A DNA stretch of 64,000 bases from Williamsia soli. GTDB lineage: Bacteria; Actinomycetota; Actinomycetes; Mycobacteriales; Mycobacteriaceae. Positions 1-64,000 of the stretch are shown piece after piece. The stretch spans positions 558,001 through 622,000 of the forward strand of contig NZ_JAFRDR010000003.1 of NCBI RefSeq assembly GCF_017377795.1. Direction: 5' to 3'. A program made the position numbers and the translations under genes. The notes under the pieces were generated by a model. The model saw only the letters and a program-made list of their open reading frames with translations, was not told the DNA's origin and did no database searches. The first letter of the stretch is position 1. The number at the start of each line of letters is the position of its first letter.

Positions 1-1
1 G

Positions 2-55
2 TCTGACACCAGTTCGTCCACGATGCTCACGCCGCCAGCATCACACGGGCCCTGA
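2..55 (+). CDS. possible C-terminal tail of a gene cut by the window edge
   Basis: One plus-strand frame is open from the window edge to a TGA at 53-55, and a terminator-like hairpin follows three bases later. That arrangement fits the end of a plus-strand gene starting outside the window. Only 17 residues are visible, rich in Ser, Thr and Pro, with no recognisable motif. It could equally be non-coding. Confidence 0.2.
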   Translation, partial: SDTSSSTMLTPPASHGP

Positions 56-57
56 CC

Positions 58-83
58 AAAAGCAAGCACTGGTGCTTGTTTTT
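58..83. terminator. bidirectional intrinsic terminator
   Basis: The palindrome CAAGCAC-TG-GTGCTTG (63-78) is flanked by an A run (58-61) and a T run (79-83), so either strand reads as stem plus U tract. It would end the minus-strand operon whose last gene stops at 368 and any plus-strand gene entering from the left. Confidence 0.6.
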
Positions 84-117
84 AGGCCCGACCGTGCCAG
101 TAACGCCGCCGAGTGAA

Positions 118-235
118 CCACCACGGTCTCGCGGCCCCGCGTTGTCTGGACAGACGAGGAGCGAGCGCAGCGATGCGAAGAGGAAGGAAGACGACGCGAT
201 CAGGGCCGCGACGACCCAGCGAGCGAGCGAGCAAG
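118..235. repeat. dispersed palindromic element, copy 1
   Basis: First of two tandem copies; the second starts 128 bp later at 246 and a third is at 49338. It begins with CCACCACGGTCTCG. A stem pairs 138-147 with 189-198, with one G:T pair, around a 41-nt purine-rich interior containing GAGGAGCGAGCG. It lies downstream of the minus-strand operon ending at 368. No protein is credible here. Confidence 0.7.
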
Positions 236-245
236 TTCAACACAG

Positions 246-363
246 CCACCACGGTCTCGTGGCCCCGCACGTTCTGGACTGAGGAGGAGCGAGCGCAGCG
301 ATGCGACCGACGAGGGAAGAACGTGCGATCAGGGCCGCGACGACCCAGCGAGCGGGCGAGCAA
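246..363. repeat. dispersed palindromic element, copy 2
   Basis: Tandem neighbour of the copy at 118, with the same beginning and end. Its stem sequence differs: CGCACGTTCT (266-275) pairs perfectly with AGAACGTGCG (318-327). Both arms have changed together relative to copies 1 and 3. It stops four bases before the last codon of the thioesterase-like gene. Positions 1-367 otherwise hold no gene. Confidence 0.7.
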
Positions 364-367
364 AAAT

Positions 368-1249
368 TTACAGAGTTCCGTCAGCGACCGCCTGGGTCAG
401 AAGTTTTCCTGCGGGATCGACCATGGTGGCGATGACCGATGCGATGCGTCGACCGGATTTCACCTGTTCGACGGTGATCGTCAGATCTCCGGCGTCGAGG
501 GCGGGTGATCGAAGGAAACTGACGGTGATGTCGCTGATCCGGTAGCGGATCCCGGCTGCGGCCGAGAGTTCGACACCGAGCGAACACACCTCGGCCATGA
601 GTGCGATGACGACCCCGCCGTGCATCGTTCCCATCTGGTTGGCCATCGCCGAGCTCGGCGTCGCGGTCACGACGACATTCGACTCCCCCACGGCGGTGAC
701 TGCCATCCCCAGAACGTTCTGGATGGGCCCCGGAGCAATGGTTCCGTCGGCCAGGCCGCGAAGGATTTCGCGTCCGGTCAGGGCTGGATCCAACGTTTCG
801 GGCAGACTCGCGCCGAGCATCTCGGACTCTGTCGCCATCGCGTCGCGTCGGGGTATCTCCCCGGTCGCCCTACTGACGACAACGGCGCGCCCCGTGGCCG
901 AACACACCACGGCTCCGGTGGCGTCGTCGACGAGCTCGGCATAGGTCGTGCCGTGACCCTCGACCGCGCCGACGACCCGACCGCGCCCGGTCACCCGCGC
1001 TCCGAGGGTGACCGGTTCCGGAACAGAGAGCGAAAGCCGTGATTGCACTGTCGCCGTCCCCGGCGGCTGGGAGTGATAGAAACTCGACCCGCCGACCATC
1101 TCGGCGAGAGTCGCGATCGCAGAAAGCCCCACCTCACCGCGGTGGTCGACGAGCCCGGCGCCGATGTGCTGTCGCAGCACGGTGCCGTAAGGCTCGCCGG
1201 GAAACGAGGAGATGGCGAGGGCGGCCAGGGGGTCAGGTGCTGCAGTCAT
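368..1249 (-). CDS. double hot-dog thioesterase-like protein
   Basis: A 293-aa protein with two PaaI/hot-dog-like halves. Residues 30-130 carry DHRGEVGLS and residues 175-290 carry GTMHGGVVIALMAE (HGG at 210-212), the usual helix start of acyl-CoA thioesterases. The expected role is cytoplasmic hydrolysis of an acyl-CoA, substrate unknown. The ATG at 1249 was chosen because homology-like sequence begins there; an in-frame extension upstream would overlap the preceding SDR. It is the last gene of the operon that starts with the TetR gene at 8173, 31 bp after the SDR. A degenerate dehydratase or a non-catalytic sensor is possible. Confidence 0.75.
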   Translation of the reverse strand: MTAAPDPLAALAISSFPGEPYGTVLRQHIGAGLVDHRGEVGLSAIATLAEMVGGSSFYHSQPPGTATVQSRLSLSVPEPVTLGARVTGRGRVVGAVEGHGTTYAELVDDATGAVVCSATGRAVVVSRATGEIPRRDAMATESEMLGASLPETLDPALTGREILRGLADGTIAPGPIQNVLGMAVTAVGESNVVVTATPSSAMANQMGTMHGGVVIALMAEVCSLGVELSAAAGIRYRISDITVSFLRSPALDAGDLTITVEQVKSGRRIASVIATMVDPAGKLLTQAVADGTL

Positions 1250-1280
1250 GACTGAACACCTACCACGTGCGTGAACCTGG

Positions 1281-2153
1281 TTATTCGGTGACCAGCGTTG
1301 CCAGCTCCGTGAGGGTGTAGGGCGGTTCGTCGTCGTGGCCCCGGTACGCCACGAACGAGGGCTCGAAGGCCGGGTATCGACCGATGAATCCACCGGCAGC
1401 ACTGTAGATCTGGCCGGTGATCCCCGATGCGAGGTCACTCGCGAGGTAGGCGTAGAGCGGCGCGACGTAGTCGGGAGGTGCCGGGTCGAGCGCAGCGTCG
1501 CGCGTACCGGCGTCGAGTAGCCCACGCTCGAACAGGTCGTTGATGTGCGCCTCGTACTCGGGTCCGGTGGACAAGCGCGTCTTACCACCCGGGCACACCA
1601 CGTTCACCCGTACGCCGTGTGGCGCGAGGTCCGCGGCCAGCGCAACCGACAGGCTGTTGACCCCACCTTTCCCCGCCGGATAGCCGGTGCCGCCGAAGTT
1701 GCCCGCCGATGCGGCGGAACCGGTGGTGACGATCGCGCCCGATCCTTGCCGCACCAGAATCGGGGCCGCGGCTCTCGTCAGTTCGAAGGTGCTCACGAGA
1801 TGGGCATCGAGTTGGGCGAAGAACTCGTAGGTACTCATCGTCAGGATCGACGAACCCGCGGGTTCAGCGACCCCCGCGCAATTGATGACGATGTCTATGC
1901 CACCGAACTCGCTGACCGACGCCTCGACCAACCGATGCGCCACCTCCTCGTCGGCGACGTTCCCCACAACCGGTATGGACCGGCCACCTCCGCTCACCAA
2001 CTCTCGAGCAGCGGCCTCGGTCGTCGAATCGTCCCGTCCGTTGACGATCACCGACGCACCTTCGGCGACAAGCGCTTTCGCGACGGCGAGTCCGATGCCC
2101 CGACTCGAACCCGCGACGACCGCGCGTTTGCCGAGCAGCTGTTGTGTGGTCAC
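1281..2153 (-). CDS. SDR family oxidoreductase
   Basis: A 290-aa short-chain dehydrogenase/reductase, expected to oxidise or reduce an alcohol/ketone with NAD(P). The cofactor motif is AGSSRGIG (14-21), NCAG lies near 91-94, and the catalytic Tyr158 and Lys162 sit in YPAGK. The C-terminal 40 residues, with several aromatic residues, extend beyond the usual 250-aa SDR core. It starts 6 bp after the stop of the 421-aa unknown gene, so it is translated from the same operon as CYP51. The substrate cannot be read from the sequence. Confidence 0.85.
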   Translation of the reverse strand: MTTQQLLGKRAVVAGSSRGIGLAVAKALVAEGASVIVNGRDDSTTEAAARELVSGGGRSIPVVGNVADEEVAHRLVEASVSEFGGIDIVINCAGVAEPAGSSILTMSTYEFFAQLDAHLVSTFELTRAAAPILVRQGSGAIVTTGSAASAGNFGGTGYPAGKGGVNSLSVALAADLAPHGVRVNVVCPGGKTRLSTGPEYEAHINDLFERGLLDAGTRDAALDPAPPDYVAPLYAYLASDLASGITGQIYSAAGGFIGRYPAFEPSFVAYRGHDDEPPYTLTELATLVTE

Positions 2154-2159
2154 GGCCGC

Positions 2160-3425
2160 TCAGGTGCCTGCCGTCACCGGAGTGATCGACAAGGGGATGC
2201 CGCGGCCACGGTCTTCGAACTCGAACGTTGCGCCACCGCTGAACCGGGCAATCGCGACTTCCCCTAGTTCTTTCTTGAGCGGGGTGCCATGGGATATCTC
2301 GATCACCAGGTCGTCGCCGTCCACATATCCGGACACTTCGGACCAGCGCAGGTCAACCGCGGTGGCCATCGCCAACACAGGCTCGAGGTGCTCAGGATCG
2401 AGGTGCGCCAACCATCCGTCATCCACGACTGCGTCGGATGTCCGGGGCAGTCGCACTCTGACGATGGCGCCCTCTCCCGAGCCGGCCGTCTCGATCTGGA
2501 CGCCGGTGTACTGGACGGGACCCAGAATCGGATGAAGTCGCAACACCGTTGCCAGATCTTCGGCTCCCCGGTCGAGACCGAGACTCTTCCGCAGGCGGTC
2601 CGCGGTCAGCCCGCTGATCCCGGTGAGCTGCTTCCGGAAGATCTCGATGGCCCCGTCCTCGTCGGTCTTGCCACGGACCGACATGAGAAAGCCGAGAGCC
2701 AGTAACTGATGTTGCAGCGCAACCTCTTCCGCAATACGCACCAGCGCCGAATGAGACCAGTCCTCGAACTTCAGGTCCTCCCAGACCGGACCGAGGTAGT
2801 CATCGTGGCCTCCGCCCCCGGGCTCGATCACCGACAATTCGACATGGGCGGCCCGGGTGCCCGACATGATTATCGACTCCGGAGGCAGTGGCAGCTCTTC
2901 CCGGTCGGGTTCGATCGTCACCGTCCAGGCACAGTGCGGGTGCCGCCCCTCCGGCCTGCGCGGCGGGCGGTGGATCGGTCGGATCCGGGCACGCCGGTTG
3001 GTGGCGATGGCAGTCGCGTCGAAGGTCGGATCCTCGATGTCGTGGCACATCGAGGTGACGTAGTCGTCCCCCATCGGCTCGACATCGAGCAATGCCCCGC
3101 AGTGGTTCAGGACGAATTCACCGTGGTACTCGTCGAAGATCGTGTAGCGGAAGTCCATGAACTGTGGCGGTGCGCCGATGTCGAGCTGGAGACACTTGAA
3201 CATGTCCGCCACCCCGTCTCCGTCGATCTGCAACGCGGTGCGCATCCGCTTGGTGTAGACGGGACTTGCCGCCATCCATTCTTCGATGGCGATCTGGGCC
3301 ATGGTCTCGCGTCCAAATGCTGCGATGCAGTGCGCCATTCCGGACCGGTCGATCAACTGGCCCGACAGCAGGAGCTCGGGGACCAGCTTCGCCAGGGTCG
3401 TGCGGTCGAGGGCTGCGTACGACAT
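2160..3425 (-). CDS. conserved-looking protein of unknown function, 421 aa
   Basis: I do not recognise this family. It has no signal peptide or membrane segment. The first half is rich in Cys, His, Asp and Met: MAHCIAAFG near 30, LNHCGALLDVEP near 105, SMCHDIEDPTFD near 125, and HPHCAWTVT near 165. The second half holds a helical block (EEVALQHQLLALGFL) and an acidic C terminus. The Cys/His clusters could bind a metal or cofactor. It sits 8 bp after the NTF2-like gene and 6 bp before an SDR inside the CYP51 operon, so it probably acts on the same substrate as its neighbours. High GC3 and tight packing support it as a real gene. Confidence 0.8.
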   Translation of the reverse strand: MSYAALDRTTLAKLVPELLLSGQLIDRSGMAHCIAAFGRETMAQIAIEEWMAASPVYTKRMRTALQIDGDGVADMFKCLQLDIGAPPQFMDFRYTIFDEYHGEFVLNHCGALLDVEPMGDDYVTSMCHDIEDPTFDATAIATNRRARIRPIHRPPRRPEGRHPHCAWTVTIEPDREELPLPPESIIMSGTRAAHVELSVIEPGGGGHDDYLGPVWEDLKFEDWSHSALVRIAEEVALQHQLLALGFLMSVRGKTDEDGAIEIFRKQLTGISGLTADRLRKSLGLDRGAEDLATVLRLHPILGPVQYTGVQIETAGSGEGAIVRVRLPRTSDAVVDDGWLAHLDPEHLEPVLAMATAVDLRWSEVSGYVDGDDLVIEISHGTPLKKELGEVAIARFSGGATFEFEDRGRGIPLSITPVTAGT

Positions 3426-3433
3426 GGGTCAGA

Positions 3434-3997
3434 TCACCACATCGGAACCGGCGTTTTGCCGAGGGGGTACCAACCCGGCAGCAGCTCTTCGGCAGTGAGC
3501 ACACGATCGATGCGGCCCTGCATTCCCTTGCTCATCACGCCGTCGTTCATCATCTCCATGAACAGGGCCGTGACGTTGCCGTAATCGAAGAAGTCTCGCT
3601 GCCAGCCCCACTTGAAATCGCCAGCGTACTTGAACCAGCTTCCCTGAATGCCTTCGAGTCCGTAGTGGCTCCCGTCCGGCCGGGTGGCCTCGAAGATCTG
3701 CTTCCACAACCCCAGCATGTCGCCGGTCTTCTCGTCGATCACCCAGGACTGGTACGGGTAGGTCCAACCGTCCAGGCCGTCCATCTCGTATCCGATCGCG
3801 TAGTCCCGGATCTGTTCGCGTCCGATCGCCATGAAGTCGTGCTTGGCGCCGTAGTTCCAGCCGTAGGTGGCATCTTCGGTGTAGAACTCCGAGAGCGGTC
3901 GCCAGTCCCCGGTCTTCTCACAATCTACGTTGGCCTGCAGCCAGCGTTCCTTCATCTCGTCTAGTTCGGCGCGATCAAAAGACATGACAGTAACCAT
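3434..3997 (-). CDS. NTF2-like/SnoaL-type protein
   Basis: A small single-domain protein (187 aa, or 183 from the internal ATG at 3985) of the cone-shaped NTF2/SnoaL fold, seen from the N-terminal helix followed by FYTEDATYGWNYG and the Trp/Phe-rich strands (WVIDEKTG, WKQIFEATR). This superfamily includes ketosteroid isomerases and polyketide cyclases as well as non-enzymatic subunits. M. tuberculosis has a ketosteroid-isomerase-like gene (Rv0760c) near its cyp51. It starts 3 bp after the ferredoxin stop. The start at 3985 has better ribosome-binding spacing (GATGG 8 nt upstream), so the N terminus is uncertain. Confidence 0.75.
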   Translation of the reverse strand: MVTVMSFDRAELDEMKERWLQANVDCEKTGDWRPLSEFYTEDATYGWNYGAKHDFMAIGREQIRDYAIGYEMDGLDGWTYPYQSWVIDEKTGDMLGLWKQIFEATRPDGSHYGLEGIQGSWFKYAGDFKWGWQRDFFDYGNVTALFMEMMNDGVMSKGMQGRIDRVLTAEELLPGWYPLGKTPVPMW

Positions 3998-4000
3998 CTT

Positions 4001-4192
4001 TCATTCTTGAATGACTTTGAGGGCTTGAGTCGGACAGTAACGCACGGCGCGCTCCACGTCCGGCAAATGACTGCTATCGGGTTGCGGGTCAAGAAGATTC
4101 ACCGAGTCACGCTCAGCCTCGAACAAGTCCGGGGCCTCCATCTCGCACATGCCGTGCCCCTGGCACAGATCCAGATCTACTTCGATCCTCAC
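4001..4192 (-). CDS. [3Fe-4S] ferredoxin, P450 redox partner
   Basis: A 63-aa ferredoxin with Cys10, Cys16 and Cys53-Pro54, the C-x5-C...CP pattern of single [3Fe-4S] ferredoxins that pass one electron at a time to actinobacterial P450s. It corresponds in place and size to Rv0763c, next to CYP51 in M. tuberculosis. It lies 15 bp after the CYP51 stop and is presumably made with CYP51 and the CYP123-like enzyme. The likely reductase is a NAD(P)H-ferredoxin reductase such as the FprB-type protein at 46174. Confidence 0.93.
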   Translation of the reverse strand: MRIEVDLDLCQGHGMCEMEAPDLFEAERDSVNLLDPQPDSSHLPDVERAVRYCPTQALKVIQE

Positions 4193-4207
4193 GGGAACCT
4201 CCGCTGA

Positions 4208-5560
4208 CTAACGTGCGCGCTTGCGGTACTTGACGTTGCACGGTTGCGACATCTGCACAACCATCTTCGAGTGATCGTTCTTGTACGACTCCGACGGCTG
4301 CGCCAATTCGAACTCGTAGTTCTGCAGCAACACGGAAAAGATCGCCTTGAGCTGCATGATGGCGAACTGAGCACCCACGCAACGGTGCCGGCCGGCACCG
4401 AACGGAATCCACGTCCACCGGTTGACCAGATCTTCCTGGCGCGGCTCGAGGTAGCGGTCCGGATCGAAGCTGTCCGGGTTCGGAAAGTCCTCAGGCAGGC
4501 GGTTGGACGTCGCCGGCGACACCGCGATGGTCTGCCCCGGCTCGATCAGGAAGTCCTCGACCTCGAACTCGTTCTGAACGACCCGCATCAGCACGATCAA
4601 CGGCGGGTGCAGGCGCAGCGCCTCTTTGAGCGCTGATTCGAGTTTGGGGATCTGACGCATCGCACCGAAGCTGTATTCAGCACCGTCCGAATAGATGTCG
4701 TCGAGTTCGGCGCGCACCTGGTCCATGTATTCCGGATGCCGCAGCAACTCGATCAGCGTCCACGCGGCGGTACCCGAGGTGGTGTGATGACCGGCGAACA
4801 TCATCGAGATGAACATGCCGGTGATGGTGTCCGCGGTGAACCGCAGGTTGCCCTCGTCGTCGCGGATCGAGATCAGCACATCGAGAAGGTCTTTGTCCTC
4901 ATCGGTGGCGGGCTCACCGGCAATCCGGGTGTCCATGATCTCCTGAACCAACTCCACCAACCCTTTTCGGGCCGCGTCCCGCTTGCGAAAACTCTCGATG
5001 TCGGCATGGGCGTCGACATACGCGATCGGGTCGGTACCCTTCTCGAGATCGTGGTAGAGGTGCGCGAACCGACCGTCTAGCTGCTCTCGGAACTTCTTGC
5101 CGATCAGGCAGGCCGAGGAGGTGTAGATCGTCAATTCTGCGAAGAACTCGAGAAGGTCGATTTCGCCCTCGTCGCCCCAATCGGCGATGATGCGCTCGGT
5201 CTCCAGCGGGATCGTGATCGCGTGCTGCTTCATATGAGCACCCTTGAGCGCCTGATTGTGCAGCATCTCCGATCGTCGCTCGGGGCTGGCATCGAACACC
5301 ACACCCTCACCGAAGATCGGGGTCATGAACGGGTAGGCGGCTGCCTGGTCGAGGTCTTCCTCCGAGGCACGGAAGAACGCCTCGTTTGCGACGGCCCCCG
5401 AGACCAGCGCGACCTCACGGTCGGCGAGCTGAAAGACCCCGACGTCGCCGCACTCTTCGCGAACCCGCCAGAAGAGACCGATCGGATCAGTCGACAGTTC
5501 TTCGAGGTGGCCGTGTTCCCCTTCGCCACCGGATACGCGCTTGGGTTTTGTGAGGGTCAT
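4208..5560 (-). CDS. cyp51: cytochrome P450 CYP51, sterol 14-alpha-demethylase
   Basis: At 450 aa this is nearly the length of M. tuberculosis CYP51 (451 aa) and matches it closely: HGHLEE and DPIGL at the start, YPFMTPIFGEGVVFDASPER in the B-helix/B-C loop region, I-helix AGHHTTSG, ExxR in ALKEALRLHPP, and heme loop FGAGRHRCVG with ligand Cys394. The family removes the 14-alpha-methyl of lanosterol-type sterols in three oxidations; the physiological substrate of bacterial CYP51 is not settled. It overlaps the upstream SDR by 4 bp and is followed by its ferredoxin. Control is probably from the divergent promoter at 8174-8227. Confidence 0.97.
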   Translation of the reverse strand: MTLTKPKRVSGGEGEHGHLEELSTDPIGLFWRVREECGDVGVFQLADREVALVSGAVANEAFFRASEEDLDQAAAYPFMTPIFGEGVVFDASPERRSEMLHNQALKGAHMKQHAITIPLETERIIADWGDEGEIDLLEFFAELTIYTSSACLIGKKFREQLDGRFAHLYHDLEKGTDPIAYVDAHADIESFRKRDAARKGLVELVQEIMDTRIAGEPATDEDKDLLDVLISIRDDEGNLRFTADTITGMFISMMFAGHHTTSGTAAWTLIELLRHPEYMDQVRAELDDIYSDGAEYSFGAMRQIPKLESALKEALRLHPPLIVLMRVVQNEFEVEDFLIEPGQTIAVSPATSNRLPEDFPNPDSFDPDRYLEPRQEDLVNRWTWIPFGAGRHRCVGAQFAIMQLKAIFSVLLQNYEFELAQPSESYKNDHSKMVVQMSQPCNVKYRKRAR

Positions 5561-6351
5561 TTCTTGTCTCCTTCGATGCGTGGGACCGGGGCTTCGGCCT
5601 CGACCTCGACCAAGCGCATGTGCGCTCCTCGCGGCATGGAAACGATCGTGTGAATCGCTGTGGCGAGATGGATGGGCTTGAGAAAATTGCTGTGGCGGGC
5701 CAAGCCGAACGGAATCCAGTCATTGAGAACCGCTGCGCCGACCTCAGGGGTGAAGTTCATCCCCATACCCGTCATCACCTGACCGGGTCGGACGAGGCTG
5801 GCCCGCACACCGGTGCCCTCCAGCTCCATCTGGGCCACTTCGGCAAGTCCCTCGACGCCACGTTTGGCGGCGACGTAGGCAGCCATGTGTGGCCGCGGAC
5901 GCTCGACGACGTCGGAGCTGATGAAGACGAAATCCCCACGCTGCCTTGTGACCATGTCTGGTACGACCCGTCGGTACAAGCGTTGGGCGCCCAGAAGGTG
6001 GATGTTGACCTGCGCGGCGAACTCCTCGTTGCTGAACTCGTGTGCGCGTCCCGGATCGAGATCACCCGCCCCGGAGACCACGACCTCGGTCGGCCCGAAT
6101 TGGGCCTCGGCCTTGGTGACGAACTCGTCGATCGACGCGGCGTCGGTGACGTCGAGCGGCAGGGCCACCGCCTCGCCGCCGGCTTGGGTGATCTGGTCGA
6201 CGAACTCCTGCGACTTCGCCACCCGCCGGGCGCCCAGCGCGACCGGGAAGCCGGCCGCTGCCAGCATGACGGCGGTGGCGGCGCCGATGCCCGACGATGC
6301 TCCGGCGACGATCACCGGCCTACGGTCCGGGTGTGGTGCAAATCTGGGCAT
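5557..6351 (-). CDS. SDR family oxidoreductase (Rv0765c position)
   Basis: A 264-aa classical SDR with cofactor loop AGASSGIG (17-24), SGAGDLDPG after the fourth strand and the active site YVAAKRG. The expected role is NAD(P)-dependent oxidation or reduction of a hydroxyl/keto group. It lies between the two P450 genes exactly as Rv0765c does in M. tuberculosis. It shares one base with the stop of the upstream P450 (TGATG) and overlaps cyp51 by 4 bp, implying translational coupling. The final substrate is unknown; a product of CYP51 or CYP123 chemistry is the natural guess. Confidence 0.88.
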   Translation of the reverse strand: MPRFAPHPDRRPVIVAGASSGIGAATAVMLAAAGFPVALGARRVAKSQEFVDQITQAGGEAVALPLDVTDAASIDEFVTKAEAQFGPTEVVVSGAGDLDPGRAHEFSNEEFAAQVNIHLLGAQRLYRRVVPDMVTRQRGDFVFISSDVVERPRPHMAAYVAAKRGVEGLAEVAQMELEGTGVRASLVRPGQVMTGMGMNFTPEVGAAVLNDWIPFGLARHSNFLKPIHLATAIHTIVSMPRGAHMRLVEVEAEAPVPRIEGDKK

Positions 6352-7574
6352 CAGCGCGCCCTCACTTTCATGGGAAGCGACGCGAAGCCGCGCACGTTGA
6401 CCGAGTGGACCCGCTCGGCGTTGTCGATATCGATGTCGACCTGGTTGATCGACTTCACGATCTGGCCCAATGCCACATTCGACTCGAGCCGGGCCAGGTG
6501 CGCACCGAGGCAGAAGTGTGTTCCCAGACCGAAGCTGGTGAGTGTCTGAGCGCTGTCCCTACCGATCTCGTAGCGGTCGGCATGGTCGAACACCTCCTCG
6601 TCTCGGTTGGCCGAACCGAGCAACAAGAGCACTCGCTGGCCTGCGGGGATGGTGTAGCCGCCGTACTCGACATCCTCGAGCACGCGGCGTACCACGATCT
6701 GCGTCGAGTTGTCGTAGCGCAGTGTCTCTTCGGTCCACGCGGGCACGGCTTCTGGATCGGCCATCGGGATCGCTAGCTGATCTGGATAGCGCCAGCCCCA
6801 ATACACGGCGTTGGCAAGCAGTTTGGTGGTGGTCTCGTTGCCCGCGACGATCATCAGGATCATGAAGCCGATGATCTCGTCTTCGGTCAGTCTGGTCTTC
6901 TCACCGGTCTCGTCATCGAGGACCTCGGCGTCCAGCAGCGCCGAGACGAGGTCGGTGCCGGGGTTCTTGCGGCGATCGACGAGCAATTCGCCGTAGTAGC
7001 GAGTCAATTCGAAGTACGCGTAGACGGCGGCCTCCGGGACGTCGAAAACACCCTCTTCGCGGTGGATCAGCAGGTCCGATTGGGTACGCAGGTGAGCTCG
7101 GTCGGCCACCGGAACGTCTAGCAACTCCGACACGACATCCATCGGCAGCAGTCCGGCGAACTCTGTCACGTAGTCGAACTCCCCCATCTCCAGGCACCGG
7201 TCCCAGTGCTGGTGGGTCAGTTCGGCGATCCGATCCGCGAGTTCACCGATGCGCTTGGGCGTGAACCCCTTCGACACCAGTTTGCGAATCCGCATGTGCT
7301 TCGGATCATCGAGTGCCAGAAAGGACATCGACTTGTGCGCGTCGGGCCCGTAGGCGGCGGGATCCATCGACACACCCCAGCTGTTCGACAGCCGGGCCGC
7401 GTCACGGAACCCGTTGCGCACGTCTTCGTGCTTGGCGAAGGCCCAGAAGTCCATGTCCGCGTTGTGATAAACCGGCGCCTCGGCTCGGAGCCGCGCATAG
7501 GTCGGGTACGGATCCTCGTGAAAGTTGTAGTCGTACGGGTCGAACGGGACCTGTGTCTGCATACCTGCGGTCAT
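6351..7574 (-). CDS. cytochrome P450, CYP123-like
   Basis: A 407-aa soluble bacterial class I P450. The I-helix reads VAGNETTTKLL, with the oxygen-activating acid/Thr pair replaced by Asn-Glu-Thr-Thr. ExxR lies in EETLRY and the heme loop is FGLGTHFCLGAHLARLE with ligand Cys355. Position between the TetR and SDR genes equals Rv0766c (CYP123A1), which is why I suggest that family; sequence alone supports only a CYP123/CYP124-type mycobacterial P450. It overlaps the TetR gene by 4 bp. Substrate unknown; it would share the ferredoxin at 4001. Confidence 0.9.
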   Translation of the reverse strand: MTAGMQTQVPFDPYDYNFHEDPYPTYARLRAEAPVYHNADMDFWAFAKHEDVRNGFRDAARLSNSWGVSMDPAAYGPDAHKSMSFLALDDPKHMRIRKLVSKGFTPKRIGELADRIAELTHQHWDRCLEMGEFDYVTEFAGLLPMDVVSELLDVPVADRAHLRTQSDLLIHREEGVFDVPEAAVYAYFELTRYYGELLVDRRKNPGTDLVSALLDAEVLDDETGEKTRLTEDEIIGFMILMIVAGNETTTKLLANAVYWGWRYPDQLAIPMADPEAVPAWTEETLRYDNSTQIVVRRVLEDVEYGGYTIPAGQRVLLLLGSANRDEEVFDHADRYEIGRDSAQTLTSFGLGTHFCLGAHLARLESNVALGQIVKSINQVDIDIDNAERVHSVNVRGFASLPMKVRAR

Positions 7575-8173
7575 CGGTTCTCCAGCAGTAGATTGGCCGC
7601 GGCGACGAGCCGGTCGGCGATGGCGGAATACGTTTCGTAACCCATGCCGGCGCGGACCAGAGCGCCGGAGTACAGCATTTCGAGTGCTTCGAGCAGGCTC
7701 TCGTCGGCCGGCGCCCCAGTGTCTGCCACCAGTGCCGACGACAGCCGCTGCCGGATCAGCACGCCGATACGCACCCGTAGGTGCTCGACGTCGGGATCCG
7801 ATCCGAGAAGCGACGCCGTGACCGCCCGCGCCAACTGGTTGTCGTCTTCTACCGCCAGTGACACCGAACGAAGGACAACAGCCACCCGCTCCGCCCTGGG
7901 CAGCGACGGATCGGGCTCCACGATTTCTTCTGCCAAACGGCGCCAGAACAGTTCGGCGACCACGTGCCCCTTGGAGCTGAAGTAGGTATAGGCGGTTGCG
8001 GGCGCGACACCGGCACGCTTGGCCACCGACCGCACCGTCAGGGCGTCGTAACCGACTTCGCGGAGCACCTCGACCGCAGCCTCGGTGAGCTTGTTCACCG
8101 TGTCTGCCTGCGCGGTGGTGAGCCGACGGCGAGTGGATTCGAAAGAAACCGGACTGGACATGGACAGTGACAT
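7571..8173 (-). CDS. TetR-family regulator of the CYP51/aldA locus
   Basis: A 200-aa TetR protein. The HTH lies near residues 35-60 (VRSVAKRAGVAPATAYTYFSS) and the C-terminal ligand domain is helical. It is first in the CYP51 operon and divergent from the aldehyde dehydrogenase, so it most likely represses both directions from the element at 8194-8212. A paralogue at 32297 shares RRLT...ADTV, EVLR.VGY and ATAY.YFSSK and has the same element at its own start. Start at 8173; a second ATG at 8161 is possible. It corresponds to Rv0767c. Confidence 0.88.
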   Translation of the reverse strand: MSLSMSSPVSFESTRRRLTTAQADTVNKLTEAAVEVLREVGYDALTVRSVAKRAGVAPATAYTYFSSKGHVVAELFWRRLAEEIVEPDPSLPRAERVAVVLRSVSLAVEDDNQLARAVTASLLGSDPDVEHLRVRIGVLIRQRLSSALVADTGAPADESLLEALEMLYSGALVRAGMGYETYSAIADRLVAAANLLLENR

Positions 8174-8193
8174 TACACTAGGTTCAAACGCGA

Positions 8194-8212
8194 GTCCAGA
8201 CACGTGTCCAGA
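8194..8212. promoter_or_regulatory. 19-bp operator in the CYP51/aldA divergent promoter
   Basis: GTCCAGA occurs twice, 12 bp apart (8194-8200 and 8206-8212), around the perfect palindrome GACACGTGTC (8199-8208). It lies between TetR (starts 8173) and aldA (starts 8228), just before the aldA ribosome-binding site AAGGAGG (8212-8218). Four related elements occur at 32860, 38911, 42941 and 48001. Confidence 0.7.
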
Positions 8213-8227
8213 AGGAGGCGATCGGCG

Positions 8228-9694
8228 ATGACGCTGAGGCCAGAAAGCAGCTCCGAGCTGTTGATAGACGGGAAATTGGTACCGGGATCCGGCGGCACCT
8301 TCGACATCATCAACCCGGCCACCGAGGAGGTGATCGGGCAAGCCGCCGACGGCACCGCAGCCGACATGGACGCGGCCATCGCGGCAGCACGAACCGCTTT
8401 CGACACGACCACCTGGTCACGTGATCCGGCGTTCCGCGCGAAGTGCCTAAGGCAACTACGCGATGCGTTGCAGGGCCACGTCGACGAACTCCGGGAGATC
8501 ACCATCGCCGAGGTCGGGGCACCACACTTCCTCACCTCGGGTCCACAACTCGAGGGACCCATCGCCGACCTGGGCTACTTCGCCGACCTGGCCGAGAACT
8601 ACGAGTGGAGTGCCGACCTCGGTCGCGCCAAGCCGATGGGCATCAAGAACGACCGCGTGGTGCAACGCGAGGCCGCCGGCGTCGTCGGCGCCATCACACC
8701 GTGGAACTTCCCGCACCAGATCAACTTCGCCAAGATCGGGCCCGCGCTGGCCGCCGGCTGCACCGTCGTGCTCAAACCTGCCCCCGACACCCCCTGGTGT
8801 GCGGCACTGGTCGGCAAGGTCATCGCCGAGGAAACCGACATCCCCCCAGGCGTCATCAACATCGTGACCTCGAGTGACCACAGCGTCGGAGCATTGCTCT
8901 CGACCGACCCTCGAGTCGACATCGTCTCGTTCACCGGCTCCACCGCCACCGGCAAAAAGGTGATGATCGCCGCGGCCGAGTCGCTCAAGCGGGTCTTCCT
9001 CGAACTCGGCGGCAAATCGGCGTTCATCGTCCTCGACGATGCCGACCTCGCCTCGGCCTGCTCGATGGCCGGATTCTCTGTGGTCACCCACGCAGGCCAG
9101 GGATGTGCCATCACCACCCGCCTCCTGGTGCCGCGCGAAAAGTACTCCGAGGCAATCGGACACGTGCGCGACAGCATGGCGGGACTGCCTGCTGGCGATC
9201 CGTCCGATTCCGGGACGATCTGCGGACCGGTCATCTCCGCAGTGCAACGTGACCGCGTCGAGAGCTACATCCAGCTCGCCCGCGACGAAGGCGGCACCAT
9301 CGAGATCGGTGGCGGACGCCCCGCGAACAAGGACAAGGGCTACTTCATCGAGCCGACGCTGATCTCCGGCGTCGAGAACTCGGCTCGGGTTGCCCAGGAA
9401 GAGATCTTCGGCCCCGTGCTCGTGATCATCCCGCACGACGGCGACGACGACGCGATCCGGATCGCCAACGACTCCCCCTACGGACTGTCCGGCGCGGTCT
9501 GGGGCACCGATCCCGACCGCATCAAGAAGGTGGTCGACGGCGTCCGCACCGGGACCATGAGCATCAACGGCGGGATCTGGTACTCCGCCGACATCCCCTT
9601 CGGCGGCTACAAACAGTCCGGAATCGGCCGCGAGATGGGTGTGGCCGGCTTCGAGGAGTACTTGGAAACAAAAGCCATCGCGACACCAGCATAG
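8228..9694 (+). CDS. aldA: aldehyde dehydrogenase (Rv0768/AldA-like)
   Basis: A 488-aa NAD(P)-dependent aldehyde dehydrogenase oxidising an aldehyde to its acid. Conserved parts are TPWNFP (Asn160), FTGSTATG, general base Glu259 in ELGGKS, nucleophile Cys293 in GQGCAITT and EEIFGPV near 390. The ATG at 8228 is chosen over the in-frame ATG at 8204 because AAGGAGG sits 9 nt upstream and because 8204 would lie inside the operator. M. tuberculosis AldA (Rv0768) has almost the same length and the same divergent context. First gene of a five-gene plus-strand operon. Confidence 0.92.
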   Translation: MTLRPESSSELLIDGKLVPGSGGTFDIINPATEEVIGQAADGTAADMDAAIAAARTAFDTTTWSRDPAFRAKCLRQLRDALQGHVDELREITIAEVGAPHFLTSGPQLEGPIADLGYFADLAENYEWSADLGRAKPMGIKNDRVVQREAAGVVGAITPWNFPHQINFAKIGPALAAGCTVVLKPAPDTPWCAALVGKVIAEETDIPPGVINIVTSSDHSVGALLSTDPRVDIVSFTGSTATGKKVMIAAAESLKRVFLELGGKSAFIVLDDADLASACSMAGFSVVTHAGQGCAITTRLLVPREKYSEAIGHVRDSMAGLPAGDPSDSGTICGPVISAVQRDRVESYIQLARDEGGTIEIGGGRPANKDKGYFIEPTLISGVENSARVAQEEIFGPVLVIIPHDGDDDAIRIANDSPYGLSGAVWGTDPDRIKKVVDGVRTGTMSINGGIWYSADIPFGGYKQSGIGREMGVAGFEEYLETKAIATPA

Positions 9695-9707
9695 GGAGCA
9701 AGAAACA

Positions 9708-10445
9708 GTGAGCAACAACAGATTCGCAGGCAAGACCGCCATTGTGACCGGTGCCGCCGGTGGGATCGGCGAGGTCTACGCACGGCAGCTGGCTACCGAG
9801 GGTGCCAACGTCGTCGTCGCCGACCTCAACGACGAGGCCGGCAAGCAGGTCGCCGCAGATATCGGAGGCCTCTACGTCAGCACCGATGTCGCCGATCCCG
9901 AGTCCGCGCAGGCCCTGGCCACCGCGACGCTCGACGCGTACGGACAGATCGACTACCTCGTCAACAACGCCGCCATCTACGGCGGGATGCAGCTCGACTT
10001 CCTCATCACCGTTCCCTGGGACTACTACAAGAAGTTCATGAGCGTGAACCTCGACGGTGCACTCAACGTGACCAGGGCCGTCTACGGGCACATGAAACCC
10101 GGTAGTGCAATCGTGAACCAGTCCTCGACTGCAGCATGGCTTTACAGCGGTTTCTACGGACTGGCCAAGGTCGGTGTCAACGGCCTGACCCAGCAGTTGG
10201 CGACCGAACTCGGCGGTTCCGGCATCCGTGTCAACGCCATCGCACCAGGACCGATCGACACCGAGGCCACCAAGTCGACCACGCCGGGCAACATGGTCAA
10301 GGACATGGTCGCCAAGTTGCCACTGTCCCGGATGGGAACCCCCGACGACCTCGTCGGCATGCTCCTGTTCCTGCTCTCCGACGAGGCGAGCTGGATCACC
10401 GGGCAGATCTTCAATGTCGACGGCGGACAGATCATCCGGTCATGA
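9708..10445 (+). CDS. SDR family oxidoreductase (Rv0769 position)
   Basis: A 245-aa SDR with TGAAGGIG cofactor loop (12-19), NNAAIYGG after the fourth strand, a Ser in NQSST and catalytic YGLAK. It starts with GTG 13 bp after the aldehyde dehydrogenase stop and overlaps the next gene by 4 bp. It matches Rv0769 in order and size. The expected reaction is NAD(P)-dependent alcohol/ketone interconversion on the intermediate handled by the aldehyde dehydrogenase. Confidence 0.88.
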   Translation: MSNNRFAGKTAIVTGAAGGIGEVYARQLATEGANVVVADLNDEAGKQVAADIGGLYVSTDVADPESAQALATATLDAYGQIDYLVNNAAIYGGMQLDFLITVPWDYYKKFMSVNLDGALNVTRAVYGHMKPGSAIVNQSSTAAWLYSGFYGLAKVGVNGLTQQLATELGGSGIRVNAIAPGPIDTEATKSTTPGNMVKDMVAKLPLSRMGTPDDLVGMLLFLLSDEASWITGQIFNVDGGQIIRS

Positions 10446-11293
10446 GCGAACACGCACCCGTCGGTTTCATCGGTCTGGGCAACATGGGACTGCCGATGGC
10501 GCAGCAGCTGGCCGGATGGGAAGGCGGATTGACCTTCTCCGACCTGAACCCGGACATCGACGTGGAGGGCGCGACACGGGCTGATTCCGCTGCCGAACTT
10601 GCCAAGTCCGCGAGCGTCATCGGAGTGACGGTCCTCAACGACGAGCAGGTTCTCGCCGTGGTGGCCGGGCCGAAGGGCATCCTCGAAACGGCGGCGCCGG
10701 GCACCGTGATCGCGATCCATTCGACGATCAGCCCCCAGACAGCAGTCGACCTGGAAAAGCGTTGTGCAGCAGAGGGCGTGGCCCTGGTCGACGCCCCGGT
10801 ATCCGGGGGTGCGGACGGAGCAAAACAGGGCCGTCTGGCAATCATGGTCGGTGGCGAGCGGGACGCCTATCTGAAACTGAAGGAACCGTACTCGCTGGTT
10901 TCGGACATGATGATCCATGCCGGGCCCATCGGGGCCGGTACCAAGATGAAGCTGGCCCGGAATCTCCTTCACTTCATCTCGTTCACCGCCACCACCGAGG
11001 CCTCTCGGCTCGCCGAGGCGGCCGGGATCGACATCGTCAAGCTCGGCAAGGTGGTTCGCCACACCGATGCGATCACCGGTGGGGCCGGAGCGATCATGTT
11101 GCGGGACAGCACTGCCCCGATTGCCAAAGACGACTTCTGGTACGACATCTTCACCCACGTGCGGGGACTCGGGGAGAAGGACCTCGGATTGGCTTTGCAA
11201 CTGGGAGCTGAACTGGGCGTGGAACTTCCACTGGGCGAGATCGCCCTGGAACGGTTTGCCGACGGCTTGGGCGTGGGAAGGGACAACGCATGA
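10442..11293 (+). CDS. beta-hydroxyacid dehydrogenase, hydroxyisobutyrate-dehydrogenase-like
   Basis: A 283-aa NAD(P)-dependent 3-hydroxyacid dehydrogenase family protein. The Rossmann motif is GFIGLGNMGLPMAQ (8-21), the substrate loop DAPVSGGADGAKQG, and the catalytic Lys lies in GAGTKMKLARN. The start at 10442 was chosen over a longer frame because it gives the canonical N terminus and an ATGA overlap with the SDR. It is equivalent to Rv0770. The natural substrate is a short beta-hydroxy acid or semialdehyde. It is distinct from mmsB at 58563, which carries the family's canonical N terminus and sits in the valine operon. Confidence 0.88.
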   Translation: MSEHAPVGFIGLGNMGLPMAQQLAGWEGGLTFSDLNPDIDVEGATRADSAAELAKSASVIGVTVLNDEQVLAVVAGPKGILETAAPGTVIAIHSTISPQTAVDLEKRCAAEGVALVDAPVSGGADGAKQGRLAIMVGGERDAYLKLKEPYSLVSDMMIHAGPIGAGTKMKLARNLLHFISFTATTEASRLAEAAGIDIVKLGKVVRHTDAITGGAGAIMLRDSTAPIAKDDFWYDIFTHVRGLGEKDLGLALQLGAELGVELPLGEIALERFADGLGVGRDNA

Positions 11294-11703
11294 CATCGGA
11301 AGAAACAACTGAGCAGCGTCAGAAAGGCTTGGACATGATGTCCAAGGTCTACGGCTGGGAGATGAAGGACGGGCCGGGAGACTTTTTCGCGCACACTGCC
11401 GATCACCTCTTCGGCGAGGTATGGACGCGTGAGGGGCTCTCGATCCGGGATCGTCGGTTGCTTCTCCTGGGCGCACTGGCGGCGACCGGCCAAACAGATG
11501 TCGCAGAGATCCAAGCGGGTGCCGCCCTTGGCAACGGGGAACTCGACGGTGACCAGCTTCGCGAGATCGCCCTCTTTCTCTGCTATTACATCGGGTGGCC
11601 GCAGGGCACCCGGCTCAACTTCATGTTCGGCGACGTCATCGGCAAGTATGAGAAAGCGCAGCGGAAGCAGGCTGAGAGCAACGGGACCCCAGCGAGCTCA
11701 TGA
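11290..11703 (+). CDS. carboxymuconolactone decarboxylase-like protein (Rv0771 position)
   Basis: A 137-aa all-helical protein of the CMD/AhpD superfamily, recognised from SIRDRRLLLLGALAATGQTDVAEIQAGAAL-type helices followed by LREIALFLCYYIGWPQG. It has no CxxC, so AhpD-like peroxidase chemistry is unlikely; a decarboxylase or lactone-handling role is possible. It overlaps both neighbours by 4 bp. The same gene follows the hydroxyacid dehydrogenase in M. tuberculosis. Confidence 0.82.
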   Translation: MTSEETTEQRQKGLDMMSKVYGWEMKDGPGDFFAHTADHLFGEVWTREGLSIRDRRLLLLGALAATGQTDVAEIQAGAALGNGELDGDQLREIALFLCYYIGWPQGTRLNFMFGDVIGKYEKAQRKQAESNGTPASS

Positions 11704-12683
11704 CCTTCTTCGCGACCCGGTACGACTTCCGGGCGCCTGGCGCCTCGCCGACCGCGCGTGCCGAACTGTTCGCGCGCGCGGTCGAGCAGGTCTCCTATCT
11801 CGATACCCACGATCAGGATGTCGTGATGCTGTCGGAGCATCACGGCTCCCCCGACGGGTATCTTCCGAACCCGTTGATGGTTGCCTCGGCGTTTGCGGCG
11901 GTCACATCGCGGATCATGCTCACGATCTCCGCCGTCGTCGTCAATCTGCATCACCCGCTCCGGCTCGCCGAAGACATCGCGGTGCTCGATCACCTCAGTG
12001 GTGGCCGGGTGTCGTACACCCTCGGACTGGGCTACCTCCCCGACGAATACGCCCAGCTCGGCGCGTCCTGGAAAACCCGCGGCGCCGACATCGAACGCAC
12101 GATCACGGTTCTGCGCCAGGCCTGGACCGGTCAGGAGTTCGAGTTCGACGGACGCCCGGTGACGGTCACCCCGACACCCCTGTCGCAGCCGCATCCCATG
12201 TTGTCCTACGGCGGAGGATCTCGAGCGGCAGCGCTCCGGGCGGCACGTCTGAACCTCGGCTTTCAGCCTCAAGTCGCCGACCCTGAACTGCGGGAGTTGT
12301 ACAACGCCGAATGTCGGGCCCACGGTCGAGAACCCGGCTTCGTCATGACTCCGCCACCGGGACCGTCGACGGTGTTCTGTGCCGAGGATCCCGATCATTT
12401 CTGGCGCGAGTACGGTGAGTTCCTCCTCGCCGACGCCAAAGCCTACGACGCCTGGCACGGCGACCACGCGTCTCATGTCAGGGACAGTTCGACGAGCGTG
12501 GCCGAATTACGAAGTGGCACAGGTTACGTCGTGTGCACTCCGGATGATCTCATCGCGCGCTGCCGGAGCCGGGAGTTCAAGCTCGTCACCAGCCACCCTC
12601 TGTGCGGCGGCATGCCAGAGAAGCCGTCCTGGGAGAGCGTTCACCTGATCGGCGAGAAGGTCATCCCCGCTCTGAAGGCCTGA
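11700..12683 (+). CDS. luciferase-like (LLM) flavin-dependent oxidoreductase
   Basis: A 327-aa TIM-barrel LLM protein using FMN or F420. Typical parts are SEHHGSPDGYLPNPL near 43, DHLSGGRVSYTLGLGY near 100-115 and MLSYGGGSRAA near 165. It could be a monooxygenase or an F420-dependent reductase; cofactor choice cannot be read reliably. Last gene of the aldA operon, overlapping the previous gene by 4 bp. Its 3' end overlaps by 23 bp the end of the convergent hydrolase gene. Confidence 0.85.
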   Translation: MTFFATRYDFRAPGASPTARAELFARAVEQVSYLDTHDQDVVMLSEHHGSPDGYLPNPLMVASAFAAVTSRIMLTISAVVVNLHHPLRLAEDIAVLDHLSGGRVSYTLGLGYLPDEYAQLGASWKTRGADIERTITVLRQAWTGQEFEFDGRPVTVTPTPLSQPHPMLSYGGGSRAAALRAARLNLGFQPQVADPELRELYNAECRAHGREPGFVMTPPPGPSTVFCAEDPDHFWREYGEFLLADAKAYDAWHGDHASHVRDSSTSVAELRSGTGYVVCTPDDLIARCRSREFKLVTSHPLCGGMPEKPSWESVHLIGEKVIPALKA

Positions 12684-13392
12684 CGTCGATGGACTCCGCG
12701 AACTCAGTGATCGACGCGCCCGTGAGCTCTGGCTGGATGAGTGGGAACAGATGACTCGCTCGAGGTATCACCGTCAGGTTCGCGCGCGGTGACACCGCTG
12801 CGAAGCGACGTTCGTTCACGCGGAACTGGTCCCACCCACCGTTCATGAACTCGATCGGACCCGGATACTGCGCGAGTTCGCCCAGAGCATCGAACCGGGA
12901 AACCTCGGCAACGACGTCCTTGATCGATGCCAACGCAAGGCCACCGATCTCCATGTCGCTCGACACCTGTCGTCCGACCGCGGCGCGGGTCAGCCACCGG
13001 CTCATGGTCGCAGCTTGCTCCGGCAGGTACGCGGTTGCGGCCCCGAAGGCACGGAACGGGGTGGCGAAGAGCCGGCTGGGTTGCGCGGTCGCGCACATCG
13101 CGACCAGGCCTGCGACCAGTTCTGGACGCCTGCCCGCGACCGCCATCGAGACGTAGCCACCCATCGACATACCGGCCACCACCGCCGGCCGGCCGAGCGA
13201 GTCGATTGCATCGACGATGGTGTCGACAGCGCCGGCGAGGGTGAAGGTCTCCTCCCTGCGCTCACCGTGACCAGGAAGGTCGGGATACACCACCCTTCGA
13301 CCGGGAATGGCAGCGGCAATCCGGTGCAGTGAGGCACCGCTGACGCGAATCCCATGGACGAGGACGACTGGCGTAGGTGCAGGCGCAGACAC
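12661..13392 (-). CDS. alpha/beta hydrolase
   Basis: A 243-aa soluble alpha/beta hydrolase with oxyanion motif LVHGIRVSG (11-19), DLPGHGER (38-45), nucleophile Ser76 in GMSMGG and a C-terminal PRASHLFP carrying the catalytic His. It resembles esterases or ring-fission product hydrolases. The GTG at 13392 was chosen because it precedes the first beta strand; upstream sequence in the same frame has no homology-like features. It is divergent from the amidohydrolase at 13468 and convergent with the LLM gene. Confidence 0.82.
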   Translation of the reverse strand: MSAPAPTPVVLVHGIRVSGASLHRIAAAIPGRRVVYPDLPGHGERREETFTLAGAVDTIVDAIDSLGRPAVVAGMSMGGYVSMAVAGRRPELVAGLVAMCATAQPSRLFATPFRAFGAATAYLPEQAATMSRWLTRAAVGRQVSSDMEIGGLALASIKDVVAEVSRFDALGELAQYPGPIEFMNGGWDQFRVNERRFAAVSPRANLTVIPRASHLFPLIQPELTGASITEFAESIDVRPSERG

Positions 13393-13467
13393 GTCGCCAG
13401 TATGCCTACGCTGCCGATCACCAGGCGTCTCCGGGATGAACACCGTCGGTGGGTAACGTGAAGAACT

Positions 13468-14367
13468 GTGTCTGAACCCGAAGCGCTGTCCGCCGCCGAG
13501 GCCGAAGCCGTTCGCGCCGTCTGGCAGCAACTCGGCCTGCCCGGACTGATCGATGTGCACACCCACTTCATGCCGAAGCCGGTCATGGACAAGGTCTGGG
13601 CGTACTTCGATTCGGTGGGACCCCTGGTCGGCCGGGAGTGGCCGATCACCTACCGCGCTGACGAGAACCGGCGGGTCGAGGTCCTTCGCGAGTTCGGTGT
13701 TCGCGCGTTCACGTCGATGATCTATCCCCACAAACCGGAGATGGCTGCGTGGCTCAACAGCTGGGCCGCCGACTTCGCCGCACACACGCCGGATTGCCTC
13801 CACACGGCGACGTTCTATCCGGAAGCCTCCGCGCCCGAGTATGTGAGCGCAGCCATCGAGGCCGGGACGAAAGTGTTCAAGTCCCACATCCAGGTCGGCA
13901 ACTACAGTCCGACTGATCCGCTGCTCGACGGCGTCTGGGGCGCGATCTCCGACGCGGCAGTACCGGTGGTCATCCATTGCGGATCGGGCCCGGCTCCCGG
14001 ACAGTTCACCGGACCGCAGCCGATCACCGAACTGCTGCGCAGATTTCCGAGACTTCCGCTCGTCATCGCCCACATGGGCATGCCTGAGTACGACGAGTTC
14101 CTGGATCTGGCAACAACATACGACCGGGTTCATCTCGACACCACCATGGCGTTCACCGACTTCGCCGAAGAGATGGCGCCGTTCCCGGCCCCCTCGGCCC
14201 ACAAGCTTCGCGACCTCGGCGATCGCATCCTCTGGGGCAGCGACTTCCCCAACATTCCCTACACCTACACCAGCGCGCTGGACGCCGTGACGCGGCTCGG
14301 CCTGGGTGATGACTGGACGCGCGGGGTGCTCTACGACAACGCCGCCCGGCTGTTCGCTATCGCCTGA
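13468..14367 (+). CDS. amidohydrolase-2 family metal-dependent hydrolase
   Basis: A 299-aa TIM-barrel amidohydrolase of the ACMSD/gamma-resorcylate decarboxylase type. Metal ligands are His31 and His33 in DVHTHFMP, a His in VIHCGSGP, a His in IAHMGMPE and an Asp in LWGSDFPN. These enzymes hydrolyse or non-oxidatively decarboxylate aromatic or cyclic acids. Start is GTG. It is a single-gene unit, with a structured hairpin right after the stop. Substrate unknown. Confidence 0.85.
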   Translation: MSEPEALSAAEAEAVRAVWQQLGLPGLIDVHTHFMPKPVMDKVWAYFDSVGPLVGREWPITYRADENRRVEVLREFGVRAFTSMIYPHKPEMAAWLNSWAADFAAHTPDCLHTATFYPEASAPEYVSAAIEAGTKVFKSHIQVGNYSPTDPLLDGVWGAISDAAVPVVIHCGSGPAPGQFTGPQPITELLRRFPRLPLVIAHMGMPEYDEFLDLATTYDRVHLDTTMAFTDFAEEMAPFPAPSAHKLRDLGDRILWGSDFPNIPYTYTSALDAVTRLGLGDDWTRGVLYDNAARLFAIA

Positions 14368-14377
14368 CCCGCAGATA

Positions 14378-14433
14378 CACACGTTCCAGCCAAAACCACA
14401 TGTTGCAACGTGTGATTTTGACTGAAACATGTG
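14378..14433 (-). terminator. 28-bp stem hairpin between convergent genes
   Basis: Arms 14378-14405 and 14406-14433 pair over 28 positions with no unpaired loop bases at the centre. On the plus strand there are 23 Watson-Crick pairs, one G:T and four C-A mismatches. On the minus strand all four mismatches become G:U, so the minus-strand RNA pairs at 27 of 28 positions. It lies just downstream of the minus-strand DUF2277 gene (ends 14449), so it probably shapes or terminates that transcript. There is no clear U tract. Confidence 0.6.
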
Positions 14434-14448
14434 GATTTACAGGGGGTT

Positions 14449-14730
14449 TCAGGTCTGGGCAGCCGCCCGGGCCGCGATCCGGGCCTGCACCTCCGGCCTG
14501 CGCAGCGGCGGAACCGTCTTCGGCGGTTGGCGCCGGGCCGGCAGCGACTGCAGTAGCTCCGTCGTCGCCGCCGTCACCCGCTGCACCGCGAGTTCGAAGG
14601 CGTCGACGCTCGCCGCAGACGGCTTCTGTACGCCGCTGACCTTACGTACGTACTGCCGCGCCGCCGCCTCGATCTCGACGTCGGTCGCGGGCGGTTCGAG
14701 ACCGCGCAGTTCAGTTATGTTGCGGCACAT
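14449..14730 (-). CDS. DUF2277 family protein
   Basis: A 93-aa protein starting MCRNITELRGLEPPAT followed by EIEAAARQYVRKVSG, the signature of DUF2277, a small soluble actinobacterial family of unknown function often found beside quinone oxidoreductases. The basic, Ala-rich C terminus (residues 65-93) looks disordered. The ATG at 14730 gives the canonical MCRNI start. It follows the quinone oxidoreductase by 10 bp and is probably co-transcribed with it. Confidence 0.88.
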   Translation of the reverse strand: MCRNITELRGLEPPATDVEIEAAARQYVRKVSGVQKPSAASVDAFELAVQRVTAATTELLQSLPARRQPPKTVPPLRRPEVQARIAARAAAQT

Positions 14731-14740
14731 CGGTACTCCC

Positions 14741-16931
<2,191 letters not shown>

Positions 16932-16954
<23 letters not shown>

Positions 16955-17237
16955 TGGTCGAACGTAGCGTGCGCCGGGCGCCGATGGAGGTGGCGATGAC
17001 AAGAATGGCCGCTACGACGAAGCAGACGGACGCGTAGAGGAGGCTACCGACCTGCGTGCCGTCCGAGGTGAACCCGTCGCGTGCGCCGAAATAGTCCGGC
17101 AGCGCCGATATCCAGAGTGCAGCAAGGACCAGCAGGTAGATCGGGCCGAAGACGCGCACGAACTGATTCGGGACCGGTCCCTGCCCACCTCGTCGTTCAC
17201 GATTCCATTGCGGGATCAGCACCGCCAGCTCGAGCAC
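16932..17237 (-). CDS. small membrane protein with two transmembrane segments
   Basis: About 101 aa, unrecognised. Two hydrophobic stretches, YLLVLAALWISALP and LLYASVCFVVAAILVIATSI, are separated by a short acidic/Gly loop, with a basic C-terminal tail (GARRTLRS). The start is uncertain: GTG at 17237 or 17222 would keep it clear of the epoxide hydrolase gene, which ends at 17276. It overlaps the phosphoesterase gene by 23 bp. Confidence 0.55.
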
Positions 17238-17275
17238 CGGCAGTGTCCCGTTGGACAGCTCGAGAGGGTTTCGTA

Positions 17276-18178
17276 TCAGTCCGTCAGAAAGGCGATGATG
17301 TTCTCGTTCACAGCCGTTGGTTGCTCGACCTGCAGGAAATGTCCTGCTTTGTCGATGATGTGCACTCGACTGCCCTGAGGTAACACCTCTCGAACCGGAG
17401 CGACGTATTCGACCTGCATACATCCGTCGTCAGCGCCGTGGAGATACAGGGTGGGCACTATCGGTGCCCCACGCCAGACTCGCTGTAACTCTCGGTAACG
17501 CGCCTTCGGACGTCGCGGCGACGGGACCGATCGGTAATACCGTAAGGCGGCCCAGCGGTTCTCGAGAGTGGGCAGCGAAGCGAAGACGTATTCCAGGTCC
17601 TCGGTCGCGTCGTAACCCGGAGACCAATCACTCCACAGCCATGGGATCAGGCGACCGAGAGATCGCTCCGAGATCAGGGGCAGCTGGTTGAACATGATGT
17701 ACCAACTGTTGCGCGCCTGTCGGCGCGATAGCCGCAACCGACTCCAGGTCGACAGATCGGACTTCGTCATCGCCGGCACCGGCGGCACCGACATCGACAC
17801 AACCGACCGAAACGGTGAATTCTCATACGCCGCCAGGGCGTTCGCGGTCACCGCGCCCCAGTCGTGCCCGATGAGCACGGCGTCCTTCCCGCCTCCCAGT
17901 TCACGGTGCACCCCGAGTACGTCATGCATCAGGGCGCCGATGTTGAAGTCGCGGTCGGACGGGATGTCGGTGGGCGCGTATCCGCGGGTGAACGGTGCGA
18001 CGACGCGGTACCCCTCACCGGCCAATGCTGGTCCCAGATATCGCCACGACCACGCTGAATCGGGGTACCCGTGCAGCAATATCGCCAACGGCCCGTCGGC
18101 GGGACCCCAGGTCAATGCCGCGATGGTGAGTTCGGGCAACTCGATCCGAAGCGTGCTCGGGGACGAGGCGCCGGTCAC
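17276..18178 (-). CDS. epoxide hydrolase-type alpha/beta hydrolase
   Basis: A 300-aa alpha/beta hydrolase with HGYP (36-39), nucleophile Asp106 in IGHDWGAV and His280 in KAGHFLQ. An Asp nucleophile with HGxP is typical of epoxide hydrolases (or haloalkane dehalogenases) rather than esterases. The two ring-opening Tyr residues are probably in the cap between 150 and 230 (NSWYIMF, LRYYRS). GTG start, overlapping the upstream amidohydrolase stop by 4 bp, so the two are co-translated. Confidence 0.85.
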   Translation of the reverse strand: MTGASSPSTLRIELPELTIAALTWGPADGPLAILLHGYPDSAWSWRYLGPALAGEGYRVVAPFTRGYAPTDIPSDRDFNIGALMHDVLGVHRELGGGKDAVLIGHDWGAVTANALAAYENSPFRSVVSMSVPPVPAMTKSDLSTWSRLRLSRRQARNSWYIMFNQLPLISERSLGRLIPWLWSDWSPGYDATEDLEYVFASLPTLENRWAALRYYRSVPSPRRPKARYRELQRVWRGAPIVPTLYLHGADDGCMQVEYVAPVREVLPQGSRVHIIDKAGHFLQVEQPTAVNENIIAFLTD

Positions 18179-19980
18179 GGTGCGACGACCGACGGGCGCA
18201 CCTCAACACCGGTCTGCGCCGAGGTCGTCGGGGCCGTGGGGCGGCCGGCGCGGAGAAAGCTCCCGGTTCGGTCCGTTCCCAGGACTGCGGTGGGTTGTCC
18301 GTCGAGAACCACCCGCCGGCCACTGATGAACACGGCGCGCACAGTCTCGTTGTTGCGGTTGACCATTCGCGACAGCCCACCATATTGGGCCACTTGCTCC
18401 TCGTGATACCCCTCGAGTGTCTCGTCGAGATGCTCCGGATCGAGGATCGACAGATCCGCGCGGTCCCCCACCCGAAGATGGCCGGCGTCGATGTCGTACC
18501 AGTCAGCGATCTCGCCGCTCAGCCGATGGACCGCCCTCTCCACCGACATGAACGGGGTGCTGGCGAGTTCGGCGTCGCGCACGTGCTTGAGCAGGCGTAG
18601 ACCCATGTTGTAGAACGCCATGTTCCGCAGGTGCGCACCGGCGTCTGAGAACCCCAACTGGATGTAGTCTGCCGTCGCGAACTTCTTGAGCACCTCCGGA
18701 CGGTGGTTCGAGATGGTGGTGTACCACCGAAGTGTGCGGCCGTGCTCGAGGACCAGATCGAGGAAGGCATCCACGGGATGTATGCCGCCGCGGTCGAGGC
18801 CAACCTGACCAAACGATTTACCGATGACGGACGGGTCAGGGCAATCGGTGATCTCGGCATCGAAGAAGTCTCGATGCCACACCCGGATGCCCAATTTCTG
18901 GTCGTAATCCTTGCGGAAGCGCCGACGATAGTCTTCGTCGCGCATCAGGTCGTCCCGCTCGATGCAGTCGGTCAGGTGCATCGCCAATTCCCCCGAACCG
19001 AACTCCTCGAAGATGACGAAATCGATGCCGTCGGCGTAGACCGTGAACGGCACCGGAAGATGCTGGAAGCGCACATTTGCTCCCAGCCGGTTGGCGACGG
19101 TTGCCAGGCCCTGGAGCACGTACGGCGACACCGGGTTGGATTTGACGTCCGCGGCGGCGAGCAGGGTGGTCTTCAGGGGTTTGCGACCCAGACCGATCGA
19201 TCCGAATGCCTGAAAGGCGAGGTCTAGCGGCATCTTTATGTCAGGAGCTGATTGCAGGATACGACCGCGCCTGCGCACGATGCCCTTCAGTCGCCTCTTC
19301 TCGAGAAACTTCGAATACGTCGACGGCAGCGTGCGCGATCGGCACAGCTCGCCGTCGAGCTTGTCGAATCGCAATTGATTCGTCGACAGGCCGATGAATC
19401 CGGCATCAAGGGCCTCGCCCAGCATGCGTTCCATGCGGCGGAGCTCGGCCTTCGTCGGCTTGATGTCATCGTCGGTCGCACGCTCGAGGCCCATCGTGGT
19501 GGCACGGATGTCCGAGTGCCCGATGAACGAACAGACGTTGGGGCCGAGAGGACGGGTTTCGATTGCCCGGATGTACTCTTCACTGCTGTTCCACGTCTTG
19601 TTTGCTTCCAGGGACGAGATCACATGGTCGCGCGGGATGGCTTCCACCCTGCCGAACAGATCGCCCGCGACGACGGGATCGGCGTGAATCGTCGATATGG
19701 AGCACGATCCCAGCGCAACCGTGGTCACGCCGTGCCGAACCGATTCTGCCAGCCCCGCGCCCTCGAGGACCTCGATGTCGTAGTGCGTATGGATATCGAG
19801 AAATCCCGGCACCACCCACATGCCCGACGCATCCACGACGTCATCGCACCCGTCGGCATCAAGGGGTTCGGCGGAAACCGCTGCGACGCGGCCGTCTGTG
19901 ATGCCGAGATCCCGGATCGCAGACGGTGCACCTGTCCCGTCGAACCACCGCCCGTTGCGGATGATCGTATCGAAAGCCAT
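18175..19980 (-). CDS. N-acyl-D-amino-acid deacylase-like amidohydrolase
   Basis: A 601-aa amidohydrolase-3 family protein. The N-terminal beta sandwich (IIRNGRWFDGTGAPS) is followed by the metal-binding DIHTHYD (His64, His66), and the barrel continues to SDAGAHLRNMAFYNMGL near 475 and GDRADLSILDPEHL near 530. Family members hydrolyse D-amino-acid amides, dihydropyrimidine-like rings and similar amide bonds with zinc. The ATG at 19980 has GGGGAGGA 5-7 nt upstream. First gene of a two-gene unit with the epoxide hydrolase. Its regulator may be the TetR gene just upstream. Confidence 0.85.
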   Translation of the reverse strand: MAFDTIIRNGRWFDGTGAPSAIRDLGITDGRVAAVSAEPLDADGCDDVVDASGMWVVPGFLDIHTHYDIEVLEGAGLAESVRHGVTTVALGSCSISTIHADPVVAGDLFGRVEAIPRDHVISSLEANKTWNSSEEYIRAIETRPLGPNVCSFIGHSDIRATTMGLERATDDDIKPTKAELRRMERMLGEALDAGFIGLSTNQLRFDKLDGELCRSRTLPSTYSKFLEKRRLKGIVRRRGRILQSAPDIKMPLDLAFQAFGSIGLGRKPLKTTLLAAADVKSNPVSPYVLQGLATVANRLGANVRFQHLPVPFTVYADGIDFVIFEEFGSGELAMHLTDCIERDDLMRDEDYRRRFRKDYDQKLGIRVWHRDFFDAEITDCPDPSVIGKSFGQVGLDRGGIHPVDAFLDLVLEHGRTLRWYTTISNHRPEVLKKFATADYIQLGFSDAGAHLRNMAFYNMGLRLLKHVRDAELASTPFMSVERAVHRLSGEIADWYDIDAGHLRVGDRADLSILDPEHLDETLEGYHEEQVAQYGGLSRMVNRNNETVRAVFISGRRVVLDGQPTAVLGTDRTGSFLRAGRPTAPTTSAQTGVEVRPSVVAP

Positions 19981-20046
19981 TGAAAATCCTCCCCTTTGGC
20001 GGGGTCGACCCCTTGTCACCCCACGACGGCGACACTTGTGCGGTTG

Positions 20047-20074
20047 ACCATACACCTCAGGGAAAACGTATGGT
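20047..20074 (-). promoter_or_regulatory. inverted repeat upstream of the amidohydrolase operon
   Basis: ACCATAC (20047-20053) and GTATGGT (20068-20074) form a perfect 7-bp inverted repeat with a 14-nt spacer, 67-94 bp upstream of the amidohydrolase start. It is a candidate operator for the adjacent TetR protein. Its right arm overlaps the hairpin at 20072. Confidence 0.35.
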
Positions 20075-20096
20075 GGCGATTCAGGAGATCGCCACC
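20072..20096 (-). terminator. hairpin after the TetR gene
   Basis: GGTGGCGAT (20072-20080) pairs perfectly with ATCGCCACC (20088-20096) around a 7-nt loop. It starts 9 bp past the stop of the minus-strand TetR gene. Minus-strand RNA continues with ACGUUUUCC, a weak U tract. Confidence 0.5.
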
Positions 20097-20105
20097 GCGG
20101 ATGGC

Positions 20106-20723
20106 TCAGGCCCGTTGGGGCCAAGCGAGCGCCGGGCCCAACCAACGGGCGAAAAAGCGCCGCAACTGCGCTCCGTCGTAAGGGGCCGGGCCACGATCGA
20201 CCAGGTAGGAGTGCAGCAGTCGAAGCGTGAACTCGGCCAATTCGTCGACGGCATCGTCATCGAAACCGCGGGACTCCCAATCGACGTCGAAGCGGCGCAA
20301 CATGCTGCGACCAAACGTGATCGCGGCGTCCCCGGTCAGCGACACAGTTGCTCCCGTCTGGCCTGAACCACCGAGCAAGAATCTGATGCGCTCATCGCCG
20401 GCCAGATTCTCCACGCTGAAGGCCATCGATTCGACCATCGCCTCCACCGGGTCGGTCATACCTTCGAGGTGCCGCGCCAGTTGATCTAGGAAACCATTCG
20501 CCGATCGCATGGCGACAGCGATGAGGAGCGCATCGCTGCCCGGAAAATACCGGTAGACGGTTTGTCGCGTCACCCCGAGAGACCGTGCGACATCGGCGAT
20601 CCTGACCGTCGAGCCGGGCTCGGCGACCATGGCGGCCGCCGCATCGAGAATCCGGTCGATGGCTTCCTCATCAGAAGCGGGTGCATTGCCCGACCAGCCG
20701 TGACTACGCATGCAACTTCTCAC
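20106..20723 (-). CDS. TetR-family transcriptional regulator
   Basis: A 205-aa regulator with HTH near residues 42-62 (IADVARSLGVTRQTVYRYFPG) and a C-terminal ligand domain. Overall organisation resembles actinobacterial lipid-type TetR proteins. It lies upstream of, and in the same direction as, the N-acyl-D-amino-acid deacylase operon, separated by a hairpin, so it may control that operon or itself. A second ATG at 20711 is an alternative start. Confidence 0.82.
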   Translation of the reverse strand: MRSCMRSHGWSGNAPASDEEAIDRILDAAAAMVAEPGSTVRIADVARSLGVTRQTVYRYFPGSDALLIAVAMRSANGFLDQLARHLEGMTDPVEAMVESMAFSVENLAGDERIRFLLGGSGQTGATVSLTGDAAITFGRSMLRRFDVDWESRGFDDDAVDELAEFTLRLLHSYLVDRGPAPYDGAQLRRFFARWLGPALAWPQRA

Positions 20724-20768
20724 GCCTCGCCGGCCGGACGTAACCCGGAGTCATCTGCACGACACTGA

Positions 20769-20879
20769 TCATAGTGGTGGGCTGCCGCCCGAGATCTGCA
20801 TCTTGGCGATGGTCCGGTCGACGACGTTGCCGTCCGTATCCTGCGGTGCGACGATGCCGAATGGGAGGAGCCCGGGCAA
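20769..20879 (-). pseudogene. in-frame 36-codon coding-like extension after the livF stop
   Basis: The livF stop TGA (20882-20880) is followed in the same frame by 36 sense codons and a second TGA (20771-20769). Codon third positions are G or C in about 29 of 35 cases, as in coding DNA. The peptide (PFGIVAPQDTDGN...) looks protein-like and is not repetitive. It may be a former C-terminal tail cut off by a nonsense change, or the remnant of a lost gene. Confidence 0.4.
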
Positions 20880-21638
20880 TCAGTTCGTCGGATCGGCCGC
20901 GGCGACCACACTCTCGGAGTCGTCCTTACGCGCGCCCAAATAGGCCCGTTCTACCAGCCCAGGATCAGCGCGGAGGGCAGCAGCGGGTTGTTCGAGGACG
21001 ATCTCTCCGTGCACCAGGATGGCCGCGCGGTCGGCGACTTCGAGTGCCAGGTGTATGTGTTGTTCGACCAGAACGACTGTAGTTCCTCGTTGTTCTGCGA
21101 CGGTCCGCAGGATCGGCAGGATGGATTCGACGATGACCGGGGCCAGTCCCATGCTCAGTTCGTCGATCAGCAGCACCTTGGGTTGCTGGATCAGGGCGCG
21201 TCCGATCGCGAGCATCTGTTGCTCGCCGCCGGAGAGTTGTCCGGCGTCGACCTTCAGACGTGCGCCGAGCGCGGGGAAGTAGTCGAGAACCTCCCCGAGT
21301 GCCTGTTTGCCGCGACCTCGGCCCCGGGTGGCCAGCTGTAGGTTCTTGCGCACACTCAGGCCGCGGAACAAGGCTCGGTCGTCGGGGACCAGGACCAGGC
21401 CTGAACCCACTGCAGCACGGGGACTTCCACTCTTGATGACGGCATCACCGACGCTCACCTGCCCGGAGAAGCGTGGCAGCAGCCCAGCCAGGGTCATCAG
21501 CAAGGTCGTCTTCCCGGCACCGTTGGGCCCGAGCAGACACAGCACCTGTCCGGCCTCGAGGGTGAGGTCGACGTTGCGCACGCAGGGACTGCGCTTGAAG
21601 TATCCGGCTTCGAGCCCGGTGCACACCAGCGCACTCAT
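20880..21638 (-). CDS. branched-chain-type ABC transporter ATPase, LivF-like
   Basis: A 252-aa ATPase subunit of a HAAT-type importer. Walker A is GPNGAGKT (37-44), signature LSGGEQQ, Walker B LLIDELSMGLAP, and switch His in VLVEQHIHLAL. With the ATPase domain fused to the permeases (21635) it makes the second nucleotide-binding domain. ATG 21638 overlaps the fusion gene stop by 4 bp. The frame beyond its TGA remains coding-like for 36 codons. Confidence 0.92.
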   Translation of the reverse strand: MSALVCTGLEAGYFKRSPCVRNVDLTLEAGQVLCLLGPNGAGKTTLLMTLAGLLPRFSGQVSVGDAVIKSGSPRAAVGSGLVLVPDDRALFRGLSVRKNLQLATRGRGRGKQALGEVLDYFPALGARLKVDAGQLSGGEQQMLAIGRALIQQPKVLLIDELSMGLAPVIVESILPILRTVAEQRGTTVVLVEQHIHLALEVADRAAILVHGEIVLEQPAAALRADPGLVERAYLGARKDDSESVVAAADPTN

Positions 21639-24400
21639 GACATCGCTCCTGGCTTGGTCAGTTCGGTGGGTGGAGACGACGTGCCCGTGCCTTTCGGTAC
21701 ACCGAGGTAGGCGCGGATGACCTCCTCGTTGGCCCGGATGACCTCGGGGGTTCCCGTAGCGATGACCTTGCCCAGGTCCAGCACGACGATTCGATCGCAC
21801 ACCGACAGCACCAGTTCCATGTCGTGGTCGACCAGGAGCATGGTCACACCGGTGTCGCGGACGGCGCGCAGACGCGTACCCAGCCAACGGCTTTCGGTGC
21901 TGTCGAGGCCGGCGGCTGGTTCGTCGAGCAACGCCAACGAGGGGTTGCCTGCGAGCACTCGCGCCACCGACACCAGTTGGCGTTGTCCCTGCGACAGGGA
22001 TGCGACGGTGACGTCGGCGACACCACCGAGTCCCAGTCGTTCCAGGACCGCGTCTACATCGGCGGATCCGCTTGCGCCGCCGCGAGCCCCGACCGCGACG
22101 TTCTCGTGTACCGCCAGGTCGTCGTACAGTTCCACGTCCTGGAAGGTGCGGCCCAGCCCGCGGCGACTGCGCTGGTGCGGCGGGACGCCATCGAGGCTCT
22201 GCCCACCCAGGGTCACGGTGCCGTCGGCGGCAGCGAATCCGCTGATGGCGTCGATGAGAGTCGTCTTGCCTGCGCCGTTGGGACCGATGAGGCCGACGAT
22301 TTCACCCTCGAACACCTCGAAGGAGACCTCGCTGACCGCTGCCACGGCTCCATACCGGACTCCCACCCCGGAGATCGTCAGTAGCGGCACATCCGATGTC
22401 GGCACGCGCGCGACGCCATCGGCCTCCTCGTCCGACCGGGCGACCTCCGAGCCCGTCGGCGCCGTGCCGCCAGGCTGTCGGCGCGAGGCGATCGCATGCT
22501 GCACTCGCCCGGCAATGCCGTCTGGGTTGACCATCACGGTGATGATCAGCAGCACCCCGCTGACCAACGCGTAGTAGTCGCCGAAATCGAAGGCCCGGTC
22601 GAGGAAGACGAACAACAGTGCGCCAGGTGCCAGCACCCCGGCCAGCAAACCACCGGACACCGAGGTGATCCCGGCGGTGTAGATGACGGCGAAAATGGCG
22701 ATACCCGCGAAGACGCTGTAAGACCCGGCGGTCGCGAGCGTCTGCTGGTAGGCCAGGAGCGTGCCGCTGATCCCGGCCAGGAACGACCCGATCGCGAAGG
22801 CGGCCAACTTGGTTCGCGACACATTGATCCCCGCCGCGGCTGCGGCCCGCTCGTTCGCCCGCACCGCGAGCATCGACGAACCCAGCCGACTACGCCGCAG
22901 CAAGGCAACGCCGACCGCCGCAGCGACGACGATGACCAGGCACATCAGACCGAACGAGATCCTCGGATAGTTCTCCCCCGCACCGATTCCCAGGTCGACA
23001 CCGAAGATGTCGGGCGCGTCGAAGTTCGCGCCCTCGATCCCGCCGTTGAACGAGGGATTGCGGAACCAGAAGGCCTCCAGGAAGACCGCGAGTGCCAGAG
23101 TCACGACCATGAACGGCAATCCGCGGATCCGCAACGCCGGCAGACCGACCACCACACCGATCACCGTGGCCATGAGAGCGGCCAGGATCGGAGCAAACGG
23201 AAACGGGATGCCGAGCTCGGTGTTGACCGCACTGAGTCCGAACGCACCCGCCCCCGCCAGGGTCAGCTGGGCCAGTGAGACCTGCCCGGCGAATCCGGTG
23301 ACCACCACCTGCGAGAGCCCGAGGATCGCGAAGATGAACGTCGCGATGATCGCCCCTCGGTAGCTGCCCGAGGTCAGGCACACCGCCACGACCGCGATGC
23401 CCGTACCCGCGATGGCCGGGATCAGGACCCGTCTCGGGCGAGGCGCACGACCCAGATTCTGATGCACGATCGCACCACGACTGGGCAGCGGACGACCCTT
23501 CACCACGAGGAACACCAAGATCAAGATCAGCGGAATCGCCTCGGACACACCTGAATCGGGAACCCAGTCATAAATGCTCTGGAAGTGGGTACCCTCCGAC
23601 TGCAAGACACCGATACCGATCCCGGCCGCCACCGTCAACGCCATGGACGAGAAATTCCCGACCAGGGCCGCGGCCAACGCCGGCACGATGAACATCGTGT
23701 AAGCGATCGGACTGAGCGGAACAATCGGCGCGATCAAGATGCCGCCGAGCCCGGCGATCACCGACGACAGGGCCCAGTTGCTGATCGCGATGCGATCCGG
23801 CGAGAGGCCCGTGACGAAGGCGCCCTTCTCCGATTCCGCCGCAGCCTCCGTCGCGACCCCGAATCTGGAGAAGTGGTAGGCCAACGCGACCACGGTCGCC
23901 AGCGCGACGATCACGACCGCGAGCCAGATCCGGTCCGTGGGCACCTGGCTCTCACCGATCGAGATGGTGCCCGGCTCGAAGATCGGCGCCACCGGCACCG
24001 ACGACGTCCCCAACCGCAACGCGAGCAGTGCCTGAATCGTCAGCATCAAGCCGATCGAGGCCACCGCCTTGGCGACCACCGGTGCCGACCGCATCGGGCG
24101 AAAGATCGCCAGATACAGCACGGCCCCGAGCACCGCCGCGATCACCAGCGAAATCACAACAGCTGGAACAAGTCCCAGCTCACCACCGAGATCGATCGAC
24201 GAAGGAAAGCCGGGAATCGGGTTCAGTAGCTCACCCTGACGCAACATGCCATAGGTGTACGTGGTGTACAGCGCCACAGCACCCGTTGCGAAGTTCACCA
24301 CCCCCGAACTCTTGAAGGTCATCACCAACGCGAGTCCGAGGGCGGCGTACACCGCACCATTGCCCAGACCTAGGAACAGATAGGCAAAGTGTTCGGTCAT
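21635..24400 (-). CDS. fused branched-chain-type ABC transporter: permease-permease-ATPase (LivH-LivM-LivG)
   Basis: A 921-aa triple fusion. Residues 1-300 are a LivH-type permease (GLGNGAVYAALGLALVMT...), 330-650 a LivM-type permease (GFAGQVSLAQLTLAGAGAF), and 685-905 a LivG-type ATPase with Walker A GPNGAGKT (706-713), LSQGQ (802-806), Walker B ALLDEPAAGLD and the C-terminal RAYLG. In most bacteria these are three separate proteins. The linker near 650-680 is Glu/Ser/Thr rich. With the binding protein at 24454 and LivF at 20880 it forms a complete importer. Cargo is unknown; adjacent acyl-CoA ligases suggest an organic acid rather than an amino acid. Confidence 0.92.
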   Translation of the reverse strand: MTEHFAYLFLGLGNGAVYAALGLALVMTFKSSGVVNFATGAVALYTTYTYGMLRQGELLNPIPGFPSSIDLGGELGLVPAVVISLVIAAVLGAVLYLAIFRPMRSAPVVAKAVASIGLMLTIQALLALRLGTSSVPVAPIFEPGTISIGESQVPTDRIWLAVVIVALATVVALAYHFSRFGVATEAAAESEKGAFVTGLSPDRIAISNWALSSVIAGLGGILIAPIVPLSPIAYTMFIVPALAAALVGNFSSMALTVAAGIGIGVLQSEGTHFQSIYDWVPDSGVSEAIPLILILVFLVVKGRPLPSRGAIVHQNLGRAPRPRRVLIPAIAGTGIAVVAVCLTSGSYRGAIIATFIFAILGLSQVVVTGFAGQVSLAQLTLAGAGAFGLSAVNTELGIPFPFAPILAALMATVIGVVVGLPALRIRGLPFMVVTLALAVFLEAFWFRNPSFNGGIEGANFDAPDIFGVDLGIGAGENYPRISFGLMCLVIVVAAAVGVALLRRSRLGSSMLAVRANERAAAAAGINVSRTKLAAFAIGSFLAGISGTLLAYQQTLATAGSYSVFAGIAIFAVIYTAGITSVSGGLLAGVLAPGALLFVFLDRAFDFGDYYALVSGVLLIITVMVNPDGIAGRVQHAIASRRQPGGTAPTGSEVARSDEEADGVARVPTSDVPLLTISGVGVRYGAVAAVSEVSFEVFEGEIVGLIGPNGAGKTTLIDAISGFAAADGTVTLGGQSLDGVPPHQRSRRGLGRTFQDVELYDDLAVHENVAVGARGGASGSADVDAVLERLGLGGVADVTVASLSQGQRQLVSVARVLAGNPSLALLDEPAAGLDSTESRWLGTRLRAVRDTGVTMLLVDHDMELVLSVCDRIVVLDLGKVIATGTPEVIRANEEVIRAYLGVPKGTGTSSPPTELTKPGAMS

Positions 24401-24453
24401 CTACTTCATTCCCAACTTCTTCACGACACAGACGGATCGCCAGGTCGACGGAT

Positions 24454-25704
24454 CTAGCCGACGGTGGTGAGATTCTGCGGACGGCCCTGGCTGTCCACTT
24501 CACCGATCAGCAGCGACTTGCTGCAGATCGATGTCAATTGCGGGATCGCCGTCCCATCACACGTGAACGTCAGGCCGCTACCGAGTGGCAGCGGAACGTC
24601 CTTCGCTGTCCGAAGTGCTTCGGTCACCGCTGCCGGGGTTACATCCCCGGTCAAATTCTGGATGACGCGATACAGGCCCATCACACCCTGATAACCGGTG
24701 TACCCGTATCCGCGAATGTCGGTGTCCGGTGCGTACTGCGCCATGACCGAGCGGTACTCCACCGAATCAGGCTCGTCCGAATACAGGTCGACGGTGGTGA
24801 AGTCTTTGATGCCTTCGATGACCGACCCACCGACCGCTTCGACGACCTCGGGTGCAACACAGGTCGGCACGACGAATCGTTCCTTCCCGGGAGCCACGGT
24901 CTGAATGGTCTTGAGAACCGTGATGCACATGTTCGCGTCACCGACGATGGCCACCGCATCCGGGTTGTCTGACAGACCCGCAGTCACCTGCGGGGTCGGG
25001 TCCGGCACTCCTGCCGGGATCGGGACGACCTTCAATTCGAGCCCCGCCGCCTGGAAGATCGGAGCGCCGATCGCCGAGATCGCCGCGGGAGTGCCACCAC
25101 CATCACCGGACAGGAGTGCAACCTTCTTGATGCCGTTCTTTGCCGAGTACTCGGCCATTCCGGACAGTACGCCGGGGAGGCCCGCCGTGTACATGAACGA
25201 ATCCGGCGAGGTGAGTTCGAGGGGAGTCACGCCCACCGGACCGGTGTAGGGGATGCCCGCGCCTGCCAGGATCGGCAACATCGCCCCGCCCTGAGCACCA
25301 CCGGGCACGACGACGGCGGACACCTTCTGCTCCACCATCTGGTTGGCGCAGCTGGTCGCCGACGCAGGCTCTTCCTGCTGCTTGCAGACGACGAGATCGA
25401 TGGGCCGCCCGCCGATTCCACCCAGGTTCGCGTTGATGTATTCGGTCGCGGCTTCCGCGTTCTCGCGGTTGGCCGGGAACGACGCGAAGGAGCCACCCTC
25501 ACTGTTGATGAACCCGATCTTGATCGGGGCCCCGGTCGCTTCGTTTGCCGGCAGAGCGGTCGTTGCCAACGAGGACTCGACGCTGTCGCCCGTGCTGTCC
25601 GAGCCGTCACTGCACGCAGTGACGCCCAGCGACGCGACCAGCAGCGAGATGCCGACTCCGACGACGGCCCGATGCCTTCGACAATTCACGTTGCGTGCCT
25701 TCAT
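24454..25704 (-). CDS. ABC transporter substrate-binding lipoprotein (LivJ/periplasmic-binding type I)
   Basis: A 416-aa lipoprotein: basic N terminus, hydrophobic VVGVGISLLVASLGV, lipobox VTAC with Cys31, then an acidic Ser/Asp linker and a type I periplasmic binding domain (IKIGFINSEGGSFASFPANREN, VSAVVVPGGAQGG, GYGYTGYQGVMGLYRV). It captures the cargo of the fused importer outside the membrane. ATG 25704 gives the canonical signal; 53 bp separate its stop from the permease gene. The upstream 280 bp (25705-25984) hold no gene. Confidence 0.92.
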   Translation of the reverse strand: MKARNVNCRRHRAVVGVGISLLVASLGVTACSDGSDSTGDSVESSLATTALPANEATGAPIKIGFINSEGGSFASFPANRENAEAATEYINANLGGIGGRPIDLVVCKQQEEPASATSCANQMVEQKVSAVVVPGGAQGGAMLPILAGAGIPYTGPVGVTPLELTSPDSFMYTAGLPGVLSGMAEYSAKNGIKKVALLSGDGGGTPAAISAIGAPIFQAAGLELKVVPIPAGVPDPTPQVTAGLSDNPDAVAIVGDANMCITVLKTIQTVAPGKERFVVPTCVAPEVVEAVGGSVIEGIKDFTTVDLYSDEPDSVEYRSVMAQYAPDTDIRGYGYTGYQGVMGLYRVIQNLTGDVTPAAVTEALRTAKDVPLPLGSGLTFTCDGTAIPQLTSICSKSLLIGEVDSQGRPQNLTTVG

Positions 25705-25933
25705 ATGTGGTGTCCTATTCAGTCCGTGATGGGGCGAACGAGATGTGCGACGCCGATTCACCTTCGCGGTGGCGACTGTTCGGCCGGCGAATCCGGCGCG
25801 CGAGGGTGGAGGACGAAGCGATGGTGATACACGTCACTTCTGTTGTGGAACGTAAGGAACATTACGCATGGAGGGTCGTATCGTCAACCGAATAGACAAT
25901 CGTCCATTCTGCGAGATACTTTCTCGCACAGCA

Positions 25934-25968
25934 CAAAAGATCACGTTTGCTGATAGCTCCAAACGTGA
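25934..25968 (-). terminator. intrinsic-type terminator after the acyl-CoA ligase
   Basis: On the minus strand TCACGTTTG (25968-25960) pairs perfectly with CAAACGTGA (25949-25941) around 10 nt and is followed by TCTTTTG. It lies 17 bp past the acyl-CoA ligase stop and separates it from the binding-protein gene downstream. Confidence 0.6.
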
Positions 25969-25984
25969 CCGCCCGGGTCAGAAC

Positions 25985-27685
25985 TCAGGCCGAATAGGCT
26001 TCGCGCACCTTCCGCTTGAGGATCTTTCCGGTGGCGTTCCTGGGCAGCGGCCCGAGGTCGAAGACCACCTCGGTGGGTATCTTGTACTCTGCCAGCGTCT
26101 GTCGAACAATGTCTTGGACCTCGGCGGTCGTCATCTCCCGGCCGTCGTGAGTGTTCACAACGGCGACCACCGTCTCACCGAGACGCTCATGAGGGACCCC
26201 GAACACCGCGACCTCAGTGAAGAAACCCGACGCCATGAGCGCATATTCGACCTCGGCGCAGTAGATGTTCTCGCCGGCCGAGATGACGATGTCCTTCTTC
26301 CGGTCCACCACGTAAACGAGTCCGTTGTCGTCGACATATCCGAGATCGCCGGTGCGATACCAGGTCCCGTCAAATACCGCCGCCGTCTCCTCCGGTCGAT
26401 CGAGGTATCCGGCCATGATCAGAGGTCCGCGGGCCTGGAGTTCACCGATTGCACCGGGTGGCGCGATGGAACCCGCCGGGTCGACGACCCGAACATCCAT
26501 CACCGGACTCACCGGTCCGGACGAATCCGGGTGCGCCGCCAGCAGATCCCCACCCGCCGTGCAGATACTCCCGGTGGCCTCGGTCATCCCCCATCCGACA
26601 CTACGGCCGGCAGACGGTAGCACCGCACCGATTCTCGCCACCAGATCCGGAGGGGTCGCCTGGCCCGCCGGCGAGATGTTCACCAGACTGGCCACCGCCT
26701 CCGGCGGAGGGTTCACCGACAACAGGTCGGTGATGACCATCGGCGGGCCGGCGAGCATCGCCAGTTTGTGCCGGGAAATCATGTCGATCGCCGCCGCAGG
26801 ATCCCATCTCCGCAGGATCACCACGAAACCACCCGATGTCATCGTCGTGAGCAACGAGACGAGCCCCGAGGTGTGGAACAGCGGAAAGATCAGCAGCGCC
26901 GACAGTTTCGGCATCAAGTCGCGCAGGGCGTCGGTTTCCATGCCGTACTTACGGGCGTTCACCGCGATGTTCATCTCTTTGATCAGTCGGAGATTCATGA
27001 TCATCGTGCAGACGTTGCGCTGCGTGAGGACCACACCCTTGCTCCGCCCCGACGTACCGGAGGTGAACAGGATCAGGCAGGGGGAGTCGGCTGTCACGGC
27101 CGCCGGTTCCGGGCTCACCGATCCGCTCGCGACGAGGTCGGCATAGTTCCGCGCCGGGCCGGCGGGCAGCTCACCGTCGACCACGATCAGCTCGGCCAGT
27201 ACGTCGCTCTCGCGGACGAGAGCGGCACGTTCGCCGTCTGCGATCACCACGACGCACGACGCGTCGGCCACCGCCGCGCCGATCTGACCGGGCGTCTCAC
27301 GACTGTTGAACAGCACCGCCACTGCGCCGCGTCGCGCGATGGCCATCAGCGAAACCACAAACGCGAGTTGGTTTCTCATGATCACACCGACCCGTTGCCC
27401 GGCCTCGATCCGATACTCCGCAGCCAGCGCGCCGGCCAACCGCTCCGCCAGCTCGGCGATGTCGCGGTAGGTGTACTCGACGCCCTCCTCGATCAGGAGA
27501 ACGCCATCCGCGTAGGCATCGGTCAGACCACGAAAGACGTCGTCGAGACTGGCCGGGGTCTCGCGGTAGACCCTCATGGACTCTCCCGCGACGTCGAGCG
27601 TCGTCAGCGCGAACGGACCCTGCGGACCGGTCAACTCCGACTCGAGTTCTCGGTACAGGGACACCGATTCGACAGCGGCGGTCAT
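25985..27685 (-). CDS. acyl-CoA ligase / AMP-dependent synthetase (FadD-like)
   Basis: A 566-aa ANL-superfamily ligase activating a carboxylic acid to acyl-CoA through an acyl-adenylate. Motifs: P-loop LFTSGTSGRSKG (206-217), A5 region GWGMTEATGS, hinge YRTGDLGYVDDNG...DRKKD and catalytic Lys554 in NATGKILKR. It shares these motifs and its N-terminal layout with the ligase at 28582. A KstR-like box lies 41-54 bp upstream, pointing to steroid- or lipid-linked control. It stands alone between that box and a terminator. Confidence 0.9.
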   Translation of the reverse strand: MTAAVESVSLYRELESELTGPQGPFALTTLDVAGESMRVYRETPASLDDVFRGLTDAYADGVLLIEEGVEYTYRDIAELAERLAGALAAEYRIEAGQRVGVIMRNQLAFVVSLMAIARRGAVAVLFNSRETPGQIGAAVADASCVVVIADGERAALVRESDVLAELIVVDGELPAGPARNYADLVASGSVSPEPAAVTADSPCLILFTSGTSGRSKGVVLTQRNVCTMIMNLRLIKEMNIAVNARKYGMETDALRDLMPKLSALLIFPLFHTSGLVSLLTTMTSGGFVVILRRWDPAAAIDMISRHKLAMLAGPPMVITDLLSVNPPPEAVASLVNISPAGQATPPDLVARIGAVLPSAGRSVGWGMTEATGSICTAGGDLLAAHPDSSGPVSPVMDVRVVDPAGSIAPPGAIGELQARGPLIMAGYLDRPEETAAVFDGTWYRTGDLGYVDDNGLVYVVDRKKDIVISAGENIYCAEVEYALMASGFFTEVAVFGVPHERLGETVVAVVNTHDGREMTTAEVQDIVRQTLAEYKIPTEVVFDLGPLPRNATGKILKRKVREAYSA

Positions 27686-27725
27686 GAGTCATCTCCTCTG
27701 GAACGAGCGTCACGGGGACTCCAAT

Positions 27726-27739
27726 GAGAACACGTTCTA
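27726..27739 (-). promoter_or_regulatory. KstR-like box before the acyl-CoA ligase
   Basis: GAGAACACGTTCTA matches the KstR consensus TnnAACnnGTTnnA except for the first base. The inner 12 bp, AGAAC-AC-GTTCT, are symmetric. It lies 41-54 bp upstream of the ligase start at 27685. Confidence 0.55.
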
Positions 27740-27782
27740 GTCGAAGATAGACCACCGACGGTGTCCGATTCAGCAGAATCCA

Positions 27783-28424
27783 TCATCGATCCTCTGTGGC
27801 CAGATAAACGACGATGGCTTCGACCAGACCACGGCGCCCCTCGGGCTCATCGGCATAGGTACTCATCTCGAACTCGGCGCGTAGCCCGCGCAGCGCTCCG
27901 GGCAAGAAGATCCGAACGCGACGCAGGCGTTCGGAGTTCACGGGCAGGCCGATGAAGGAACCTTCGTAGGAAGCAGTCCACACCCGGTCCCAGTCAGCGA
28001 TGGCACCTGCGGTCCGCGGGTACGCCGACTCGAGCTCGGCCCGGTCCCCCGGCAGCATTGTTCGGAGGTTGTTGACGGCCCGGGCGCGGGGTGTCCCCAG
28101 CAGATTCCAGAACCGGTCGACGATCGCGGCAACGCGATCCGCCGTCGACTCGAGGGAAGCACTGGACGACGGGGCCGACTTCGACGGCAGGAGTTCCCAC
28201 TCGTCCAAGATGAGCGCCAGTACCTCCGCCCAGAGCCCGTCCACGTCACCGAACTGATGCTGGACCGTCCCCCACGTCACGCCCGCTTCTCTTGCTATCT
28301 GACTCGCACTGGCCGGGTCGGCCGCATCATGGGCGGCCAGACACATGATCGCCACCTCGAGGACGTGACGACGCGTTTCCAGCCCGCGCCGATTGAGCCG
28401 GGTTCCCTTGGCGCTGATGACCAT
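27783..28424 (-). CDS. TetR-family transcriptional regulator
   Basis: A 213-aa TetR protein with HTH near residues 35-56 (SASQIAREAGVTWGTVQHQFG), followed by a helical ligand domain. ATG 28424 was chosen because the longer in-frame start lacks family-like sequence. It lies between two paralogous acyl-CoA ligase genes and is divergent from the second. The palindrome at 28524 and its near copy at 30416 are the best candidates for its operator, which would make it the regulator of the ligase and the downstream alcohol dehydrogenase operon. Confidence 0.85.
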   Translation of the reverse strand: MVISAKGTRLNRRGLETRRHVLEVAIMCLAAHDAADPASASQIAREAGVTWGTVQHQFGDVDGLWAEVLALILDEWELLPSKSAPSSSASLESTADRVAAIVDRFWNLLGTPRARAVNNLRTMLPGDRAELESAYPRTAGAIADWDRVWTASYEGSFIGLPVNSERLRRVRIFLPGALRGLRAEFEMSTYADEPEGRRGLVEAIVVYLATEDR

Positions 28425-28523
28425 CGGTGCACAGTAGCGAGTTCCGAGCCACTTCGCGGCAATTGACACATAAAGGCCACTATGACTAAATGGGCACAGC
28501 AAACTGTGACCCAGATCTCATTG

Positions 28524-28538
28524 TTTGCACAGTGCAAA
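28524..28538. promoter_or_regulatory. 15-bp palindromic operator before the second acyl-CoA ligase
   Basis: TTTGCAC-A-GTGCAAA is a perfect 7+1+7 palindrome, 44-58 bp upstream of the ligase GTG at 28582 and 100 bp from the divergent TetR start. A 13/15 copy lies at 30416. A possible -35 (TTGACA, 28463-28468) lies upstream of it. Confidence 0.65.
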
Positions 28539-28581
28539 TCTCGCGCGGTCCACTGCGGACTTCGCATCAAGGAGCAGGCGT

Positions 28582-30309
28582 GTGAGCCAGGGAACCGTGG
28601 ACACCCAGTCCGTCGTCCAGACCTACCGTGAGATCGAACGGTCTCTGACCTCACCCGGCGCACCCTTCGAGATGACCTCGACAATCGTGCGCGGCGAGCC
28701 GATTCGTACCTACCGACACGCCGAATCCAGCCTCTACGACGTCTTCGCCGCACTCGGCCGCGACCACGGCGACAACCTGTTGGTCACCGACGGCGAGACC
28801 ACCCACACGTACGACGAGGTGTTCGCCGATGCCGACCGACTGGCCGCCGCGCTCGTCCGCGACTACGGCATCACCACCGGCGACCACGTCGGCGTCGTGA
28901 TGAGCAATCAGTATGCTTATCTGGTAACACTTTTCGCGATCCTGCGCGCCGGCGGTGTCGCGGTGCTCTACAACGCACGTAGCTCGACCACCGAACTGAC
29001 CGCTGCGATGACGGATGTCCCGTCGTCGGTGACCGTGGTCGACCCGCGAAGGATCGACCTCGTGCGGACGGCTGATCCACGCACCAGGGTCATCGCGACG
29101 CAGGCCACAGTCGACGACACGGCCGACCTTTCGGAGATCATCGCCCGTGATCACCCCGACCCCCCTTCCCCGCAGGCAGACCCTGATTCGACGGCGCTGA
29201 TACTGTTCACTTCAGGAACCTCAGGCGCCGCGAAAGGTGTTGAGCTCACGCACCGCAACATTTGCAATGTCGTGCTCAACATGCGATTCGTCGCCGATAC
29301 CAACATCGCCTTCGCCGCCAACACGTACGGCCTGTCGGTCGATGAAGTGCGCAGCTTCATGCCACAGATCAGCGCGCTGCTGATCTTCCCGCTCTTCCAC
29401 GTGTCGGGCCTGGCCGCACTTTCATCGGCAATGGGTTCAGGCGGTTTCATCGTGACCATGGACCGTTGGGATCCGGTCCGGGCCGCGGACCTCATCCAGC
29501 AGCACGGGATCACCCTGATGTCGGGCCCGCCCATGGTGGTCAGCGACCTCATGACGATCGAGAGTGCCGAGGACAAGCTCGGGACCCTGGTCAACGTGGT
29601 TCCCGGCGGTCAGGCCACACCACCCAACATCACCGCCCAGATATCCACGCGCCTCCCGAATTCTCGCCGCAGTGCCGGATGGGGCATGACCGAGGTCGGC
29701 GGGAGTGTGTGTACCGCGGGCGGCGACATCCTCGCAGCGTTCCCGGAGACCGCAGGGCCGATGAGCCCGACCATGGATGTCCGCGTCGTCGACGCAGACG
29801 GACACGAACTGCCCGCGGGCCATGCCGGCGAGCTGTACTTGCGGGGCGGTCTGATCATGAAGGGATATTTCGGACGCCCGGCCGACACCGATGCCGCGTT
29901 CGACGGGTCCTGGTTGCGCACCGGTGACATCGGCTACGTCGATGAGCACGGCCTGGTCTATCTGGTGGACCGCAAGAAGGATCTGGTCATCACCCGGGGG
30001 GAGAACATCTCGTGCGTGGAGGTCGAATCCGTTCTCGCAGCGTCTGATCGATTCACCGAGGTAGCGGTGTTCGGAGTGCCGGATCCACGGCTGGGCGAAC
30101 GTCTGATCGCCGCGGTCTGCCCGCGGGCAGAGTATGCACGCATCAGCAGCGACGAGGTCAAGGCCATTGTCGGCGCGACCTTGAGTTCACTGAAGATCCC
30201 GGACGAGGTGGTCTTCAATACGGAGCCGCTACCCCGCAACGCCACCGGAAAGCTCCTCAAACGGGTTCTGCGACAAACATTTCTGGATCACAACACCCCA
30301 GGACAGTGA
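28582..30309 (+). CDS. acyl-CoA ligase / AMP-dependent synthetase (FadD-like), second paralogue
   Basis: A 575-aa ANL-superfamily ligase. Motifs: LFTSGTSGAAKG near 215, GWGMTEVGGS, LRTGDIGYVDEHG, DRKKDLVITRGENI and catalytic Lys557 in NATGKLLKR. The GTG at 28582 is preceded by AAGGAG and leaves the operator at 28524 outside the gene. It shares the N-terminal layout (TYREIERSLTSPGAPFEMT) with the ligase at 25985, so the pair arose by duplication and may activate related acids. No downstream gene overlaps it; 206 bp follow before the alcohol dehydrogenase. Confidence 0.9.
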   Translation: MSQGTVDTQSVVQTYREIERSLTSPGAPFEMTSTIVRGEPIRTYRHAESSLYDVFAALGRDHGDNLLVTDGETTHTYDEVFADADRLAAALVRDYGITTGDHVGVVMSNQYAYLVTLFAILRAGGVAVLYNARSSTTELTAAMTDVPSSVTVVDPRRIDLVRTADPRTRVIATQATVDDTADLSEIIARDHPDPPSPQADPDSTALILFTSGTSGAAKGVELTHRNICNVVLNMRFVADTNIAFAANTYGLSVDEVRSFMPQISALLIFPLFHVSGLAALSSAMGSGGFIVTMDRWDPVRAADLIQQHGITLMSGPPMVVSDLMTIESAEDKLGTLVNVVPGGQATPPNITAQISTRLPNSRRSAGWGMTEVGGSVCTAGGDILAAFPETAGPMSPTMDVRVVDADGHELPAGHAGELYLRGGLIMKGYFGRPADTDAAFDGSWLRTGDIGYVDEHGLVYLVDRKKDLVITRGENISCVEVESVLAASDRFTEVAVFGVPDPRLGERLIAAVCPRAEYARISSDEVKAIVGATLSSLKIPDEVVFNTEPLPRNATGKLLKRVLRQTFLDHNTPGQ

Positions 30310-30415
30310 GCCGAGTTCATCGACAGCGCAGCGCAGGCCGCCGTCGGCTCCCCAGGCCAGACCTCGAGTCGAAAAGGCACCCGTGATCATGGCCACGAAT
30401 CTGGCACCCACGATG

Positions 30416-30430
30416 TTCGCATAGTGCAAA
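30416..30430. promoter_or_regulatory. second copy of the 15-bp operator
   Basis: TTCGCATAGTGCAAA matches the palindrome at 28524 at 13 of 15 bases. It lies 48 bp before a TTGACA promoter element and 86-100 bp before the alcohol dehydrogenase start, where a regulator could control that operon. Confidence 0.55.
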
Positions 30431-30477
30431 TGTCTTTCGAAAACCATTGTGCGGCAAGTAATCCTCGGATGACACTG

Positions 30478-30507
30478 TTGACATCGACAACGCGCATGTG
30501 AGCTAAT
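30478..30507 (+). promoter_or_regulatory. sigma-70-type promoter, probably leaderless
   Basis: TTGACA (30478-30483) is followed after 18 bp by GCTAAT (30502-30507). The predicted transcription start, about 7 nt later, almost coincides with the ATG at 30516, which has no Shine-Dalgarno sequence. Confidence 0.5.
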
Positions 30508-30515
30508 CGATCATC

Positions 30516-31514
30516 ATGAGAGCTGCAGTGCTCGACAATGGAAAGTTCACCGTCCGCGAGGTACCCGATCCGCAGCCAGGACCGGACGAACTGATCCTCC
30601 GCGTCCACGGCTGCGGAGTGTGCGGCTCGGATCTCAAGACCTATCCGCTCCTGCCGGACGGGACGATCATGGGTCACGAGTTCGCCGGCGAAGTCGTCGC
30701 AGCCGGACCCGACGTAGCCGGTCTTTGGCCGATCGGCACCCCCGCAGCGGCTCTGCCGGTGATCGGCTGCCGGCGATGCCGCCGTTGCGCGGAAGGCGAT
30801 CCGGCGCGCTGCGTCACCCCGCAACCTCTCGGCTTGGGTGTTCGCTCCGGCGGTTTCGCCGAGTACGTCGCCGTCGCCGCTTCTGAGACCGTGGCGCTCG
30901 AACCGTCGATCGACCTACGAACCGGTGCCCTTGTCGAGCCACTCGCGGTCGGTCTGCACGCGTTGAATCGCGGGCGCGCCCGCATCGGCGACAGGGTGCT
31001 GGTCATCGAAGCCGGCCCCGTGGGACTGTCTGTTGTGGTCTGGGCTCGACATCGAGGTATCGCCGACATCACTGTGGTCGACCCGGTGTCAGGACGTCGA
31101 GACAGTGCCACCGCCCTGGGTGCCAGCCGTGTCATCGATCCGACGACCACGCCCCTGGGAACCGACTTCGACGTGGTGATCGAGTGCGTCGGCAAGAGCG
31201 GCATGGTCGCCGCGTGCGTTGATGCGATCGCCGCAGGCGGCCACGTCGTCATCGCGGGTGTGTGCATGACCGAGGACACCTTCATGCCTGTCGGCGCGGT
31301 CGTCAAGGACATCACCATGAGCTTCGTCAGCTACTACTCGCGTGATGAGTTCGCCATCACGGCCCGCGCTTTGGGCGCCGGGGAGCTGCGGCTCGACGGC
31401 TACGTCAGCGCTTTTGCGGCCCTGGAAGACCTCCAGGAGGTCGCCGAGAATCTTGGCCGTCCCACTGATCAGCAGAAGATCATCATCACGCCCCTGACGA
31501 GGAGTACCCCGTGA
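30516..31514 (+). CDS. zinc-dependent alcohol dehydrogenase (MDR family)
   Basis: A 332-aa medium-chain dehydrogenase. Catalytic zinc ligands are Cys36 (GCGVCGSD) and His54-Glu55 (GHEFAGE). Four structural-zinc cysteines, 85, 88, 91 and 99, lie in CRRCRRCAEGDPARC. The coenzyme-binding region is near 165-190, with EAGPVGLS in place of the usual GxGxxG. It would oxidise a secondary alcohol or polyol with NAD(P). It overlaps the following SDR by 4 bp. Control is probably by the TetR protein at 27783 through the operator copy at 30416. Confidence 0.9.
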   Translation: MRAAVLDNGKFTVREVPDPQPGPDELILRVHGCGVCGSDLKTYPLLPDGTIMGHEFAGEVVAAGPDVAGLWPIGTPAAALPVIGCRRCRRCAEGDPARCVTPQPLGLGVRSGGFAEYVAVAASETVALEPSIDLRTGALVEPLAVGLHALNRGRARIGDRVLVIEAGPVGLSVVVWARHRGIADITVVDPVSGRRDSATALGASRVIDPTTTPLGTDFDVVIECVGKSGMVAACVDAIAAGGHVVIAGVCMTEDTFMPVGAVVKDITMSFVSYYSRDEFAITARALGAGELRLDGYVSAFAALEDLQEVAENLGRPTDQQKIIITPLTRSTP

Positions 31515-32281
31515 GCTCATCTGAAGTATCGATCATCATCGGCGGCGCGTCCGGAATCGGGCTGGCCACGGCGCAAGAACTCAGTGGCACCGGCGATCTC
31601 GTCGTCATCGCCGACGTGAACGCTGCGGCCGCTGCAGAACGAGCAGCCGATATCGGCGGCCAGAGCGTGTCGGCAGACGTCGACGTCACGAGCGAAGAAT
31701 CCGTGAGCGCGCTGTTCGACCACGTCTCCGAGAAGTACGGCAGGCCCCAGTCCGTGGTCAACTGTGCGGGTCTGACCATTCCCGGTGCCATCGCCGATCT
31801 GAGTCTCGCGGATTGGAACACGACGATCGGGGTCTGCCAGACCGGCACCTTCCTCACCCTCAAGTACGCGTCCCGGCACATCGTCGACGGCGGCTCGATC
31901 GTCACGATCGCTTCACTCAACGGCCGTCAACCGGCGAAGGGCATGGCGGCGTACTGCGCGGCCAAGGCTGCTGTGCTCATGCTGACCGAGGTTGCGGCTC
32001 TCGAGCTCGGCGAACGAGGTGTCCGGGTCAACGCCATCTCGCCCGGACTGGTCGATACCCCACTGGTGGCCGGGCTGTCGTTGGTACCGGGCATGCTCGA
32101 GGACTACCACGAGAACACCCCGCTCGGGCGCAGCGGAAAACCCGAGGAGATCGCAGCGATGGTCGCATTCCTGCTGTCGGAGAAGGCCGCGTGGATCACC
32201 GGCGCCGCATTCGACGTCAACGGAGGCGCACACACGCGCCGATACCCCGACCTGCTCAAACACCTTGCCGCAATGGGCTGA
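31511..32281 (+). CDS. SDR family oxidoreductase
   Basis: A 256-aa SDR with cofactor loop GGASGIG (11-17), NCAGLTIPG, Ser in ASLNGRQ and active site YCAAKAA. GTG start at 31511 overlapping the alcohol dehydrogenase stop by 4 bp; the two redox enzymes probably act in sequence on one substrate. It ends 15 bp before the convergent TetR gene. Confidence 0.9.
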   Translation: MSSSEVSIIIGGASGIGLATAQELSGTGDLVVIADVNAAAAAERAADIGGQSVSADVDVTSEESVSALFDHVSEKYGRPQSVVNCAGLTIPGAIADLSLADWNTTIGVCQTGTFLTLKYASRHIVDGGSIVTIASLNGRQPAKGMAAYCAAKAAVLMLTEVAALELGERGVRVNAISPGLVDTPLVAGLSLVPGMLEDYHENTPLGRSGKPEEIAAMVAFLLSEKAAWITGAAFDVNGGAHTRRYPDLLKHLAAMG

Positions 32282-32296
32282 AACACATACTCCCGT

Positions 32297-32869
32297 TCAC
32301 GCCAGAACGCGGCGGACGGCCGACTCCATCTGATCCGCCACCTCATCGTAGGAGAAGTGACCCGACCCGGCTCGCACCATGGCGCCCGTGTAGATCAGCT
32401 CGATGAGTTCGATGGTCTGGGCGTCGCCGGCGGTGCCGACGGCTGCAGCGATCGATTTGTGGATCACCCGGCTCACCTGTGTTCGCAGCTCCACCACATC
32501 TGCGTCATCGCTGAGCAATGACTTCGTCACCGCCCCGGCGAACTCGGGCTCGTCCGCGACGAGCAAGGCGAGCTGACGCAGTACCGCGACCACGCGGTCG
32601 GCCACCGCTGGAGCATCGTTGTCGGTCGGCGAGATGCTCGCCAATCGTCGCCAGTAGACTTCCGCGACGAGGTGTTCTTTCGAGGAGAAGTAGATGTACG
32701 CCGTGGCCCGGGCCATGCCTGCATGCGCGGCGACCATCGGCACCGTCATCTCCGAGTAACCCACCTGGCGCAGGACTTCAACCGTGGCGTCGCCGAGCCG
32801 GAGGACCGTGTCCGCGCGCTTACCGGTCAGACGCCGGCGGGTCGCTTCAACTGCAGTCGGTTCAGACAC
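32297..32869 (-). CDS. TetR-family regulator, paralogue of the CYP51-locus regulator
   Basis: A 190-aa TetR protein with HTH near residues 32-55 (VPMVAAHAGMARATAYIYFSSK). It shares the N-terminal layout RRLTGKRADTV and EVLRQVGY with the regulator at 7571. It is the last gene of a five-gene minus-strand operon. Its GTG start (32869) lies inside a copy of the GTCCAGA element, so binding there would control or fine-tune its own synthesis. The two paralogues may recognise overlapping sites. Confidence 0.85.
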   Translation of the reverse strand: MSEPTAVEATRRRLTGKRADTVLRLGDATVEVLRQVGYSEMTVPMVAAHAGMARATAYIYFSSKEHLVAEVYWRRLASISPTDNDAPAVADRVVAVLRQLALLVADEPEFAGAVTKSLLSDDADVVELRTQVSRVIHKSIAAAVGTAGDAQTIELIELIYTGAMVRAGSGHFSYDEVADQMESAVRRVLA

Positions 32870-32878
32870 GCGTCCAGA
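32860..32878. promoter_or_regulatory. 19-bp operator spanning the start of the TetR paralogue
   Basis: GTTCAGACACGCGTCCAGA: half-sites at 32860-32866 and 32872-32878, 12 bp apart, matching 17 of 19 bases of the site at 8194. It covers the GTG start codon (32867-32869) and the 11-bp gap after the preceding gene. Confidence 0.65.
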
Positions 32879-32880
32879 CA

Positions 32881-33987
32881 CTACGGGAGTGGGTTGGGCC
32901 TCGCAATCGGGTCGGATGAGGCGTTGCCGAAGCCGTAGTGGCTGCGGACAAGCGGTAGGTCGGCCATGGTCGCAGGACCAGGCGGGGCCTCGCACACCGC
33001 GTCGATGGCGTTGACGATCTGCATGGCGGTGGCGACGCTGGCAGCGTGGACATGGTCGGCGATCGGCGCGTCACGTGTGAAACTGGCGAGGGAGAAGAAG
33101 TGGGTCTGCATCGACGGCTCCCCTTCGATCGTCAGGGTCCATCCATGCCTGGGCCTCGGCCAGTGCGGAGGGTCCTCACCGCCAACAGTCCACAGCGCCT
33201 CGATCTCGATGAGTTCGTCGTCGCCGCGACGCCCCACCCATCTCCAGCGTTGGCCGGCGGTGGTCCCGGCGCGCAACAGATGATCGAAGATCTGGTGATC
33301 CGCAACCGCAGCAACTGCTTCGACATCCGCCGTGACCCTGTCGATGCCGGCGTTCAGCGCGTCGGCGAGAAACCACACCTGCTCGACGAACAGTGCACTG
33401 TTGAAGGCAAGGAAATCGCTACCTGTCGGGCTGATCGTCTCCAGAGGCTCGCCAAACGCCATGTTGTCGAACGTGATTCCCGTGCTCTCGTACACCGACC
33501 AGTCTGCGCGCTCCTGCAGGGTTATCTTCTCGATGCGTTTACTCATCCCGGACAGCGCCAGCGGCAGGACGCCGGACAGATTGCCCGGATTCAGTCCACT
33601 GCCGTGCACGCTCGTTCCACCGGCCTCACACGCTGCGACGACGCGATCGCGATCGGCGGTGTCGAGACGGTTCGGATGAAACATGAACGCGGTCGTGCAC
33701 ACGTTCTTGCCCGACGCCAGGATCTCGCAGACCTCCGTGACCGACGCGGTCCGCGGCGTGTAGATGACGAGGTCTGCCTCCATCGCAAGGATCTCCGCCG
33801 AGTCACCGGTCGCCGCCACACCCTGGTGGGGTCGACCGACGAGATCACCGACGTCGACACCGACCTTGCCACTCGAATACACTCGCGCGCCTACGATCTG
33901 GAGATCGTCGCGGGTGTCGATGATGGTCTGCAGCGCCTCCGTCCCGACCGCTCCGGTCCCCCAGACGATGACGCGACGTGCGCTCAC
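32881..33987 (-). CDS. dihydrodipicolinate-reductase-like NAD(P)-dependent dehydrogenase
   Basis: A 368-aa protein with N-terminal Rossmann domain VIVWGTGAVGTEALQ (GxGxxG at 10-15) and the overall layout of the DapB-like/2,4-diaminopentanoate dehydrogenase group: SGKNVCTTAFMFHP near 90, HGSGLNPGNLSG near 130. Actinobacteria often carry such proteins in lipid and steroid clusters; their substrates are mostly unknown. GTG start overlapping the IclR gene by 4 bp; 11 bp upstream of the TetR gene. Confidence 0.82.
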   Translation of the reverse strand: MSARRVIVWGTGAVGTEALQTIIDTRDDLQIVGARVYSSGKVGVDVGDLVGRPHQGVAATGDSAEILAMEADLVIYTPRTASVTEVCEILASGKNVCTTAFMFHPNRLDTADRDRVVAACEAGGTSVHGSGLNPGNLSGVLPLALSGMSKRIEKITLQERADWSVYESTGITFDNMAFGEPLETISPTGSDFLAFNSALFVEQVWFLADALNAGIDRVTADVEAVAAVADHQIFDHLLRAGTTAGQRWRWVGRRGDDELIEIEALWTVGGEDPPHWPRPRHGWTLTIEGEPSMQTHFFSLASFTRDAPIADHVHAASVATAMQIVNAIDAVCEAPPGPATMADLPLVRSHYGFGNASSDPIARPNPLP

Positions 33988-34898
33988 GATCGGGCGGAGC
34001 GGTACGGCGTCCGCCCACCCAACCGCGATGTGACGTCGTCGGCGACAGAGCTCACCAGTTCGCCCAGTTCGGCGAGATGTGATCCGCGGATCGGTTCAGG
34101 CGCGTCGAGGACACAGAGTGCGCCAACCGGATTGCCTTTCGCGCCGAAGATCGGGGCGTTGACCGAGAGCGGCCGGTAGCGGGCGTGATCGTCGATTGCC
34201 CCGACAAGGATGTCGGCACCCAGTCTGCTCTGCTGCCCCTCGGCGAACCGAGAGGTACGCCGCGAACCGTAGGAGTCCGCACCCGTCACGGCGACCGCCC
34301 TGTCGTCGAAACCCGACTCGGCCGTCGGGTACTGCTCAACTGCATAATGCCTGCGACGTACCGCGACCAAGATGTCGCGGTACCGCGAATAGTGTTCGGT
34401 CAGTGCAGGATTACGGTCCAGCCACGCATCGACGGCGGCCGCGGACGACCAGGCGACCAGCACGGCACCGAGTGGTGGGCTGAATCCGACGCGGTCACCG
34501 GAGCGCAACTGGAGACCGCCTGCGTCCCCAGCGGTCGCGGACTGCACCTTTGCGACGACCAGGTCGTCGCCCGAGGGCACCACCACACAGCATCGCTTGC
34601 CGGTGGCCTCCGCCAGAGAGGCCAGCGCTTCTGCGGTGGGCGCCAACTCCGCGATACCCGCCTCCGCCGCGCTCCCGATCCTGGCCAGGGCAGGACCGAG
34701 TTGATAGGTCTTCGCGCTCGGGTGTTTGACCACCCAGCCCACCCTGGTCAACTCGGTGAGCATCGGATAGAGCGTCGTCTTGTCGATGTCGAGTGCGGCG
34801 GCGAGGTCGGTCAGACTCTCACTGCGTCCGGGCGGCGCCGAAAGCCTCTCGACGACATCGACGAGTCGCTCCGTCTGCGGCGATCGCCTGGCGCTCAC
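33984..34898 (-). CDS. IclR-family transcriptional regulator
   Basis: A 304-aa protein with N-terminal winged HTH (residues 8-75, SLTDLAAALDIDKTTLYPMLTELTR) and an IclR effector domain (LEALASLAEATGKRCCVVVPSG-type start, GAKGNPVGALCVLDAP near 265). GTG start chosen at 34898, giving a 4-bp overlap with the upstream hydrolase; a longer frame has no family sequence. Being inside an operon of catabolic genes it probably senses the pathway substrate. Confidence 0.85.
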   Translation of the reverse strand: MSARRSPQTERLVDVVERLSAPPGRSESLTDLAAALDIDKTTLYPMLTELTRVGWVVKHPSAKTYQLGPALARIGSAAEAGIAELAPTAEALASLAEATGKRCCVVVPSGDDLVVAKVQSATAGDAGGLQLRSGDRVGFSPPLGAVLVAWSSAAAVDAWLDRNPALTEHYSRYRDILVAVRRRHYAVEQYPTAESGFDDRAVAVTGADSYGSRRTSRFAEGQQSRLGADILVGAIDDHARYRPLSVNAPIFGAKGNPVGALCVLDAPEPIRGSHLAELGELVSSVADDVTSRLGGRTPYRSARS

Positions 34899-35863
34899 GA
34901 GTCCGACGAGTCGACGACCTCGGGTTGCGAGGGTTTGAGATGTCGGGTCAGGAAGTGGACCTGGTGCGCCACAGCACGTTCGAACCAGGCCTGTCCGTGG
35001 TAGACCCCGAAGTGATCGCACGGATAGTGACGCACCTCGGCTCGCGCCTTGACCGCCGCGTTCGCTGCCGACTGCGGTGGCGCACTCCGGTCGAAGTCCG
35101 CGATCTGCATCAGCACCGGAGCGCTGATGTCGGCGGCGCGGCGATCGGCCCTGTACGAGCCGATCTCGGAACCGATGGCCGCGTCGATGGTGTTCTTCCA
35201 CGTCGGCCCGGCGATCCCGAGATAGTCGTCCCGGTACCCGGGCAGGGTCAGAGCGCCCATCTCACCCGGCCCCGCGACGATCGGCATCATCAGCGGCGTA
35301 CGTCCGACCCGGGTCCGGAGTCGGCTGCGAACTCCGAGACCCGTCGAGCGGGCGATGGAAGCCACCGGAACATTGGCGAATGCCAAGCGGCCCGCGGCCA
35401 TGCCGTTGACCAACGGGGTCATCGAGATGATCGCGGCCACGTCATCACGACCGGCACCGACCGCCAAGACGTGTCCACCCGACAGGGACACCCCCCACAG
35501 GACGATCCTGCCGGCGTCGACCCCGTCGAGCGCTGCCGCGGCCACCACCGCCGCCCGGTAGTCCTCGAGTTGATCGTCGATCGATACCGACTGACGGACC
35601 TCACCCCCGGAAGCACCGAAGCCTCGGTAGTCGAAGGCAAAGACATCCAGACCGACTGCCGCGAGGCGCTCCGCGTACGGCGCGAGACCAGAATCCTTTG
35701 TACCGCCGAGTCCGTGCGCCATCACGACGATCGGCCGTCCGGTCTGCCCCGCCAAAGCGTCGTTCGCGGCGCGGAAATGCCACGCGTCGCACTCAGTTCC
35801 ACCGCTGGTGAACTGCACCGTCTCGAAGGCGTCGGCGCGGGGGACGTCCACCTGCGCTGTCAT
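34895..35863 (-). CDS. alpha/beta hydrolase, S15/DLH-like
   Basis: A 322-aa soluble hydrolase: MAHGLGG (48-54), DYRGFGASGG (78-87), nucleophile Ser126 in WGVSLSGGH, and the catalytic Asp/His probably in MQIADFDRSAP and HFGVYHG near the C terminus. The layout resembles the esterase/acyl-transferring hydrolases often paired with flavin monooxygenases, where the hydrolase opens the lactone or ester made by a Baeyer-Villiger step. It overlaps both neighbours by 4 bp. Confidence 0.85.
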   Translation of the reverse strand: MTAQVDVPRADAFETVQFTSGGTECDAWHFRAANDALAGQTGRPIVVMAHGLGGTKDSGLAPYAERLAAVGLDVFAFDYRGFGASGGEVRQSVSIDDQLEDYRAAVVAAAALDGVDAGRIVLWGVSLSGGHVLAVGAGRDDVAAIISMTPLVNGMAAGRLAFANVPVASIARSTGLGVRSRLRTRVGRTPLMMPIVAGPGEMGALTLPGYRDDYLGIAGPTWKNTIDAAIGSEIGSYRADRRAADISAPVLMQIADFDRSAPPQSAANAAVKARAEVRHYPCDHFGVYHGQAWFERAVAHQVHFLTRHLKPSQPEVVDSSDS

Positions 35864-37206
35864 GCCGACACCGCCCAGGCCGGTGCGCCGAGTTCGGAGG
35901 CACGGTCCATGCCCGCCTGCAACTCCTTGGTCCGCAGGTCGTGCTCGTAGATGAAGTAGTCGACCTGTTGGGTGTGGCGAGGACGATCCAGCATGTGGCC
36001 GGTGTACTTCTGCTGATCGGAGATGATCACCTCCTCCATCACCTCCTGCGACGGCAGCCGATACCTACCCGCGGCATATGCGCCGAGGAGTCGGGATTGG
36101 CATTCGACGAACGGGAACAGCGTGGGCGTCGACTGCGCGAACCCGATGAACACCAGATCGTCGATGCCGGGCTTGAACATCCGCTTGTAGAGCGGAATGT
36201 GATTGTCCGGTGCGCTGATGAAGTCTTCGTCGAAGAACGGGAAGGTGATGTTGTACCCCGTCGCGTAGATGATCACGTCGAAGTCGCCGCTCGTTCCGTC
36301 GTCGAAATGAACTCGACGACCGTCGAGTCGCGCGACGTTGGGTTTGGGGGTCACGTCACCGGATCCCAGTCGCAGAGGGAGTTCCACCGACTGGGTCGGA
36401 TGTGCCTCGAAGAACTTGTGATTCGGGGTGGGCAAGCCGAAGTTCTCCGGCCGTCCGGCCGAGAGCGGCTGGCCCCATTGCGCGATCTTGCGCTGCCATG
36501 ACAGCGGCACGTATGGACTGGTCTTGTAGTACTTGTCCGCTGGTCGTCCCGCGATGTACTTCGGGACGATCCACGCCCCGGATCTGGTCGACAGGGTCAC
36601 CTCGTTGCCGGTCGACTTCGAGGAGAGTTCGACCGCGATGTCTGCGGCGCTGTTACCGATCCCGATGATCAGGATTCGCTTGTCGGACAGCGACAACGGG
36701 TCTTTGGGATCGATGTACTCGTGGGCGTGGATGGACTCCCCGGTGAACGACCCCGGAAAGACCGGCGTGCGCGGATCCCAATGGTGACCGTTACCGACCA
36801 CGAGGAGGTCGACGTGGCGTTGTTCGCCTCGTTGCGTCTGCAACTCCCAGCCGCCCGATTCCAGCCGACGGGCATGCGTCACGCCGTTCTCGAACTCGAT
36901 GTTCCTCTTGAGGTCGAAGGCATCCGCATAGTCCTCGAGATACGACTTGATCTGGGTGTGATGAGGAAAGTCCGGATAGCTCTGGGGCATCGGGTAGTCC
37001 TTGAAGGACAGCCGGTGCTTCGACGTGTCGATGTGCAGCGACCGGTACGCGCTGCTGTACCCGTTGGGGTTGCCAAACGCCCAGTTGCCCCCGATCCGGT
37101 CGGACAACTCGAAGCACGTGTACGGAATATCGTAGTCGCCGAGCATCTTTCCTGCGGTCAACCCGCTGATGCCGGCGCCGATGACGGCTGTGGTCGGTCC
37201 GGGCAT
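35860..37206 (-). CDS. flavin-containing monooxygenase (FMO/BVMO type)
   Basis: A 448-aa class B flavin monooxygenase: FAD motif GAGISG (9-14), FMO signature FTGESIHAHEY near 165, NADPH motif GIGNSAADIA near 195 and ATGYN near 325. It inserts oxygen from O2 into a soft nucleophile or next to a ketone using NADPH. The downstream hydrolase suggests a Baeyer-Villiger/ester-cleavage pair. First gene of the five-gene operon 37206-32297; the ATG at 37206 lies next to the divergent TetR gene and its operators. Confidence 0.88.
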   Translation of the reverse strand: MPGPTTAVIGAGISGLTAGKMLGDYDIPYTCFELSDRIGGNWAFGNPNGYSSAYRSLHIDTSKHRLSFKDYPMPQSYPDFPHHTQIKSYLEDYADAFDLKRNIEFENGVTHARRLESGGWELQTQRGEQRHVDLLVVGNGHHWDPRTPVFPGSFTGESIHAHEYIDPKDPLSLSDKRILIIGIGNSAADIAVELSSKSTGNEVTLSTRSGAWIVPKYIAGRPADKYYKTSPYVPLSWQRKIAQWGQPLSAGRPENFGLPTPNHKFFEAHPTQSVELPLRLGSGDVTPKPNVARLDGRRVHFDDGTSGDFDVIIYATGYNITFPFFDEDFISAPDNHIPLYKRMFKPGIDDLVFIGFAQSTPTLFPFVECQSRLLGAYAAGRYRLPSQEVMEEVIISDQQKYTGHMLDRPRHTQQVDYFIYEHDLRTKELQAGMDRASELGAPAWAVSA

Positions 37207-37225
37207 TGCAGCTCCTCGCGCCAGA

Positions 37226-37289
37226 GTAGACAAAAAGTAGAACTTGTTCACTCGCAGAGTACACAGATCGTCAGATCTGTCTACAAGTT
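37226..37289. promoter_or_regulatory. nested inverted repeats in the monooxygenase/TetR divergent promoter
   Basis: Three perfect inverted repeats share the gap: ACAGATC-GTCA-GATCTGT (37263-37280), GTAGACA/TGTCTAC (37226-37232 and 37278-37284) and AACTTGT/ACAAGTT (37241-37247 and 37283-37289). They are probable operators for the TetR gene at 37350, controlling both directions. Confidence 0.6.
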
Positions 37290-37349
37290 TTGCTATGTTC
37301 GACCCACTACCCGCTGCCCGCGGCGGCCGACAACAGGCGAGGATGACCA

Positions 37350-37955
37350 GTGACCGACACCGCCGACATGGCATCTGTGCAGGACCGGTTGCTCGATGCC
37401 GCCGAACAATGCCTTGGCGTCAAGGGAATCCGGGCCACCACCGTCCTCGAGGTGGCCGAGGCCGCCGGGGTGTCGCGCGCTTGGCTGTACCGGCACTTCC
37501 CGGACAAGGCAACCCTGCTCGGCGCGGCGATAGTCCGGCTGAACGAGGCCTTCTGGGCCGGATCGCATGCCGCGCTCGCCGAGTTCGACACCCTCGAGGC
37601 CCAGCTCGCCGCCGGTGTCGCCATCGGTCGCACCGCCTACGACGAGCCCGGCGCACTCCTGATGAAGCTCCGGACCACCGAGCCGGACGAGTTCGCTGCC
37701 TGCGCCGGGGCAGGTGTCCAGGGGCTCGTACCGGACCTCGCAGCATTCTGGCATCCGTACGTGGTCGAAGCCCGGGCGCGCGAGGAGATCCATCCGGACG
37801 TCGACACCGCCGAGGTGTCGGAATGGGTGGCTCGCGTGCTCATCAGCCTGGCAACGGTTCCCGGCGATACGTTGGACCCAGATGATCAAACCGCAGTGCT
37901 CCGCCACATCAGACGTTACGTTCTACCCGGGCTGCAATCCGCACCCGGACAATAG
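37350..37955 (+). CDS. TetR-family transcriptional regulator
   Basis: A 201-aa TetR protein with HTH near residues 28-50 (VLEVAEAAGVSRAWLYRHFPDK). GTG start with GGCGAGGA upstream. It is divergent from the flavin monooxygenase operon and is its likely repressor; the nested repeats at 37226-37289 lie between them. It is followed after 43 bp by an SDR in the same direction. Confidence 0.87.
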   Translation: MTDTADMASVQDRLLDAAEQCLGVKGIRATTVLEVAEAAGVSRAWLYRHFPDKATLLGAAIVRLNEAFWAGSHAALAEFDTLEAQLAAGVAIGRTAYDEPGALLMKLRTTEPDEFAACAGAGVQGLVPDLAAFWHPYVVEARAREEIHPDVDTAEVSEWVARVLISLATVPGDTLDPDDQTAVLRHIRRYVLPGLQSAPGQ

Positions 37956-37998
37956 TTTTCGAACCGCCCTACATTCGGCGGCCGGCGAGAGGTGAGTA

Positions 37999-38853
37999 AT
38001 GACCGGATCCGTCCTGGTGGTCATCGGTGTCGGCGGTATGGGAGAGGCGATCGCGCGCCGTCTCGGCTCCGGCAGGCCGACGCTCATCGCCGACCACGAT
38101 GCCGAACGGGTCGAGAGCCTGCGAGAGCAGCTGCGACACAGCGGCTACGACGTTCACGCACAACGGGTTGATGTCGTCTGCCGAGACTCTCTGAGCGCCC
38201 TGGCGGCAACAGCAGGCGAGCTCGGTGACATCACGTCCGTCGTGCACACTGCAGGCGTCTCCCCCGCTCAGGCCCCCGCACAGCAGATCGTCGACGTCGA
38301 CCTCGTGGGCACCGCGCTCTCGCTCGAGGTGTTCGGTTCCGTGATCGCCCCGGGCGGTGCCGGGGTGTACATCGCGAGCGTGGCAGGCCACATCCTCGGA
38401 GCGGCGGTCGACCAGGCCGCTGCCGCGTTGCTCAGCGGCGGTACCCCCGACGAACTGGCCGGTGCGGCGATCTTCGACATGCCGGATGTGCCGGATGACC
38501 TCGCCAGGGCCCTGACCTACGGGTACTGCAAACGAGGGAATCAACTCCGGGTACAGACCGCGGCGCCTTTGTGGGGCGACCGAGGCGCACGGGTCAACAG
38601 CGTGAGCCCGGGGGTGGTGGCCACCGCGATGGGCTGGGAGGAGTTCAACGCCGACTTCGCCCACCAGGCCTACGAAGCGATGATCCGAGACTCGGCCGCC
38701 GGGCGCTTCGGCACCGCCGAAGACGTCGCCGCTGCCGCCGAATTCCTGCTGGACAACAGCAAGTCGAGTTTCATCACCGGCACCGACCTATTGGTCGACG
38801 GCGGGGTGGTCGCCGGGCTGCGTTCCGGCCGGGTCGGCATGGCGGGCGTCTGA
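37999..38853 (+). CDS. atypical SDR family oxidoreductase
   Basis: A 284-aa SDR with an unusual cofactor loop, VIGVGGMGEAIARRLG (8-23), instead of TGxxxGIG. The active site is YGYCK and SVSPGVVATAMG lies near 200. Such variants occur in actinobacterial steroid/terpenoid clusters. Probably co-transcribed with the TetR gene upstream. Which partner ketone it serves is unknown. Confidence 0.82.
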   Translation: MTGSVLVVIGVGGMGEAIARRLGSGRPTLIADHDAERVESLREQLRHSGYDVHAQRVDVVCRDSLSALAATAGELGDITSVVHTAGVSPAQAPAQQIVDVDLVGTALSLEVFGSVIAPGGAGVYIASVAGHILGAAVDQAAAALLSGGTPDELAGAAIFDMPDVPDDLARALTYGYCKRGNQLRVQTAAPLWGDRGARVNSVSPGVVATAMGWEEFNADFAHQAYEAMIRDSAAGRFGTAEDVAAAAEFLLDNSKSSFITGTDLLVDGGVVAGLRSGRVGMAGV

Positions 38854-38910
38854 GCATCGTCATCGGGGCGGTGGACACGCGCAGCGCTGTGCCCTAGTGT
38901 GCATTCAAGA

Positions 38911-38929
38911 GTCCAGACAGATGTCCAGA
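38911..38929. promoter_or_regulatory. 19-bp operator before the mycofactocin-type SDR
   Basis: GTCCAGACAGATGTCCAGA: half-sites at 38911-38917 and 38923-38929, with core GACA-GA-TGTC symmetric. It matches 16 of 19 bases of the site at 8194. It lies 85-103 bp upstream of the SDR start at 39014. Confidence 0.7.
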
Positions 38930-39013
38930 TCGAAACTTTCTGTCTGACAGGTTCATCCGAAAAGACCGCGGGCCGCTCGGCTCTGCGCTCGAACGAACTG
39001 GGGAGAAATCGCC

Positions 39014-39832
39014 GTGGGCAAGCTCGACGGGAAAGTCGCATTCATCACCGGCGCGGCGCGCGGTCAGGGTCGTAGCCATGCGATCAGGCTCGCGCAAGAG
39101 GGGGCGGACATCATCGCCGTCGATCTGTGTGCCGATATCGCGACAGTGCCCTACCCCCTCGGCACGCCCGAAGAACTCGCCGAGACCGTGCGGCAGGTGG
39201 AGGCTTTGGATCGCCGGATCATCGCCACCCAGGCCGACGTTCGCGATCTGGCCGCCCTCAAGACAGCGGTCAAGGAGGGCGAAGCGCAGCTCGGCAAGGT
39301 GAACATCGTCCTCGCCAATGCCGGTATCTCCGTCTTCGGTGAGGACGGCTCCGATGTCGAGACGCCGTGGAACGACGTCATCGGGGTCAACCTCACCGGC
39401 GTCTACAACACGGTCATGGCCACAGTCGGAAGCCTCATCCAGGCCAACGCCGGATCGATAGTGCTCACGAGTTCATCGCAGGGCCTCAAAGGCACCGGCG
39501 GCGTCGGAGCGCCGGGCAACACCGGGTATGTTGCGGCAAAGCACGCACTCGTCGGGCTCATGCGTACCTGGGCGAACTGGCTGGGACCGCACAACATTCG
39601 GGTTAATACGATTCACCCGACCGGCGTGAACACCCCGATGATCCGCAACAAGTTGATGGAAGAGATCTTCGAGGCGTTCCCCGAGGCCATCGAGGCCACG
39701 CGCAATCTGATTCCGGTGCCCTGGGTCGAGCCGGAAGACATCTCGAACGCGATCGCTTTCCTCGTCAGCGACGAGGGACGGTACATCACCGGCGTGGCAC
39801 TGCCCGTCGATGCGGGATTTGCCGCACGCTGA
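39014..39832 (+). CDS. mycofactocin-coupled SDR family oxidoreductase
   Basis: A 272-aa SDR carrying TGAARGQGRSHAIRLA (12-27), the signature of the mycofactocin-coupled SDR subfamily (carveol-dehydrogenase-like), which holds NAD tightly and passes electrons to mycofactocin. NAGISVFG and active-site YVAAKHA are present. GTG start with GGGGAGA 6 nt upstream. It is transcribed alone, from a promoter with the same element as the CYP51 locus, and is convergent by 1 bp with the phosphotransferase gene. The substrate is probably a cyclic or secondary alcohol. Confidence 0.9.
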   Translation: MGKLDGKVAFITGAARGQGRSHAIRLAQEGADIIAVDLCADIATVPYPLGTPEELAETVRQVEALDRRIIATQADVRDLAALKTAVKEGEAQLGKVNIVLANAGISVFGEDGSDVETPWNDVIGVNLTGVYNTVMATVGSLIQANAGSIVLTSSSQGLKGTGGVGAPGNTGYVAAKHALVGLMRTWANWLGPHNIRVNTIHPTGVNTPMIRNKLMEEIFEAFPEAIEATRNLIPVPWVEPEDISNAIAFLVSDEGRYITGVALPVDAGFAAR

Positions 39833-39833
39833 C

Positions 39834-40889
39834 TCACCCGGCCTGAGCAGAGCCTGCCAACTCGATGGTGCCGACATCGCGAATGGCCGCACATGATCGG
39901 GCGACCATGGCCGCGAACATCTTGTCACCACGTTCGGTTCGCGCGCCGTATGCGCAACCGAACACCGACACGAGCGGGCCCTGGATCATCGCGAAACAAT
40001 AGTCTTCCCAACAGTTCTCGAAGGTGTAGTCGGGAGCACCGTGCGTCTGCAGGGCGCGGTGATAGCCCGCGACCAGCTCCCGTTCGTTCTCGCGACGCTC
40101 GGCGGGTGAGAGACTCGTGCCGATGAAGTACGCCAGGTCGCGAGCTGGGAGCGCCAGGCTCAGCGTCTGCCAGTCGATCGCGGTCACACCCGGTCCACCG
40201 TTCGGCGGGAAGAGCAGATTGTCGAGACGATAGTCCCCGTGGACGAGGCCGAACCTCCCGGAACGCGCGAGCGCCCAGTTCTCGGCCACATCAACGCATT
40301 TCCACAGAGTTGCCCGGTCCTCGTCGGCGATCAGATCACCGAGGCCGTCGATGAAGATCTCCGTGGCGGGACCGTACATCTCGGCGAGGAGTTTGGCGTC
40401 TTCGGGTCCGTTCACCGCCAGGCCGTCGATCTCGAGTAGCGAGGGGTCGCACCACCGCGGTCCGTGGAGACCGGCCAAGTTCTCCACCGCGTCCCGGGCC
40501 TGCGCCACCGTGCATCCGACGAGCTGATCACCCTGTTCCGCCGGGCTCATGTCCTGCAGGAGCAGAGTGAAGTCCGCTCCGCTGTCGGAGATGTCGGCGT
40601 AGTAGCACTCCGGGACCCTGATCGCGACGGTGGCCGCGATCTCGCTGTAGAACCTGACCTCCGACCGATACACGCCGGAGAGCATCTCGCGTGTTGCGGG
40701 ATCGGCGGCGGGTAATTTCGCAAGCATACGAGTCGGCTCGTCCACGCCGGTGAGGTCCAACCGAAAACAGGTGCCGATCTGACCTGTTCCGATTTGTTCG
40801 ACGGTGACGGTCTCCACATCTTTTCCCAGGGTGTCGGAGAGCCACTCGGCGGTGAGCTCGGCGACCGAGGAGACCACGGGTGCGGTCAT
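39834..40889 (-). CDS. APH/choline-kinase-fold phosphotransferase-like protein
   Basis: A 351-aa protein of the aminoglycoside phosphotransferase fold: Lys in MLAKLPAAD, catalytic loop GLVHGDYRLDNLLF and metal-binding IDWQTLSL. In actinobacteria this group often sits in fatty acid and steroid clusters beside acyl-CoA dehydrogenases, with unknown small-molecule substrates; antibiotic resistance is not implied. It is the last gene of a unit with two LLM genes and overlaps the preceding one by 4 bp. Confidence 0.82.
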   Translation of the reverse strand: MTAPVVSSVAELTAEWLSDTLGKDVETVTVEQIGTGQIGTCFRLDLTGVDEPTRMLAKLPAADPATREMLSGVYRSEVRFYSEIAATVAIRVPECYYADISDSGADFTLLLQDMSPAEQGDQLVGCTVAQARDAVENLAGLHGPRWCDPSLLEIDGLAVNGPEDAKLLAEMYGPATEIFIDGLGDLIADEDRATLWKCVDVAENWALARSGRFGLVHGDYRLDNLLFPPNGGPGVTAIDWQTLSLALPARDLAYFIGTSLSPAERRENERELVAGYHRALQTHGAPDYTFENCWEDYCFAMIQGPLVSVFGCAYGARTERGDKMFAAMVARSCAAIRDVGTIELAGSAQAG

Positions 40890-41983
40890 GATGCCGTCCT
40901 TCCTGGATTGGCGGGCAGATGGTCGAAGCGGCCGGAGGGCCGCACAGTTCGCCAGGCGTCGAGCACCGGCGCGAGTTCCTCAGGGGTGGCGCCGTGCAGG
41001 ATCACTCCGTCGGCGCCGCAGTCGAACTGGTCGGCAACACGTTTCGCGCACTGTGCTGCCGACCCGGTCGCCGACGCGGCGAGCCAGTGGTCCGGCAGCA
41101 GCTCTGCCACCCGGGTGAGGTCGTCGACCGTTCCGATCGCGTCGAAGGCGCCGGGGAAGTTCTTGACGAACTCGTCGTCTCGGAACCGCTCGAGATCTGC
41201 CGCGTCCCAGCCGTTCACCTGCACCAGCACGTGCCCGTACCCCTGTAGATACGTGGCCATCCGGCCGACCAGCTTTCGCATCCTCAGCTCTTCGGATATC
41301 GAATCCTCGACTGTGGCGAGTACGGACCAGATGCGTACGGCCCCGGGGTCGCGTCCTGCTTCCTCCGCGGCGCGACGAATCGTCTGCACCGACCGCGACA
41401 GGGTCTCATCACTGAAAAACGTATGTAGTACAACACCGTCGGCGATCCGGCCGGCGAGTTCCAGCGTCTTCTCACCGATCGCGACCATCATGATGGGGAT
41501 GTCCTCGTCGAAGGACGCGTCTTGCATCAGGAACGGGTACTCACCTGCCGGGCCATCGTGCCCGACGACACTGCCACCGGACCAGAGAGCGCGGTAGATA
41601 CCGACGGCATCCTCGATCTGCGCCGAAGTGACCCGCGGCAGACCCATCACGTCGAAGAGCATGTCGAATCCGCGGCCGAGGCCGAGTGCGTATCGCCCGC
41701 CGGTCAGGCGATGGAGCGTGGTGCCCATCGTCGCGGTGACCAACGGGTGCCGGGTGTTGTGATTGGTTGCTGCCGAGGCGATCCCGATCCTGTCGGTCAC
41801 CGCCCCGACGGCGCCCGCCAGCACACCCGCATCCTTGGTGTTGAACCGCTCGGACAGGAAGACAGACCCGATGCCCAACTGCTCGGCCAGCCTGGCCTCG
41901 TCCACCAGGTCGCGAGGGCTGTTCGAATGTCCCGCCAGCCCATAGCAACCGAGTTCAGGCAATGGGGGGAGGTCAGCTGTCAT
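40886..41983 (-). CDS. luciferase-like (LLM) oxidoreductase, F420-type
   Basis: A 365-aa TIM-barrel LLM protein. Residues near the N terminus (ELGCYGLAGHSNSPRDLVDEARLAEQLG) and SERFNTKDAGVLAGA, TNHNTRHPLVTATMG and GGRYALGLGRGFD are as in F420-dependent enzymes of the TIGR03857/03620 style. It may be an F420-dependent dehydrogenase or reductase. ATG 41983 gives a start just before MTADLPPLPELG; a longer frame looks non-coding. The preceding gene of the same class ends 55 bp upstream. Confidence 0.83.
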   Translation of the reverse strand: MTADLPPLPELGCYGLAGHSNSPRDLVDEARLAEQLGIGSVFLSERFNTKDAGVLAGAVGAVTDRIGIASAATNHNTRHPLVTATMGTTLHRLTGGRYALGLGRGFDMLFDVMGLPRVTSAQIEDAVGIYRALWSGGSVVGHDGPAGEYPFLMQDASFDEDIPIMMVAIGEKTLELAGRIADGVVLHTFFSDETLSRSVQTIRRAAEEAGRDPGAVRIWSVLATVEDSISEELRMRKLVGRMATYLQGYGHVLVQVNGWDAADLERFRDDEFVKNFPGAFDAIGTVDDLTRVAELLPDHWLAASATGSAAQCAKRVADQFDCGADGVILHGATPEELAPVLDAWRTVRPSGRFDHLPANPGRTAS

Positions 41984-42038
41984 GTCGCTTCCTTCGTCGC
42001 GATGACCCCGACAGCTCCCCCGCCGCACGGTCGGGGGA

Positions 42039-42899
42039 TCACACCGTCGCCGGACTCAGACCCAATTTGCCGGCGAGCTTCGTCAGGTAAGCACCTGCGC
42101 GTTCCTCGCTGTCGTCGGGGACGCCATACAGCACCGTGGTGACTCCGAGTTCACGCCACTGGTCCAGCTTTTCCTGCACGGGCTTGAAGTCGAGGACCAC
42201 GATCTGCGGTTCGCCATCGCGTCCCGCATCGGCCCAGATCTGCTTGAGCAGCACCACCGATTGCTCGATGTCCTGCTCACCCGGCGTGGTGATCCAACCG
42301 GCTGCACTGCGGGCGATCCACTTGAAGTTCTTCTCGTTGCCCGCGGCGCCGACCAAGACCGGCGGACCGGGCTGCTGCACGGTCTTGGGCCACACCCAGC
42401 TCGGCCCGAAGTTCACGAACTCGCCTGCGTACTCGGCTTCTTCCTGTGACCACAGCGCGGTCATCGCCTCGATGTACTCGCGGAGCATCGTCCGACGGCG
42501 CTTCGGGGGCACGTGATGATCCGACAGTTCGTCGAGGTTCCAGCCGAAGCCGACGCCGAGTGTGACGCGTCCTCCCGAGAGGTGGTCGAGCGTGGCGACG
42601 ACCTTCGCGAGGGTGATCGGATCCGACTGCACCGGCAATGCGACTGCGGTCCCCAGCCTGATCCGAGACGTCACCGCCGCTGCGCCGCTGAGCGACACCC
42701 AGGGATCGAGCGTGCGCATGTAGCGGTCGTCAGGCAGCGACGAGTCGCCGGTCTGCGGGTGCGCCGCGTCCCGCTTGGTCGGGATGTGACTGTGCTCGGG
42801 TACGAAATAGGCGTCGAATCCGGCCTGCTCGATCAGCGGGGCCAGGATCGAGGGCGCCAGTCCGCGATCACTCGTGAATTGGACGATTCCGTAGTCCAT
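42039..42899 (-). CDS. luciferase-like (LLM) F420-type oxidoreductase
   Basis: A 286-aa LLM protein with VPEHSHIP near 34, DHLSGGRVTLGVGFGWN near 105-121 and VLVGAAGNEKNFKWIARSAAGW near 175, typical of F420-dependent oxidoreductases of the TIGR03619 style. It leads an operon with a second LLM protein and the phosphotransferase-like gene. Two candidate operators lie upstream, a GTCCAGA-type element (42941) and a KstR-like box (42968). Confidence 0.85.
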   Translation of the reverse strand: MDYGIVQFTSDRGLAPSILAPLIEQAGFDAYFVPEHSHIPTKRDAAHPQTGDSSLPDDRYMRTLDPWVSLSGAAAVTSRIRLGTAVALPVQSDPITLAKVVATLDHLSGGRVTLGVGFGWNLDELSDHHVPPKRRRTMLREYIEAMTALWSQEEAEYAGEFVNFGPSWVWPKTVQQPGPPVLVGAAGNEKNFKWIARSAAGWITTPGEQDIEQSVVLLKQIWADAGRDGEPQIVVLDFKPVQEKLDQWRELGVTTVLYGVPDDSEERAGAYLTKLAGKLGLSPATV

Positions 42900-42940
42900 C
42901 GTGTCTCCTGCTCTTCCAACCGGCCCGATACGGACCAGTG

Positions 42941-42959
42941 ACTGGACACCAGTCTAGGT
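42941..42959. promoter_or_regulatory. diverged 19-bp operator before the LLM operon
   Basis: Reverse complement ACCTAGACTGGTGTCCAGT keeps the 12-bp half-site spacing but matches only 12 of 19 bases of the site at 8194. GACTGG-ACA-CCAGTC (42940-42954) is itself a perfect palindrome. It lies 42-60 bp upstream of the LLM start at 42899. Confidence 0.5.
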
Positions 42960-42967
42960 CGAAGAAC

Positions 42968-42981
42968 AGTAACACGTTCTA
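42968..42981 (-). promoter_or_regulatory. KstR-like box before the LLM operon
   Basis: AGTAACACGTTCTA matches TnnAACnnGTTnnA except the first base. It overlaps the stop codon of the terpene-cyclase-like gene (42979-42981) and lies 69-82 bp upstream of the LLM start. Confidence 0.45.
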
Positions 42982-44061
42982 GATTGCGCGGATTTCTCTA
43001 CCGGTGAAGAGTTCGGCCTGCGGATCGGCGTCCCTGAAGATGCCGTTGCCCGGCGTCGTCCGGCTCAATGCGTCGACCGCGAGCACGACGGCCGCCGATG
43101 TCCAGCAACTCTTCTCGACCGGCCAGCGCTTCCCGTCGGCGAAGACGAGTCCGGTCCAGTACGAGCCGTCCGGGTCCCGCAGGTGCTGCATGTCGCCGAG
43201 CAACTCGAGGGCATCCGCGGTGTCACCGAGTGCGTCGAGAGCCAGCACCAACTCGCAGGTCTCGGCGCCGGTGACCCACGGCCGATGATCGACGCAGCGG
43301 ATACCGAGGTCGGTCACGACGAAATCGTCCCACCGCTGCGCGATGAGTTCTTGCCCTGCGCGGCCTCGGATAGCGCCGCCCAGCACGGGGTAGTACCAGT
43401 CCATCGAGTACTCGGACTTCGGCTCGAACAGGTGCGGGCGACTACGCAGAGCATCGCCGAGCAGACTCAACGAGAGCCGCCACTGCTCACACGGTTGATC
43501 GAGCTCCGCCGCGATCGCGACCGCGCATCCGAGCGCCTGATGGATACTCGAATTGCCCGTCACCAGCGCCGAGTGATATATCCCCGGGAACGATCCCGAC
43601 GCCTGGTCCGGCATCGGATAGGTTGCGCCCCAGTAGATCTGCCCGCCCGGCGCCTGCATGGAAACCACCAGGTCGATCGCCGAGCAGACCGTCGGCCACA
43701 TCTTCTCCAGAAACCGCACGTCCGAGGTGATCAGGTAGTGGTGCCACACCCCGACCGCGATGTACGCGCAGAAGTTGCTGTCGGTGTTGGGATCGACGAT
43801 GTCGCCGACCACCATGCGGATCGGCCACGACCCGTCCTCCCGCTGCTCGCGCCGCGACCACTCGTACGCGGCCTCGGCCTCGGCGATCAGACCGGTGGCA
43901 CTGAGCGCCATTGCGGACTCGATGTGATCCCACGGGTCGGTCTGTCCGCCGGGGAACCAGGGCATGGCACCGGAGGGTTCCTGCATCGCCGCGATCGCAC
44001 GGCCCGTGGCCAGCGTCTCGTCTGCGGTGATCAGATCATCGAGCTCGGGGATCGCCGCCAT
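42979..44061 (-). CDS. prenyltransferase/squalene-cyclase-like (alpha/alpha barrel) protein
   Basis: A 360-aa soluble protein of the alpha/alpha6 barrel fold, with repeated Gly/Trp-rich helices: GAMPWFPGGQTDPWDHIESAMAL (28-50), REQREDGSWPIRMV near 75, DPDGSYWTGLVFADGKRWP near 305. These resemble QW-type repeats of squalene cyclases/prenyltransferases, but the cyclase DxDD acid motif is absent, so cyclisation is doubtful; glycoside-hydrolase-like or lipid-binding roles are possible. It follows the methyltransferase gene by 3 bp in one operon with the glycosyltransferase. Confidence 0.72.
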   Translation of the reverse strand: MAAIPELDDLITADETLATGRAIAAMQEPSGAMPWFPGGQTDPWDHIESAMALSATGLIAEAEAAYEWSRREQREDGSWPIRMVVGDIVDPNTDSNFCAYIAVGVWHHYLITSDVRFLEKMWPTVCSAIDLVVSMQAPGGQIYWGATYPMPDQASGSFPGIYHSALVTGNSSIHQALGCAVAIAAELDQPCEQWRLSLSLLGDALRSRPHLFEPKSEYSMDWYYPVLGGAIRGRAGQELIAQRWDDFVVTDLGIRCVDHRPWVTGAETCELVLALDALGDTADALELLGDMQHLRDPDGSYWTGLVFADGKRWPVEKSCWTSAAVVLAVDALSRTTPGNGIFRDADPQAELFTGREIRAI

Positions 44062-44064
44062 TGC

Positions 44065-44838
44065 CTACGCCGGCTTGTGCAGGTAGAGGATGACGCTCTT
44101 GCCGATCACCGGGTTGAGCACCTGCTCACCGACCCTGGTCAGCTTGGGCGCACTCATCATGTCCCACACCAGCAGCTTGTGGTACGCCTTGACCAGCGGG
44201 TTGTCGTTCTTCTCCACGCCCACAGCGCATTTGAGCCACCAATACGGCGAGTGCAGGGCGTGGGCATGATCGGTGCCGGTCACCTCGAGTCCGGCGCTGC
44301 GGAGCTTGTCGGCGAGCTCGGACGCCTTGTAGATGCGGACGTGGCCGCCTTCGTTGGCGTGATACTCGTCGGAGAAGGTCCAGCACACCTTTTCCGGCCA
44401 GTAGCGCGGCACGGTGACGGCGGCGACGCCGCCCGGGGCCAGGATGCGCGCCATCTCCGCGATGGCATCGGTGTCATCGGGGATGTGTTCCAGGATCTCC
44501 GACATCAGCACGACGTCGAACTCACCGTCGCCGTAGGGCAAGCGCAGCGCGTCGCCCACCTCCGCGCGTGCTTTCGCCGATGCCGGCACCTGACCTTCGG
44601 CGATCATGGCGTCGAACATCTCCGCGACGTCGGCCATGTCGCTCTCGGACATGTCGAAGGCGATCACGTCCGCACCACGACGGAACATCTCGAACGAGTG
44701 CCTACCCTGGCCTGCGCCGATGTCGATGACCTTGCTTCCTGCACTTACGCCGAGCCGGTCGAAATCAACGGTTAGCAACGCTGCCTCCTGGGGCGAGATC
44801 TTCTGACTGTCCGAATTTGGTCGTACCGGCGAACTCAT
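44065..44838 (-). CDS. class I SAM-dependent methyltransferase
   Basis: A 257-aa protein with SAM motif VIDIGAGQGRHSFEMFRRG near 37-55, acidic FDMSES, and MSEILEHIPDDTDAI near 110, a UbiE/COQ5-like methyltransferase. ATG 44838 makes the gene overlap the upstream glycosyltransferase by 74 bp, which is long; a start further downstream would remove only non-conserved N-terminal residues. Function probably is methylation of a glycolipid or its precursor in the same operon. Confidence 0.83.
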   Translation of the reverse strand: MSSPVRPNSDSQKISPQEAALLTVDFDRLGVSAGSKVIDIGAGQGRHSFEMFRRGADVIAFDMSESDMADVAEMFDAMIAEGQVPASAKARAEVGDALRLPYGDGEFDVVLMSEILEHIPDDTDAIAEMARILAPGGVAAVTVPRYWPEKVCWTFSDEYHANEGGHVRIYKASELADKLRSAGLEVTGTDHAHALHSPYWWLKCAVGVEKNDNPLVKAYHKLLVWDMMSAPKLTRVGEQVLNPVIGKSVILYLHKPA

Positions 44839-46066
44839 CGATCGCCTCTTGGTAGTTCTGTGCGGTCTTGGCTGCGACGGCTGCCCAGCTGTACCGGGCC
44901 TCGACCCGCTCGCGGCCGCCCGCCCCGAGCCGGTCACGCAGCTCCGCGTCGTCCAGCAGACGGCCGAGTGCCGTGGCCAGCGCACCCGAGTCCATGGGCG
45001 GCACCAGCAGCGCCGCCTCTTCCGCTTCGCCGACAACTTCAGGGATCGCCCCCGCCCGGGTCGCGACAAGCGGCGTACCGCAACTCATCGCTTCGACCGC
45101 GGGCAGCGAGAACCCTTCGTACAGCGACGGCACGCAGGCGACCTCGGCCGACGCCAGCAGATCCGCGAGTTCGTCGTCGTCGAGACCCGAGACGACCCGA
45201 ACCGAATCCCGGATCGAGAGTTCGTCGATTCGAGTGTCCGACGGGCCGCCGGCGACCAGCTTCGACACCAGCACGAGCTCGACCTGACGCTCGGCGCGCA
45301 GCTTGGCGACGGCCTCGAGAAGGTACGAGACGCCCTTGAGCGGTGCATCCGCACTGGCGACGCAGACGATCCGGCCCGGAATCCGCTCCGCAGATGGCCG
45401 GAACTGATCGGTGTTGACGCCCAGCGGGATGGTGGTCAGGCGACCCTCGGGGATGCCGAACGCCTTCCGGATGTCGACTTCGCTGCTCTTCGAGACGGTG
45501 AGCAACCGCGGGATCTTCCGGGCGACCTTTCCCTGCATGCGCAGGAAACTGTGCCAACGCCGCGCCGTGATCTTGTGCAGACCCTTCGCGGCCTTCACCG
45601 CGAGCTCGCGGTCACGGGTGATCGGGTGGTGGATCGTGGCGACCACCGGCAGGCCGTCGCGTTCGATCTGCAGCAACCCGTAACCGAGGCACTGGTTGTC
45701 GTGCACCACGTCGAAGTCGGCGGTGCGCTTTTTGAGAAGCTTCGCCGCACGGAGGCTGAAGGTCAGCGGCTCCGGAAAGCCCGCCGTCCACATCGTCAGC
45801 ACCTCCAGCGCGTCGATCCAGCTCTTGATCTCCCACGGCCACGGCGTCCGGAAGGGGTTCTCGTCGTTGTAGAGATCCAGGCTCGGAACCTTGGTGAGCG
45901 TGACGCCGGCAGCGACGGCCGTCTCGTCGAGATCGGGATACGGCTGACCGGAGAACACCTCGACCTGATGACCGAGTAGAGCCAACTCCCGCGACAGGTG
46001 ACGAACATAAACGCCCTGTCCACCGCAATGAGGCTTACTTCGGTACGACAGCAGAGCTATGCGCAT
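44765..46066 (-). CDS. family 4 glycosyltransferase (GT-B)
   Basis: A 433-aa GT4 enzyme: N-terminal LLSYRSKPHCGGQGVYVRHL with the donor-loop Gly-Gly, and C-terminal E-x7-E in YEGFSLPAVEAMSCGTPLVA. It transfers a sugar from a nucleotide donor with retention. Being in one operon with a methyltransferase and an alpha/alpha-barrel protein, a role in making a methylated glycolipid or polysaccharide is likely. It starts 107 bp before the fprB stop; that gap holds no other gene. Confidence 0.88.
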   Translation of the reverse strand: MRIALLSYRSKPHCGGQGVYVRHLSRELALLGHQVEVFSGQPYPDLDETAVAAGVTLTKVPSLDLYNDENPFRTPWPWEIKSWIDALEVLTMWTAGFPEPLTFSLRAAKLLKKRTADFDVVHDNQCLGYGLLQIERDGLPVVATIHHPITRDRELAVKAAKGLHKITARRWHSFLRMQGKVARKIPRLLTVSKSSEVDIRKAFGIPEGRLTTIPLGVNTDQFRPSAERIPGRIVCVASADAPLKGVSYLLEAVAKLRAERQVELVLVSKLVAGGPSDTRIDELSIRDSVRVVSGLDDDELADLLASAEVACVPSLYEGFSLPAVEAMSCGTPLVATRAGAIPEVVGEAEEAALLVPPMDSGALATALGRLLDDAELRDRLGAGGRERVEARYSWAAVAAKTAQNYQEAIDEFAGTTKFGQSEDLAPGGSVANR

Positions 46067-46173
46067 TGTGACCTTTCGTACGGGCCTTGGGTGGCCGTAA
46101 CCTTATCCGCCCAGCGATGTCCTCGCTGTCCGGCCGAACTCCCTCGCGTCTGCCCGCCGTCGCGGGTCAGCGG

Positions 46174-47892
46174 TCAGGCCCGCGCAGCGGCTTCCATCGC
46201 CTCGATGCTGACCAGTTTGACCCGCCGACGGCCCGCCTCTTTGCCCGCGGTTCGTTCGGCCAGGTCGATCTTCTTCCAACCATCGCCCGCGATGCGGCCG
46301 GCGCCGCGTTCGGCGATCAGGTCGGGTACCTGCTCACGCGGCTTGGCCGGTTCGGGGAGTTTGCCTTCGGTGAAGTCCGCGATCACGGCCAATGCCGTCT
46401 CTTGGCCGCACAACCTGTTCATCCCGATACCGCCGGTGGCGCCGCGCTTGATCCAGCCCGTCACGTAGACACCCTCGACCCGGTCCCCGTCTTTCGCATC
46501 CAGCACCCGGCCACCGTCGTTGGGAACCACACCCTGACCACCGTCGAACGGCAGGCCGTCCAGTGGCAGACCGGTGTAACCGATTGCCCGCATCACCAGA
46601 CCGGCAGGGAGATCGAATTCCTCGCCGGTGGGCCTGATCGCCACCCGGCCCGACGAGGGCCGCGGGGTGTCGCCAGGATTGTCGGCCGCTTCATCAGGCG
46701 CGTCGACGAACTCGTTGCGCACACAGCGGATCGTCTCGACTCCTTCTTCGGACCCTTTGATGGCCAGCGGGGAGACGAGATACCGGAACACCGCCCGCTT
46801 GTTGCCGTCGGTCGGGGTGCGCTCGGCGAACTCCTTCGCGATGCGGACCTTCGTCGCGATCGTCGAATCCAGGGTGCCCGAATCCTCCGCCTCCTGGTTT
46901 GCCGCATCGAGGACCAGCTCATCGGGATCGATGATGACATCGACCCCTGCGAGGTCGCCCATCGCCAGGAACTCGGAGTTGGTGTAGGCAGCCTGCGCGA
47001 TACCGCGGCGGCCGAGCAGCACCACCTCCTTGATGTTGCTCGATCGCAGCTTGTCGAGAGCATGGTCGGCGATGTCGGTCTTGCCCAGACGGTCGGGATC
47101 GTCGAGCAGGATGCGGGCGACGTCGAGCGCCACGTTGCCGTTGCCGACCACCACCGCACGCTCAGCGGACAGGTCGAAATCGCGATCCGCGTAGTCGGGA
47201 TGGCCGTTGTACCAGGCGACGAAGTCGGTGGCGGCAATCGATCCCGGCAGGTCCTCACCATCGATGCCGAGGTGTTTGTCGGACGACGCACCGTGGGCGT
47301 AGATGACCGCGCCGTAATGGTCCAGCAGCTCGTCGTGATTGATGTGCTTGCCGATCTCTACGTTCAGGAAGTACTCGAACGTCCGCTTGGCAGCGGTGGC
47401 AGCGAACGTCTTCTCCACGCCCTTGGTCGATGGATGATCGGGAGCCACACCCGCCCGTACGAGCCCGTACGGCGTCGGGAGCCGGTCGAACATGTCGACC
47501 CGGATCGCGGAGTGCTTCACCAACTCCTCGGCGGCATAGAAGGCCGCAGGACCGGCCCCCACGATCGCCACGTGCAGTTCCTTGCCTGCCGGCAGCGGCG
47601 GCTTCTTGCGCGGCGGCACCAAACCACCCGAGACGTCGTGGTCGGTGTAGTAATCCGCGTTGATCTGCAGGTAACGCTCCTGCCCCTCGTCGAGTGAATC
47701 GTCGGGGAAGATGGCCTCCACCGGACACTCGTCGATGCAGGCACCACAGTCGATGCAGGTGTCCGGATCGATGTACAACATCTCCGCGCTGATGAACTCC
47801 GGCTCATCCGGTGTCGGATGAATACAGTTCACCGGGCAGACACTGATGCAACTGGCATCGTTGCAGCAAGGCTGCGTGATCACGTGCGCCAT
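46174..47892 (-). CDS. fprB: ferredoxin--NADP reductase fused to a 7Fe ferredoxin (FprB-type)
   Basis: A 572-aa fusion, close to M. tuberculosis FprB (575 aa). Residues 1-60 are a 7Fe ferredoxin (Cys9, 10, 15, 19 and 23; Cys46, 49, 52 and 56). Residues 105-570 are an adrenodoxin-reductase-like flavoprotein: FAD motif VGAGPAAFYAAEEL, LPTPYGLVRAGVAPDH, NADPH motif GNGNVALDVARILL, and GWIKRGATGGIGMNR. It moves electrons from NADPH to ferredoxins, and so probably supplies the P450s at 4208-7574. Start ATG 47892; a KstR-like palindrome and a GTCCAGA element lie in the promoter. Confidence 0.95.
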   Translation of the reverse strand: MAHVITQPCCNDASCISVCPVNCIHPTPDEPEFISAEMLYIDPDTCIDCGACIDECPVEAIFPDDSLDEGQERYLQINADYYTDHDVSGGLVPPRKKPPLPAGKELHVAIVGAGPAAFYAAEELVKHSAIRVDMFDRLPTPYGLVRAGVAPDHPSTKGVEKTFAATAAKRTFEYFLNVEIGKHINHDELLDHYGAVIYAHGASSDKHLGIDGEDLPGSIAATDFVAWYNGHPDYADRDFDLSAERAVVVGNGNVALDVARILLDDPDRLGKTDIADHALDKLRSSNIKEVVLLGRRGIAQAAYTNSEFLAMGDLAGVDVIIDPDELVLDAANQEAEDSGTLDSTIATKVRIAKEFAERTPTDGNKRAVFRYLVSPLAIKGSEEGVETIRCVRNEFVDAPDEAADNPGDTPRPSSGRVAIRPTGEEFDLPAGLVMRAIGYTGLPLDGLPFDGGQGVVPNDGGRVLDAKDGDRVEGVYVTGWIKRGATGGIGMNRLCGQETALAVIADFTEGKLPEPAKPREQVPDLIAERGAGRIAGDGWKKIDLAERTAGKEAGRRRVKLVSIEAMEAAARA

Positions 47893-47926
47893 ACGGCCTC
47901 TACCTCGACTATCCTCGTCGTCCCGG

Positions 47927-47946
47927 AATTGGAACGTGTTCCAATT
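47927..47946 (-). promoter_or_regulatory. 20-bp KstR-like palindrome before fprB
   Basis: AATTGGAAC-GT-GTTCCAATT is symmetric over 9+9 bases; TGGAACGTGTTCCA (47930-47943) fits TnnAACnnGTTnnA exactly. It lies 35-54 bp upstream of the fprB start, in the 310-bp gap (47893-48202) between fprB and the acyl-ACP thioesterase gene, which holds no gene. Confidence 0.75.
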
Positions 47947-48000
47947 TTTACTCGATTTTTCCCCGACGGCCAAGGGCTGAGCCGTTCGGGGTTGTCACTT

Positions 48001-48019
48001 GTCCAGATTGGTGTCCAGA
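48001..48019. promoter_or_regulatory. 19-bp operator in the fprB/thioesterase divergent region
   Basis: GTCCAGATTGGTGTCCAGA: identical GTCCAGA half-sites at 48001-48007 and 48013-48019. It lies 109-127 bp upstream of fprB and about 184 bp upstream of the divergent thioesterase gene. The GACA core is lost (GATT), so this is a weaker match than the site at 8194. Confidence 0.6.
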
Positions 48020-48202
48020 TTAGGCCACCATGTGTAAGACGCCGCCAGACCCTCGATCAACCCCAACCGCAGAGACACTCTTCGACGTCAGTCCCACAAC
48101 GGTAGTGGCAGACCTCACTCTGCGCGAAGCCACCTATGCTGCCACCGGGTGTTGTAGGAGCGTCCGACCCCGATCCAGTACTCCGGATGAGAGGATCTGC
48201 TG

Positions 48203-49015
48203 ATGTCTGACAAGCCGACCACCGACGCTCTGACCCCGATCGATCTGCCCGAACGCCTCGAGCAGGCCCGCTTCTACGAGGCCAATTACCGCGTCCGCAC
48301 CGGCGACATCGACCAGGAGATGCGACTGCGTCTGGACGGACTGAGCCGTTACCTGCAAGACATCGCGAACGACAACATCGAAGCGACCGAGTTCCACACC
48401 AGCGATCCGTACTGGATCGTCCGCCGCACCGTCATCGATGTCATCAGGCCGATCTCCTGGCCCGGCGACGTGACGCTGCAACGCTGGTGCGGTGCACTCT
48501 CGACGCGGTGGACGAACATGCGCGTGCGGGTCACCTCGACCCACCAGACCAACCGGTTCAATCCGGAACCACGCGAGGACGGCCTCATCGAAACCGAGGC
48601 CTTCTGGATCAACGTCAACGACAAGGGCCTTCCGACCCGTCTGAGCGACAACGCGTTCGACCTCCTCAGCCAGAGCGCGCAGGAGCACCGGCTCAAATGG
48701 AAATCGATGAACACCGCCCCCGCACCCGAGACGACGGATTCCGATCGGAACCACGTCCTGCGCGCGACCGATTTCGATCCGTTCAAACACCTCAACAATG
48801 CCGCCTACTGGGCAGCGGTCGAGGATGAGCTGCTCGACCATCCCGATCTCGTCGAGGGGCCGCACCGCGCCGTCATCGAGTATCTGCGTGCCATCGCCCC
48901 CGAGTCGACGGTGACCATCAAGCGGGAACGGGTCAGCGATCAGCTACGCATGTGGCTGATAGTCGAAGACAAGGTCGCCGCGACGGTCACGATCACCAAG
49001 CGTCCCCCCGCCTGA
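48203..49015 (+). CDS. acyl-ACP thioesterase (FAT-type double hot-dog)
   Basis: A 270-aa protein of the FatA/FatB-type acyl-ACP thioesterase family: ARFYEANYRVRTGDID near 22, DPYWIVRRTVIDVIRPI near 68, and FDPFKHLNNAAYWAAVED near 195 in the second half. It releases fatty acid from acyl carrier protein, or from a CoA ester. Start ATG with AGAGGA 7 nt upstream. Single gene, with the tandem repeat array immediately downstream. Confidence 0.88.
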   Translation: MSDKPTTDALTPIDLPERLEQARFYEANYRVRTGDIDQEMRLRLDGLSRYLQDIANDNIEATEFHTSDPYWIVRRTVIDVIRPISWPGDVTLQRWCGALSTRWTNMRVRVTSTHQTNRFNPEPREDGLIETEAFWINVNDKGLPTRLSDNAFDLLSQSAQEHRLKWKSMNTAPAPETTDSDRNHVLRATDFDPFKHLNNAAYWAAVEDELLDHPDLVEGPHRAVIEYLRAIAPESTVTIKRERVSDQLRMWLIVEDKVAATVTITKRPPA

Positions 49016-49029
49016 CCAACTCGCCGACC

Positions 49030-49299
49030 GGGCCCTTCCAGTCGCCGAACGTGCCCTTTCGTGCGCCGAGCGTGCCCCTCCAGACATCGAGTGGGCCCGT
49101 GCCGGCGGGAAGGGCCCGCTCGACGGACATAAAGGCCCGGTCAACGGCAGTTTCGGCCCGCTCGACGGACATAAAGGCCCGGTCAACGGCAGTTCGGCCC
49201 GCTCGACGGCAGTTTCGGCCCGCTCGACGGCGGTATCGGCACGGTCGACGGTCGGATCGGCCCGCTCGACGGTCGGATCGGCCCGCTCGACGGAACCCC
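49030..49299. repeat. tandem array of about 13 units of about 21 bp
   Basis: Units follow GGCCCGCTCGACGGnnnnnnC, 20-22 bp each, from 49030 to 49299. Early units are diverged; a 40-bp block is duplicated exactly at 49113-49152 and 49155-49194. Because most units are 21 bp they read as heptapeptides in several frames, but 20- and 22-bp units break those frames. This occupies most of the 493-bp gap 49016-49508. Confidence 0.8.
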
Positions 49300-49337
49300 G
49301 CCTCAGGGCGGTGAGCAAGGCGAACTCGCACCGCCCG

Positions 49338-49445
49338 GCAGGCGGCCCGCGTCGTCTGGACAGACGAGGAGCGAGCGAAGCGATGCGAGGAGGAAGGAAG
49401 ACGACGCGATGGCGGCCGCCTGCCCCGCGAGCGTAGCGAGCAGAA
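49338..49445. repeat. dispersed palindromic element, copy 3
   Basis: Same element as at 118 and 246. The outer arms GCAGGCGGCC (49338-49347) and GGCCGCCTGC (49414-49423) pair perfectly, as do CGCGTCGTCT (49348-49357) and AGACGACGCG (49399-49408). The interior again holds GAGGAGCGAGCG. It lies downstream of the minus-strand lipoprotein gene ending at 49509. Confidence 0.75.
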
Positions 49446-49508
49446 AGCACAGCTGGCGAGCCGAACTCGATACTCCTCACAGCAACGGCGCGAGCAGTAA
49501 CTCAACCC

Positions 49509-50063
49509 CTACTGGCCGCCGCCCAGCAACAGTTCCATCAGCCTCGTGGGGGCCGCGCAGGGATCGCCGATCGGCGTTGCTGTCCGCGGCTCGACCCACC
49601 AGGTGTAGACGCCGCGATCGGGTGATCGCGCAGTCACACCACACGACGCCGGGCGGGCAGGATTGCGCTGGGTGAACGCCGTGACGCTGGCGACCTTGAT
49701 GTTCTCGGTGGTGTAGCCGAGTTCTTTGGCCGTGCTCTTCTCGACTTCGATGTCGCCCCACTCGAACCAGTTGAAGGTCACGTCGGTGATGGCCGGACCG
49801 TTGACCACCCACCGGCAGATCGCCCCGTAGAACCCCGGCTCGGCGATCGTCCCGCCGACGGTCTTCGCGATCACGGCGGGTTGCAACATCTCGCACTCGT
49901 ACAGGAGGCCGTCGTAGCGGTCGGTGTCGACGTTGCCGTCCGAGGATCCGTCGCCGCCGCCGATCGAGGTGGCGTCACCGTCGACCGCGCGAGTGCACCC
50001 ACCCAGCAGGGTGAGGACAGCGAGCATCGCGAGCACCGTGCCCGCAACTCTGCGGCGCATCAT
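49509..50063 (-). CDS. DUF3558 lipoprotein
   Basis: A 184-aa exported lipoprotein. Basic start MMRRRV, hydrophobic AGTVLAMLAVLTLL, lipobox LGGC (Cys about 23), an acidic Gly/Ser linker, then the DUF3558 domain: LYECEMLQP, YGAICRWVVNGPA and TRLMELLLGG. The family is common in mycobacterial envelopes and its function is unknown. ATG 50063 overlaps the upstream paralogue by 4 bp. Confidence 0.85.
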   Translation of the reverse strand: MMRRRVAGTVLAMLAVLTLLGGCTRAVDGDATSIGGGDGSSDGNVDTDRYDGLLYECEMLQPAVIAKTVGGTIAEPGFYGAICRWVVNGPAITDVTFNWFEWGDIEVEKSTAKELGYTTENIKVASVTAFTQRNPARPASCGVTARSPDRGVYTWWVEPRTATPIGDPCAAPTRLMELLLGGGQ

Positions 50064-50623
50064 TTCGCCTTCTCGATCGACTGCGTGGCAAGGGTCTTGG
50101 CGGTGGCGCAGATCTCTGCGACGGACGGTGTCGGTACACCTTCCACGGCGAGGCCGTACGACACCGACCATTCGAAGAAGTCGGCGCCGAAGGCGATGCC
50201 GATCTCGCAGATGCCCTCGCTCGACCCGATGAAGCCCGCATGGCCGTCGATGGTGACGTCTTCGACGTTGTCGCGGGAGAGCTGGATGGTGGCCCGCTCA
50301 CGCCCGATCGGGCTGCCGCGGTACCAGTTGAACGAGAGCTGCGGTCCCAGCTGTTCCTGCGCGGTAACCCACTCGCACACAGACGGATTGTTGACCGTAT
50401 TGGTGAGCCCGGGGATTTTGCTCACCCTGGCGACGTCCTCGACGGTGACTCCCCCGCATTCCCCGAAAAACGGGCCGTCGCCCGCTTTACCTGGAGCCGC
50501 CTCCGTGGTCGCGGCAGGCCCCGCATCATCGGAATCGTTGTCCGAGCATCCTGCAAGCGCCAGGACGACGGCGACCAGGACGGCCAGCGATCCGAGCCAT
50601 CTCTTACCCGCCGAGGTGTTCAC
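50060..50623 (-). CDS. DUF3558 lipoprotein, upstream paralogue
   Basis: A 187-aa lipoprotein. GTG start at 50623, hydrophobic LGSLAVLVAVVLALA, lipobox LAGC, then FFGECGGVTVEDVARV, SVCEWVTAQE, SEGICEIGIAFGADFFEWSVS and PSVAEICATAKTLA, the DUF3558 layout with paired cysteines. The two tandem, translationally coupled paralogues probably act together at the membrane. Longer in-frame starts would place a non-hydrophobic tail before the signal peptide. Confidence 0.85.
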   Translation of the reverse strand: MNTSAGKRWLGSLAVLVAVVLALAGCSDNDSDDAGPAATTEAAPGKAGDGPFFGECGGVTVEDVARVSKIPGLTNTVNNPSVCEWVTAQEQLGPQLSFNWYRGSPIGRERATIQLSRDNVEDVTIDGHAGFIGSSEGICEIGIAFGADFFEWSVSYGLAVEGVPTPSVAEICATAKTLATQSIEKAK

Positions 50624-50682
50624 ACGTTGCAGTGTAGAGAAGCCCGACTGGCACTTTCGGGTGCTTCCCGAAGTGCCAGGTC

Positions 50683-51051
50683 TCACCGCCCACGAAGCCG
50701 ATCGGTGTCCCGCCGCTCGCGTTTGGTGGGTCTGCCGGCTCCGCGGTCGCGGAGCGGCAGGGCGGCCAGCACTTCCTTTGGCGGTGGCGGCGGGCTGCGG
50801 TCGATGAGACATTCCGCGGCGACTGCAGGCCCCACTCTCTTGGCCACGACGCGGGCGACTTCGACGATGCGGTCACGGCCGCCTACCCGGAGGCGGATCT
50901 CGTCGCCGATGGCCACGTGCTGAGCGGGTTTGGCGGGTGTCCCGTTCACCTTCACGTGACCGCCGCGGCATGCAGACGCAGCGGCGGAACGGGTCTTCAG
51001 GAGCCGGACAGACCAGATCCAGCTGTCGACTCGTGCAGAGGGTTCAGCCAT
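50683..51051 (-). CDS. S4-domain RNA-binding protein, HslR-like
   Basis: A 122-aa protein whose first 65 residues form an S4 domain (RVDSWIWSVRLLKTRSAAASACRGG, VKVNGTPAKPA, VAIGDEI), as in ribosome-associated heat-shock protein HslR. It binds structured RNA and may rescue stalled ribosomes, a role known for Hsp15. The C terminus is basic and disordered. It ends 59 bp before the lipoprotein pair and starts 15 bp after the small membrane protein gene. Confidence 0.87.
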   Translation of the reverse strand: MAEPSARVDSWIWSVRLLKTRSAAASACRGGHVKVNGTPAKPAQHVAIGDEIRLRVGGRDRIVEVARVVAKRVGPAVAAECLIDRSPPPPPKEVLAALPLRDRGAGRPTKRERRDTDRLRGR

Positions 51052-51066
51052 GTACGCGCGAGGCCA

Positions 51067-51264
51067 CTAACGGCGCAGCAGAGTCCAGGCGGCACCGCCG
51101 CCGACGACCAGGCCGACGAGCAGCGCGAGCCAGAAGTTGGTGACGAGCCACAGGACACCGAATACGACAACAGCAGGCGCCAGTGCGAACGCAACCATTC
51201 CGGGATGCGCTGCGACCGTCTGTTTCACTGCATCGGTGCGGGCTCTGTTGATTTCTTTGGCCAT
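51067..51264 (-). CDS. small membrane protein, 65 aa
   Basis: Unrecognised. A polar, basic first third (MAKEINRARTDAVKQTVAAH) is followed by two adjacent hydrophobic segments, VAFALAPAVVVFGVLWLV and WLALLVGLVVGGGAAWTLL, ending in Arg-Arg. GAGGAA upstream of ATG 51264 supports this start. Co-transcribed with the S4 protein gene. Confidence 0.65.
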   Translation of the reverse strand: MAKEINRARTDAVKQTVAAHPGMVAFALAPAVVVFGVLWLVTNFWLALLVGLVVGGGAAWTLLRR

Positions 51265-51313
51265 GATTCCTCCTGGACCGGTGTGACCGGTTCGGGCCAC
51301 CACCGCCAGTCTA

Positions 51314-51382
51314 CGGAGACGAAGCCGGAGGCGGAGCTCGACCAGATCACCGGAGACGAAGCCGGAGGCGGAGCTCGACCAG
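51314..51382. repeat. 32-bp direct repeat, two copies with a third partial
   Basis: Copies at 51314-51345 and 51351-51382 are identical (starting CGGAGACGAAGCC and ending CTCGACCAG), with 37-bp period; a diverged partial third unit follows. The repeat lies between the DUF4873 gene and the small membrane protein, in the region upstream of the latter. Confidence 0.75.
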
Positions 51383-51383
51383 T

Positions 51384-52154
51384 CTACGGAGATGGAGCCG
51401 GGATGAGGATGTGGATGTCGTCCAACGGGTAGGGGGGCCTGCCCACGCCGGTGATGCGGACGGTTCCCCAGGGAGTGATGTCCGTCAGCCGCGCAGGCAC
51501 CGGGTCACCATCGGCGACGGCGACCTCGACCGCGGTCACGCGCTTGTCTTTGAGATCGCGCACCTGGTCCCCGAAAGCGATTCCGGCCCAGTGGAAGTGT
51601 CCGTCGAGCGGGTCGAAGTAGCCTTGGACCCGCATGCGCGTGGTGATCACCTCATCGTCGTGCTCGATCGCCACCGGGCCGTCGTAGACGTCGTCATCCC
51701 GTGTCGCCGCGCTGGTGTAGTCGAAGTCGCCTGCGTCGAATCGTTTGAGTTCGCGGGCCAGTTTGCGGATGCCGCCGGTGGCGCGGACGTACCCGAGCCA
51801 GGACCGTTCGATCGGGTGGCGCACCTGTACCCGACTCGCGCCGGCCAGTGCGAGTTCTTCGATGGCTGCCACGAGGTATCCCGCGACCGCCCGGGGCCAC
51901 GAGGTGGGCGCGCCGGCGTAGAAGAGGTTGGGGTGCCGGTGTGCGGCCACCCCCAGGTAGTTCTCGGACGGCGGCGGGTCCGACGTCACCAGTACGTGGA
52001 CGCCCGCCTCGTCCCAGCGGTCCAGAGTGGTGTCGAAGTGTCCGACGGATGTGACGTCCGCGACCTCGATATCCAGCGCCGACTTACGTAATCGGGCCCG
52101 AATGGCGTCGATCACCGGGCCGCCACCCACCACACCAACGCGTAGCGAACTCAT
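51384..52154 (-). CDS. DUF4873 domain protein with N-terminal Rossmann-like segment
   Basis: A 256-aa protein. The first 30 residues (SLRVGVVGGGPVIDAIRARL) look like a Rossmann nucleotide-binding start. The C-terminal half (YDGPVAIEHDDEVITTRMRVQGYFDPLDGHFHWAG) is typical of DUF4873, which is usually found appended to flavin monooxygenases or other oxidoreductases. ATG 52154 overlaps the AurF-like gene by 4 bp, so the two act together, possibly as a carrier/adapter and oxygenase. Confidence 0.75.
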   Translation of the reverse strand: MSSLRVGVVGGGPVIDAIRARLRKSALDIEVADVTSVGHFDTTLDRWDEAGVHVLVTSDPPPSENYLGVAAHRHPNLFYAGAPTSWPRAVAGYLVAAIEELALAGASRVQVRHPIERSWLGYVRATGGIRKLARELKRFDAGDFDYTSAATRDDDVYDGPVAIEHDDEVITTRMRVQGYFDPLDGHFHWAGIAFGDQVRDLKDKRVTAVEVAVADGDPVPARLTDITPWGTVRITGVGRPPYPLDDIHILIPAPSP

Positions 52155-53038
52155 TCCAGGAATCCCGCCCGCCGCCACTGCCCGCGCGCGAACCGGCTCA
52201 TGAGTCCGTTGTCTTCGAGGAATTTGCCCAGGCTCGAAAATCCCAGCACCTGCATGCGGTGGAAGTTCGGATTACTGCGGGCAGCCTTGGTGGCCTCGTG
52301 CTTGTCCAGGCCCGCCCTGGCATACATGGCCGGGTTGGTGAACAGGTACTTGAATCGAAGTGCGCTCAGACCGTGGACATTTGCTGCGATCATCGATTCC
52401 CACCGTCCGCGAATCGGCCGCCTGCGGACAACGCCGTCCCTGGCGAATCCGATGTGCCTGGCCTCCTCGGTGACATGGATCCGCATCAGTCGCGACACCA
52501 GTGGCTGGAGCTGGGGATCGTCGAGCATCTCGCGCTGCAGTGCGTCGAAGATCTCCTCCCCGACCAGGGCCGCAACCCACAGCAACGAACCCCGCATGCC
52601 GAAGGGTAAGAGCGACATGATGATTCGTTCGGGCAGCGACATGCCATACGGCCGTGCGCCACTGCGTTCGATGGCCCGGCCGAACATCACCATGTGCCTG
52701 CATTCATCACCCATCTCCGTGAGCGCGTAGTGACTGCTCGCCGACGCCGGGTCCTCGGTCATGAGTCGTTGCAGCAGAGCCCGGTTGAGAAGATTTTCGA
52801 ACCAGATCCCGATGGAGAGGATGTTTGCCATCTCCTGCCGGGAGACCTCGATGCGCTGCTCCTCGGTCAGCCCGTTCCACAGATCGGTGCCGTACAGGCT
52901 GCACACGCGCGGCGGCAGAAAATACTTGCCCTCTTCGAGAGGCGCGTCCCAATCGAGGTCGACGACGGGCGAATACGATCTCTTGACCGATCCGCCCAGC
53001 AACCGGGTTGCGATGGCCTCACGTGCTGGTGCCGACAT
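52151..53038 (-). CDS. AurF-like diiron oxygenase
   Basis: A 295-aa helical protein with two ExxH motifs, ECRH (Glu112, His115) and EARH (Glu192, His195), plus Glu81 in WFENLL and Glu161-Glu162 in GEEIFD, matching the ligand pattern of AurF-type p-aminobenzoate N-oxygenase family diiron enzymes. The reaction is O2-dependent; N-oxygenation is only one option and some homologues oxidise fatty acids. It is divergent from the MarR gene and coupled to the DUF4873 gene. Confidence 0.85.
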   Translation of the reverse strand: MSAPAREAIATRLLGGSVKRSYSPVVDLDWDAPLEEGKYFLPPRVCSLYGTDLWNGLTEEQRIEVSRQEMANILSIGIWFENLLNRALLQRLMTEDPASASSHYALTEMGDECRHMVMFGRAIERSGARPYGMSLPERIIMSLLPFGMRGSLLWVAALVGEEIFDALQREMLDDPQLQPLVSRLMRIHVTEEARHIGFARDGVVRRRPIRGRWESMIAANVHGLSALRFKYLFTNPAMYARAGLDKHEATKAARSNPNFHRMQVLGFSSLGKFLEDNGLMSRFARGQWRRAGFLE

Positions 53039-53181
53039 CTGTTCCCCTTCTGAAGGCTTGTTCTCCTGACGCTAGGCTCCGCTATCTAATGTGTCAATGA
53101 TCACTGTTCCATCGGATGGTGACGCACCGCTCGCGCCGTGGAGAGCACAGGCGCACCCGACTCCTGATGTTCAATAGGGGG

Positions 53182-53682
53182 ATGTCCAGCGAGTTCAGAC
53201 CCGACCCGATCGCAGAAGCCCGGAAGAACTGGGAAGACGCCGGCTGGGGCGACGTGGCCGGAGGCATGCAGGCCGTGACGTCGGTGATGCGGGTGCACCA
53301 AATATTGCTCGCCCGGGTCGAGGCCGTCCTCAAGCCGTGGGAGCTGAGCTTCTCCCGCTTCGAGTTGTTGCGACTGCTGGCCTTCAGCCGACGCGGTGCG
53401 CTACCCATCACCAAGGCCAGCGATCGTCTGCAGGTGCACGTCACGTCGGTGACCCACGCGATCCGCAGGCTGGAGGAAGCCGGCCTGGTCCGCAGGGTCC
53501 CGCACCCGACCGACGGGCGGACGACGCTGGTGGAGATCACCGACGCCGGCCGCACCACGGTGGACGAGGCGACCATCGCACTCAACACCGAGGTCTTCGG
53601 GGACGTCGGCATGACCGAGTCCCAGTCGAATGCCTTGGTGAAGTCGATCAATGCCGTCCGCAAGCACTCCGGCGACATCTGA
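53182..53682 (+). CDS. MarR-family transcriptional regulator
   Basis: A 166-aa winged-helix regulator: DNA-binding helix near 75-95 (ITKASDRLQVHVTSVTHAIRRLEEAGLV), wing RRVPHPTDGRTTLVEITDAG. ATG 53182 has AATAGGGG upstream; the longer frame is less likely. It is divergent from the AurF-like gene, its most likely target, and convergent with the HsaA-like gene. No clear palindromic operator was seen in the 143-bp gap. Confidence 0.85.
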   Translation: MSSEFRPDPIAEARKNWEDAGWGDVAGGMQAVTSVMRVHQILLARVEAVLKPWELSFSRFELLRLLAFSRRGALPITKASDRLQVHVTSVTHAIRRLEEAGLVRRVPHPTDGRTTLVEITDAGRTTVDEATIALNTEVFGDVGMTESQSNALVKSINAVRKHSGDI

Positions 53683-53707
53683 TCGAACAGGTGGTGCGTG
53701 CAGCGCG

Positions 53708-54886
53708 CTAGATCATCGAACGCATCATGCCTTCGGGCTCGCCGCCGAGTTGGGTGAGCGCAGAGGCGTGGAAGATTGAACCCGGGACGTGGATGGCGTG
53801 CGCCAGACCGGCGTGCGCATCGCGAAAGAACCTCTGCATCGGAAACTTCCGATGCAGCGCTCCCCCACCCGACCTCGCGAAGATCTCGTCGACAGCCCGC
53901 ACCGCGCGCCAGGCGGCGGCGGTTTGGGTACGTCGACCGATGGCGCGCTCGTCGAACGAGATCTCTTTGCCCGCTTCGGTTTTGTCGTAGAACCGGTCGA
54001 CGGTCTCGAGCAACGCCGCCCGCGACGCTGCGATCTCGGCGGCCGATTCACCGATGGCGTAGAGAACGTACGGGTCTTCTTTGATCTTCTGTCCGGTGAT
54101 CGCGACCCGATCCTTCTGTGCGGCAATATGACACGCGAGGGCGCCCTCGGCGATACCGATCACCGCCGAGGTGATGCCGAGAGGGAACATGCAACTGAAC
54201 GGCATCAAATACGTCGACTCGGTGCGGCCCGCTTTGCGCGGCGCGCTGCCGTCCATGACGTCCGCCGAATCCAGTGTGCGGTAGTCAGGGATGAACGCGC
54301 CGTCGACGATCACGTCTTTGGAACCGGTACCGCGGAGTCCGACGACGTCCCAGGAATCGTCGACGATCGTGTAGTCGGCCCGGGGCAGGAACACGTGCAG
54401 GATGGTCGGCGGCATGATCGGCTTGCCGTGCTGGTCGCCGAGGATCGCACCGAGCACGATCCACCGGCAGTGGTCGGTGCCCGAGGAGAACTGCCAGCGT
54501 CCCTTGAGGATGTACCCGCCGTCCACGGGCTTGGCCACGCCCATCGGTGCATACGGAGAAGCCAGCCAGGTGTCCGGGTCGTCGCCCCAGATCTCGTCCT
54601 GCAGTTTCGGGTCGGCGAAGGCCAGCTCCCACGGGTGCACGCCGACGATGCCCGAGACCCAGCCGGCGGCGCCGTCCATCGCGGCGACGCCCATCACGGT
54701 CTCGGCGAACTCCCGGGGATGCGCTGCCAGCCCGCCGTGCTCGACCGGCTGCAGGAGCCGGATGACGCCCGCTTCGCGGAGTCGCTGCGCCGAGGTGTCC
54801 GGCAACCGCATCAGTTCGTCGCCTTCGACGCCGGCAGCACGGATTTCTTCCGCGTGCTCTTCGATACGGTCGAGTACCTCGCCCAT
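53708..54886 (-). CDS. HsaA-like flavin-dependent monooxygenase (acyl-CoA dehydrogenase fold)
   Basis: A 392-aa protein, nearly the length of HsaA (Rv3570c, 394 aa), sharing LRRLPDxTxxxLRxxG-style N terminus, GWVSGIVGVHPWELAF, SPYAPMGVA, WQFSSGTDHCRW, VGLRGTGSKDVIVDGAFIP and FFRDAHAG. HsaA hydroxylates the aromatic A-ring of a steroid seco intermediate with FMNH2 from HsaB. There is no hsaB, hsaC or other ring-degradation gene nearby, so this may be a paralogue for another phenol. A perfect KstR box lies 24-37 bp upstream. Confidence 0.83.
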   Translation of the reverse strand: MGEVLDRIEEHAEEIRAAGVEGDELMRLPDTSAQRLREAGVIRLLQPVEHGGLAAHPREFAETVMGVAAMDGAAGWVSGIVGVHPWELAFADPKLQDEIWGDDPDTWLASPYAPMGVAKPVDGGYILKGRWQFSSGTDHCRWIVLGAILGDQHGKPIMPPTILHVFLPRADYTIVDDSWDVVGLRGTGSKDVIVDGAFIPDYRTLDSADVMDGSAPRKAGRTESTYLMPFSCMFPLGITSAVIGIAEGALACHIAAQKDRVAITGQKIKEDPYVLYAIGESAAEIAASRAALLETVDRFYDKTEAGKEISFDERAIGRRTQTAAAWRAVRAVDEIFARSGGGALHRKFPMQRFFRDAHAGLAHAIHVPGSIFHASALTQLGGEPEGMMRSMI

Positions 54887-54909
54887 TGCGGCTCCTTAGA
54901 ACGGAAAAC

Positions 54910-54923
54910 TAGAACACGTTCTA
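54910..54923 (-). promoter_or_regulatory. perfect KstR box before the HsaA-like gene
   Basis: TAGAACACGTTCTA fits TnnAACnnGTTnnA exactly and is symmetric apart from the central AC. It lies in the 81-bp gap after prs, 24-37 bp upstream of the HsaA-like ATG at 54886, overlapping the expected promoter. Confidence 0.78.
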
Positions 54924-54967
54924 CCTTACTGGATGACCGTCCATGTCGGAAAGAATTGGAACGCGCG

Positions 54968-55954
54968 CTACGCGTGCCCGTCGAACAGCGAGGTCACCGA
55001 CCCGTTCTCGAAGACTTCCCGGATGGTGCGCGCGAGCAGTGGAGCGATGGACAGCACGGTGAGGGTGTCGAAACGCTTGAGGTCGTCGATCGGCAAGGTG
55101 TTGGTGACCACGACCTCTTTGGCGCCGCACTCGGCCAGCCGCGCAGTCGCCGGGTCGGACAGGATGCCGTGGGTCGCGGCGATCACCACGTCCCCCGCTC
55201 CTGCTTCCTTGAGAACCCGCACCGCACCTGCGATGGTGCCGCCGGTGTCGATCATGTCGTCGATGAGGATGCAGGTCTGCCCATCGACGTCGCCCACGAC
55301 GCGGTTCGCCTTCACCTGATTCGGCACCAGCGGATCGCGGGTCTTGTGGATGAACGCCAGCGGCCTGCCGCCGAACGAGTCGGCCCACTTCTCAGCCGAT
55401 CGGACCCGGCCCGAGTCGGGCGAGACCACCGTGATGCGCTGCAGGTCGTACTTCGCTCCGATGTACTCGGTCAGCGTGCGGTCCGCGTGCATGTGGTCGA
55501 CAGGACCGTCGAAGAAACCCTGGATCTGATCGGTGTGCAGGTCGACGGTGATGAGCCGGTCCGCACCCGCGGTCTTGAGCAGATCGGCGATCAGCCGGGC
55601 CGAGATCGGCTCGCGACCCCGGTGCTTCTTGTCCTGGCGGGCGTAGGGGTAGAACGGCAAGACAGCCGTGATGCGTTTGGCGGAGCCCCGTTTGAGGGCG
55701 TCGATCATGATCAGCTGTTCCATCAGCCAGGTGTTCAGCGGCTGCGGATGGCTCTGCAGCACGAATGCATCGGAGCCGCGCACCGATTCCTCGAAACGGA
55801 CGAAGATCTCACCGTTCGCGAAATCCCGGGCCGTCTGCGGGGTCACCTCGATATCCAGTTCCGCGGCCACCTGCCGAGCGAGCTCGGGATGTCCCCGGCC
55901 CGAGAACAGCATCAGTTTCTTGTCGTTGCCGGCCCGCGTACTCGTGGTTGCCAC
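54968..55954 (-). CDS. prs: ribose-phosphate pyrophosphokinase
   Basis: A 328-aa PRPP synthetase: LMLFSGRGHPELARQVA near 14, FANGEIFVR near 44, catalytic flexible loop, PFYPYARQDKKHRGREPISA near 105, HTDQIQGFF, and PRPP loop ILIDDMIDTGGTIAGA near 230-245. It makes PRPP from ATP and ribose-5-phosphate for nucleotide, His and arabinan precursor synthesis. GTG start at 55954. In M. tuberculosis prs follows glmU; here an aldehyde dehydrogenase gene sits upstream, with a strong hairpin between them, so it is probably transcribed alone. Confidence 0.95.
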   Translation of the reverse strand: MATTSTRAGNDKKLMLFSGRGHPELARQVAAELDIEVTPQTARDFANGEIFVRFEESVRGSDAFVLQSHPQPLNTWLMEQLIMIDALKRGSAKRITAVLPFYPYARQDKKHRGREPISARLIADLLKTAGADRLITVDLHTDQIQGFFDGPVDHMHADRTLTEYIGAKYDLQRITVVSPDSGRVRSAEKWADSFGGRPLAFIHKTRDPLVPNQVKANRVVGDVDGQTCILIDDMIDTGGTIAGAVRVLKEAGAGDVVIAATHGILSDPATARLAECGAKEVVVTNTLPIDDLKRFDTLTVLSIAPLLARTIREVFENGSVTSLFDGHA

Positions 55955-56044
55955 CGTGTTAGCCGTCCCTGCTGCCTTGGATGTTCGAGCTCTGGAGTGA
56001 AGCTTGCGCCGCAAATCATCCTCTTGATGTGCTGGCGGCGCGAA

Positions 56045-56073
56045 GCCGGGTGGTCCGCAGCGGACCACCCGGC
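56045..56073 (-). terminator. 14-bp perfect hairpin between aldehyde dehydrogenase and prs
   Basis: GCCGGGTGGTCCGC (56045-56058) and GCGGACCACCCGGC (56060-56073) are perfect inverted copies with a single A between them. It lies 30-58 bp past the aldehyde dehydrogenase stop on the minus strand. No U tract follows, so it may need other factors or act as an insulator. Confidence 0.6.
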
Positions 56074-56102
56074 CTCACATCCGGATAGATCAGACCTTCA
56101 GC

Positions 56103-57536
56103 TCAGGCGTTGTCACCGAAGATCGCCTTGGCCTCGAGGAATTCATCCAGGCCGAACTTGCCGAACTCGCGTCCGTTACCGGACTGCTTGTATCCACCGA
56201 ACGGGGAGTCGAACGCGATCGGGGCGCCGTTGATGTGGACGTTTCCGGTCCGCAACCGCCGGGCCACCTTGCGGGCCTTTTCGGGATCCGCCGACGACAC
56301 GTACCCGGACAGTCCGTAGTTCGTGTCGTTCGCGATGCGGACCGCATCTTCTTCGTCCTCGTAGCCGATGAGGACCATTACCGGCCCGAAGATCTCCTCG
56401 CGGGCAATGGTCATGTCGTTGGTGACGTCGGCGAACACGGTCGGCTTGACGAAGTACCCCACGTCCACACCGTCCGGACGCCCGACACCACCGGCGGCAA
56501 CGGCCGCGCCCTCGTCGATCCCGGTCTGGATCAGGCGCTGGATCTTGTTGAACTGTGCCTCGGAGACAACCGGCCCCACGTGGGTTCCCGAATCCTCTGG
56601 CGAGCCGACGACGATCTGCTCCGTGGTCTTCTCGGCGATCTCAGCCGCTTCGTTCATCCGCGCTGCCGGCACCAGGATGCGCGAACCGGCATTGCAGGAC
56701 TGGCCCGAGTTAACCACCATGGCAGCGACGTCGCGAGCCACAGCGTCCGAGAACCCGTCGTCGTCGAGGATGATGTTGGCCGATTTGCCGCCGAGTTCCT
56801 GGGCAACCCGCTTGACGGTCGGAGCCGCGTTCTTGGCGACCTCGATGCCTGCGCGGGTCGAACCGGTGAAGGAGACCATGTCGACCTCGGGGTGCGTCGA
56901 CAACGCCGCGCCGACGGTGGGGCCGTCGCCGTTGACGAGGTTGAACACGCCTGCGGGCACGCCGGCCTCATGCAGGATCTCCGCGAACACGAGCGCGTTC
57001 AGCGGCGCGATCTCCGACGGCTTGAGCACCATCGTGCAGCCCGATGCGAGCGCCGGGGCCACCTTCGCGCCGATCTGATTGAGCGGCCAGTTCCAGGGTG
57101 TGATGAACGCGCAGACCCCGACGGGCTCGTAAACAACGGTGGTCGAGCCGATGGTCTCTTCGAACTCGAAGTTCTTGAGGGCCTCGAGGGTGTTGAGGAA
57201 GTGCCCGAGTCCGGCGGGGGCCTGCGCTGCAGATGCCAGGCCGACCGGTGCGCCCATTTCGGAGCTGACTGCTTCGGCCAGGTCGCCGAGGCGGGTCTGG
57301 TACACCTCGATCACCCGTTCCAGCAGCGCAATCCGCTCTTCCCGGGTGGTCGCGGCGAAGCTGTCGAAGGCTTTGCGGGCGGCGGTGACCGCGCGGTCGA
57401 CATCCTTCTCGTCGCCGAGGGCGATGGTCGCGATACTCGCCTCGGTGGCCGGGTTGATGACGTCGAGGGTGGCGGAAGAAACAGGATCCACCCACTCGCC
57501 GTCGATGTAGAACTTCTGGGTGTTCGGTGATGCCAT
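56103..57536 (-). CDS. aldehyde dehydrogenase family protein
   Basis: A 477-aa NAD(P)-dependent aldehyde dehydrogenase: TPWNWP (Asn149), FTGSTRAG (223-230), Glu247 in QELGGKS, nucleophile Cys281 in SGQSCNAG and EEIFGPV. It oxidises an aldehyde of unknown identity. It is divergent from the ribokinase gene over a 116-bp gap and ends before the hairpin at 56045. It belongs to a different ALDH subgroup from the enzyme at 8228, with which it shares only the core motifs. Confidence 0.92.
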   Translation of the reverse strand: MASPNTQKFYIDGEWVDPVSSATLDVINPATEASIATIALGDEKDVDRAVTAARKAFDSFAATTREERIALLERVIEVYQTRLGDLAEAVSSEMGAPVGLASAAQAPAGLGHFLNTLEALKNFEFEETIGSTTVVYEPVGVCAFITPWNWPLNQIGAKVAPALASGCTMVLKPSEIAPLNALVFAEILHEAGVPAGVFNLVNGDGPTVGAALSTHPEVDMVSFTGSTRAGIEVAKNAAPTVKRVAQELGGKSANIILDDDGFSDAVARDVAAMVVNSGQSCNAGSRILVPAARMNEAAEIAEKTTEQIVVGSPEDSGTHVGPVVSEAQFNKIQRLIQTGIDEGAAVAAGGVGRPDGVDVGYFVKPTVFADVTNDMTIAREEIFGPVMVLIGYEDEEDAVRIANDTNYGLSGYVSSADPEKARKVARRLRTGNVHINGAPIAFDSPFGGYKQSGNGREFGKFGLDEFLEAKAIFGDNA

Positions 57537-57652
57537 TTTTCTCTCCTCGCGAAGCGTTGCGCTTACTCTTGATGTCTACCAGCGACAGCCCGTCCCGTAG
57601 GCCGGACGGCACAATTGGTTCCGGGAATTCGTGCGAAGTACGGTTAACAAAT

Positions 57653-58582
57653 ATGGACACCACCCCTGCTGACGCCCGCGTGATCGTGGTGGGCGCCATC
57701 AACGTCGACTTCGTGATCGCCACCCCTCGCCTCCCCGGGCCCGGGGAGACCGTGGTCGGCCCCAGGGTGGATCGCCACGGCGGCGGCAAGGGCGCGAACG
57801 CCGCCGTCGCCGCCGCCCGGACCGGGACAACCGTGGAGTTGATCGGTGCGGCCGGATCGGACGACACCGGCGACGGGGCGTCGGCCGACTTGCGGGACGA
57901 GGGCGTCGACGTGGGGGCCGTGATGCGCACCGACTCCCCGACCGGCGTCGCGCTGATCGTCGTGGATCAGGCCGGTGAGAACCAGATTGCCGTCGGCGCG
58001 GGCGCTAACTCCGAGCTGACCGCGGCGCAGGTGCGTGCTTCACTCACCGACCTGAGGCCCGGTGACTGCGTACTGGTCAGTACCGAGATCGCGGGGGCGG
58101 CCGTCGTCGCTGCCGTCGAAACCGCTGCTGCGGCCGGTGCGCAGTGTGTGCTGAATCCGGCCCCACCGATACCGGAGATCGCGGACGCCATCCGGTACGG
58201 GCCCATCCTCACCCCCAACGCCGGGGAATGCCTCGAGCTGGCGAGCATGGTCGGACAGCACTCCGACACCGTCGAGGAGGCCGCGGCAGCGCTGTCAGAG
58301 GCCACCGGCGCCGCAGTTGTCGTGACGCTGGGCGCGGGCGGGGTGCTCGTCGGGATCCCGGGACAGGACTTCGAGACGATACCGGCGCGCACAGCGACGG
58401 TCCGCGACACCACCGGGGCGGGCGACACGTTCAACGGGGTCTTCGCGGCGCGACTTGCTGCGGGCGATACGACGAACGCAGCCGCCACGGTTGCGAATGT
58501 GGCGGCTGCGTTGTCGGTGTCGTATGTCGGCGCCCGCACAGGGATGCCGACGTGGGATCAGATCAGCGCAGCGTCTCGATGA
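57653..58582 (+). CDS. ribokinase (PfkB family)
   Basis: A 309-aa sugar kinase: N-terminal VVGAINVDFV, substrate loop GGGKGANAAVAAAR near 44, and anion-hole/base motif DTTGAGDTFNGVFAARLA near 250. It phosphorylates ribose or a similar sugar with ATP; ribose-5-phosphate would feed prs at 54968. ATG 57653 has no Shine-Dalgarno sequence; TACGGT lies 8 nt upstream, so the mRNA may be leaderless. Its end overlaps the convergent mmsB end by 20 bp. Confidence 0.87.
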   Translation: MDTTPADARVIVVGAINVDFVIATPRLPGPGETVVGPRVDRHGGGKGANAAVAAARTGTTVELIGAAGSDDTGDGASADLRDEGVDVGAVMRTDSPTGVALIVVDQAGENQIAVGAGANSELTAAQVRASLTDLRPGDCVLVSTEIAGAAVVAAVETAAAAGAQCVLNPAPPIPEIADAIRYGPILTPNAGECLELASMVGQHSDTVEEAAAALSEATGAAVVVTLGAGGVLVGIPGQDFETIPARTATVRDTTGAGDTFNGVFAARLAAGDTTNAAATVANVAAALSVSYVGARTGMPTWDQISAASR

Positions 58583-59432
58583 TCGCGCTGAAGTCCTTGC
58601 CGCCGTTCTCCTGCGCGAAGTCCGCATAGAGCGTTGCGGCATGCTCGCCGAGCGGGGCCGTGGAACCGGTGGACTCGACAGCCGCCATCGCCAGACCCAG
58701 ATCCTTGTTCATCAGGGCCGTCGCGAAGCCCGGCTTGAACTCGTTGTTCGCCGGTGACGTCGGAACCGGACCCGGAACCGGGCAGTTCGTGTGCACGGAC
58801 CAGCAGTTGCCGGTGGCGCCGGTGATCACGTCGAACAGTGCCTGCGCTTTTAGACCCAGCTTCTCGGCGAGTACGAAGGCTTCGCCGATCGCGATCTGCT
58901 GGACTGCGAGCACCATGTTGTTGCAGACCTTGGCGGCCTGTCCGCTGCCGGCGTCCCCGCAGTGGATGACCTTGCCCGCCATCGGTTCGAGCACGCCCTG
59001 CGCGGCGAGGAACGCCTCATCGGTACCGCCGACCATGAACGCCAGCGTGCCCGCGTCCGCGCCCTTGATCCCGCCCGAGACCGGCGCGTCGATCTGCGCG
59101 AAGCCGTGCTCGGCTGCCTGCTGATTGATCGTGCGGGCATCGTCGACCGATATGGTGGAGCTGTCGATCAGCAGGGCACCGGTCTTGGTGCCCGGCAGGA
59201 TCTCCGCGTAGCAGTCCAGGACGGCCTTGCCGCTGGGCAACATCGTGATCACGACGTCGGCGTCGGCGACAGCTTCGATACCGCCGGCGACCACGTTGAC
59301 GCCGTTCGCCTCGGCGGCCGCGATCGCCGCCGCCGACAGGTCGTACCCATGCACCGTATGGCCTGCGTTGACGAGATTCTTGGCCATGGGTCCACCCATG
59401 TTCCCCAGACCCAGAAACGCGATCGTGCTCAT
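58563..59432 (-). CDS. mmsB: 3-hydroxyisobutyrate dehydrogenase
   Basis: A 289-aa enzyme oxidising 3-hydroxyisobutyrate to methylmalonate semialdehyde with NAD in valine breakdown. Motifs: IAFLGLGNMGGPMAKNL (4-20), DAPVSGGIKGADAGTLAFMVGG near 117 and catalytic Lys in GQAAKVCNNMV near 170. Last gene of the mmsA/acyl-CoA dehydrogenase/mmsB operon, overlapping the previous gene by 4 bp; the same gene order (Rv0753c-Rv0751c) occurs in M. tuberculosis. Confidence 0.95.
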   Translation of the reverse strand: MSTIAFLGLGNMGGPMAKNLVNAGHTVHGYDLSAAAIAAAEANGVNVVAGGIEAVADADVVITMLPSGKAVLDCYAEILPGTKTGALLIDSSTISVDDARTINQQAAEHGFAQIDAPVSGGIKGADAGTLAFMVGGTDEAFLAAQGVLEPMAGKVIHCGDAGSGQAAKVCNNMVLAVQQIAIGEAFVLAEKLGLKAQALFDVITGATGNCWSVHTNCPVPGPVPTSPANNEFKPGFATALMNKDLGLAMAAVESTGSTAPLGEHAATLYADFAQENGGKDFSAIIETLR

Positions 59433-60592
59433 ATGTACTGCCCCTTACTCGACTTGTCCGCTTCAGCGCGGCCGATCACTACCCGCATGATCTCGTTGGT
59501 GCCCTCCAGTATTCGGTTCACGCGGAGGTCGCGGACGATTTTCTCCAGACCGTACTCCCGCAGATACCCGTACCCACCGTGCAACTGCAGCGCCTGATCG
59601 GCCACGTCGTAGCAGGTGTCGGTGACGTAGCGCTTGGCCATCGCACACAGCTCGACCTTGTCGGGGTGGCCGGCGTCGAGCGAACTGGCCGCCTTCCACA
59701 GGATCAGCCGCGACGTCTCCAACGAGGTGGCCATGTCCGCCAGCGTGAACCTGATCGTCGGTTCGTCGATCAGTTTGCCGCCGAACGCTTCCCGATCCGA
59801 CACATAGCTGATGGCCTTGTTGTAGGCCGCCTGCGCGCCTCCCAGCGAACACGCCGCGATGTTGATGCGGCCGCCGTTGAGTCCGTTCATGGCGATACCG
59901 AAACCCTTGCCTTCTTCTCCACCGAGGAGATTGGCGGCGGGGACCCGGGCACCTTCCATGATGACCTGCGCGGTGGGCTGGGCATTCCAGCCCATCTTCG
60001 CCTCGTTCGCCCCGAACGACAGCCCGGGGGTGTCGGACGGGACGATGAACGTGGAGATGCCGCGCGGACCCTCGGCCCCGGTGCGCGCCATCATCACGTA
60101 GACGTCGGAGACGCCGCCACCGGAGATGAACTGCTTCACCCCGTCGAGCACGTAGTCGTCCCCATCGCGAACCGCCTTGGTACGCAACGCCGCGGCGTCG
60201 CTTCCCGCGGCCGGCTCGGTCAGGCAGTAGCTGGCGACGGCTTCCATCGACGCCATCTTCGACGCCCACGTGTTCCGCTGCTCTTCGGTCCCGTAGGAGT
60301 CGACCATCCACGTACACATGTTGTGGATCGACAGGAACGCGGCGGTCGTGGGATCGGCCTTTGCCAGTTCCTCGAAGATGCGCACTCCGTCGATCCGGCG
60401 GAGACCGCTGCCACCCACGTCCTCGCTGGTGTAGATCCCGGCCATGCCGAGCTCTGCGGCCTCCCGTAACTCCTCGACCGGGAAGTGCTTGCGCTCATCC
60501 CAGTCGAGTGAGAACGGTTCGATCCGCTTGCGCGCGAACGCTGCCGCGGTGTCGATGATGACCCTGTCATCCTCATCAATCTCGAAAGACAT
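59429..60592 (-). CDS. acyl-CoA dehydrogenase, isobutyryl-CoA type
   Basis: A 387-aa flavoprotein of the short/branched-chain acyl-CoA dehydrogenase group: YCLTEPAAGSDAAALRT near 120, KQFISGG, AFGGKLIDEPTIRFTLADM near 270, LQLHGGYGYLREY and catalytic Glu363 in ILEGTNEI. In this operon it should convert isobutyryl-CoA to methacrylyl-CoA, as FadE9 is placed beside mmsA and mmsB in M. tuberculosis. It starts 9 bp after the mmsA stop and overlaps mmsB by 4 bp. Confidence 0.93.
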   Translation of the reverse strand: MSFEIDEDDRVIIDTAAAFARKRIEPFSLDWDERKHFPVEELREAAELGMAGIYTSEDVGGSGLRRIDGVRIFEELAKADPTTAAFLSIHNMCTWMVDSYGTEEQRNTWASKMASMEAVASYCLTEPAAGSDAAALRTKAVRDGDDYVLDGVKQFISGGGVSDVYVMMARTGAEGPRGISTFIVPSDTPGLSFGANEAKMGWNAQPTAQVIMEGARVPAANLLGGEEGKGFGIAMNGLNGGRINIAACSLGGAQAAYNKAISYVSDREAFGGKLIDEPTIRFTLADMATSLETSRLILWKAASSLDAGHPDKVELCAMAKRYVTDTCYDVADQALQLHGGYGYLREYGLEKIVRDLRVNRILEGTNEIMRVVIGRAEADKSSKGQYI

Positions 60593-60601
60593 TGAGGAGT
60601 C

Positions 60602-62122
60602 TCAGTCCATGGTCGGGATGACGAACTCGGCGCCATCCTTGATACCCGAGGGCCACCGCGTCGTGATGGTCTTGACCTTGGTGTAGAACTGGATCGCTGC
60701 CGGTCCGTGCTGATTCAGATCGCCGAATCCGGAGCGCTTCCAGCCACCGAAGGTGTGGTAGGCCACCGGCACCGGGATGGGCACGTTCACGCCCACCATG
60801 CCGCACTGCACGCGGGCGGTGAAGTCGCGGGCGGCGTCGCCGTCCTGGGTGAAGATCGCGACACCGTTGCCGTACTCGTGCTCGGACGGAAGCGCCAGCG
60901 CCTCTTCGTAATCCGCGGCACGAACGATGCAGACCACCGGTCCGAAGATCTCGTCGGTGTAGATCGTCTGATCCTTCTTGACGTGATCGAAGAGTGTGGG
61001 CCCGATGAAGTAGCCCTCTTCCAGGCTCTGACCGTCGTAGGTCAGGTCGTCGGTCGTGCGCTCGCGGCCGTCGATGACCAGCTCGGCGCCGGCGTCCACA
61101 CCCTGCTGGATGTAGTCCTTGACGCGTTCGAGAGCAGCCTTGCTGACGAGGGGGCCGTAGTCGGCCTTGATGTCGAGGCTGTGGCCGACGCGCAGGGCGT
61201 TGACCTTGTCGACCAGCTTCTCGCGCAGGCGATTTGCGGTGGCCTCACCCACGGGCACGGCCACCGAGATCGCCATGCAGCGCTCACCGGCGCTGCCATA
61301 CCCGGCACCGATCAGTGCGTCGGCGACCTGATCGAGGTCGGCGTCAGGGAGGATGATCATGTGGTTCTTGGCGCCACCGAAGCACTGTGCGCGCTTGCCG
61401 TTCGCGGCTGCGTTCGAGTAGATGTACTGCGCGATGTCGGAGCTGCCGACAAAGCCGTATGCCTGCACGTCGTCGTTGTTCAACAGGGCGTCAACGGCTT
61501 CCTTGTCGCCGTGGATGACCTGGAACACGCCTGCGGGCAGTCCGGCTTCGAGGAACAACTCGGCCAGGCGCACGGGCACCGACGGGTCACGCTCGGACGG
61601 CTTGAGGATGAACGCGTTTCCGGTTGCCAGCGCGGGGCCGGCCTTCCAGAGCGGGATCATGGCGGGGAAGTTGAACGGGGTGATGCCTGCGACGACACCG
61701 AGCGGCTGGCGAACCGAGTGCACGTCGATGCCGGTGCCGGCGCCTTCGGTGAACTCGCCCTTCAGCAGGTGCGGGATGCCGATCGCGAATTCGATGACCT
61801 CGACGCCGCGCTGGATGTCACCCTTGGCGTCGGGAACGGTCTTGCCATGCTCTTTGGAGAGCAGCTCGGCGAGTTCGTCCATGTTCTCGCCGACGAGTGC
61901 AACGAACTTCATCATCACGCGAGCGCGACGCTGCGGGTTCCATGCAGCCCAGATTTTCTGCGCCTCGACTGCGGTGGCAACCGCGGCATCGACCTCGGCC
62001 GTACTGGCCAGAGGAACGGTTGCCTGCACCTTGCCGGTGCTGGGGTCCATCACATCTGCGGTGCGCCCGCTGGTCCCGGCGACGTGTGCGCCGTCCACGA
62101 AATGGTCGATTTGCCTGGTCAT
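60602..62122 (-). CDS. mmsA: methylmalonate-semialdehyde dehydrogenase (CoA-acylating)
   Basis: A 506-aa CoA-acylating aldehyde dehydrogenase forming propionyl-CoA and CO2 from methylmalonate semialdehyde (valine and thymine breakdown). Nucleophile Cys282 in AGERCMA and Asn151 in TPFNFP are present; the general-base Glu of other ALDHs is replaced in CFGGAKNH, as is typical of MmsA. ATG 62122 has GAGGA 5-6 nt upstream; a second ATG at 62140 is less likely. An 18-bp palindrome lies 47-64 bp upstream. First gene of the operon. Confidence 0.96.
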   Translation of the reverse strand: MTRQIDHFVDGAHVAGTSGRTADVMDPSTGKVQATVPLASTAEVDAAVATAVEAQKIWAAWNPQRRARVMMKFVALVGENMDELAELLSKEHGKTVPDAKGDIQRGVEVIEFAIGIPHLLKGEFTEGAGTGIDVHSVRQPLGVVAGITPFNFPAMIPLWKAGPALATGNAFILKPSERDPSVPVRLAELFLEAGLPAGVFQVIHGDKEAVDALLNNDDVQAYGFVGSSDIAQYIYSNAAANGKRAQCFGGAKNHMIILPDADLDQVADALIGAGYGSAGERCMAISVAVPVGEATANRLREKLVDKVNALRVGHSLDIKADYGPLVSKAALERVKDYIQQGVDAGAELVIDGRERTTDDLTYDGQSLEEGYFIGPTLFDHVKKDQTIYTDEIFGPVVCIVRAADYEEALALPSEHEYGNGVAIFTQDGDAARDFTARVQCGMVGVNVPIPVPVAYHTFGGWKRSGFGDLNQHGPAAIQFYTKVKTITTRWPSGIKDGAEFVIPTMD

Positions 62123-62168
62123 GGGGTCCTCACAAGTCATCTACGAGCGTGTTGTCCCCATCACCATA

Positions 62169-62186
62169 TACTAGGACTTCCTAGTA
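62169..62186 (-). promoter_or_regulatory. 18-bp palindromic operator before mmsA
   Basis: TACTAGGA-CT-TCCTAGTA is a perfect 8+2+8 palindrome 47-64 bp upstream of mmsA. The regulator is not encoded in this window; TetR-type proteins often bind such sites. Confidence 0.65.
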
Positions 62187-62216
62187 ATAAAGACCCCAGG
62201 CGGCCCGAGACGACGA

Positions 62217-62299
62217 ATGGCCCTGAAAACCGGCACATAGCCGCCGCTCGAGGGCGTATACCCCTCGGAGCTCACCTATGTGCCGGTTTTCAGGGCCAT
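62217..62299. terminator. perfect 24-bp inverted repeat between mmsA and the DUF5302 gene
   Basis: Arms 62217-62240 and 62276-62299 are exact 24-base reverse complements. The 35-nt spacer contains a second small hairpin (CGAGGG/CCCTCG). It lies 20 bp past the stop of the minus-strand DUF5302 gene and 31 bp upstream of the mmsA operator, so it could end read-through into mmsA. No U tract is present; a small mobile remnant is also possible. Confidence 0.6.
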
Positions 62300-62318
62300 C
62301 TCGGCCGAGTGGTGGCGA

Positions 62319-62480
62319 CTACCCCGTCTTGCGGCGGAAATTCTGCTGACCGCTCTCCGGCCCGTGCTGCCCGGCGGCCTTCGACGTCGCATCCTTGTGA
62401 TCGGACGTCGGCTGGCCCTTCTGCTTCTTGCGCTCGAGTGCCTCGCGGAACTTTCGCTTGGTCTCGTCGTCTGCAGCCAT
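62319..62480 (-). CDS. DUF5302 family protein
   Basis: A 53-aa charged protein starting MAADDETKRKFREALERKKQ and ending QQNFRRKTG, the signature of DUF5302, an actinobacterial family of tiny basic, probably disordered proteins of unknown function. ATG 62480 gives this canonical start. It lies between the YwqK-like gene and the 24-bp inverted repeat. Confidence 0.87.
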   Translation of the reverse strand: MAADDETKRKFREALERKKQKGQPTSDHKDATSKAAGQHGPESGQQNFRRKTG

Positions 62481-62558
62481 GTCGTACCCCTTCACGTGCG
62501 GTTGATGGTGGTGAGCGTATCCAGCGGCGACAACCGATGTCAGCTGGTTTTTGCCGTC

Positions 62559-62575
62559 CGGGCAATCATTGCCCG
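62559..62575 (-). terminator. short perfect palindrome after the YwqK-like gene
   Basis: CGGGCAAT-C-ATTGCCCG (62559-62575) is a perfect 8-bp inverted repeat, 24 bp past the stop of the minus-strand YwqK-like gene. It could act as a weak terminator or mRNA end structure. No U tract. Confidence 0.4.
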
Positions 62576-62599
62576 ACCGGGCCGAAACGCCACCATCGG

Positions 62600-63016
62600 T
62601 CAGCTCTGCATAGGCCGGTGATTCGTGGTTCGCTCGACCGTCCCATCGGCGTTGAAGTACTGCCACTGCCCGATCTTCTTGCCGCCGATCCGGTCACCGC
62701 GATCGATCAGGTTGCCCTCCGGACTCCAGCGCTCCCAGAGCCCACTCTTCTGACCTCTGTCGAATGAACCCTTCTGCAACAGGCCGCCGCCCGCTCGGTA
62801 CCACACACACGCCCCGTCGAGTTCGCCGTCGTGATAGTTCGATTCGGAACGAAGCGTCCCATCACGAAAATAGTGGCGCCACAGACCTTCTCGACGATCC
62901 CGGCGGTAGGTCCCGGTCGCCTCACCGCCGTGCGGGTCGGACTCGCGCCACAAGCCGGTCTTACGACCCTGCGCATCCGTGGCATTGGCGGGCTGTTCGG
63001 CCTGGTCGTCTGTCAT
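62600..63016 (-). CDS. YwqK/MORN-repeat protein
   Basis: A 138-aa protein with about five beta-hairpin repeats of the G.W..Y..DG.L....Y..G..DG type: GLWRHYFRDGTLRSESNYHDGELDG, CVWYRAGGGLLQKGSFDRGQKSG, LWERWSPEGNLIDRGDRIGGKKIG, QWQYFNADGTVERTT. This resembles antitoxin-labelled YwqK proteins, but no toxin gene is adjacent. It is divergent from the flavodoxin gene over 149 bp. Function unknown. Confidence 0.75.
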   Translation of the reverse strand: MTDDQAEQPANATDAQGRKTGLWRESDPHGGEATGTYRRDRREGLWRHYFRDGTLRSESNYHDGELDGACVWYRAGGGLLQKGSFDRGQKSGLWERWSPEGNLIDRGDRIGGKKIGQWQYFNADGTVERTTNHRPMQS

Positions 63017-63165
63017 TGGCCAAGGTTACCGAGCGCCGGAACGCGACTGGGATATGCGGCAACTGTTCGCTAAAATCGCGGGTCGGCGCCACTTGCCCGC
63101 TGGTCCGTTCAACCGAGCCAAAGGGTACCCTTAGTCGCCCCTGATCTACGTGGAGAGAGAATTAG

Positions 63166-63624
63166 ATGTCTGTGGTGATCCTGTACGGCAGCGAGACCGG
63201 AACCGCCGAACTGGTTTCTGATGCGATCTCTGACGTGCTGTCGCAGCAACACGATGTGTCGATGTACGACATGACCGACTTTGCCGTCGAGGACCTCTCG
63301 TCCGACGATTTCTACGTCGTCGTGTGTTCCACCTACGGCGAGGGCGAGTTGCCCACCGGCGCAGAGCCGTTCGCCGAAGGTCTCGACGACGAGAAGCCGG
63401 AGCTCGACGGCCTGCGGTTCGCCACCTTCGGACTGGGCGACAGCGTGTACGACGACACCTTCAACCGCGGCGGCGAGATCATCGCCGAAAAGCTCGTGGA
63501 CCTGGGTGCTTCGCAGGTCGGAGAGCACGGCCGCCACGACGCGTCGTCGAAGATCGCCGCGAAGGTCCAGGCAGCAGAGTGGGCAGCCGAGATCTCGAAG
63601 GTCATCAGTTCCGCCAACCACTGA
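63166..63624 (+). CDS. flavodoxin domain protein (MioC-like)
   Basis: A 152-aa FMN protein: phosphate-binding loop YGSETGTAELVSDA (5-18), isoalloxazine loops CSTYGEGELPTGAEPF near 53-68 and FGLGDSVYDDTFNRGG near 87-102. It carries one or two electrons between a reductase and a target. GGAGAGA 6-8 nt before the ATG supports this start. A downstream FAD-linked oxidase starts 50 bp later, but co-transcription is not certain. Confidence 0.9.
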   Translation: MSVVILYGSETGTAELVSDAISDVLSQQHDVSMYDMTDFAVEDLSSDDFYVVVCSTYGEGELPTGAEPFAEGLDDEKPELDGLRFATFGLGDSVYDDTFNRGGEIIAEKLVDLGASQVGEHGRHDASSKIAAKVQAAEWAAEISKVISSANH

Positions 63625-63674
63625 CTTCTCGGCTCCGGCACCCCTGGCGTCGGACCGCCACTACCCTCGAAACC

Positions 63675-64000
63675 ATGACGACGATCACTGCGCTCGACGA
63701 CTTGGTGACAGCCCTGCCTGCCGGAGTGGTGATCACCGATCCCGACATCGTCGCGTCATATCGGCAGGACCGCGCATTCGATCCGGCTGCGGGTACCGCC
63801 ATGGCGGTGGTCCGCGCCACCAGCACCGCCGACGTCCAGGCGGCCGTTCGCTGGTGCGCCGCCAACAACATCGCGATCATCCCCCGCGGTGCGGGCACCG
63901 GCTTGTCGGGCGGAGCCACCGCTGTCGACGGCGGCATCGTGCTCACCACCGAGAAGATGCGCGACATCACCGTCGACCCAATCACGCGGTCCGCGATCTG
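63675..64000 (+). CDS. FAD-linked oxidase (GlcD/D-lactate-dehydrogenase type), 5' part
   Basis: The first 108 codons of a VAO-family flavoprotein run off the right edge. The FAD-binding loop IPRGAGTGLSGGA appears near residue 75, preceded by DVQAAVRWCAANNIAIIP, the layout of glycolate oxidase subunit GlcD or FAD-linked D-2-hydroxyacid dehydrogenases. Start ATG 63675; no strong Shine-Dalgarno. The remaining domain and any partner subunits lie outside the window. Confidence 0.87.
   Translation, partial: MTTITALDDLVTALPAGVVITDPDIVASYRQDRAFDPAAGTAMAVVRATSTADVQAAVRWCAANNIAIIPRGAGTGLSGGATAVDGGIVLTTEKMRDITVDPITRSAI

Follow-up and report, generated by a model that had tools for sequence, protein, structure and literature searches.

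The window analysed here, a 64-kb stretch (G000:C19:558001-622000) of the 6.07 Mb Williamsia soli genome in 25 contigs, carries near one end a gene for a TetR-family regulator, TetR1. It is transcribed divergently from an Rv0768-family aldehyde dehydrogenase gene and is followed on its own strand by cytochrome P450, SDR and CYP51 genes. A paralogous regulator (TetR2), a mycofactocin-coupled SDR and an F420-type LLM oxidoreductase lie further along the window, and copies of a short dyad-symmetric element stand at or before several of these genes (Table 1). The TetR1 start at 8161 was taken from the alignment of homologues, and was also placed by eye from a -10 box at 8175-8180.

Table 1. Genes and element sites in the window, with the evidence for each assignment.
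Feature	Coordinates	Strand	Evidence
Small ferredoxin-like ORF, 63 aa	4001..4192	-	open frame, by eye
CYP51	4208..5560	-	match to M. tuberculosis CYP51 Rv0764c (1e9x), 7.3e-214
SDR	5557..6351	-	PRK07775, 402 bits vs cut-off 260
Cytochrome P450 after TetR1	6351..7574	-	Pfam p450; nearest solved structures are other P450s
TetR1, TetR-family regulator, proposed binder	7571..8161	-	TetR_N domain; fold nearest KstR
Operator, TetR1/aldehyde dehydrogenase gap	8194..8213	+	matrix 29.3; core GACACGTGTC at 8199-8208
Rv0768-family aldehyde dehydrogenase, divergent from TetR1	8228..9694	+	TIGR04284, 906 bits vs cut-off 775
Downstream SDR	9708-10445	+	within 9708..11703
3-hydroxyisobutyrate-dehydrogenase-like gene	10442-11293	+	within 9708..11703
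Carboxymuconolactone-decarboxylase-like gene	11290-11703	+	within 9708..11703
TetR2	32297..32869	-	TetR_N; 47% identity to TetR1
Operator overlapping TetR2 start	32860..32879	+	matrix 17.8
Operator before mycofactocin-type SDR	38911..38930	+	matrix 25.9
Mycofactocin-coupled SDR	39014..39832	+	TIGR03971, 373 bits vs cut-off 300
F420-type LLM oxidoreductase	42039..42899	-	TIGR03619, 248 bits vs cut-off 167
Variant operator before LLM oxidoreductase	42940..42959	-	matrix 11.9
Doubtful operator, FprA/FprB-like / thioesterase-like gap	48001..48020	+	matrix 12.1

The TetR_N helix-turn-helix (PF00440) was found in TetR1 and TetR2 with 52.3 and 49.7 bits, respectively, against a cut-off of 24. TetR1 is 100% identical to a Williamsia sp. 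1138 protein, and residues 55-64, the recognition-helix region, were conserved at 0.99-1.00 among 120 homologue rows, 8 of which are duplicates. The predicted model of TetR1 showed nine helices in an all-helical fold (pLDDT 87.9, pTM 0.83). KstR took ranks 1-12 among the solved folds closest to this model, with TM-scores of 0.68-0.78 by query length and 21-22% identity, and the KstR matches include complexes with cholesterol-derived CoA esters. A profile of 27 rows, TetR2 included, also placed a KstR chain first, at full length; the lead was narrow over a Bacillus-type regulator, which matched a shorter stretch. This likeness to KstR in predicted fold and in profile suggests a sterol or acyl-CoA ligand for TetR1.

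The preliminary description had reported five copies of an element with GTCCAGA half-sites 12 bp apart. When the window was searched for GTCCAGACNNGTGTCCAGA with up to 3 mismatches, 5 matches were found where 0.28 were expected; none of 100 shuffles gave as many. Four of them are reported copies, with no mismatch at 8194, one each at 38911 and 48001 and two at 32860, where the left half was corrected from GTCCAGA to GTTCAGA. The fifth is an overlapping match at 8182 and not the copy at 42941, which is too diverged to be found at this cut-off. The 7-mer GTCCAGA alone was not enriched in the window (15 vs 10.7 expected). A symmetric matrix of 20 columns was then built from 31 distinct sites at homologous TetR promoters outside Williamsia, and it put exactly the five reported copies on top in the window: 8194 (29.3), 38911 (25.9), 32860 (17.8), 48001 (12.1) and 42940 (11.9), indicating that the five-copy element is real. 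A matrix made without both Williamsia and Gordonia (25 distinct sites) returned the same top five. The possible third half-site at 8182, an overlapping match only, scored below 4 and was set aside. In 100 runs of the window under a first-order Markov model, 0.71 matches per window were obtained at a score of 10 or above and 0.12 at 14 or above; the best score averaged 10.5 and reached a maximum of 19.8. The sites at 8194 and 38911 score above every null run and 32860 falls just short of that, while 48001 and 42940 are each individually near background. The support is thus strong for 8194 and 38911 and fair for 32860; the 42941 copy is a weak variant, and 48001 is doubtful.

The best-conserved feature of these sites is a dyad, GACA-N2-TGTC, within TCYRGACANNTGTCYRGA. 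Two sets of loci were compared: the best 80 of at least 504 candidate stretches related to TetR1, in which some genomes give two loci, and 40 chosen family stretches, of which 8 duplicate the first set and 32 are new. Exact GACANNTGTC was present at -300 to +60 of the aligned TetR start in 80 of 80 loci, whereas in the remainder of the same loci it occurs once per 32 kb (0.011 expected per 360 bp). The exact core was found in 28 of the 32 new loci and a site scoring at least 17 in 30; of the four new loci without the exact core, three have one altered arm and one has no site at all. All 4-base dyads with spacers of 0-8 and all 4-base direct repeats with periods of 6-16 were also counted de novo in the 112 non-redundant upstream regions. 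GACA-N2-TGTC stood before the TetR1 gene or its homologue in 108 loci, compared with 43 for the runner-up dyad (TCGG, spacer 8) and 56 for the top direct repeat (TGTC, period 12). The 12-bp direct repeat is therefore not the defining feature that it had been taken for. The flanks do lean towards it: the two-base steps next to the core showed direct-repeat equality in 14 of the 31 distinct sites and dyad complementarity in 2, and were pyrimidine-purine in 61 of 62 cases. The earlier reading thus caught a true tendency of the flanks, and the invariant part is the dyad, as expected of a TetR-family operator at its own promoter. Two cores precede the TetR gene in 8 of the 80 loci (L078, L084, L088, L092 and others, Dietzia included), perhaps as two operators for two promoters. 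One locus (L033), named Kitasatospora arboriphila NRRL B-24581, matches the window at 87%, as near as Williamsia muralis, and its record is probably mislabelled or contaminated.

All 9 genus genomes carry the 8194 operator. Two -10-like boxes, identified by eye, overlap at 8174-8180 (TACACT on the + strand and TAGTGT on the - strand), so that one operator could block both promoters. A putative -10-like box lies 14 bp before the 8194 site and 10 bp before the 38911 site. In the 80 loci, 29 further sites scored at least 17 and all 29 were outside predicted genes; where such a site had a dehydrogenase-sized neighbour, 10 of the 10 neighbours tested were TIGR04284 (Rv0768 family) members. The Rv0768-type dehydrogenase retains its site where it is located away from TetR1. 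The dyad at the TetR1 gene or homologue in 108 of 112 loci argues that TetR1 very probably binds the element and keeps its own gene, the divergent aldehyde dehydrogenase gene and a small number of others repressed. The proposal that the sites mark a regulon linking P450, SDR and aldehyde-dehydrogenase genes was supported; the enzymes so linked act on alcohols, aldehydes and probably sterols. The TetR encoded at 7571, with its near-invariant recognition helix, is the best candidate binder.

The conservation of the other sites differed from target to target. A 38911-type site was found in 4 of 4 genomes having the SDR gene (25.9, 17.7, 23.2 and 25.6), and an SDR gene outside the window, at C22:209460, has one in all 9 genomes of the genus, with scores of 21.2 to 27.2. 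At the LLM oxidoreductase, the GAC-N4-GTC arms at 42940 persist in every one of the 9 genus genomes, with scores from 11.9 to 5.7. An LLM gene of Rhodococcus (L065), 63% identical to the window gene, has its own site (25.7), and a site of this kind is similarly placed in four further loci; the protein comparison covers L065 alone of these five. The 48001 site lies between an FprA/FprB-like gene (46174-47892, - strand) and a thioesterase-like gene starting at 48203 (+ strand), which leaves its target ambiguous. Across eight relatives it is unchanged in the two that share 95-96% identity over the region; it has decayed in one and is absent from five. Electron supply through fprB, which had been included in the proposed regulon, is thus weakly founded, as the site is conserved only in two near relatives. 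In Speluncibacter (L081:17872), a site scoring 22.7 precedes the gene of an MlaE-type permease and may point to a link with lipid uptake.

The whole genome was scanned as well. The pattern of the preliminary description, with up to 3 mismatches, gave 27 matches against 26 in the reversed control. TCYRGACANNTGTCYRGA occurs exactly at 3 sites, 2 of them in the window; with up to 1 mismatch there were 7 sites against 2 in the control, and with up to 2 mismatches no genome-wide excess was seen (15 vs 20). Chance frequency, which had been named as evidence against a regulon, was thus obtained at the loose cut-offs and not at the strict one. Since the loose cut-offs gave no excess over control, the TetR1 regulon looks small. 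Among the 15 genome matches, 7 score at least 17: the 32860 site, which spans a gene start, and six that fall outside predicted genes; 6 matches lie inside predicted genes and score 11.8 to 16.9. The same gene finder called 90% of the window coding. The null rate of 0.12 per 64 kb at 14 or above, scaled to the genome, gives about 11 matches, so that single sites below 20 are credible only with conservation, and those at C18:258524 (19.2), C11:869487 (17.5) and C11:185083 (16.7) may be at chance level. A site scoring 24.2 at C1:84537, flanked by a DUF3556 gene and an amino-acid permease gene, stays beside the permease in two close relatives; it is not claimed as a target. At C18:258524 (L113:1501-1540), TCTTGACA occurs twice, about 26 bp apart, before an AMP-binding-enzyme gene, and this pair looks like a tandem site of another regulator. 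At C11:869487 (L112:1501-1518), the gap separating a HAD-hydrolase gene from a Rex-like/HemA-like pair contains a clean palindrome, TCTGGACAGTAGTCCAGA, which was found in two close relatives too.

KstR-type sequences were also present in the window. The KstR operator pattern, TNNAACNNGTTNNA, occurs three times (47930-47943, 49762-49775 and 54910-54923) against 0.26 expected. None of the three is at the five element sites, and KstR was rejected as their binder. The copy at 47930 is next to the 48001 site, and a near match to a KstR-type sequence lies at 42969-42980, beside the 42940 site. In Rhodococcus, TAGAACGCGTTACA was found near the LLM site in 5 of the 5 loci printed (L065, L067, L070, L074 and L080). 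This closeness of a KstR-type sequence to a TetR1-type site suggests that the LLM oxidoreductase promoter is under the shared control of two repressors. The copy at 54910 is just upstream of an acyl-CoA-dehydrogenase-like gene (53708-54886), a placement that hints at a role of this part of the window in breaking down sterols or lipids.

Given that two TetR paralogues lie in the window, TetR2, alone or together with TetR1, might be the main binder away from the aldA promoter, in a shared or layered regulon. Its 47% identity to TetR1 fits such a role, as does the presence of a site over the start of the TetR2 gene, both here and in three relatives (25.2, 25.2 and 18.6). At positions 52, 54 and 59 of the recognition helix, however, TetR2 carries M, R and I in place of the V (1.00), P (0.88) and T (1.00) of TetR1 homologues, and genomes without a site at the TetR2 promoter still carry the TetR1 and C22 SDR sites. 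The site upstream of TetR2 was not found in four other relatives having the gene, and these four are the ones with a diverged TetR2. We regard a leading part for TetR2 as rather unlikely. As for the number of TetR1 operators in the window, they may be limited to 8194, 38911 and 32860, with 42941 and 48001 being chance matches or belonging to another regulator. The scores of 11.9 and 12.1 are close to the average best of the null runs (10.5), both sites have KstR-type sequences nearby, and 48001 is absent or decayed in six of eight relatives; on the other hand, the 42941 arms persist in 9 of 9 genomes and a site at 25.7 belongs to the Rhodococcus LLM gene of 63% identity. This restriction to three operators has slightly less than an even chance of being right.

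Binding by a protein of a different kind was also considered. If the element were a true direct repeat, bound for example by a response regulator, the dyad would be secondary. A perfect 12-bp repeat is indeed present in 48 of the 80 loci, and the flanking steps are equal in 14 of 31 sites, but the dyad reaches 108 of 112 loci against 56 for the best direct repeat, and the site follows the TetR gene itself, which makes this explanation highly improbable. Nor is it likely, by a wide measure, that an ArsR-type protein such as Rv0576 regulates the cluster while the dyad serves TetR1 autoregulation only. Such a regulator is predicted for M. tuberculosis Rv0762c-Rv0771 in the excerpted text of PMC10470581; the dyad, however, tracks the Rv0768-type gene away from TetR1 and tracks unlinked SDR genes too.

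We therefore return to TetR1. That the element is the operator of this TetR-family repressor, kept beside its own gene across the family, is assigned a probability of about 0.8 on sequence comparison. In the sequences compared, the dyad is tied to the TetR1 gene and several target sites are conserved. Against this reading stand the 4 of 112 loci without the exact dyad, one of which has no site, the lack of a genome-wide excess at loose cut-offs, and the TetR2 site missing in four relatives. We infer that TetR1 acts by repression and not by activation. A TetR1 dimer would bind the dyad TCYRGACANNTGTCYRGA with one subunit per GACA arm. When no signal is present, it would cover the start regions of its own gene and of the divergent Rv0768-type aldehyde dehydrogenase operon, and also those of the mycofactocin-type SDR, TetR2 and the C22:209460 SDR, with a weaker form of the operator before the F420 LLM oxidoreductase. 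TetR1 would then be released by a ligand derived from a lipid or sterol, perhaps a CoA thioester as for KstR, and an alcohol-to-aldehyde-to-acid oxidation set would be turned on together with the P450s.

More tentatively, and with the odds somewhat against it, TetR1 could be a family-wide, KstR-like third sterol/lipid sensor that controls a compact oxidation module, shares some promoters with KstR and is joined in some Williamsia by TetR2 as a second layer. In the same tentative proposal the operator is almost unaltered in Williamsia, Gordonia, Rhodococcus, Dietzia and kin, and the alcohol-aldehyde-acid module consists of the P450s, the mycofactocin-linked SDR, the Rv0768-type dehydrogenase and the F420 LLM enzyme. 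If the ligand is a sterol or acyl-CoA, the system would show the timing of CYP51, the mycofactocin-linked dehydrogenase and the Rv0768-type aldehyde dehydrogenase.

Much the same regulon has largely been predicted already in mycobacteria, as far as the excerpt of PMC6593523 goes. It describes a palindromic motif X near the start of G155_05115, the Rv0767c orthologue of Mycobacterium sp. VKM Ac-1817D, with a regulon of 14 operons, 12 of which were raised more than 3-fold on phytosterol. The motif X targets given there are P450s, SDRs, alcohol and aldehyde dehydrogenases and further TetR genes, and two motif X sites occur together with KstR sites. In the available portion of PMC10312376, Rv0767c-bound regions are enriched in GAC and GTC, which fits the GACA/TGTC dyad; motif X is compared here by its description and not by its letters. 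An Rv0767c motif is given in the excerpted part of PMC4482099 at 1.2e-14, short of the cut-off of that study. The gene order in the window matches Rv0763c-Rv0771 as tabulated in the part of PMC10470581 at hand. This match rests on the CYP51, Rv0768-family dehydrogenase, SDR, P450 and decarboxylase-like genes, and the likeness of TetR1 to Rv0767c is one of gene order. New here are the tests of the dyad and of how well each target is conserved, the C22 SDR, the KstR-like fold and the widening of the predicted system to Williamsia and the family; the motif predicted in mycobacteria thereby becomes a candidate operator, for which there is a single candidate regulator and a short list of targets across the family.

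Among the known regulators, KstR (Rv3574), the repressor of cholesterol catabolism, has the solved fold nearest to TetR1, yet the two share only about 22% identity. MftR, the regulator of the mycofactocin cluster, is like TetR1 a TetR-family protein tied to mycofactocin-linked metabolism; its operator, T-N2-GGCA-N5-TGCC-N2-A in the excerpt of PMC8728441, does not fit the sites by eye, and MftR was rejected as the binder. The motif X regulon, as described in its excerpt, resembles that of TetR1 in having a palindrome near a TetR start, the same target classes and adjacent KstR sites; it differs in belonging to another genus, and the Williamsia targets are partly different genes.
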